Shown here in pieces: positions 1-36,803 of a stretch of 36,803 nucleotides of DNA. The stretch's first letter is position 1, and each line of letters begins with the position of its first letter. Under the pieces are notes generated by a model. It ran no database searches, was not told the origin of the DNA, and saw only the letters and a program-made list of their open reading frames with translations. A program made the position numbers and the translations under genes. Source of the stretch: a virus; IMG/VR virus record IMGVR_UViG_3300044998_001004, positions 1 to 36,803 of that record. One strand, 5' to 3'.

Positions 1-2043
1 GATCCCGGCCCCGGCGTTGATCGACACACCGCCGGGCGACGGCGTGATGGTGGCCGTCGACCCGTCCGCATTCGCGAACGACTGCGAGATCGTCTTGCTT
101 GTCCCGGTGGTGGCAAAGTCGGTCGCGCTGGATCCACACGGGGGGCGTGGTGAGAATCCAGCGGTGTCCGGACACCCACTCGGTGGCGGTGGCGGCGGTG
201 GCGGTGGCGGCGGCGGTGGCGGCGGCGGTGGCGGCGGCGAAACCGCCGACACGAGTACCGGTATCGTCACCGTACAGGTGGCGCACCCGGCTTTGGTGGC
301 CGTCATGACGATCTGGTACGACCCGGGCACGTTGGCCGTGCCAAACACGGTGGCCGCCGACGGCGTCGTCGTGTACCCCACACCCGGAAGCGTTGGCGTG
401 ATCGTGACAGAAACCGCAGAAGCGTCGGCGAACGTCTGCGTGAGGTTCACCGACGCGCCGACAGTCAGGTTCAGCGTCGGCCGAATGGTCCCGCATACTC
501 CGGGCGGCGACGCTGGTGTTGGGCATGCAACAACAGGCGGTTGCACGGTGAAGTTGATGCGTGGCGGCAGAATATCGCATGTCATGCACGCATCCTGCTG
601 CGCAAGCGGCGCCGGGGCCCAGTAGTAATCGCCGGCCGAGCCCGCCGGGAACGTGTTCAGGAACGTAACACTTGGCGTCGCATGCGTTAGTCGGACAGAC
701 GCCTGCGAGCCGCCAACAATCAACGGACTCCCGTCGCCGTTGTAGGCGAGAAGCAGAATGGAGCAGCCCGGCGGAATACCGGAGGCCGTGTAGGTTTGAT
801 TCTGGGGCCGCCCTTCGTTGAACGTGGTCTGCGATATCGACCACGAGACCGTGCACCGAGGCGGCGCAGCCACGGTGAAGTCTTGCCGGGCCGGCAAGAC
901 GAAACAGGTCATGCATGGCTCTTGAGCCGGGTCTGGCGCCCAGTAGTAGTCCCCCTCGTCTCCAAGCGCCCACGTCTGCGGGTAGACCACGGACGGCTCG
1001 TCGTGTGTGAGCGTAACCGACGCCTGCAACGGTCCGATCATCAACGGCGTCCCGTCGGACCGGTATGCGAGCAGGCGGAGACTGCACCCCTCCGGGATTC
1101 CTGTGGCCGAGTACCGTTGGTTCTTTGTCTGTCGGACAACAAACAGGGTCTCGGAGATGGACCAGTTGACGACGCACGTCGGTGCCGGCAGTACGTCAAA
1201 GTCGAGACGTAGAGGCTGAATGCGACACGTCATGCATGGCGCCTGCTCGATCGGATCGACCGGTCGCCAATTCAAGTCCAACCCGACAAACGACGCATCG
1301 AATGTCAGGTCAAACGAAATCTCCGGGGTGTCATGGGTCAGTGTGATCTCGATCGGGATTCCGTCGATCACCAACGGCACGTTGCCGTCGTAGGCCCGTA
1401 GTCGAAGCTCGCATCCCGGCGGGATATTGGCCGCCGAATACGTCTGTGTCGCGGTCCGGAACGCATAGAACCGCCGACGCGAGAGACTCCATGTGACAAC
1501 GCATGACGGCGCGACATTGATGTCGAACGACACCGCCTCGCAGCCGCATGCGCAGTCGTTTGTGACTGACACCGCGACCAAGCCTGACTTCTTGGCCTCG
1601 CCAGAGATGATCAGCAAGTTCCCGACGATCTCGGCCTCAAGACAGTCTGGGAGCTTGAACCCGTCGCAAAAACGGAACGGCCCGGTGCCAAGAAGCGGAA
1701 TCACGAAGGTGACGAGTTCCCCCTCGCGGTACACCGGAGCCACCGTCGGCGGGGTGATTGGCTGCACCGGGGCGCATGGGCAAGCCTCGGTCTCGCCGGC
1801 GAACGTAATTGTCCCGGTCAGTTCGAGGGGCTCACACTCGTCGCAGGACAGGACTTGAATGTAGACGTCGTAAGAACCCGCATCCGCTACCGTCCCCGTC
1901 AGGCAGACGGCCCGCCCCACCAGTCGGGCAGTCAGCCCCGGAGGGACCGACACACTGCCAAGTCGTCGTGGCGTACCGGTCAGAACGTAGCAGTCGCTGT
2001 ACGCTGCGCCTGCGGTGCCGGGGAGGAATGAAACGGCCGGCAT
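1..2043 (-). CDS. Large Cys-rich repeat virion protein, probable adhesin/fibre (3' end off window)
   Basis: The minus-strand frame from the ATG at 2043 stays open to base 1 (681 codons, no stop), so the gene is truncated by the window edge. Residues ~65-180 hold an Ig-like segment (GTGPFRF, then LLIISGEAKKSG) like the putative-Ig (He_PIG) fold. Three tandem repeats of ~108 residues start at C181, C290 and C397; each has C-x2-3-W-S-(I/L)-S, a Y-(S/T)-A-x2-IP-(P/E)-GC motif, an LTH motif and ends near a CMTC box. A further Ig-like domain follows, then 19 consecutive prolines (603-621) and the start of another domain. The start lies 1 nt beyond the upstream gene's TAA. I infer an extracellular host-contact or capsid-surface protein; no enzymatic motif is visible. 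Confidence 0.8.
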   Translation of the reverse strand, partial: MPAVSFLPGTAGAAYSDCYVLTGTPRRLGSVSVPPGLTARLVGRAVCLTGTVADAGSYDVYIQVLSCDECEPLELTGTITFAGETEACPCAPVQPITPPTVAPVYREGELVTFVIPLLGTGPFRFCDGFKLPDCLEAEIVGNLLIISGEAKKSGLVAVSVTNDCACGCEAVSFDINVAPSCVVTWSLSRRRFYAFRTATQTYSAANIPPGCELRLRAYDGNVPLVIDGIPIEITLTHDTPEISFDLTFDASFVGLDLNWRPVDPIEQAPCMTCRIQPLRLDFDVLPAPTCVVNWSISETLFVVRQTKNQRYSATGIPEGCSLRLLAYRSDGTPLMIGPLQASVTLTHDEPSVVYPQTWALGDEGDYYWAPDPAQEPCMTCFVLPARQDFTVAAPPRCTVSWSISQTTFNEGRPQNQTYTASGIPPGCSILLLAYNGDGSPLIVGGSQASVRLTHATPSVTFLNTFPAGSAGDYYWAPAPLAQQDACMTCDILPPRINFTVQPPVVACPTPASPPGVCGTIRPTLNLTVGASVNLTQTFADASAVSVTITPTLPGVGYTTTPSAATVFGTANVPGSYQIVMTATKAGCATCTVTIPVLVSAVSPPPPPPPPPPPPPPPPPPPSGCPDTAGFSPRPPCGSSATDFATTGTSKTISQSFANADGSTATITPSPGGVSINAGAGI
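181..237 (-). repeat. Poly-proline codon tract (19 x CCG/CCA)
   Basis: On the minus strand, 19 proline codons in a row use only CCG and CCA; the plus strand reads as CGG/TGG triplets. It sits between two Ig-like regions of the partial surface protein and would form a stiff polyproline II spacer. Triplet expansion or contraction would keep the frame. Confidence 0.9.
523..1503 (-). repeat. Three tandem ~108-codon repeats with CMTC boxes
   Basis: Within the partial protein, units start at residues 181, 290 and 397 (spacing 109 and 107). Shared landmarks are W-S-x-S, IP-x-GC, LTH and P-C-M-T-C (A-C-M-T-C in the third). Units 2 and 3 also share GDYYWAP and are more alike to each other than to unit 1. 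The outer coordinates are approximate. Confidence 0.75.
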
Positions 2044-2044
2044 C

Positions 2045-2674
2045 TTAGACCCCCGCTTGCTGGCAGTAGCAGATACGCTGGACCATCTCCACGCGGCTAT
2101 CGTTGCAACCTTGGATCAAGACCTGCAAGACTTTCTCGGTCGTATCCGGTGCCGTCCCGGAGAGCAGAATGGAGGTGTTGGTCGTACTGCCCACTGGCGT
2201 CACGGTCATCCATGACGGTTTCTGAAGGACCGTGACGGTAAACGGTCCAGTGCCATCCCAAGCAACCACATGCGTGAACGCCGCGCCGACAGGGACATCC
2301 GGCAGGGTCGTGGAGCCAGCGATGATACGGATCGGCGTGCATGCGCTAGGCGGCGGAGCGATGACGGTCTGACACCCGCCTTGGGCGATCAGCTCACAGA
2401 CAATCTGGCTCGACATGACAAAGCGGACGCATGCGCCACGCGGGTACGCCGTGCCGATCGGCGCGTCAAGCTGAAGAGACCCACCACTACACCCGACCAC
2501 CCGCACGGTCGTCTGGTACGTCCCGTCGCTGACCCTAAGGTAAGTGTGGTTCGGCCCCGGAGTCGCGGATAACGCCGTACAGACGGAGCCCACAGACTCT
2601 ACCGGTAGGGCCGTTGCGCCCGCCGGCACAGAGGCCGACAGGTATGAGATGTATTCGTCGACGCCGATAAACAT
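2045..2674 (-). CDS. Cys-rich virion protein with C-terminal Ig-like domain (209 aa)
   Basis: Not assigned to a named family. The N-terminal ~95 residues (FIGVDEYISYL, later GACVRFVMSSQ) resemble a short beta-rich virion domain. Residues ~115-205 look like a putative-Ig (He_PIG-like) domain, with VPVGAAF, KPSWMTV and LLSGTAP motifs echoed in the genes at 18807-20084 and 1-2043. It has nine cysteines, ending in a CYC pair. The TAA is followed after one base by the ATG of the large repeat protein, so the two are probably co-translated. I infer a structural surface or collar-fibre component. Confidence 0.6.
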   Translation of the reverse strand: MFIGVDEYISYLSASVPAGATALPVESVGSVCTALSATPGPNHTYLRVSDGTYQTTVRVVGCSGGSLQLDAPIGTAYPRGACVRFVMSSQIVCELIAQGGCQTVIAPPPSACTPIRIIAGSTTLPDVPVGAAFTHVVAWDGTGPFTVTVLQKPSWMTVTPVGSTTNTSILLSGTAPDTTEKVLQVLIQGCNDSRVEMVQRICYCQQAGV

Positions 2675-2677
2675 GGT

Positions 2678-3193
2678 CTACCCCGAACAAGGCTGGCAAG
2701 GCGGGCTGCACCCAGCCGGTGGGGGCTCTGGTGTTTGTCCAGAGCCAAGCTCCGCGCACGGCACGTCCGCACAGTCCCGCCGCCACGCAGGTTGGCATGG
2801 TGCTGGCGGACACGTCGTATTCTCCGCCCTCTCGCAGGATGGATTCAACGGGTCCGCGCACATTTCGTGCGTGAGGTCCATCGTTTTCGGCGCGCCCGGG
2901 GCGCTCCGAAGCAGGCGCATGTTGAGCGAGTGGATCGGCGTGTTACAGCAGTAGATGATGCCCACATACAGCCCCGGCTTCGCCAACCGAAGACTGTCGT
3001 CGATCACAAAATCCCAATACCCGTGCTGATCCTGCGCCGGATACATGGCCACGACCGTGTTCTTGCCGACACGCTTGACGGCCAGCCGGAGGTTGCCCGT
3101 CTCGCAGATCGGCTCGGCAACGCACCCTTTTCTGGCGGGCGGCGGGACCAGAATGTGTCCGGTCGTTCTGGAAATTTCAACGAGATTCTTCAT
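2678..3193 (-). CDS. Hypothetical Cys/Pro-rich protein (171 aa)
   Basis: No family recognised. The first ~105 residues look folded (VEISRTTGHILVPPP, then a YWDFVIDDSLRLAKPGLYVGIIYCC stretch in two parts around 60-85). The C-terminal third is a low-complexity Cys/Pro tail ending CQPCSG. Thirteen of 171 residues are cysteine, the densest in the window. The ATG at 3193 overlaps the upstream TGA by one base (TGATG), implying translational coupling. Its place among adaptor and surface genes suggests a minor virion protein; a metal-binding or disulphide-knotted tail are alternatives. Confidence 0.55.
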   Translation of the reverse strand: MKNLVEISRTTGHILVPPPARKGCVAEPICETGNLRLAVKRVGKNTVVAMYPAQDQHGYWDFVIDDSLRLAKPGLYVGIIYCCNTPIHSLNMRLLRSAPGAPKTMDLTHEMCADPLNPSCERAENTTCPPAPCQPAWRRDCADVPCAELGSGQTPEPPPAGCSPPCQPCSG

Positions 3194-3873
3194 CAGATGA
3201 GGAACTTCTCGATTGGGGGGCGGATGATCGTCGGGCCGGAGGCCGCATCGCTGTCTGCGTCCAGCTTTGCGCGTCGTTCAGCACGTTCGGCTCTGGCGAC
3301 GGCGATACGCTGCGCAGTCGGGGAGACGTTGGCGGCCTTGTTCATCGCCAAGTAACTGACAGCCAGATCGACGACAGCCCTCCCGTGCCGTTCGTAGATG
3401 ACGCGCGGCAAGGCGCACGCCACGCGGGACGGGACGATTGACACCTCGGTCACTACACCGTCGCGCGCGTCCACGGTCGGCGCCGGGAACACCACGAACG
3501 TCTTCCTGTCGGTGGCGACGTTGAAGGTAAACCGGGTCGGTGATTGGTTAGTAGACAGGAGTGAGGGCTCGGAGCACGGCTCGCAACTCGTCGAAGCCGC
3601 CGCACAAGCCGCACCGCGCTCCGCATGGTACTCAATACCGTTGACACACACCGCCTCGACAAACCCGAGTGTGTAGTCCTCAGGGATGTCGATGAAGTAG
3701 GTACTGCACCCCGCCTGTGCGTCCTGCTCGAACGTATGACGGACCGCACGCGTCCTCAGGGCGAGATCACTCGCGGCATTGGCGAGGTAGAAATCCAGCC
3801 ACTGCGAGCTAAGGTTCGGTGCCACCGCCAGCAAGGCCGGGTACAGAAGCCCAAAGCTGACCGTCTCGACCAT
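3193..3873 (-). CDS. Putative neck/tail structural protein (226 aa)
   Basis: No confident family. The ATG at 3873 is preferred because a purine-rich AGGGGGTGAGG lies just upstream; a GTG at 3882 would add three residues but has no spaced ribosome site. The protein is mostly beta-like in the middle (STYFIDIPEDYTLGFVEAVCVNGIEYH, seen in two parts), with a Cys cluster around residues 90-100 (AACAAASTSCEPCSE). It ends in a helical, charged segment, YLAMNKAANVSPTAQ..ARAERAERRAK. It lies immediately downstream of the DUF6682-like adaptor gene and is coupled to the next gene, so a head-tail interface or tail-knob role is plausible but unproven. Confidence 0.55.
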   Translation of the reverse strand: MVETVSFGLLYPALLAVAPNLSSQWLDFYLANAASDLALRTRAVRHTFEQDAQAGCSTYFIDIPEDYTLGFVEAVCVNGIEYHAERGAACAAASTSCEPCSEPSLLSTNQSPTRFTFNVATDRKTFVVFPAPTVDARDGVVTEVSIVPSRVACALPRVIYERHGRAVVDLAVSYLAMNKAANVSPTAQRIAVARAERAERRAKLDADSDAASGPTIIRPPIEKFLI

Positions 3874-3878
3874 ATGCC

Positions 3879-4661
3879 TCACCCCCTAATGACATTCTCG
3901 TCAGCGGTCCCGTCCGGCCGACGCCCAAGAAAGAACCCACTCGCGTGTCTGGCCTGCTGACGATACGTAAACCCGAGCATGCCCTGCACGCGCGCCCAAT
4001 CCCGCTCGGCGCGCACGAGAGCCGCTTCGCTGTCTTGCGGCATTGCGAACGCGCGGTATGTCAGATACTCGAACAAGACCGACCGCATGGAGCACCGAAT
4101 CTCCTGATCCGCGTCGTCTGGCCACGAGTAAACCGGAGCACACACCTGCGCGTGAACGACGATCGTTGGCGATAACCCGGACGGCACCGGCGGAGTGACA
4201 TTCAGGACCTTCGGTGCGGCCGGGTTGAACTGGAATCCCGCCATGACCCAGTCCTTGCATCTCGCGGTGACCTCCACGCCGTCCGGAAGCTGCTCCTTGG
4301 ATGGGACCGCCGGGCCCGTCAGTCCGCACGACGGGAACGCCCGAAACGCAGCAATGGTGTTCTTGTCGACTTCGTCGGCGCCGCCCCCCTTGACGACTTT
4401 CCCATCCTCGTCCACGCACAAGCCTTCGGGCCGCCCAATGATCGCAGTAATACCCTCCGGCAGTTGCTGCTCAGTCCCCGGGGACAAGGTCAGCACCAGC
4501 TTCTCGGTAAAGAGGTCCGGCCGGACTGAGCGCAAGTAGTCCAGCCCGAGATTCAGCGACTCGGTGATGAACTCTGGGGACCACGTTGCGTTGTCCTCGT
4601 CGGCCATGAGCAGACCGAACGCGCGGACCCAATCACGTAGCCTGTTCTGCGAAAGCGGCAT
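3879..4661 (-). CDS. Head-tail adaptor candidate, DUF6682-like (260 aa)
   Basis: The layout matches the DUF6682-type adaptor family of podoviruses. An N-terminal helical stretch is followed by WSPEFITESLNLGLDYLRSVRPD (around residues 28-50), then PGTEQQLPEGI. Next comes a central domain with FNPAAPKVLNVTPPVPSG (~145-165), and finally a helical C-terminus, LFEYLTYRAFAMPQDSEAA then RAERDWARVQ. Such proteins are thought to sit under the portal and join head to tail. The start lies inside the 3' end of the preceding gene (29-bp overlap) with no clear Shine-Dalgarno site, so translation may depend on the upstream ribosomes. Family assignment rests on pattern recognition only. Confidence 0.65.
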   Translation of the reverse strand: MPLSQNRLRDWVRAFGLLMADEDNATWSPEFITESLNLGLDYLRSVRPDLFTEKLVLTLSPGTEQQLPEGITAIIGRPEGLCVDEDGKVVKGGGADEVDKNTIAAFRAFPSCGLTGPAVPSKEQLPDGVEVTARCKDWVMAGFQFNPAAPKVLNVTPPVPSGLSPTIVVHAQVCAPVYSWPDDADQEIRCSMRSVLFEYLTYRAFAMPQDSEAALVRAERDWARVQGMLGFTYRQQARHASGFFLGRRPDGTADENVIRG

Positions 4662-5067
4662 GGCTAGGCAAAGTCAAGTTTGTCGCCTTCTCCAGCTCCT
4701 TCTCGAGCACGCGGGCCGGCAAAGGGCGGTCGTTGCGGAGCGCCTGAAGCGTCGCCGGGGAAATCCCGGTGATTCGAGCGTACTCCGCGTCTGTCCCGCC
4801 GGCTCGCACGAAGCCATCAAGCAGGGACAGCAGGCGGTCCCGTGCGCCGCGAGTCTCGACAACGATGGTGTCCGGCGCCTGTCTCGACGGGGTGCCGAGA
4901 ACAAAAACGCGCAACTGCTGGATGATCGCCGCTTCCTGATCTCCGGTGAGCGGTGACGGCGACACCACCTCGATCATCCGGATAGCCGGGTCCGCGACCG
5001 GCGCGGGGACCGGCGCATCGCCGATCGGAGAGAGGGTCCCGGTCTCGATGTTTGCGTAGTAGAACAT
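4633..5067 (-). CDS. Hypothetical protein (144 aa)
   Basis: No family recognised. The ATG at 5067 has GAGGGAG just upstream and is preferred over an in-frame TTG at 5082. The N-terminus (MFYYANIETGTLSPIG) is followed by a proline-rich linker. A helical half contains LTGDQEAAIIQQLRVFVLG and later YARITGISPATLQALRNDRPLP, which looks like a helix-turn-helix-type helical hairpin, but this is a weak resemblance. Its 3' end overlaps the adaptor gene by 29 bp. The position between capsid and adaptor genes suggests a completion or decoration factor. Confidence 0.55.
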   Translation of the reverse strand: MFYYANIETGTLSPIGDAPVPAPVADPAIRMIEVVSPSPLTGDQEAAIIQQLRVFVLGTPSRQAPDTIVVETRGARDRLLSLLDGFVRAGGTDAEYARITGISPATLQALRNDRPLPARVLEKELEKATNLTLPSHAAFAEQAT

Positions 5068-5074
5068 GGCTCCC

Positions 5075-5482
5075 TCAGACAAACGAGAACTTGAAGTGGC
5101 CGTCGGCAGCCATCACGGCCTTGAGTTCCTGACTCGCCTGCAGGGCGGTCTGGAACGCGTCCTCGGTGAACGTCCCGTTGTCCTTGATGCGGCGCAGCAG
5201 CTCTCCATCGTCCTCGTCCGGCATGGCCACGTTCGGGCCACCACGCAGGACTGCCTCAGTGGCCCGTTCGATACTCCGCGGGTCAGAGAAATTGATCGGC
5301 TCGTCGACGTAGTAGAGGGCCACCCGGGATGTACCGTTGCCCGCGATGCGGGCAAAGTCCTTGGTCAGCGGGTCCCGCGGGACGGGGGTGAACGTCGGAA
5401 GTGACTGACCATGTTCCCGCTGGATGTGCAGGTTCACGGCGTAGCAGTAGCGGTACGAACTCAATGAGCGAGGTGCAGCCAT
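5075..5482 (-). CDS. Hypothetical capsid-region protein (135 aa)
   Basis: No family recognised. The ATG at 5482 (MAAPRSLSSYRYCYAVN) has CTGGAG upstream with suitable spacing. A longer in-frame start at 5539 would place the terminator hairpin inside the coding region, so it is rejected. The acidic middle (PNVAMPDEDDGELLRRIKD) and C-terminal helix (AFQTALQASQELKAVMAADG) suggest a small soluble protein. It is the first gene after the terminator that follows the capsid block, so its expression probably depends on read-through. Confidence 0.55.
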   Translation of the reverse strand: MAAPRSLSSYRYCYAVNLHIQREHGQSLPTFTPVPRDPLTKDFARIAGNGTSRVALYYVDEPINFSDPRSIERATEAVLRGGPNVAMPDEDDGELLRRIKDNGTFTEDAFQTALQASQELKAVMAADGHFKFSFV

Positions 5483-5496
5483 AACGTCATCTCCAG

Positions 5497-5527
5497 AAAA
5501 AGAAAAGCCGAGGGCAAGGCCCCCGGC
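5497..5527 (-). terminator. Rho-independent terminator after the capsid genes
   Basis: On the minus strand a 9-bp stem GCCGGGGGC / GCCCTCGGC (one G-U pair, CTT loop, 5507-5527) is followed directly by TTTTCTTTTT (5497-5506). It lies downstream of the stop of the 5593-6297 gene and upstream of the ribosome site of the next gene. The placement would let capsid genes be transcribed more than the distal adaptor and fibre genes. Confidence 0.85.
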
Positions 5528-5592
5528 CAAAGGTACCACAGACCTCCCTACGCCGTGTGGTGTCGGTCGCGCGATTGCGGCCGGAAAGTAGA

Positions 5593-6297
5593 TTACGTGT
5601 GCTGCAGGCCACCCGGGACGCGAACATGCAGCGACGCGACGATATCGACGCAGGCCATTGCACCGGCGTCACACTCAACCCGACCGTACTGGCACGGTGC
5701 GCACGACCCGTTTTCCGACTGCGGCACGGCGTTCGTATCCGGGAGGGCCGAAAACACGAGCACGAGGGCCTTGTGCCGCTTGCACGGGGCCGTACCGCCA
5801 CCCGGGAGGGACACCGATCCATACGGATTGCCGAAGTACACATTGCCGGAGTTGGCTGCCGTAACGTCGTAAGCAAACATGCCGCGGCTCGCCCCGTTGA
5901 TCGTGGGGAACACGACTTCCGCAGTCGACGGAGCCCCGCCTTGTGCTTCAGTGACCAAGGCGTTGAGATCATGAAGCTCAAACCGGAACTGAGACGCCGA
6001 ACACCCGTTGCGATTGTCAACGGTCAGAAGGTCCGCCACGATGCCCGCATGGACCAGCGAAAGCACGAGCTTTTCGCCGACGGCCACAGGACTCCGCTCA
6101 AGGTAGCAAGCAAGGGCCGAGGTACGAGCGGGCGAGAACTGGCCGATGTACTTCGGGTCGTACCACAACGCGGCCTCGGGCAGGCCAACAGAGCAGCAGT
6201 TGGCGATCCCCTGCGGGTGAAACTCACCCCAGACTTCGTTGCGGTAATCCCGATCACCGATAGGACCGCCGCCGACATGAAGGAACTTGACAGGCAT
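5593..6297 (-). CDS. Cys-rich capsid-associated protein candidate (234 aa)
   Basis: No family recognised. The start ATG has GGGGAGA seven bases upstream. The protein looks beta-rich (YLERSPVAVGEKLVLSLVHAG, FRFELHDLNALVTEA, then a Gly-rich NVYFGNPYGSVSLPGGG stretch). It has nine cysteines, clustered at NCC near residue 33 and SCAPCQYGRVEC near 205. It directly follows the major capsid candidate and precedes a terminator, the usual place for an abundant head decoration or cement protein. I infer that role from position; no sequence proof. Confidence 0.55.
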   Translation of the reverse strand: MPVKFLHVGGGPIGDRDYRNEVWGEFHPQGIANCCSVGLPEAALWYDPKYIGQFSPARTSALACYLERSPVAVGEKLVLSLVHAGIVADLLTVDNRNGCSASQFRFELHDLNALVTEAQGGAPSTAEVVFPTINGASRGMFAYDVTAANSGNVYFGNPYGSVSLPGGGTAPCKRHKALVLVFSALPDTNAVPQSENGSCAPCQYGRVECDAGAMACVDIVASLHVRVPGGLQHT

Positions 6298-6314
6298 GAG
6301 ATTCTCCCCGTGGG

Positions 6315-7328
6315 TTAAGCGATGTAGACGTAGCCGACGGCGACACCCTCGCGGTGGGACACCGCGGCGCCGGAGATGGTCATGCGCACGTCCACCTGAC
6401 CAAGAGGCGTGCCCGCCGGGAGACCGTTGCGCATCATGTAGCTCCGGTTGACCGCCGAGAAACCGTCATTCCAGAGCCACAGGATGCGATAGACGGGTCG
6501 CGGGGAGCCGGACACGTCAATGCTTCCAACCGGGTGGATACAGGTTGACGCCCGGACCTCCGCCGAGCAGCGCATCGAAATGCGGTCGCCACAAAAACCG
6601 TTGAGGGCGGTCCCCATCCACGACGAGCCGGCGCCGTTGATGCTGGCGTCAACCGCGTAGTCGCTGTTGATCATGAGCCACCGAATTTCGTCGGGCACGA
6701 AAGCAGTGATTCCGCGCTCAACCGGAATACGGAACGACCCGATCACCTGCACGCCGCGAGTCATGTACTCGAAGATGTTGCTGACACCGGCGGGCAGGTT
6801 CGCCCCAATCGCGCCGCTGACAGGCACCGGGGCGCTAAGAGTGCCAAGGTTGACGCTGCCCGCAGCCCCCGCCGCCGATCCCTGCGTGCACGAAGCGGCG
6901 AACGCCGGGAGCTGGCAAAGCAGGCGACTGTCGAACTGCTCCGAGTGCATGCGGGGAACCCGGTCCTGCCATTCACGGCGCATTTCCGGGAACCGACATG
7001 CACCGGTATCGGTGAGGTCGAACTTCATCGCCGAGTAGCGAATCGTGTCGAGCTTGTAATCCACCGGGCAAGACGACAACGTGTCAAACGACAACGCGCC
7101 GTTCTTCACAAAATCGTGGACCGTCGGGTTGCCCATCGTGTGGTATCGCGCCGTATGTCCCAGCTCGGTCAGACCGTTCAAAATCCCGGCGCGGCCGACA
7201 TCTTCAAAACGCGAGGTACACCAAAACGTGGTGAGGAACTTTTTGGTGTCAGTCGGCGTGCAATACGCCGAGTAGTCGGGGTAGTTGCCCGCGGTCGTAG
7301 CGGTGCCAGATTTCATGTAGCGAGACAT
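6315..7328 (-). CDS. Major capsid protein candidate (337 aa)
   Basis: Size and position fit a podovirus major capsid protein: it directly follows a scaffold-type gene and has the best ribosome site in the area (AGGAG, 6 nt before ATG). The N-terminal half has FEDVGRAGILNGLTELGHTARYHTMG and later YKLDTIRYSAMKFDLTD, an E-loop/P-domain-like mix. The C-terminal half has FEYMTRGVQVIGSFRIPVERGITAFVPDE in two parts, followed by IRWLMINSDYAVD. It carries nine cysteines, high for a capsid subunit, hinting at disulphide bonds in the mature shell. The HK97 fold itself cannot be read off; the call rests mainly on context. Confidence 0.7.
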   Translation of the reverse strand: MSRYMKSGTATTAGNYPDYSAYCTPTDTKKFLTTFWCTSRFEDVGRAGILNGLTELGHTARYHTMGNPTVHDFVKNGALSFDTLSSCPVDYKLDTIRYSAMKFDLTDTGACRFPEMRREWQDRVPRMHSEQFDSRLLCQLPAFAASCTQGSAAGAAGSVNLGTLSAPVPVSGAIGANLPAGVSNIFEYMTRGVQVIGSFRIPVERGITAFVPDEIRWLMINSDYAVDASINGAGSSWMGTALNGFCGDRISMRCSAEVRASTCIHPVGSIDVSGSPRPVYRILWLWNDGFSAVNRSYMMRNGLPAGTPLGQVDVRMTISGAAVSHREGVAVGYVYIA

Positions 7329-7343
7329 GGTTTCTCCTGTCGA

Positions 7344-8351
7344 TTACATGGCGCCGGCCGATGCGGACGCGCTCAGTTCGAGTGCCTTCATCCTATCAAA
7401 CAGCTTCGAGAGCGTGTCAAGGTCCCGCTCTGTTTTCACGGGTTTGCTCTCCAACTGATCGATGGCCGCCTGCGTTTTCTCGATCTCCGCGGCGATGTTG
7501 AGGTGGGAACGCGTCGGAGCGGAGACGCCAACAGCCGTCGGACGGGTTGGCAAAGATGCCCCGGTCGAACCGCCGCGGTTGGTACGCTCGCGATAAATCC
7601 GAAGGGCGTCGGCGTACGCCTTCACCGCCGCGCCAACGTCCCGCTTCGTGGCCGCATGCTGCAGAAGGCCACCGTACGTCACGCCGCTCAACATCGGGAC
7701 CGGCTCCGACAGAAACTCCTCCCACTCCGGCGAAGTCTCGATCTCCGCAAAATCCGGGTTTGCGGCCACGACACCCGCACGCACCGCGGCGGAGCGGACA
7801 TCCCCGACCGCGGACGTGGTACGGCGAAGCTCCTCGATCACGTTCTTCTGCTGCTCAAGTGCGGTGCGGAGGGCATTGACCTCCGCCGCCGTTTTTGCGG
7901 CGAACTTGCTCTCGACCGCACGGATGACCGGGGCGAGACCTTTATTCAGGAACTCGCCGTACTCTTGCACCACCTCTGGAGAGAGGGCGGCCATCGGGTC
8001 GACCTCCGCCGGCTGCTTGGGCTCGCCCCCGGCCCCCGAATTCGCCACCAACGCGGCAAGTGCGGCCGCGAGGTCCGCGTTCGGCACCGCCGGCTGCGCC
8101 GGCACCTGCGCCGCCACTTGCTGGCGCAGCTCGGCAAGTTCGGCGCGCAGCGACGCAATCACGTCAGCGTTAGAGGGGCGCCCACGTTTGCGTGGGGATT
8201 CCGGCAGTGCGTCCGCTGCCCCATCGGTGATTCGGTCACCATCCGGCGAAGACTGTGCAGGCGAAGAGTCCGCCCCGAGGATGTCGGAGAGGGTCGGAAT
8301 CTGTGTGATCGGCGCGCTAGCAACGCCATTTTCGTCAGTGGTCTCGTCCAT
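7344..8351 (-). CDS. Capsid scaffolding protein candidate (335 aa)
   Basis: Acidic, Ala/Glu/Gln-rich and predicted mostly helical, with no cysteine. A disordered N-terminus leads to a basic RKRGRPS patch (54-60; RGRP resembles an AT-hook core). A coiled-coil follows (NADVIASLRAELAELRQQVAAQV, ~61-83), then a central helical region, and a helical C-terminus AEIEKTQAAIDQLES...LFDRMKALEL. The length, composition and position immediately upstream of the capsid gene are those of podovirus scaffold proteins, which line the procapsid and leave or are degraded during maturation. GAGGAG lies ten bases before the ATG. Confidence 0.75.
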   Translation of the reverse strand: MDETTDENGVASAPITQIPTLSDILGADSSPAQSSPDGDRITDGAADALPESPRKRGRPSNADVIASLRAELAELRQQVAAQVPAQPAVPNADLAAALAALVANSGAGGEPKQPAEVDPMAALSPEVVQEYGEFLNKGLAPVIRAVESKFAAKTAAEVNALRTALEQQKNVIEELRRTTSAVGDVRSAAVRAGVVAANPDFAEIETSPEWEEFLSEPVPMLSGVTYGGLLQHAATKRDVGAAVKAYADALRIYRERTNRGGSTGASLPTRPTAVGVSAPTRSHLNIAAEIEKTQAAIDQLESKPVKTERDLDTLSKLFDRMKALELSASASAGAM

Positions 8352-8364
8352 GTTTGGATACTCC

Positions 8365-8628
8365 TCAGATCAGTTGGGGACGTGGGTGGGTGTAGCGCTC
8401 GCCAGAGGCGGCCTCTGGTTCACCAGAAACCAACGACGCAAGCTCCCGGAGAAAGTCTGCCCGCGCGGCCAAAACGACCGCCATCGACGACGGCGGTTGA
8501 GACGAATAGAGCAGCGACCGCGACGCAGCTGTCTCCAACTCCGCTGCCGCAAATCTGGCCAACTCAATAAACCGCTCGCGGATGGCCGAGTCTCGACGAA
8601 GAAGGTCAACCAGATCAGGGTTGATCAT
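8365..8628 (-). CDS. Small helical hypothetical protein (87 aa)
   Basis: No family recognised. It is a largely helical protein (PDLVDLLRRDSAIRERFIELARFAAAELE, in parts), followed by a polar middle and AVVLAARADFLRELASLVSG. The ATG overlaps the preceding membrane-protein gene by ATGA, so they are coupled. It sits just before the scaffold gene; a chaperone-like assembly factor is possible but unsupported. Confidence 0.6.
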   Translation of the reverse strand: MINPDLVDLLRRDSAIRERFIELARFAAAELETAASRSLLYSSQPPSSMAVVLAARADFLRELASLVSGEPEAASGERYTHPRPQLI

Positions 8629-9059
8629 GAGTCATCCTCGACGTCGCAGGGCCACAGCCTGTCCCCGATTGACAGCAAAACGGAGAGCGCAAAAAGCCCG
8701 GCGCCAAAGTACGAGCCAGAGCCAAGCCACCAACCGCCCCCGACTGAACCGACGAACGCGCGCACCACCACGCAATACCAGCAGGGGCCGCGCCAGAGAA
8801 ATAACACCGGACGGACAACCGGCGACCCGTCTTGAAACGAAGGCGAGAAGACGAGGGCCGCAAGGAACAGAACCGCCAACCACAAATTCATCGAGACAAC
8901 GCTACCAACGGCGATCCCGAGCATCATCCATCGCCAGACAACAGACTCCCACGTTTCCGTTGCCCAGACAGAGTCGATCAGGCGCACCAACGGCGCTCGC
9001 GAATCCGAAAGAAACCACCGTGACCAACGCGCACTGACAGCGCAGAAGAGACTCTTCAC
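8625..9059 (-). CDS. Integral membrane protein, possible holin (144 aa)
   Basis: The start is GTG at 9059 with GGTGAG six bases upstream. Three to four hydrophobic segments are visible: MMLGIAVGSVVSMNLWLAVLFLAALVF (~45-71, long enough for one or two spans), RPVLFLWRGPCWYCVVVRAFVG (~82-103) and AGLFALSVLLSIG (~119-131). The N-terminus is basic and the C-terminus acidic (DVEDDS). Size and topology are compatible with a holin or another inner-membrane phage protein, but no endolysin lies next to it. Function is unassigned. Confidence 0.6.
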   Translation of the reverse strand: MKSLFCAVSARWSRWFLSDSRAPLVRLIDSVWATETWESVVWRWMMLGIAVGSVVSMNLWLAVLFLAALVFSPSFQDGSPVVRPVLFLWRGPCWYCVVVRAFVGSVGGGWWLGSGSYFGAGLFALSVLLSIGDRLWPCDVEDDS

Positions 9060-9066
9060 TGTGAAC

Positions 9067-9324
9067 TCACCATGAGTAATTGCAGGACCACCACTTAGGT
9101 GTCAGCTTGGAGGTTGGGCCCCCGCACCGATGGCGCGCCTTGAAATTCGCACGGCGTTTCTCGTCTCGGTGCGACAGGTAATCCTGCATGGTGGGGTCAC
9201 CGAACCGCACGAGTCGCACCTCCGATCCGACCTTGGCGAGGACGGCGTACTTCTTCGGCCCGTTGGGGGTCCGTTTCGGTTTGTTGTAGCCGGCGAAGGT
9301 CTCGCCGCGATACTTGATGCCCAT
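9067..9324 (-). CDS. DUF5754-family protein (85 aa)
   Basis: It matches the DUF5754 pattern I know from phage head regions: GPKKYAVLAKVGSEVRLVRFG, DPTMQDYLSHRDEKRRANFKARH in parts, and a terminal TPKWWSCNYSW. The basic RR-x2-F-x-ARH core and terminal W-W-S-C motif are the family hallmarks. The molecular function of the family is unknown to me. ATG at 9324 is preferred over GTG at 9327 because GAGG lies five bases upstream. The ATG overlaps the stop of a 32-codon micro-gene (TGATG), so the pair is translationally coupled. Confidence 0.75.
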   Translation of the reverse strand: MGIKYRGETFAGYNKPKRTPNGPKKYAVLAKVGSEVRLVRFGDPTMQDYLSHRDEKRRANFKARHRCGGPTSKLTPKWWSCNYSW

Positions 9325-9422
9325 CACGACCTCGGAGAACGCGGCGTCGGGCGCGGGGCCGGTGCGGGAGTCGGGGCCCGCCGCTGGTTGCCCGGGCAGT
9401 TACAACCAGACAAGACTTTCAT
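9324..9422 (-). CDS. Micro-gene: 32-aa Cys/Pro/Arg peptide coupled to DUF5754
   Basis: ATG at 9422 has a strong GGAGG with ideal spacing. The peptide begins MKVLSGCNCPGNQRR and continues as a Pro/Arg/Ala-rich tail, stopping with TGA that shares one base with the next ATG. The good ribosome site and the tight stop-start junction are the evidence that it is real. It may be a genuine small virion peptide with a CNC motif or a leader whose translation sets DUF5754 expression. Confidence 0.55.
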   Translation of the reverse strand: MKVLSGCNCPGNQRRAPTPAPAPRPTPRSPRS

Positions 9423-9436
9423 ATACACCTCCAGAT

Positions 9437-9610
9437 TCACACTTGACCTTCGCCAGAAGCGTCGTCCGCGCCGCTGGGCGCAGCCTTGTTCCCGGCGCCG
9501 ATCATCTGCCTGTTGAACCATTCGTCCGCCGAAAACAGCGCCGCAGTGTAGGAAGACAGAGCCTCCTGACACAGGCGATTGTATTCAGCGAGGATTTCGT
9601 CGATGCTCAT
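9437..9610 (-). CDS. Small hypothetical protein (57 aa)
   Basis: ATG at 9610 (MSIDEILAEYNRLCQEALSS) has AAGGAG nine bases upstream, and the site begins within the stop codon of the preceding fibre gene. The N-terminal ~40 residues are helical (ending ADEWFNRQMIGAG) and the tail is polar (GADDASGEGQV). The TGA lies just before the GGAGG of the 32-aa gene, making a tight fibre, 57-aa, 32-aa, DUF5754 chain. No family recognised. Confidence 0.65.
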   Translation of the reverse strand: MSIDEILAEYNRLCQEALSSYTAALFSADEWFNRQMIGAGNKAAPSGADDASGEGQV

Positions 9611-9622
9611 TTCTGCCGCTCC

Positions 9623-11293
9623 TTAGATGGTATCCGGCCCGGTTGCTCTTCCGCGGTAGCGGCCACGTGCCGCGTTTGCCGCGGTGAAAGTCTGCGCAGT
9701 CTCGTGCATCCAGAACACGTCGTTCACGTCGAACCCGGCGTTGGCCAGCGTGCCGCCCGCCTTCACGAGGCGGTTCGTTGCCCCACCTGCATGGCTGTAG
9801 GTCCCGCCGAGGATGCATATGTCCGTCGCATTCGTCACGTTGCTCGCGTTGTAGGTGCCGTTGGTGACGCTGACACGCTGGAAATTGCCCGTGAACAGAC
9901 CAGACACAGACAAGGACGAATTCGCAAGGTGAACCTGCTGCAAGGTATGGTTCACTGTGCTCGTGAGGTTCATCGTCACAGTTGACCCGAGGCACGCGAG
10001 TCGGCTCAGGGTATCGTTCTGCGCGTTCGTCCCTGACACGGCGATGTTCGATCCGGCGCTCACGTTGGAAAGGACGAGGTTCACAGAGCGCGGTCCGTTG
10101 ACCGTGATGGACGATGTGTCCGACAGGGTCGACTGCAACACGGTGGCCGATCCAGAGCTTGAACCCGTGATCGTCACCGACGACCCACCATCCATCCGTG
10201 CGGTGCTGACCGTCAACGTAGACGCTGCTGCCGTAGTCGCGCTTGAGACCGTGCATCCGCCGTCCATGCCAGCATTCGCTACGCTCATTGCACCGGCGCC
10301 TGTGTTGCTGATGGCCGACGCTGTGCTCGTTGTACCAAGCACAGTAACACCACCGGACGAGGTGAGGTTCACCACGCCCCTGACAAACGCCGAGTTTGCC
10401 ACCTGAAGCGACCCAGGCCCGGTGTGGGTAATCGAACTGGCGCTTGTGAGCGTGGTCGCCGCAATCGTCGTCGAACCAGACGTGTTGTTCTTCGTGATGT
10501 TGGACTGCGCCATGCTGACCCCGTTCAACGACAGGGTGCCAGCCGAAGAAGCCGCGAGGATGTTGCTTGCTGCTTCGAGGTCAACGTTCTGGAGCAATGT
10601 GGCCGCAGTCCGTCCTGAAACCGCAACCGAACTCTGATTGCGGATCGAGACGCGGTTGATCGTCACCGATACAGAGCCGGATGCGTTCAGGTTCCCGGAA
10701 CCAATCACATCAACGTCAACCACGGTCCCAGACGCAGACGCGAGGTTGACCGTCCCACCGGAAACCCGGCACCGCACCAGACTGCCAGAGAACCCTGACA
10801 CGTCGATGTTGGCGTTGACGACCTTGTTCTCGCGGCGAATTCCACTCCCACCGCTTGCGTTCAGCACGACATTCTCAAGGTAGTTGTGGCCCCAGTCAGG
10901 GCTGCCCCACGGGAAGTTGAGGACCGCGACCGTGCCGGGCGTATCGATGACCACGTTTCCGCGGTCGTCGTGCAGCTCCCAAATCCGGTTTGATACGATG
11001 TCGTAACGCCCCCACCACGCTGTCATCGCCAATGACGTCTGAATGGTGCAGAACTGCTCCAACGCGCTGGCCGACGTCGCGCGCAGGTAGATGCGCATGG
11101 ACGGAATCGCAGGGAGAGTGTGGTCGATGATTTCGTACAGGCACCCTTGTGCCAACGAAGACGAAGTCATCAGGGAAAAGACCGCCGACCGCGTTCCGGA
11201 GAAGTGGACGCAATTGGTCGTCGGCGGCAACGACGGGACCTGCACCAAGTTCGGCAGCCCCAACCCAAGCCGCGCCGATTTTGCCAATGCCAT
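9623..11293 (-). CDS. Predicted beta-helix fibre/adhesin, Ser/Thr/Asn/Gly-rich (556 aa)
   Basis: Residues ~1-150 form a distinct head domain with LYEIIDHTLPAIPSMRIYLRAT and WGRYDIVSNRIWELHDDRG. From ~150 to ~500 the chain is a long, cysteine-poor run of Ser/Thr/Asn/Gly/Val strands with short irregular periodicity, for example SGSLVRCRVSGGTVNLAS and GSVSVTINRVSIRNQSS. This resembles right-handed parallel beta-helix tailspikes. A C-terminal cap contains VNDVFWMHETAQTFTAANAARGRY. No catalytic residues are evident. The ATG has TTTGGAG seven bases upstream. It is probably a trimeric receptor-binding or surface-display protein; the exact virion location is unknown. Confidence 0.65.
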   Translation of the reverse strand: MALAKSARLGLGLPNLVQVPSLPPTTNCVHFSGTRSAVFSLMTSSSLAQGCLYEIIDHTLPAIPSMRIYLRATSASALEQFCTIQTSLAMTAWWGRYDIVSNRIWELHDDRGNVVIDTPGTVAVLNFPWGSPDWGHNYLENVVLNASGGSGIRRENKVVNANIDVSGFSGSLVRCRVSGGTVNLASASGTVVDVDVIGSGNLNASGSVSVTINRVSIRNQSSVAVSGRTAATLLQNVDLEAASNILAASSAGTLSLNGVSMAQSNITKNNTSGSTTIAATTLTSASSITHTGPGSLQVANSAFVRGVVNLTSSGGVTVLGTTSTASAISNTGAGAMSVANAGMDGGCTVSSATTAAASTLTVSTARMDGGSSVTITGSSSGSATVLQSTLSDTSSITVNGPRSVNLVLSNVSAGSNIAVSGTNAQNDTLSRLACLGSTVTMNLTSTVNHTLQQVHLANSSLSVSGLFTGNFQRVSVTNGTYNASNVTNATDICILGGTYSHAGGATNRLVKAGGTLANAGFDVNDVFWMHETAQTFTAANAARGRYRGRATGPDTI

Positions 11294-11305
11294 GCTTCAC
11301 TCCAA

Positions 11306-11418
11306 AGGGTACTCGAGGGGGTGACGTACCAACTCATCAGCCCGGCGAACGGGTGACGTATCAACTCACCAGCCCGGCGAACGGGTGACGTACCAACTCA
11401 TCATCCCCCGAGTACCCT
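11306..11418. repeat. 32-bp tandem repeats enclosed by an inverted repeat
   Basis: Two adjacent 32-bp units (11321-11352, 11353-11384; differing at two positions) and a 19-bp third copy (11385-11403) start with GTGACGTACCAACTCATCA. They are bracketed by AGGGTACTC...GGGGG (11306-11321) and CCCCCGAGTACCCT (11405-11418), which pair as inverted arms. The block fills most of the 134-bp gap between 11293 and 11428, the largest gene-free gap in the leftward block. No sigma70-like promoter stands out. It may be a structured 5' leader for the beta-helix gene or a small inserted element. Confidence 0.8.
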
Positions 11419-11427
11419 CTGCTTTCA

Positions 11428-12336
11428 TCAATCAAGAATGTGAGGCCGGATGTAATACGACCCGCCATCGACATACGGCACGTTTACGACAAACGGGCGC
11501 TGCGCTCCGGTCGGATTCCTCACCGGGTGATAAGGATCAGACATATAGTCCGGATTGTCAATGTAGGGGGCTTGCCCCATCCGCAACTCGACGATCGACG
11601 ACAACGGGCCAATCCTGAACCCGTTCGCTGCCGAGGCGTCCGGCACGACAACGGCAAACCGGAAGCGCGGCGGCGGGACAGTGCCGACTGGACGGTTCGT
11701 CGGCACCGACACTATCACCGAGTTCACCGTGTCAAAGTAGGTGCTCGACCGGTACTTGTTCACACTGCTGTAGCCACTCCGGGTCAAGAACGCTGCTGGC
11801 TGCGCCCATGGAAGCCACGGTGTCACCGGATCAGACATTGCAATCTGCCGCGGCATGACCTTGGAGAACCAGCAAAGCAACTTAGTCGCCTGCGTCCACC
11901 GATGTCCGTCGCTGAACACGGGGTGCGTTGCCGGGAACCGGGTCATCCGCGGCATGGGGGCGCTGTCCTGCCCGCCACCAAAATTCGACCGGCCGGTCAC
12001 GCCACCGGGGAACGGAATCGGCGATGGTCCAGCAGGCAGAGCGCTGGAGTCATAGGGATGCACCCACTGACCACCAGGGACCGAACGGCGGGCCGGTGTG
12101 CTTGCGCCGCGAGTGGACCGCCCGCGCTCGCGATACAACGCCAGAAACGCCCCGGCATCACGCAGTCCCTGAGTCACCCACGGCAAGCAAACCTCAACCT
12201 CAATCGCAGTCCGCAGCACCGTGCCAGTGCAGTCCTCGTAGGAAAGAGGCGAGTCCGGGGTCCCGTTGAGCCGCACGAGCGGCTGCGGGATGTCCCCGGA
12301 CTCATCGTCTTGTTTCCGATGGGCGTGAAGCAGCAT
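11428..12336 (-). CDS. Hypothetical virion protein (302 aa)
   Basis: No family recognised. The N-terminal part has DCTGTVLRTAIEVEVCLPWVTQGLRDAGAFLALYRERGR (in parts). A Pro/Gly/Ser-rich middle follows, then an aromatic region (HRWTQATKLLCWFSKVMP) and a beta-like C-terminus with FRFAVVVPDASAANGFRIG and YVDGGSYYIRPHILD. It begins six bases after the stop of the preceding gene without a clear Shine-Dalgarno site, suggesting re-initiation. It sits inside the fibre cluster, so I infer a tail or fibre-associated structural protein. Confidence 0.55.
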   Translation of the reverse strand: MLLHAHRKQDDESGDIPQPLVRLNGTPDSPLSYEDCTGTVLRTAIEVEVCLPWVTQGLRDAGAFLALYRERGRSTRGASTPARRSVPGGQWVHPYDSSALPAGPSPIPFPGGVTGRSNFGGGQDSAPMPRMTRFPATHPVFSDGHRWTQATKLLCWFSKVMPRQIAMSDPVTPWLPWAQPAAFLTRSGYSSVNKYRSSTYFDTVNSVIVSVPTNRPVGTVPPPRFRFAVVVPDASAANGFRIGPLSSIVELRMGQAPYIDNPDYMSDPYHPVRNPTGAQRPFVVNVPYVDGGSYYIRPHILD

Positions 12337-12341
12337 ATGGC

Positions 12342-12794
12342 TTATGCCGATGCGAAGTTGATCGCAACAACGACAGGCGATGCAAGCGCCGTCACGGTGC
12401 TAAACGCGGCCGGGTTTGCAGGCGTGCCCGGCGGCGCAGATGTCACGTCAACAACATCAAGCTCGAAGCTCGCAATCGGCTCGATGGCAGCAGTCGGCAG
12501 GTCGTCGGCGTTGTTTGCGCCGAAGTCCACGGAGTGCGTGACCTGCGGTCCGATCAGCAGCACACGGTCAGCTGCTGGCACTGTAGACGTGATCGAAGGA
12601 TCGAAGCCGACGCGGATACGAATCCACTCGGACGAGAAATTCGTCACAGTGAATCCCTGTGCGTTCTCCGGCAGGGCAGCTGACACCGTCGGCGGCGGAC
12701 CACCCGCGTTGTGGCGGATGTATCGAGAAAAGACGTTCCGCCGCGTGTCTGCGGCAACAGGCGATTGGCCAACGGAAGCGGATGTGATAGCCAT
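12342..12794 (-). CDS. Hypothetical beta-rich virion protein (150 aa)
   Basis: The ATG at 12794 has GAGGAG six bases upstream. The sequence has no cysteine, unlike its neighbours. It runs as strands, for example FTVTNFSSEWIRIRVGFDPS and ADRVLLIGPQVTHSVDFG, ending LASPVVVAINFASA. It looks like a single beta-sandwich domain such as a fibre knob or adaptor domain. No family recognised. Confidence 0.55.
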   Translation of the reverse strand: MAITSASVGQSPVAADTRRNVFSRYIRHNAGGPPPTVSAALPENAQGFTVTNFSSEWIRIRVGFDPSITSTVPAADRVLLIGPQVTHSVDFGANNADDLPTAAIEPIASFELDVVDVTSAPPGTPANPAAFSTVTALASPVVVAINFASA

Positions 12795-12803
12795 GATTAC
12801 TCC

Positions 12804-13703
12804 TCACGAAAGAATGGCTGTGATGATTTGCGTCCCTGTTGTCGTGGCTGTCCACGCGCTACCAGAGAAGGTTCCTTGCTCGACACCATCGAGCGCCGAG
12901 AAATCAAGCGTGACACCAGTGGGCACCGTGATGCCAGAACCGCCGTCTGCGGCCACAGTCCCTGTCCCCGCGATCTGCACCAACGTAATCGCATGCACCT
13001 GCGTTGCGCCAGTGACAAGCGCCAGCAATCCCGGAATGTCGATGGTGCCTGTGTTGTTGTGGGCCACGATTCTGCGTTGGGCTGGCGCTGCGGCAACGCT
13101 TGGGCACGTGCCAAGCACCCAACCAGCTGGCGCTGTCGGCGTGACAGCGCCCGCCGAGTCAATCCACTCGACCGTAGTGCTGACGAGAGCGGAGGTTTCT
13201 TTGTCGTATCGGCGCGTTGTGACTCGGTTGACCGGGGCGCCAGAGGCACACCCCTGTTCGACAGTCACCTGCGACTGATACTGCTCCGTGGACCGCAGGT
13301 CCACCTCCGAAGGGGCGGGAATCGAGTTTCCAGCGTAGTCGTACCATTCAACGACCCACGTGCCAAGAGTCTCATCCCAACGCCGAAGTCGCTCGTACTT
13401 CGCCGAAGTCGCCGCGTCAAAGAACCACTGTGAGGCGAATTCAATCTGGAAGGTCGAACTGCCGGACGCGGCCCCGCAAACGCGGACCCATTCCGGTGGC
13501 CGGACCCGCGGCTCAAGTGGCCCTGTGTACGGTGTAACGGTGTCGCCGACGTAATACTCAACACGCCTTGTGCAATCCGGGTCCACGACCGTGCTAACCT
13601 GACGAACGATCGTCGGGCAAGAAAGGACGTCTGGCTGAACAGCGAAGTAGGTGATTGTCTGGGACCCGACTTCACAGGTCTGGCAGGGGTTTGGGCAGGC
13701 CAT
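12804..13703 (-). CDS. Cys-rich fibre-like protein (299 aa)
   Basis: It begins MACPNPCQTCEVGSQ, a CxxxCxxC cluster at the N-terminus. Two related segments contain YYVGDTVTPYTG and, later, WVVEWYDYAGNSIPAP then VSTTVEWIDSAGAVTPTAP, suggesting an internally repeated beta domain. The C-terminal ~90 residues (RRIVAHNNTGTIDIPGL, then VQIAGTGTVAADGG and a Thr-rich end) resemble a fibre tip domain. GTGTGAG precedes the ATG. Probable tail fibre or surface protein; no receptor specificity can be inferred. Confidence 0.6.
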   Translation of the reverse strand: MACPNPCQTCEVGSQTITYFAVQPDVLSCPTIVRQVSTVVDPDCTRRVEYYVGDTVTPYTGPLEPRVRPPEWVRVCGAASGSSTFQIEFASQWFFDAATSAKYERLRRWDETLGTWVVEWYDYAGNSIPAPSEVDLRSTEQYQSQVTVEQGCASGAPVNRVTTRRYDKETSALVSTTVEWIDSAGAVTPTAPAGWVLGTCPSVAAAPAQRRIVAHNNTGTIDIPGLLALVTGATQVHAITLVQIAGTGTVAADGGSGITVPTGVTLDFSALDGVEQGTFSGSAWTATTTGTQIITAILS

Positions 13704-13714
13704 AACTCACACCA

Positions 13715-14554
13715 TCAGGGTTGGACGTCGATAACCGAATGATAGTTCGCCCAGCCCGGGTCCGGTATCGGGCGGCACGTTACTGGTGGAGGGCTGGGCG
13801 CCGCGACGTCGACGTAGTACGTGCCGACAAAAAACGGCATGAAGTACAGAATCGGGTCCGCGAGACTGTTCCACGTCCCCGTCCAAACAACACTCCCTGA
13901 AGAGTTGTAGATCGTAACGGTCGTCGGGTACGACTCCCCCCCACAGAACGGGTCCAACCGAATCCCAATCGACGGACCATGAACCGCAAAGCTGTGTACC
14001 CCAGTGTCCCCCGCAAGAACAATCGTGTGAAGGGTCCCAGAAGAGTCGTGCATTTGCCACCGCGGGCAGCAGGAAGCTGCGGCGTCCACCGTGTACGAAA
14101 CCGATGAGCTGTTGTTGCCGGGCGTGGTATCTACATTCGGGGCTGTCGCCGAAACGGTGGCTACGTTCGTGTAAGAGCCGGGGTCAGTGCTGTACCCCTC
14201 AACATAGACCCGTGCAGTCGAACCGGGCGGCATGGTCGCAATTGTGAACGACGGAAAAGCACCTGTAGCCCCGGACGCGCCGCCGGTGTAAGTCCAACTT
14301 GGTGTTGTCGTTGGGACGAACTCCGGCGGGAGGGCATCGGTAAGAACGGCGTTCGTGGCGGTAGACGGCCCGTAATTTGTGATGGTGATCGCAAACCCAA
14401 AAAGGGTGCCGTCCTCGACAATCGGGGATGGCACGGTACCCGTGTCGCCCGGGCCGCGAAGCTGCTTGACAACCCCCAAGTCAAGAGGCAGGGGGCAGCA
14501 GCACTGTTTGTATCCAGTGGGGCTTGCGGGGCGGACGTTTACCACAGCAGGCAT
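13715..14554 (-). CDS. DUF11-domain surface/fibre protein (279 aa)
   Basis: Residues ~46-158 match the DUF11 conserved repeat found in cell-surface proteins: DGTLFGFAITITNYGPSTATNAVLTDALP in parts, MPPGSTARV, and the end motif NVATVSA..D..PGNNSSSVSYTV. A CCC triplet lies near residue 18 and a CC pair near 163. The C-terminal domain has a prepeptidase/PPC-like look (DTGVHSFAVHGPSIGIRLDPF; VWTGTWNSLADPILYF; GTYYVDVAAP). DUF11 is common in bacterial and archaeal surface proteins and rarer in phage particles, so it may be captured from a host-type adhesin. The next gene upstream ends two bases before its ATG region. Confidence 0.7.
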   Translation of the reverse strand: MPAVVNVRPASPTGYKQCCCPLPLDLGVVKQLRGPGDTGTVPSPIVEDGTLFGFAITITNYGPSTATNAVLTDALPPEFVPTTTPSWTYTGGASGATGAFPSFTIATMPPGSTARVYVEGYSTDPGSYTNVATVSATAPNVDTTPGNNSSSVSYTVDAAASCCPRWQMHDSSGTLHTIVLAGDTGVHSFAVHGPSIGIRLDPFCGGESYPTTVTIYNSSGSVVWTGTWNSLADPILYFMPFFVGTYYVDVAAPSPPPVTCRPIPDPGWANYHSVIDVQP

Positions 14555-14555
14555 G

Positions 14556-15053
14556 TCACACCGGGATAACCTTGAAGGTGGCGATCACGACATCGTTGCA
14601 ATCGCGCAGCGTAAGCGTGTCAAGCGTCACGGCGCGCACGCAGTTGGACGAGTCGAGTACGAGTGCCCGGACGGCACCGCTGCCAGCAATCGTTGTGGCC
14701 AGCGCCCCGACCGAACAAGCGGTAACCCGCAGGCCATCAGGTCCGACTTCGATGGCATTCGCCCCAGAATCCAGCTTGACGGTGACGGCGATGTTCCGGT
14801 TCAAGAGACCAGACAGCGTGACCGACGCAGTAGAAGTCGGACTGCTGCTGTTCGGCGTCTCTGGCGTGTCGAGGTCGTGGACACTCCACACCCCCGCGGC
14901 CACATGCACGTGCCCGCCAACTCCGGCCGCACCGCCCGGCAGGCCCGCAGTGTCGGCGACATAAGCCGTCGACCCGGCCTCCAACGGCGGCGCTGGCAAG
15001 GCCGCGGCGTTCGGATATGACCCGTAAAAACGGGAGTTGCGGGTGTAGGACAT
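14556..15053 (-). CDS. Fibre-type protein with MSYxRNSRF N-terminal module (165 aa)
   Basis: The first ~65 residues are paralogous to those of the next gene upstream: MSY-x-RNSRF, AAALP, GSTAYV-x-DT-x-GL, GGAA, GHV and W-x-V-x-DLD are all shared. This conserved head probably docks both proteins at the same virion site. The rest differs: a linker of Ser/Pro/Thr, then LNRNIAVTVKLDSGANAIEVGPDG, a motif I associate with phage fibre domains, and a C-terminus LDTLTLRDCNDVVIATFKVIPV. An AGAGAG lies upstream of the ATG. Confidence 0.65.
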   Translation of the reverse strand: MSYTRNSRFYGSYPNAAALPAPPLEAGSTAYVADTAGLPGGAAGVGGHVHVAAGVWSVHDLDTPETPNSSSPTSTASVTLSGLLNRNIAVTVKLDSGANAIEVGPDGLRVTACSVGALATTIAGSGAVRALVLDSSNCVRAVTLDTLTLRDCNDVVIATFKVIPV

Positions 15054-15068
15054 GACGGCGCTCTCTGA

Positions 15069-15671
15069 TTACACCAGAAGCAGGTCGGTCGGGTTCGCCG
15101 GGTCGTAAACCAACTCGACTCCCTCACCGCGACCGGCGCCCGGGATTGCGGGGACCCCGAGCAAATCCACCGAGGCGACGTTGTCGATCGTGCCAGATGC
15201 AAAAACCAGAGTCACGGTGTTTGCCGACTGATCGAGGCGCTTCACCCACGTGCGAAGTACTGACGGGCCGGACGCGGTCAGGGTAACAACAACCGAGCCG
15301 CCAGCGGCGTTGACCCGAATACCCTGCCGGTCGACCATCGGCACGGTAGCGCTCGACGACATCGAGAAGACAGTTCGAGGCGTGATGTTGAAGTTGTTGC
15401 CGGCGGTCGGAGTGAACAACGTACCATCGACAACAACCGGTGAAGAGCCACCGTTGATGTTCTGGTCCGCAACCGCGGCGACGGGATCGAGGTCGAACAC
15501 AATCCACGCTGACCCGTCCCAAAAAACGTGGCCGGCCACACTGGCGGCACCGCCGGTCAACCCGCCAGTGTCATTGACGTAGGCAGTCGAGCCAAGCTCA
15601 ACCGGTGCGGAAGGGAGCGCAGCCGCGACCGCAAAAATGCCCCGGAACCGGGAGTTACGAAGATAGCTCAT
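15069..15671 (-). CDS. Chimeric fibre-type protein (200 aa)
   Basis: The N-terminal ~65 residues are paralogous to the downstream 165-aa protein. The C-terminal ~85 residues are paralogous to the end of the upstream 335-aa protein: both share a V-x-V-x-L...KRLD-x-S-x-N-x-V, GT-(I/V)-D, L-x-G-(V/L)-P and GEG-(V/I) framework and end in (L/I)-LL-(V/I). The protein is therefore a two-part mosaic of its neighbours. AGAGGA lies eight bases before the ATG. It has no cysteine, unlike most of the cluster. Likely a fibre or fibre-tip adaptor. Confidence 0.65.
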   Translation of the reverse strand: MSYLRNSRFRGIFAVAAALPSAPVELGSTAYVNDTGGLTGGAASVAGHVFWDGSAWIVFDLDPVAAVADQNINGGSSPVVVDGTLFTPTAGNNFNITPRTVFSMSSSATVPMVDRQGIRVNAAGGSVVVTLTASGPSVLRTWVKRLDQSANTVTLVFASGTIDNVASVDLLGVPAIPGAGRGEGVELVYDPANPTDLLLV

Positions 15672-15686
15672 TTTGCGATCCTCTCG

Positions 15687-16694
15687 TCAGATGATGAGCA
15701 GGTTGGTGGACGGCGCCCCGGTGTAGTGAAGATGTATCCCTTCGCCGTGAAGCGCCGTAGGCAAGCTCGGAAGCCCCTCGAGTTGGACCGACGGTGCCCC
15801 GTCGACCGTGCCGGCCGCATAGGAAACCGAAACGACATTGCTACTCAGATCGAGACGCTTGACTTTGAAATCCAGCGGCATGGTGCCGCCGCCGACAAGG
15901 GCTACGGTAACGGGACCGGCGGAGGCGTCGATAGTCACACCTTGGTAGCTCTCTACGTCAATCGAGAAAGACCCGGGCCCAACAACACTACGCCACGGCC
16001 GCGTGACACAGTTTCGAACAGCCTCGCAAAACAACCCCAGGTCAACAGAGACCTCGATGTTGTTCTGCCCAGTGCCCATGAGACTAATACCGACGACCTC
16101 ATGAGCCGAGGTATCACCGTTCACAGTCTGTGGTGTACGGATCGTGTCAACCGGGACCGTCACGCATTGAAGCGCCCCGTTGATCCCGACAAGGGCCAGA
16201 CCAGACAGCGAGCTTGTCTGGGGAAACGCCTGCAACGCGCTGCACACATCCGTTGGTTCGCCGGGCGGGGCCTCGCACGGACAACGGCATTGCAGTTCAA
16301 GAAGGTCTACCGCTGACAGGTCGAACGTCCGATCGACAGAAACGTCGTAATCCTGCGGCCCGCCCGGGATCACAAGGTCGTAGGTGCCGGGGCCGAGGTA
16401 CACGACCCGACTGGTCTCCGTGATCTGCATCGGGGCGCCCGTCTGACAGGGGTCAAACGGAATTGTCGACGGTGTGTCACACGTATCGCCATCGGACAGA
16501 TAAATAGACACCGAGCCGCCAGATGGCAGGACCCAGCCGACAAAACGAACAACGTGGCCATCGGGAACGCGGACCTGCACGGCCGTCGCGTTGACCGAGA
16601 AGATGCTCCGCGGAAACACGCACTCTGGCGGCGTGCCGACGTCCTCGCATGCGCACGACGAAATCGGCAGGGTAGTAACAAGACGTCTCGTCAT
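15687..16694 (-). CDS. Cys-rich fibre/tail protein (335 aa)
   Basis: The ATG at 16694 (MTRRLVTTLPISSCACED) is chosen because GGGA lies nine bases upstream; a longer frame would run back through the portal gene and be an artefact. The N-terminal half is beta-like with VVRFVGWVLPSGGSVSIYLSDG and YLGPGTYDLVIPGGPQDYD. A Cys cluster LQCRCPCEAPPGEPTDVC lies near the middle. The later part has NNIEVSVDLGLFCEAVRNC and a C-terminal module shared with the 200-aa neighbour. It lies directly downstream of the portal gene. Probable fibre, function inferred from composition and paralogy. Confidence 0.65.
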   Translation of the reverse strand: MTRRLVTTLPISSCACEDVGTPPECVFPRSIFSVNATAVQVRVPDGHVVRFVGWVLPSGGSVSIYLSDGDTCDTPSTIPFDPCQTGAPMQITETSRVVYLGPGTYDLVIPGGPQDYDVSVDRTFDLSAVDLLELQCRCPCEAPPGEPTDVCSALQAFPQTSSLSGLALVGINGALQCVTVPVDTIRTPQTVNGDTSAHEVVGISLMGTGQNNIEVSVDLGLFCEAVRNCVTRPWRSVVGPGSFSIDVESYQGVTIDASAGPVTVALVGGGTMPLDFKVKRLDLSSNVVSVSYAAGTVDGAPSVQLEGLPSLPTALHGEGIHLHYTGAPSTNLLII

Positions 16695-16764
16695 GCTTGT
16701 CATTCCCGTTGCTAACTGGGGGAACCCCCGCCCACTAAGACTAACGCACGCCGCCGTGCCGACG

Positions 16765-18804
16765 TCAAGTCGGTGGGACCCGGACGGCAGCCTCCGGCAA
16801 TTCGGCTTGAAGCGCCGCGCGCACCTCCGGGTCCGGTCCGCCGGGCGGTTCCAAACCGATCGCCTGTGCGACAGTCCGCGCGGCGTCCGGGTCCGGAAGC
16901 GATCGGACGTCGCCACCCAAGCCCTCGATGATCCGCCGGAACAGTGACTGGACGACCGGCGCAGGAACCGATTGCGCCCCTGTTTGCTGATCGACCTGAA
17001 TCATCGCAGGCAGATACTGCAACAGCTCGATCGCCCGGCGCACCTGAGCCTCCCGCGTGCTGACGGACGTGATGCCACGGACAACAACCTGCGCGTCTAC
17101 CTTGATCGAGTTGTCGGACCCGTAGATCATCAGATAGTCGTAGAGGGCCTTGAACATCGGCTCCATGGCGTACTTGTCGGTGTACTCCGCCTTTGCGAAC
17201 ACGATCTTGGTCGCATTGGCCTGCACGGACTCAACGCCGAACCGAGTGCGCGCGACTGTTCCGTAGGCCGTCGATCCTGCCATGGTGTTATATATGCCCG
17301 TGGCGTGCTGGGCCTGCTCAGAAATCATCTGAAGGTAGGCTCGGATGTCAGCGCTGCCGCGCGCGAGATTGTGCAAATGCAGTGCCCGCTGCCCACCGCC
17401 TGTGTAATCCGCATCCACCGGCAACGCCATCCATGGAACGATCTCCATCGGCCTAGACGAGCTGACAAACCGACCAACGTCGATTTCAGCGATAAACGAG
17501 GACTCGAACGCAACGAACCGAAGGAGGTGCCGGTGCACGTTCCGGTAGGCTATCTCGTAGGATCGAATCTTGTCCCACGCCGAAACCCCCATCAACTGGC
17601 CATTGACAGGCTCGTATGAGGCAGTCCAGTATGGCCGCCGCCCCATCGGGTCCGGGTTGACGGCCAAGTAACAGACGAGGTTTTCGACGACCCACGCTTC
17701 GATTTCGTAGGTTTCGGACGCCGAGACGACCCCTTTGCGCCCGGCAACCACAAATTCGGTAACGCCGTAGGCGATTAGGACATCACCCGGCAGTCGGGTA
17801 TGGACGATGAGACAGTCGTAGGTACCCGGAACGTGGGCGCTGAGATGGGCAGAGAGTGCGCCGTTTTCAAGGGCGGCCTCGTTTTCTGCGGCCAAACACC
17901 CCTGCAACCACGGCGTCCCATTCGGGACCTGCTCAAGAATGTAATCCGCGGCCAGTCGAAGAACGCCCTCCGGCGCATTGTCTCGCATCCACTCAAGCGC
18001 CTCCCGTGGAAGACGAGAATGTTCGCAGACATACCGCCCATCCTGCGCCGTCGTACTGTCAGCGGACCAATAAAAGTCCATCGGCGAAACCCGGCCCCAA
18101 CGCATCTTCTGTACTCGTCGGACGGTTGGTTTGCCGCCGTTTGTCCAGTCCACCGTTTTCTCGAAAGAGAAGACCGGGAACTTCATCACGCCAAGCGAAC
18201 AAAACAGGTCGCGATGGAATTGCAGGTAAGCCTGCACAAAGCCACCCTCGACCATGATGTCATTCATGGCGCGCTCCATCCCAATCGTCGCCCGTTTCGC
18301 TTCCTCGAACAACGCGGTATTGATTTCGGCCTTGAGGTCAGCAATGCGTGTTCTGGCGTACCGGCGGGCCTCGTCCGTTGGCAAGTAATCGAGAACGTTC
18401 AGCTCGCGCATGACCTTCTGCACCGCCAAAGCCCGGAAGTGTTGCGGGACGTTCGGTACAGGGGTCGGTTCCAACGTGAAAAACGTGGTGCCTTGGGCAA
18501 TCCGGTCGACGACCCACGCCATGTACGTACTCAACTGCTGGGCAAAAAGACCGACGTAAATTTCGTCCGGATTCTCCAGTTTGCACTTGGCTTCAGGGGA
18601 ATACATCTCCTGCGCGGCCCAGTACGCCTCGTGCATCCTCCGCGTGATCTCGGTCTTGTTAGCCGCGGCCTCGACAAACATCTGAATGAGGTCCGCAGCC
18701 AACGGGTCGGGCGGAAGAGTCTTCGGTGCACCGGACTCCGGCGGTGTTTTCGGCTCAGTCAATGCGTCGGTCAGGACGCCCGTTTTTCGGGTTTCAGGCA
18801 GCAC
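16765..18804 (-). CDS. Portal protein (679 aa)
   Basis: Length, helical composition and motifs fit podovirus-type portals, the dodecameric ring through which DNA is packaged and ejected. Features include the N-terminal EITRRMHEAYWAAQEMYSPEAKCK (in parts), LFAQQLSTYMAWVVDRI and MKFPVFSFEKTVDW. Also present are RWGRVSPMDFYWSAD, the characteristic NPDPMGRRPYWTASYEPVNG, and AYLQMISEQAQHATGIYN, a wing/stem-like helix. The Pro/Ala-rich C-terminus (~640-679) may project into the head. The start is GTG at 18804 with GGGGG upstream, the run formed by the preceding gene's terminal Gly codons. It is unusually distant from the large terminase gene (14 kb away and on the other strand). Confidence 0.85.
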   Translation of the reverse strand: MLPETRKTGVLTDALTEPKTPPESGAPKTLPPDPLAADLIQMFVEAAANKTEITRRMHEAYWAAQEMYSPEAKCKLENPDEIYVGLFAQQLSTYMAWVVDRIAQGTTFFTLEPTPVPNVPQHFRALAVQKVMRELNVLDYLPTDEARRYARTRIADLKAEINTALFEEAKRATIGMERAMNDIMVEGGFVQAYLQFHRDLFCSLGVMKFPVFSFEKTVDWTNGGKPTVRRVQKMRWGRVSPMDFYWSADSTTAQDGRYVCEHSRLPREALEWMRDNAPEGVLRLAADYILEQVPNGTPWLQGCLAAENEAALENGALSAHLSAHVPGTYDCLIVHTRLPGDVLIAYGVTEFVVAGRKGVVSASETYEIEAWVVENLVCYLAVNPDPMGRRPYWTASYEPVNGQLMGVSAWDKIRSYEIAYRNVHRHLLRFVAFESSFIAEIDVGRFVSSSRPMEIVPWMALPVDADYTGGGQRALHLHNLARGSADIRAYLQMISEQAQHATGIYNTMAGSTAYGTVARTRFGVESVQANATKIVFAKAEYTDKYAMEPMFKALYDYLMIYGSDNSIKVDAQVVVRGITSVSTREAQVRRAIELLQYLPAMIQVDQQTGAQSVPAPVVQSLFRRIIEGLGGDVRSLPDPDAARTVAQAIGLEPPGGPDPEVRAALQAELPEAAVRVPPT

Positions 18805-18806
18805 GC

Positions 18807-20084
18807 TTAGCCCCCACCAGAAGTATCGTCGCAGTCATTAAGAATGTTTGATATCGGGGACAAAATGGAGAAGTTCGACACAACAGCGCAAGTCGGATGC
18901 TTGGCGTACAAATACGCCTGCGCACACCCAGAACCGGTCGTGTTGTAGAAGACCGTCTTCTCGCCGTACCCCTCAATGTCCAACTCGATCTCGGTATCTG
19001 AGACCGGGACACTAGCCCCGATATCACCCTCCAAAGTTGAATCGCCGACCACGGCCACGCCGACAGTCAGAACGGTGTTTGCCGGGAAATACACCGCCTT
19101 AACGTCCATACCGCCAGTAAACCCCGGCGGAATAGGGCTGGCTGTCGGTGCTGTCAAAACCATTCCGACGCAGAACGGCGGTCGCGGCTGCGGAGGCCGA
19201 CTCACATACAAACGGATCGGTACCTCGAATTGGCCGGCACAGTTCGACAGCGACACTTTGCCGACCCGGCAACCCTCGGGGTCGTCAAGGCACTTGTCCC
19301 AAAGCGGCGTGCCGACAAGGCAAAGGAGTGGCCCGGTCGGCGAGTCCCTGATTTCCGGGTTCAGCCCCAAGGGCAGGTCCTCGAACGAGTCGATATCGAT
19401 CGGGGAAGTGCCGGACAGGCGGTAACAAACCTCCGTGTACTCATTGATCGTCAGGGTCGTCAACGCCGGTGCATCCACAAGACGCAGGCGGTTACACGGC
19501 GGTGGGGCGGGGATTTCCTCACGCTCGATGACCCCTTCGACCACGGTCTCGCCGCACGGTGACGACAGGCGGACTGAGTACGGACCGCTGCGCACTTCCC
19601 CGGAGATGACAAGGGTTGCTCCGAACGCGGATACATAGGCGCCGTCAAGCCCGGTGGTATCCACCACCTCGCCTTCCGCGGCCAACCTAATCTCGGTGAC
19701 CGTCTGCCCGGTCGAATCTGTAACGATTCGCGTCGAGCTAGTCGCCACAGGTAGGCGGCATGGGGCGGCAAAGGTCAGAGACCACGTCGCCTCCCCACAC
19801 GGGGTGACAATCCGAACTACACTGCAAAACGGCTCACCGTCTGAAACGCCAGTGGCGGAGAGACGTTGGTCCCGGATTCTGAGTCGCACCCAGTCCGGCT
19901 TCGAAACGACCTCGATTGATGCGTTCCTGTCAAGTAAAGGCGGCGCTGTCCATGCCACCGTCCCGTCGGTGGCGGGCTCGATCGTAAACGCCTCGGACTC
20001 GGGCACGATACAGTCGCACGCACGGAGGTCCGGGTCGACGTCTCGCCACGTTACCTTGGTCTGCTGCTTGTCACCGGTAGCCAT
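18807..20084 (-). CDS. Cys-rich Ig-like virion protein (425 aa)
   Basis: This is the first gene of the leftward block. Sixteen cysteines are spread along several beta domains. Residues ~25-110 resemble a putative-Ig domain (SKPDWVRLRIRDQRLSATG, VVRIVTPCGEATWSLTF). A second domain holds YVSAFGATLVISGEVRSGP and VRLSSPCGETVVEG. A third has LSGTSPIDIDSFEDLPLG and LSNCAGQFEVPIRLYVSRPP; the C-terminal domain holds AVYFPANTVLTVGVAVVGD. It ends three bases before the portal GTG, and its last Gly codons supply the portal ribosome site. Likely a head fibre or collar/whisker protein. Confidence 0.6.
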   Translation of the reverse strand: MATGDKQQTKVTWRDVDPDLRACDCIVPESEAFTIEPATDGTVAWTAPPLLDRNASIEVVSKPDWVRLRIRDQRLSATGVSDGEPFCSVVRIVTPCGEATWSLTFAAPCRLPVATSSTRIVTDSTGQTVTEIRLAAEGEVVDTTGLDGAYVSAFGATLVISGEVRSGPYSVRLSSPCGETVVEGVIEREEIPAPPPCNRLRLVDAPALTTLTINEYTEVCYRLSGTSPIDIDSFEDLPLGLNPEIRDSPTGPLLCLVGTPLWDKCLDDPEGCRVGKVSLSNCAGQFEVPIRLYVSRPPQPRPPFCVGMVLTAPTASPIPPGFTGGMDVKAVYFPANTVLTVGVAVVGDSTLEGDIGASVPVSDTEIELDIEGYGEKTVFYNTTGSGCAQAYLYAKHPTCAVVSNFSILSPISNILNDCDDTSGGG

Positions 20085-20097
20085 AACCAGTCATACT
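20068..20097 (+). promoter_or_regulatory. Candidate rightward sigma70-type promoter
   Basis: TTGTCA (20068-20073), an 18-bp spacer and CATACT (20092-20097) lie just before the rightward block; the -35 matches consensus at 5/6 and the -10 at 4/6. The expected start near 20104 gives a ~36-nt leader to the ATG at 20140. The site overlaps the 5' end of the divergent gene. On the other strand, TTGCGG-17 bp-TAGTAT (20091-20119) is a weaker leftward candidate that would give an almost leaderless mRNA. Confidence 0.35.
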
Positions 20098-20139
20098 ACG
20101 GCGGTTCGCGACACACCGCAACCTTCGGTGGATTTGTAA

Positions 20140-21705
20140 ATGCGGATAGCGAAATTCATTGGGCCGTCCATCCTCGCGCCCAGACTCACAAATGACGGCG
20201 TCGCATCGCGAGCATGGAACGCCCGCTTGACCGACGGCACACTCCGCGCGATGCGTGCCCCGTTGGAAATCGGGGCCTGCGACGGGCGCCCGTCAGCGCT
20301 GCTGCCAAACGCCCCGTGCTTGCCGCACAACTACACACCAATCGGACTGGTTCCAGACGGGTCTAGCGGGATTGTAGTCAGGGATGGAGCGCTCTACTAC
20401 CACGAGTCTGGCCTTCCGGTAATGATCCCGCGACCGCCGGCGCCGGTAGTTGTTGGCGGCCTGTCGACCACCCAAGAGGTCGGGAGGCTCATGTCGTTCC
20501 GCGTCACGCGAGTCGGGCCGGACGGCAATGAATCCCTTCCGTCGGAGCCAAGCCCACCTGTTTACATCGACCCCGCCAAAACCGTCCGCCTCTCGACGTC
20601 GGGCTACGTGCGCGTTTACGCCGCGCACGCTACATCGCTGGACGGCGAGCTGACCCCCGGGCAGGTGCAAGCCGACTGGCTACTCGTAGGCGAGTTCGCA
20701 TCGGCTGTCTCCTTTGCGGTCAAACCTGAGACGTGGCCTTTGGTGGCTGACGGCGAGCTGCCGGACGAATGGTGCCAGCCAGAAGGTCTTCTGGGCGTGG
20801 CCCGACTTGACTCTGGGCACTTTGTCGTATGGTCCGACAGCGCCCTGTACATCAGCGAACGTCATCTGGAATACGCCTTCCCCATTCGCGGCCAAGTGGC
20901 GATTGAGTCGACTCCGGTATCTGTGGTGCCCATCCAAAACGCACCGGCGGCCATCGTTATCACGCGCGACCAGACTTTCCTGCTGTCGGTTGCACAGCAA
21001 GAAAACGGCCCGCCAACGCCGACGTTGACGCCGTACACCATGACACATGGGCTGTACGGCGGCCCAGAGACGATCGGGCGCACACCGCTTGGTGTGGTCT
21101 ACCCATCACGAATGGGACTAATTTCGGTCACTGGCGACCCCCAAGTGGGGTACCAACTCTTGACCAGAAACGCCATTCAACCAGAACAGTGGGAGACAGA
21201 GCGCCCAAACGCTGGTACGTGGCACAACGGAATGTACGTTTCTGACAAGTGGGTGCTTGATGTTTCGGACCAGCAGCACGGGGCGAACGAGTTGGCCCCG
21301 CTAATGCCTCACACCTTCGGGGGGGAGGACTTTGTCTCCACCGCCGGGGGGCGCCTTTTGTTCAGGAGAAACGGGGTTTGGTACGCGTGGGGCGAGGGAG
21401 ATGGGTATGCTGCGGCCGAATTCGAAAGCCGCACCTACGTTGCTAAGGGACCGATTGTGCTGACATGCGTTAAGGTCGCTGGAAGGAACATCGGCGGGGT
21501 CGAAGTCGCACTGGTCGACGAAGCCGGAGATGTCCTCTGGAGAACGGTGCTCTCCGACTCCGACGAAAACCGCCCAATCAACTTCCGACCGGTCCGACTG
21601 CGGGCGGCGCGGATTCGGCTCCGCCTCCCGACCAGCGACAGGGAGATTAGTATCTGGGATGTCCACTTTGCCGGGAACCGGTACGCTCTTTCGAAAACCC
21701 AATGA
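20140..21705 (+). CDS. Tail nozzle/tubular-type protein (521 aa)
   Basis: This is the first gene of the rightward block. The region ~205-290, with WCQPEGLLGVARLDSGHFVVWSD in parts, ALYISERHLEYAFPIRG and IVITRDQTFLLSV, resembles beta-propeller nozzle (tail tubular B-like) proteins. These show a PEG...L...N-G...GF-x(n)-E-P-x2-P-x-A-W pattern followed by a test for a displayed value. Upstream, GGLSTTQEVGRLMSFRVTRVGPDGNES suggests a fibronectin-like strand region common in that family. The C-terminal domain (VKVAGRNIGGVEVALVDEAGDV...ISIWDVHFAG) matches the beta-sandwich ending of such proteins. It would form the lower tail tube. Overlaps the next gene by ATGA. Confidence 0.65.
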   Translation: MRIAKFIGPSILAPRLTNDGVASRAWNARLTDGTLRAMRAPLEIGACDGRPSALLPNAPCLPHNYTPIGLVPDGSSGIVVRDGALYYHESGLPVMIPRPPAPVVVGGLSTTQEVGRLMSFRVTRVGPDGNESLPSEPSPPVYIDPAKTVRLSTSGYVRVYAAHATSLDGELTPGQVQADWLLVGEFASAVSFAVKPETWPLVADGELPDEWCQPEGLLGVARLDSGHFVVWSDSALYISERHLEYAFPIRGQVAIESTPVSVVPIQNAPAAIVITRDQTFLLSVAQQENGPPTPTLTPYTMTHGLYGGPETIGRTPLGVVYPSRMGLISVTGDPQVGYQLLTRNAIQPEQWETERPNAGTWHNGMYVSDKWVLDVSDQQHGANELAPLMPHTFGGEDFVSTAGGRLLFRRNGVWYAWGEGDGYAAAEFESRTYVAKGPIVLTCVKVAGRNIGGVEVALVDEAGDVLWRTVLSDSDENRPINFRPVRLRAARIRLRLPTSDREISIWDVHFAGNRYALSKTQ

Positions 21706-22094
21706 GCATTGAATCCCTCTCCATTGACAAGGACGCGGCAGAACTGGTCGATGCCTATATCCGCCGGTTCGTGGCGCTGGCAAAACTCGGTTCCGGGAAC
21801 GGGTCCCTGCAGGACTTTCTTGTGGCCGACAGGCGTTTGTGGTCGGGGCTGGTATCCAACCGCTACGGCGGTATGTTCGCCGCCTTCGTTGGCAGTGGGG
21901 TTGTTGCCTTTGCCGATGCCGTCGTCTCTTTGGCTGGGAAACCTGACGAAGAGGCCCGGATGATCTTCGGGAACGGACACATTGCCATGATCAACGCTGC
22001 CGTGGACCTTATCATTCGGGTTGCGCCGGGCAAGAACAGCAGCGAGGTGCGCACCGCGCTCAACCAGTATTACCAGACGTTACTTGACTCATGA
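21702..22094 (+). CDS. Hypothetical small virion/assembly protein (130 aa)
   Basis: No family recognised. It is mainly helical, with DAAELVDAYIRRFVALAKLG near the start and a moderately hydrophobic stretch GGMFAAFVGSGVVAFADAVVSLAG (~56-79) that could be a membrane-interacting helix. EVRTALNQYYQTLLDS ends the chain. It overlaps both neighbours by ATGA. Its place between nozzle and internal virion genes suggests a small ejected or core protein. Confidence 0.6.
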   Translation: MSIESLSIDKDAAELVDAYIRRFVALAKLGSGNGSLQDFLVADRRLWSGLVSNRYGGMFAAFVGSGVVAFADAVVSLAGKPDEEARMIFGNGHIAMINAAVDLIIRVAPGKNSSEVRTALNQYYQTLLDS

Positions 22095-23053
22095 GTACTG
22101 TCGAGGTCAAGGTCAACTACGAAGGCACCGCCCAGTTCGGGCAGCAGGCTGCCGTCACGCAGGGGCAGAACTACGCCCTGTGGTCGGCTGCTGCCGCGGC
22201 CATCCTTGCCGGCATCGGTGCGGCCAAACAGTACGACATGTACGAGCAGATGGGTGACCTTGCATCTGCACAACGCGACCTTATCAACTCCCAACGACAA
22301 CGCTACGAGAAGATCATCGACTCGTTCTACCTGCCGCAACTTAAGCAGGCGCGGGCCTACATGTGGGGGTACGCCAACTCGTGGGGGCGGTCGATTCAAG
22401 AGCTTGTCGCCAAGTGCGGGACGCAAGCCTGCTCGTACGTGCGCCGCATCGAGTCTGTAGACAACGCTGTCGCGCGGACCGCCGGTGTCATCGCCGCTGC
22501 GCGCCGTGCGCTGCGTCGAAACACCGCCATGAGACAAATCGGCCTCTGCGGCGACTCCGAGGTCCGTATTCAGGCGCTGCAGGCGACATTGGTCATCGGC
22601 AATCTTGAGGTTGGCAAACGCTACGAAGACCGCCAAGAACTTGCGTGGACAGAGTTGTACTGGCGCCGGATGCTCGGCGCCGCGCAGATTGCCCAAAACA
22701 CGATGCAGCTTGGGGCGAACATGCTTGTGCAATCAGGTACGCAGTTGTCGAGTGCACTGGCCGGACAGGCAACCCTCCTGCAGCTAGGAGAATCGAACCT
22801 GCAGAACCAGAGTCGTGCTCTCATGGGGCAGGCGGATGTGTTTGGCGGTTTTGGGGCGCTCGGCGGCACTCTACTCGGCAACACCATCGGCGCGCGGGCT
22901 GGACAGAGCATGCTCGCCCGCCTCTTCGAGCCGTCCCAGCCCAACAACGGCGCAGGCGAATTGCCGGGGTGGGGGAAAAGCTACTGGGACCTCCCCGGCC
23001 CAAGTGAAACGGACGTAAGGTCCGTCGGACTCTCTCCCATGGAGGCCCCATGA
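22091..23053 (+). CDS. Internal virion protein candidate (320 aa)
   Basis: An N-terminal hydrophobic segment (LWSAAAAAILAGIGAAKQYD, ~30-49) is followed by long helices: MGDLASAQRDLINSQRQRYEK, QARRALRR-type basic helices, and a Gln/Leu-rich helix QNTMQLGANMLVQSGTQLSS. A Gly-rich stretch with FGGFGALGGTLLGNTIGARAG lies near 247-268. This composition and order (before a transglycosylase and a giant protein) parallel the small internal core/ejection proteins of T7-type phages, which help form a DNA channel across the envelope. The parallel is by context, not sequence identity. Start and end both overlap neighbours by ATGA. Confidence 0.6.
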   Translation: MSTVEVKVNYEGTAQFGQQAAVTQGQNYALWSAAAAAILAGIGAAKQYDMYEQMGDLASAQRDLINSQRQRYEKIIDSFYLPQLKQARAYMWGYANSWGRSIQELVAKCGTQACSYVRRIESVDNAVARTAGVIAAARRALRRNTAMRQIGLCGDSEVRIQALQATLVIGNLEVGKRYEDRQELAWTELYWRRMLGAAQIAQNTMQLGANMLVQSGTQLSSALAGQATLLQLGESNLQNQSRALMGQADVFGGFGALGGTLLGNTIGARAGQSMLARLFEPSQPNNGAGELPGWGKSYWDLPGPSETDVRSVGLSPMEAP

Positions 23054-23256
23054 TCCCGATTGGCATTGACATGCACTACATGGTGTCTCCAGTCATGCAA
23101 GTGCCCCCGCCGCTCGACGTAGCGAACAAGGCTTCTGTGGACGTCAAGCCGGCGATTCACGATGCTGAGTTCATCGCTGCCCTGATTGGTATCCTGAAGC
23201 AGCTCGACGAGACCGGGCAGCTTACCGGGGTGCCAAACCAAGTGTTCGGAGTCTGA
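23050..23256 (+). CDS. Small hypothetical protein (68 aa)
   Basis: No family recognised. It starts with the ATGA junction of the preceding gene. The N-terminal half is hydrophobic and Pro-rich (MIPIGIDMHYMVSPVMQVPPP) and the C-terminal half helical (DAEFIAALIGILKQLDETGQ). It contains no cysteine. The strict coupling on both sides supports it being expressed with the ejection genes. Confidence 0.55.
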   Translation: MIPIGIDMHYMVSPVMQVPPPLDVANKASVDVKPAIHDAEFIAALIGILKQLDETGQLTGVPNQVFGV

Positions 23257-23257
23257 C

Positions 23258-23998
23258 ATGGCAAGCGCACTCGAACAATTCGCACGGGCCTACCAGAACG
23301 CATACGAGACTCAATTGCGCGCCGCGCAGCAGGAGGCGGCGACGCGACTAGCGATCCGGAATCAGGACCTGCAAGAACAGCGACAACGGGACGACGCGCA
23401 GGCGCGCACCCGTGAACTCGACCTGCGGACGCGGACAATCGCCATCGCGGAAGAACAGAACCGTCGTGCGCAGGACGCATTCGACTATATGAAACGACTC
23501 CGCCTTCCGGAGGAGGCGGCGAACCGAATTGCCAAATCCAGAATGGACACGATGGATTTGGCTGATGTACGACGCCGCGCGGCTACGCTCGACGCCATCC
23601 TTCGCTTGGCCGCGGTCGACATCCCGAGTGCGACGGAGCTTGCCAAGCAATACAAATTCCCGGTGTTCTTCGAAGCCAAACCGGAAGGCGGGACAACCGT
23701 GTACCGGGAAGACGGGGCGCTGCTCGGCACTCTGTACCAGAACCCACTCATGCGACCGCAACGCGATACCGACTCGGCCCTCGACATTCTCCTCAAAGAC
23801 CTTGCGTCTATGTCTGGTCGCCAACCACAAGACGCGCGCGAAAGCAGCCAGAAATCAATGCGACCAGACGACCCGGAACGCCTGCTCCAACGATTCCCGC
23901 GCACCAAAGACGCTGAGGCAACGCCTTCTACCGACCAGATCATGCGCCAGCTCGACGACATCTACGGCACTGGCAGCGCATACGGGGTGATGCCATGA
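23258..23998 (+). CDS. Coiled-coil internal virion protein candidate (246 aa)
   Basis: GGAG lies six bases before the ATG. Residues ~1-100 form a continuous highly charged Ala/Gln/Arg/Glu helix (QLRAAQQEAATRLAIRNQ, RTRTIAIAEEQNRRAQD), a likely coiled coil. A small globular part follows, KFPVFFEAKPEGGTTVYREDG, then a polar tail. It contains no cysteine. Its stop overlaps the transglycosylase ATG by ATGA, so the two are made together. Probably part of the ejected core; no family name can be given. Confidence 0.6.
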   Translation: MASALEQFARAYQNAYETQLRAAQQEAATRLAIRNQDLQEQRQRDDAQARTRELDLRTRTIAIAEEQNRRAQDAFDYMKRLRLPEEAANRIAKSRMDTMDLADVRRRAATLDAILRLAAVDIPSATELAKQYKFPVFFEAKPEGGTTVYREDGALLGTLYQNPLMRPQRDTDSALDILLKDLASMSGRQPQDARESSQKSMRPDDPERLLQRFPRTKDAEATPSTDQIMRQLDDIYGTGSAYGVMP

Positions 23999-24678
23999 CG
24001 ACGAAGCGTCAAAACCCGCGCCCAGAAGATGCGACCGTGTACGACCCGATTTTTCGGGCCGCCGAGGAAAAGTACTCCCTGCCCCCGGGCCTTCTCAAGG
24101 CGATCGCGTATGTCGAATCCCGGTATCAGCCGGATGCGGACGCAGGTCCGCGTGGTGGGAAAGGGTTGATGCAATTCGTGCGATCGACGGCGCGTGAGTA
24201 TGGGATCGACCCATTCAACCCTGTCGAGTCGATTACTGGTGCGGCACGGTACATGAGTAACGCCCTCTCGGCGTTCAACGGCGACATCGGCAAGGCCATC
24301 CAAGCCTACAACATGGGAATCGCCGGGGCCAAGCGGTTCTTCGGCAACGCCACCGATGTTGCCGGGGACCCGAAATACGCTGAGAAGGTGATGAGGTCGC
24401 TTGAGCGAATCGCAGCCAGCGGATTTGTCAGGACAAACCGCAAGCTGCTCGACGGCGAAGCCAACATCATCATGAATGCCCCACCCGCACCGGATTCGGC
24501 ACCGGTCCCTGACGCCCCTAGTCCGGCCGCGTTCAGCCCGACTACACCCGGGTGGAAGGATGACATTGGGGAAATGGCGATGCTGGCTGAGGTGGAACAG
24601 GCGTTCGATGCCACAAACGCGGAGCAGGAGCAGAAACTGAGCGCAACACTCAGGGAACTCGAAGCCAACTTGATGTGA
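23995..24678 (+). CDS. Lytic transglycosylase, SLT domain (227 aa)
   Basis: Residues ~15-140 are a soluble-lytic-transglycosylase domain. The catalytic Glu is E41 in AIAYVESRYQPDA, GLMQF (57-61) is the GLMQ motif, and AIQAYNMG (101-108) is the AYN motif. Such enzymes cleave the MurNAc-GlcNAc bond of peptidoglycan with 1,6-anhydro formation. In podoviruses they are carried in the virion to open the wall for genome entry; the position between internal proteins supports this over a lysis role. The C-terminal ~80 residues are Pro/Ala-rich then helical (MLAEVEQAFDATNAEQEQKL) and may dock it in the core. No signal peptide and no cysteine. Confidence 0.88.
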   Translation: MTTKRQNPRPEDATVYDPIFRAAEEKYSLPPGLLKAIAYVESRYQPDADAGPRGGKGLMQFVRSTAREYGIDPFNPVESITGAARYMSNALSAFNGDIGKAIQAYNMGIAGAKRFFGNATDVAGDPKYAEKVMRSLERIAASGFVRTNRKLLDGEANIIMNAPPAPDSAPVPDAPSPAAFSPTTPGWKDDIGEMAMLAEVEQAFDATNAEQEQKLSATLRELEANLM

Positions 24679-24685
24679 GAACACC

Positions 24686-32424
<7,739 letters not shown>

Positions 32425-32428
<4 letters not shown>

Positions 32429-32847
32429 CGCACAAAGACCTTGCACGCCTCCTTCGACTCTACAGTCTCGGCCACGACCTGACATCCCTCGCTCGCGGGG
32501 CGGGGAAGAGTCCAGTTGAGTTGGAAGAGGCGTTTGTCGCTACGTTCGGGCAGGAAGCCTATCAGGCGGCGAGCCTATCCAATGTGGAGGCCGGACTCGA
32601 CGATGTCCTGACTGACCTTGACAAGTGTGTTGACAAGGAGGACGCCGTACGCCTGTCATCCCTCAAAGCCAAGTCTGAACTGCTACGCTGGAAAGCGGAG
32701 AAGACGACGTCGCGGTACAGACCCAAGCCAAGTGGCATTCGAGTCGAGAGTGGGGCGGCAGTGTCGTTCCAGTTCGTCGCCATCGGCGACACCACGGCCA
32801 AACTCAGGTCCCCGGAGCCCAAAGTCATCAATGGAGTTGACGCATGA
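32425..32847 (+). CDS. Small terminase subunit candidate (140 aa)
   Basis: It lies immediately upstream of the large terminase with ATGA overlaps on both sides, the usual place for the DNA-recognition subunit. The N-terminal ~40 residues (DLARLLRLYSLGHDLTSLARGAGKSPVELEEAF in parts) look like a helix-turn-helix. A central helical oligomerisation-type region follows (AVRLSSLKAKSELLRWKAEK), and then a beta-like tail (AVSFQFVAIGD). These three parts match small terminases in order and length. No specific family is claimed. Confidence 0.65.
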
Positions 32848-34394
32848 ACTTCACGGCAAGGTACGCACTCGACCCTATCGCCGCCAAGTTCCACAACGAC
32901 TTCGAACACCACACCAAACTCCTCACCGGAGCCGTCGGCACGGGCAAGACGTTCACCTGCCTGATGGAGTGTGTGATGTTCTGCATGAGGGTCATCCCAC
33001 CGACCCAACGCGAGTTCACCGGGTCCCGGAAAGGTCGGGTACTCGTGTTCCGGAAGAGCTACCCACGACTCGAAACTACCGTCATCGAATCGGTCAAGAA
33101 ACTCTTCGGCCCGACGATCAGCCTCCGCTACGGTTACCCAATCGAAGCCTTGCAGGTGGGCATCCCGGACGTCTATCACCCGGGTGAGACGATCGACATC
33201 GAGTGGCTCTTCTACGCCATGGCCGACGAGACCAGCAAGGACGAGATCGACAAACTCCGCTCGCTGGAAGTCACGTGTGCGTACGGCAACGAGATCAGCG
33301 AGTATGGGTCATCGGACATCATCCCGCTCGTTTTCGGGCGGTGCGGCCGCTACCCGGAAGCCGTCAAGGAGCCGAACGCCGAGGGCGTCCTCGTCCCGGT
33401 CATGCGCAACGGCAAACCCGTTGGTTACTGTGGTGAGCGGCAGGTGATCGGGGATTACAACAAGGGGTTCAACGACACGTGGGTTGCCGAATGGCACACG
33501 AAGCCCTCTACGCGCCCGAAGTCGGTCGCGATCCACGACTACCCGCCGCCAATCATCGAGGTCGTCGATGCGGACGGCGAGGTCCTTCGGTATGAACCAA
33601 ACCCGGAAGCAGAGGCATACGCGAGCAAGCAGCCGGGCGGGTTCTCCTACTGGGTCGACCAGTTGGAGATGAACAAGCACAACCGCCCGTACATCGAGAC
33701 CCTGCTCCTCAACCGCTACATCTCCAGAAGCTCTGGCCGGAGGGTGTTCTCGCGGTACGAGGACTCGCGCAATCTGATCCCGGAGAAGAGTGTCCCGGAG
33801 ATCAACCCCGCGAAGACAATCTTCATCGGCTTTGACCACTCCGGGCTCAATCCGGCGATGAGCATCATGCAGATCGGCACGCACGGAATCTACATCCTTG
33901 CCGAACTGTACGCATTCGACGCGGCGCCGGACGAGTTTATCCACAGCGTGTTCATACCATACGTGGTTGAGCGAGACTGGCCGCGGGAGGGACTCGACAT
34001 CATCTGTGACCCCGCGGACCCACGGGGCCGTAGTATCGGTGCCCACATGACCATGGTGAAGGCCCTACACACCCTTGGTTTCACGAGAGCACACCCGGCC
34101 GGTCCGTGGGGGCGGGACCCTGAACGCATGATCCGCCTCGTCAACGAGAGTTTCGTCCGCGGCCTACTGCACGTCTCGCCCCGGTGCGAGTTTACGCTGA
34201 CCGCGATCCGCAGCGGCTACAGGTACCGGGAACTCAGGAGCAACGTTGTTGCGGAGAGTCTGCGTCCTGTCAAGGACCAGTACTCTCACATTGCGGACGC
34301 CATCGGTCTGGCCGTCGGGCACATCCGCCTTGGTTTCACGGGCGCCGGGAACGCCGCGTCAGGACCAATCGGAGTCAGCGAGGGCATCGTTTAG
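32844..34394 (+). CDS. terL: Large terminase subunit (516 aa)
   Basis: This is the ATP-driven DNA packaging motor and headful/end-cutting nuclease. Walker A is GAVGTGKT (29-36), close to the N-terminus. VLVFRKSYPRLE (67-77) is the typical adenine/arginine-proximal strand. LEVTCAYGNEISE places the catalytic Walker B glutamate at E150. The RNase H-like nuclease has D331 (FIGFDHSG), D389 (IICDPAD) and D485 (YSHIADAIG). Length is normal for the family. It docks on the portal, here encoded on the opposite strand. The last 36 bp overlap the end of the convergent 541-aa gene, so no terminator separates the two. Confidence 0.92.
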   Translation: MNFTARYALDPIAAKFHNDFEHHTKLLTGAVGTGKTFTCLMECVMFCMRVIPPTQREFTGSRKGRVLVFRKSYPRLETTVIESVKKLFGPTISLRYGYPIEALQVGIPDVYHPGETIDIEWLFYAMADETSKDEIDKLRSLEVTCAYGNEISEYGSSDIIPLVFGRCGRYPEAVKEPNAEGVLVPVMRNGKPVGYCGERQVIGDYNKGFNDTWVAEWHTKPSTRPKSVAIHDYPPPIIEVVDADGEVLRYEPNPEAEAYASKQPGGFSYWVDQLEMNKHNRPYIETLLLNRYISRSSGRRVFSRYEDSRNLIPEKSVPEINPAKTIFIGFDHSGLNPAMSIMQIGTHGIYILAELYAFDAAPDEFIHSVFIPYVVERDWPREGLDIICDPADPRGRSIGAHMTMVKALHTLGFTRAHPAGPWGRDPERMIRLVNESFVRGLLHVSPRCEFTLTAIRSGYRYRELRSNVVAESLRPVKDQYSHIADAIGLAVGHIRLGFTGAGNAASGPIGVSEGIV

Positions 34395-35984
34395 GAAGTC
34401 CTGCCAGAACTCGACGATGACGTCGAACCCCGGGGCCATCTCGACAGGGACAAGCCCAGACAACCGAATCCCAAGCTGCTCCCGCGACACACCCTGAATC
34501 GCGCTGTACCGGACCATTGGCTCGCCGGCCGGCAGGGCCTTGAGCGCCTCGGAGAGGGCGCCGACGACCTCCGGGGCGGAGTCTGGGTTCTTGGCCACCT
34601 CACTGATTGCCGCGATGGCGTGGGCGCTGATGACCATGTCGCGGTGGGTCGCCGCCAACTCCACGAGGGACGTGTTCGAGTTCGCTGTCGTCGGACCGCG
34701 CCGGTTCTTGAGGAGAGACGTCCATGCACTATCACGGTTACGGAGTCTCCGGACCACAGAGGCCCCGGCCAGATAGTCCCGCATGGCCAGATCAAGATGG
34801 CCGCGCACGTCGTAGATGAGTGTGCGGTACAACCGCCGGACCTTGTTGCCCTCGCTACGGGCGGTATAGGTGTCTGCGACCTTTGGCAGCAGCTCCAACA
34901 AGGTGGTCACGATTCCGAGCGTGGCATCCGTGGCGTTACCCGAATGAGTGAGCAGTGCGGCGGCCGTCTCCTCGATCGTCTCCTTGAGTCGATGTTCGGC
35001 ACGGGCGACGTACTGTGGGCGCGACTTCGTCGTCGGCAACGGCTCCACCGCCGAGTACGCCGGGTTCGGCACCTCTGGATCGCAGAGCCAGACACCAACG
35101 CTGGCCCCACCACGCGCCGCGAGCAACTTCGACAGCGACAGTAAAGACGCCTCGTCGCGGACAGCCTCAAGTGCCACGATGCCGTCAAGCACGGCCGACA
35201 GACTGATCCAGAACACACGGACCGGGAGGTGATTGACCCTTGCAACCCGCGGGCCAACAGGCAGCGTCGGGCGAGAACGTGGTGTCCGCTGCACGCCGCG
35301 CACTTTAGCGTCGGCCCACCGTCGCAGAACGATCTGGTACGGCACCGAGATGATTTCCGCGTACCGCTGCAATGTCATCCACCCGACAGGCTGCCCATCA
35401 ACACGGGACAGATGGAGATACTGACTGACGAGGAACTCCCGATCCGTGATTGAGTACGACCAGTTGACTCTGGAGTCGTCCAACTGCACGTTCATCGGGA
35501 TCGGGGCCCCGTGCGGCACGAGGGCGTCTCCATGCCAACTGGCGCCCAGACTGGACACCCACCGCGGTGTCCCGCCCTCTTCTACCCACGCCCGCACCCG
35601 GCGAAGGAAGGACCGGCTGTCAACCCCAAGGTTGAATGCGAGGGCCTTGAAATTCTCGAAGACGAGGCCGCTTTCGACCCTGATCTTTCCCCATTCCTTG
35701 GCATCCGAGGGTCCGGGGGTCCATGCGGCGGAGGACAGCAGGGCCTGATTTTCCGGCGGGGCTTCGCCGTCGAACAGGAATTCGGCAGTTTTGTCGGCGG
35801 TGATCATCCTCAGTCTTGCCTCGACTGCGTTCGTGAGGCTGTGGTGGATTCTCGCTGATCCCCCGCGCCCCGCGGTCCCGACAACGTCGACAACGGCGTC
35901 CCGCAGGGCGGGATGGGTGGACGCGACTTTTCTGCGAAGCGGTGGATAGGTTTCTCGGATTTTATCAGTGTTGCTAGTACTCAC
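34359..35984 (-). CDS. Orphan hypothetical protein (541 aa)
   Basis: No family recognised. The start is GTG at 35984 (MSTSNTDKIRETYPP) with only a weak GAGTGAG upstream, so the true start is uncertain. It is mostly helical. Around residues 210-240, GWMTLQRYAEIISVPYQIVLRRWADAK has the shape of a helix-turn-helix or winged helix, and the following stretch is basic. The C-terminal half contains several hydrophobic helices (ATLGIVTTLLELLPKVADTY, ISAHAIAAISEVAKNP). It has one cysteine, unlike the virion proteins. It stands alone, convergent with the terminase gene and divergent from the hairpin-rich unit, which suits a regulator or replication/partition factor. That is inference only. Confidence 0.6.
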   Translation of the reverse strand: MSTSNTDKIRETYPPLRRKVASTHPALRDAVVDVVGTAGRGGSARIHHSLTNAVEARLRMITADKTAEFLFDGEAPPENQALLSSAAWTPGPSDAKEWGKIRVESGLVFENFKALAFNLGVDSRSFLRRVRAWVEEGGTPRWVSSLGASWHGDALVPHGAPIPMNVQLDDSRVNWSYSITDREFLVSQYLHLSRVDGQPVGWMTLQRYAEIISVPYQIVLRRWADAKVRGVQRTPRSRPTLPVGPRVARVNHLPVRVFWISLSAVLDGIVALEAVRDEASLLSLSKLLAARGGASVGVWLCDPEVPNPAYSAVEPLPTTKSRPQYVARAEHRLKETIEETAAALLTHSGNATDATLGIVTTLLELLPKVADTYTARSEGNKVRRLYRTLIYDVRGHLDLAMRDYLAGASVVRRLRNRDSAWTSLLKNRRGPTTANSNTSLVELAATHRDMVISAHAIAAISEVAKNPDSAPEVVGALSEALKALPAGEPMVRYSAIQGVSREQLGIRLSGLVPVEMAPGFDVIVEFWQDFLNDALADSDWS

Positions 35985-36158
35985 TCACTCGAATAAATCG
36001 GCAACGGTGCAGTGTGAGAGCAATGGTGACAACAGGTACCGCCCCACCCCCCTCGAAATTTCAGATTCCAACCCACCCCCGGGGCCTGCGGCCCTATGGA
36101 CCAATGGCGACCTTGACGCCCGTGGCCCTGTGGCTCCAAGGATACTGCGGCCTACCCG
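35985..36158. other. Gene-poor segment between divergent units
   Basis: About 170 bases separate the orphan gene from the operator. A plus-strand frame stays open from 36014 through the downstream gene, but it lacks a ribosome site and crosses the promoter. The segment has a C-rich stretch (CCACCCCCCTCG), a short GGGGCC-TGC-GGCCC hairpin near 36081-36093, and no convincing leftward promoter for the orphan gene. Confidence 0.5.
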
Positions 36159-36175
36159 AATTACAAAATGTAATT
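36159..36175. promoter_or_regulatory. Operator-like palindrome AATTACA-AAA-TGTAATT
   Basis: A perfect 7-bp inverted repeat with a 3-bp spacer ends seven bases before the -35 hexamer at 36183. Its AT-richness stands out from the GC-rich surroundings. The geometry suits binding of a dimeric regulator next to or over RNA polymerase. Confidence 0.5.
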
Positions 36176-36182
36176 GGTTCGG

Positions 36183-36210
36183 TTGACAAGTTATATCTAT
36201 GCTATAGAAT
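36183..36210 (+). promoter_or_regulatory. Strong sigma70-type promoter
   Basis: TTGACA (36183-36188, perfect consensus), a 16-bp AT-rich spacer, and TAGAAT (36205-36210, 5/6). An alternative, overlapping extended -10 reads TGC-TATAGA. This is the best promoter match in the window and would start transcription near 36217, just before the first hairpin. Confidence 0.75.
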
Positions 36211-36262
36211 CCGCCTTGTGACCGATGCAATAGGTGCATCGGCACTAAATGGAGAAAAGGAA

Positions 36263-36646
36263 ATGGAACATTATATCCAAGACGCCATGTTGGCGTTTCT
36301 GGGACGAGAGGCGTCCCAGAGCGCCATTTTGCGGGCGGCCGTGAAGGCCGCCCGCAAAGACGGGGTCCAGCCAACGCCACGCCAGTTGCATGAAGCGGCG
36401 GTGGCGGTGTGGCAGGGGATCGGCGGCGTGCCGCCGACCCTCTCGCTCTGCCGGGTCGTCTTGACCCGGCAAAAGCCGGCGGAAACACGCGCCCAACGCG
36501 GCCCGAAAGGGCCGCGCCGGGCCGACAACGCCGACGTCGGCGTTGTCGACGACGAGGAGCTTGCCCTGCTCATCCGAGCATGGGCAAAACTGCCGGCGCG
36601 CCTTCGCCGGCAGATTCTCGCCCTCGCGGGGATAACGGCAGAGTAG
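36263..36646 (+). CDS. 127-aa protein encoded within the hairpin-rich unit
   Basis: The ATG at 36263 follows GGAG with 8-nt spacing and lies about 46 nt downstream of the predicted transcription start. The protein (MEHYIQDAMLAFLGREASQS...) is basic and probably helical. Its parts are SQSAILRAAVKAARKDG, PTPRQLHEAAVAVWQGIGG, a basic linker with TRAQRGPKGPRRADNADVG, and DDEELALLIRAWAKLPARLRRQILALAG. The final part resembles short LPARLRRQILALA helices seen in small DNA- or protein-binding regulators, but no family is recognised. The TAG stop lies in the loop of the 36627-36658 hairpin. Ten stem-loops lie wholly inside the reading frame. Expression would need ribosomes to melt them all. Confidence 0.6.
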   Translation: MEHYIQDAMLAFLGREASQSAILRAAVKAARKDGVQPTPRQLHEAAVAVWQGIGGVPPTLSLCRVVLTRQKPAETRAQRGPKGPRRADNADVGVVDDEELALLIRAWAKLPARLRRQILALAGITAE

Positions 36647-36680
36647 CCGTTATCCCCGAACCCGGGCCCTTCGGGGCCCG

Positions 36681-36721
36681 GGTAACAAGGAACCCGCCCG
36701 CATGGCGGGTTTTTTGTTACC
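36681..36721 (+). terminator. Rho-independent terminator, nested double stem
   Basis: An inner stem AACCCGCC / GGCGGGTT with CGCAT loop (36691-36711) runs into six T residues (36710-36715). An outer stem GGTAACAA / TTGTTACC (36681-36688, 36714-36721) encloses it. It closes the hairpin-rich unit. The opposite strand lacks a matching T-tract, so it works rightward only. Confidence 0.9.
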
Positions 36722-36745
36722 TAGGTCATAGCAACGCAGTCTCAC

Positions 36746-36803
36746 GGCCCAACGGCCCAACGGCCCAACGGCCCAACGGCCCAACGGCCCAACGGCCCAA
36801 CGG
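36746..36803 (+). repeat. 8-bp tandem repeat GGCCCAAC (7.25 copies) at window end
   Basis: Seven perfect GGCCCAAC units plus two bases run to the last base of the window. The array is therefore open-ended; its true length is unknown. It may mark a terminal or origin region, or simply the point where a short-read assembly collapsed. Confidence 0.95.

Follow-up and report, generated by a model that had tools for sequence, protein, structure and literature searches.

How can a stretch of phage DNA consist almost entirely of consecutive hairpins and carry a gene at the same time? The question is raised by positions 36218-36721 of a linear viral record of 36,803 bases, analyzed here over its whole length (the window). 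A preliminary description had placed the hairpin block at these coordinates, correctly, and had proposed a large structured phage RNA, a structured mRNA encoding a regulator, or a DNA-level cruciform element used in replication or packaging. The structured mRNA fits best of the three, in that the block is coding, its ribosome site is open, and its stems depend on synonymous codon choice as well as on the protein; the regulator was a guess, to which no family match lends support.

The block is the last complete feature ahead of the contig end and belongs to a compact transcription unit. A sigma-70-type promoter on the plus strand (TTGACA-16-TAGAAT; 36183-36210) matches 11 of 12 consensus positions, in agreement with the near-consensus promoter described earlier, with 0.3 such sites expected in the 1.8 kb scanned; it predicts a transcription start near 36217-36218. 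Immediately 5' of its -35 box, a perfect inverted repeat (AATTACA-AAA-TGTAATT; 36159-36175) may serve as an operator. The ribosome site and 127 codons of the preliminary description are likewise in place, with GGAG just 5' of the ATG at 36263 and a plus-strand frame running to 36646. The terminal plus-strand hairpin (36684-36718; fold and pattern scan) acts with its T run as the predicted intrinsic terminator; stem and T run are present at 36696-36715, as had been claimed, although similar patterns are frequent by chance (2.0 expected). Positions 36183-36721 are a self-contained one-gene unit of an uncultured tailed phage, made up of promoter, gene, and terminator. With the frame, promoter, and ribosome site all intact, we judge an MDA chimera or assembly artifact unlikely.

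Next to the unit, the contig ends within tandem ACGGCCCA repeats (7.5 exact copies; 36744-36803), the array being cut by the contig end. A four-copy version of the ACGGCCCA array is also present in 12 scattered bacterial contigs, whereas no viral contig other than the window has it; the 8-mer was dropped as a clue to the host, since these scattered genomes gave no signal. The terminase of the window phage is 24-29% identical to those of Pasteurella Pmp11, Cronobacter Ss1, BcepC6B, and others, and the portal and internal virion proteins gave weak family matches. Judged by its terminase and portal, the phage is related to Cronobacter Ss1, BcepC6B, and similar phages. A single frame at 24686-32428 encodes a 2580-aa protein that weakly matches the virion RNA polymerase family (E 0.011), contains a zincin-like HEVAH motif, and is probably a large protein of the virion interior. 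The minus strand at 34359-35984, divergent from the unit with the hairpins, encodes a 541-aa protein; neither phages and viral contigs nor Pfam and NCBIfam yielded a homologue of it.

Codon usage, GC phasing, and ribosome site identify the 127-codon frame as a real gene of this phage. At 0.257, its codon score falls among those of the other genes of the phage (0.14-0.37), against -0.30 and -0.46 for the other two frames of the strand, and GC by codon position is 0.75/0.50/0.78. A single-sequence structure model of the product is helical, with a confidence of about 84 for residues 20-50 and about 77-80 up to residue 70, followed by a low-confidence linker and a helical pair. Neither family profiles nor PDB gave a significant match, KfrA-N and XRE-type DNA-binding regulator profiles were not matched, and comparison of the modeled fold returned no significant match. 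Searches of IMG/VR, GTDB genomes, phages, plasmids, PDB, and 31 related phage records detected no homologue, two of the scans relying on exact 8-residue patterns, which remote relatives can escape. A DNA-level search of phages also gave no match. The predicted product is a small helical protein with a basic linker, perhaps DNA binding; to judge by its size, linker, and helices, it is possibly a regulator.

Folding of 36218-36721 predicts 15 hairpins separated by gaps of 0-21 nt; 13 have stems of 8-15 bp, and the other two are weak (3-4 bp). The consecutive stem-loops of the preliminary description, 14 by its count, are present. An inverted-repeat scan found 12 hairpins with perfect Watson-Crick arms of at least 6, in keeping with stems described as mostly perfect, with bulges, mismatches, or G-U pairs in those starting at 36291, 36380, 36414, and 36561. 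Loops measure 4-6 nt and include the GAAA and TTCG tetraloops already noticed, one of each, both closed by C-G. The stems are mutually unrelated in sequence, and no motif is evident that is common to stems or loops.

All hairpins are given on the plus strand. Instead of the 5' leader that had been placed ahead of the stems, the transcript opens at its predicted +1 with a stem-loop of 11 bp and one bulge (36218-36245; fold). Ten strong stems, the number stated before, lie inside the frame. Six of these are perfect and were recovered by repeat scan and fold: 13 bp at 36328-36358, 9 bp at 36449-36471, 8 bp with a C(GAAA)G loop at 36497-36516, 11 bp at 36523-36548, 9 bp at 36590-36613, and 13 bp at 36627-36658, the tenth, whose loop holds the stop codon TAG. 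A bulged hairpin of 15 bp at 36291-36326 was found by both methods and contains a perfect core (36298-36320), and three others were predicted by folding: a weaker hairpin of 9 bp with three G-U pairs (36380-36403), one of 12 bp with one A-C mismatch and one G-U (36414-36443), and one of 11 bp with one bulged base (36561-36587). Downstream, a perfect 10-bp hairpin with a C(TTCG)G loop (36660-36683; repeat scan and fold) precedes the terminator.

Folding strength far exceeds that of both kinds of shuffled control called for in the preliminary description. The folding energy of 36218-36721 is -326.8 kcal/mol, whereas dinucleotide shuffles average -221.9 (z -14.1; 0 of 100 as low). For the gene alone, -241.1 was observed versus a mean of -185.0 for synonymous permutations (z -8.2; 0 of 200 as low), and perfect stems with arms of at least 7 number seven, where synonymous permutation predicts 0.95 and reached at most 4 in 100 trials. 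The stems of this mRNA exceed synonymous expectation. Synonymous permutation destroys them, and therefore they are no by-product of the protein. Stem counts in TerL, the portal gene, and the 7.7-kb gene of the same phage revealed no excess over synonymous permutations, and no 200-nt stretch in the rest of the window went beyond z -4.5. Perfect hairpins with arms of at least 7 reach 12 per kb in the block versus at most 3 per kb elsewhere in the window. Within 1.97 Mb of compared DNA, mostly phage, the block ranked first in hairpin density; related phage genomes surveyed contained at most 4 perfect hairpins per kb.

The arrangement of this structure resembles that of a message. The 5' end is predicted to be paired at +1 (itself predicted from the promoter), and the longest unpaired run in the transcript is no more than 8 nt. 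The ribosome-binding region (36246-36265, plus strand) is open, with mean unpaired probabilities of 0.5-0.76, the highest value (0.76) falling on the Shine-Dalgarno stretch. Codons in both stem arms fit the usage of the phage equally, as expected if coding constraint shaped both. Folding energy is nearly equal on the two strands, with 8 versus 6 G-U pairs and almost all pairs Watson-Crick; therefore, the letters do not tell which strand folds, and a comparison of G-U with A-C mismatches in the window was uninformative as a strand test.

We tentatively favor, at somewhat less than even confidence, a hairpin-tiled, cut-resistant message selected at the RNA level in a one-gene phage unit. The arrangement of synonymous codons gives the message a predicted fold of about 13 local hairpins in a row, and selection would act on folding in the RNA. 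The hairpins may leave no long single-stranded run for endonucleases, while both ends would be capped, the 5' end by the first hairpin and the 3' end by the terminator. Ribosomes could still load at the open site and unwind the hairpins as they travel. A small protein, which may be a regulator, would then be encoded by a long-lived, nuclease-resistant message. In Escherichia coli, pairing of the 5' end is known to shield mRNA from RNase E (Emory et al. 1992; Bouvet and Belasco 1992, both listed in PMC3997798), and host RNase E plays a leading part in the decay of T4 mRNA (PMC3014915). We infer cut resistance from the message-like layout together with these two precedents.

The main rival, unlikely in our estimate, is DNA-polymerase template switching, whereby one arm was repeatedly copied into the other with no structural selection, and the resulting changes were tolerated, leaving the frame intact. 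Mainly perfect stems unrelated in sequence are what this mechanism produces, both strands fold alike, and template switching, which creates and repairs stems (PMC8794818), mimics compensatory change. However, about 10 events within 127 codons would be needed, with frame and coding signature unbroken. Template switching is also unlikely to be the whole explanation because the hairpins are confined to one transcription unit, from predicted +1 to terminator, and spare TerL, the portal gene, and the 7.7-kb gene; because the ribosome site is open; and because 3'-arm codons are no less typical than 5'-arm codons.

Somewhat less probable is a regulatory mRNA fold, in which the hairpins slow translation or bind a protein of phage or host and so set protein amount, not message stability. 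Such a role would suit a gene that is small, insulated, and preceded by a possible operator, and many strong stems in a coding region are expected to slow ribosomes. Translation start is nonetheless left open, and the lack of an evident motif across stems and loops is unlike a protein-binding array.

We consider improbable a DNA-level element acting through cruciforms or hairpins in single-stranded phage DNA, such as a replication origin or packaging site beside the ACGGCCCA repeats. The two strands do fold nearly equally, the tandem array adjoins at the contig end, and no replication genes were recognized among the window proteins searched, so that this end may border a replication region. 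On the other hand, the block coincides exactly with the predicted transcript from start to terminator, such an element would have no reason to spare the ribosome site, and the 12 unrelated bacterial contigs bearing the 8-mer array are devoid of dense hairpins. A purely noncoding structured RNA with an incidental frame is very improbable: the fold is very strong, the protein matches no family, and long chance frames occur in GC-rich DNA, yet the coding signature described above, the Shine-Dalgarno sequence with its ATG, and the result of an Rfam search (4227 families; the best match, at 28.5 bits, fell short of its gathering score of 100, and the remaining matches were also subthreshold) all disfavor it.

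An analogue of the hairpin-tiled gene emerged among relatives of the window phage, 80 of which, all distant, were reached by terminase alignment. Four of them (L010, L024, L026, and L027) carry a MoxR-type ATPase gene that is packed with short, perfect hairpins and lies in an operon directed away from the terminase genes. Among 80 MoxR-type homologues collected for hairpin counts, more than 30 have 8-18 hairpins per gene versus about 2 in synonymous shuffles. This hairpin-rich clade (L115-L123, L125, L127-L144, L148-L150, and L152; e.g., L010:4500-8650) has homologues outside it with no hairpin excess, namely, L124 (61% identical), L126 (60%), and the Acinetobacter-phage-like L154. The tiling covers the MoxR/CobS-like ATPase gene plus about 2 kb around it, with loops of 3-4; it is densest where the gene begins and thins out over about 3 kb. 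Around the start codon (-30 to +15), hairpin coverage is 0-0.1, whereas most other positions have more, with a maximum of 0.5.

In the MoxR clade, stems reappear at matching codon positions, and synonymous changes in the two arms compensate each other, e.g., acagcaa/ttgctgt and acagtaa/ttactgt. A gap-free alignment of 18 of these genes has 32 cells changed on both sides; shuffled controls give 14.2, with none of 500 as high as observed, and slid controls give 6-18. The structure was chosen from these same, related sequences, which favors it on percentage paired. The covariation is support for selected pairing, not proof. An antisense-RNA idea was dropped because the strand test, uninformative in the window, was contradictory in this clade, being antisense-like in MoxR and sense-like in the flanking genes. 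Dense hairpins in another record (L048:5560-5840), a cluster of long intergenic hairpins in repeated terminator-like units, were set aside as a parallel to the window block, being partly intergenic and of a different kind.

Hairpin-tiled coding sequences, as predicted from these genomes, do occur in other dsDNA phages. Like the window unit, the MoxR-type operon (L115-L152) has stems far over synonymous expectation, lies beside terminase genes, and keeps its start codon clear. It is not homologous to the window gene, however, and spans several genes, with hairpins of mixed composition whose arms of 6-9 and loops of 3-4 compare with 8-15 and 4-6 in the window block. A broader proposal, which we rate as possible though doubtful, is that some dsDNA phages tile chosen transcripts, genes included, with hairpins as general armor against host or defense nucleases. 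The strategy would then have arisen independently in two cases, the window unit and the MoxR-operon clade. No report of hairpin-tiled genes in dsDNA phages was found in a literature search whose reach stopped short of most subscription journals.

Known systems share parts of this organization. The ompA and papA mRNAs of E. coli have a stem-loop at or near +1, then an open ribosome site, and a paired 3' end, as is predicted for the message here, whereas in the window unit, whose stability is likewise a prediction, hairpins run through the whole coding sequence. MS2 and related ssRNA phage genomes also fold coding RNA into many local hairpins; unlike these, the window block is one gene of a dsDNA tailed phage, has no repeated motif resembling a coat protein operator, and gives no reason to suppose that its RNA is packaged. 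GOLLD and ROOL are large, conserved, structured noncoding phage RNAs. Their dense structure, like that of the window block, is phage-borne and extends over hundreds of nucleotides, but the window block is coding and matches no Rfam family.

To conclude, the locus is an unusual and real doubly coded phage gene, for which we infer a mechanism of message protection. Selection on folding within coding sequence is usually weak and diffuse. If the favored explanation is true, this unit would be a clear natural example of a doubly coded gene, with nearly all of its message in strong hairpins and the ribosome site alone open. The independent, covarying form in an uncultured phage clade makes a single-contig curiosity less likely, and synonymous recoding would render message shielding by phages directly testable.
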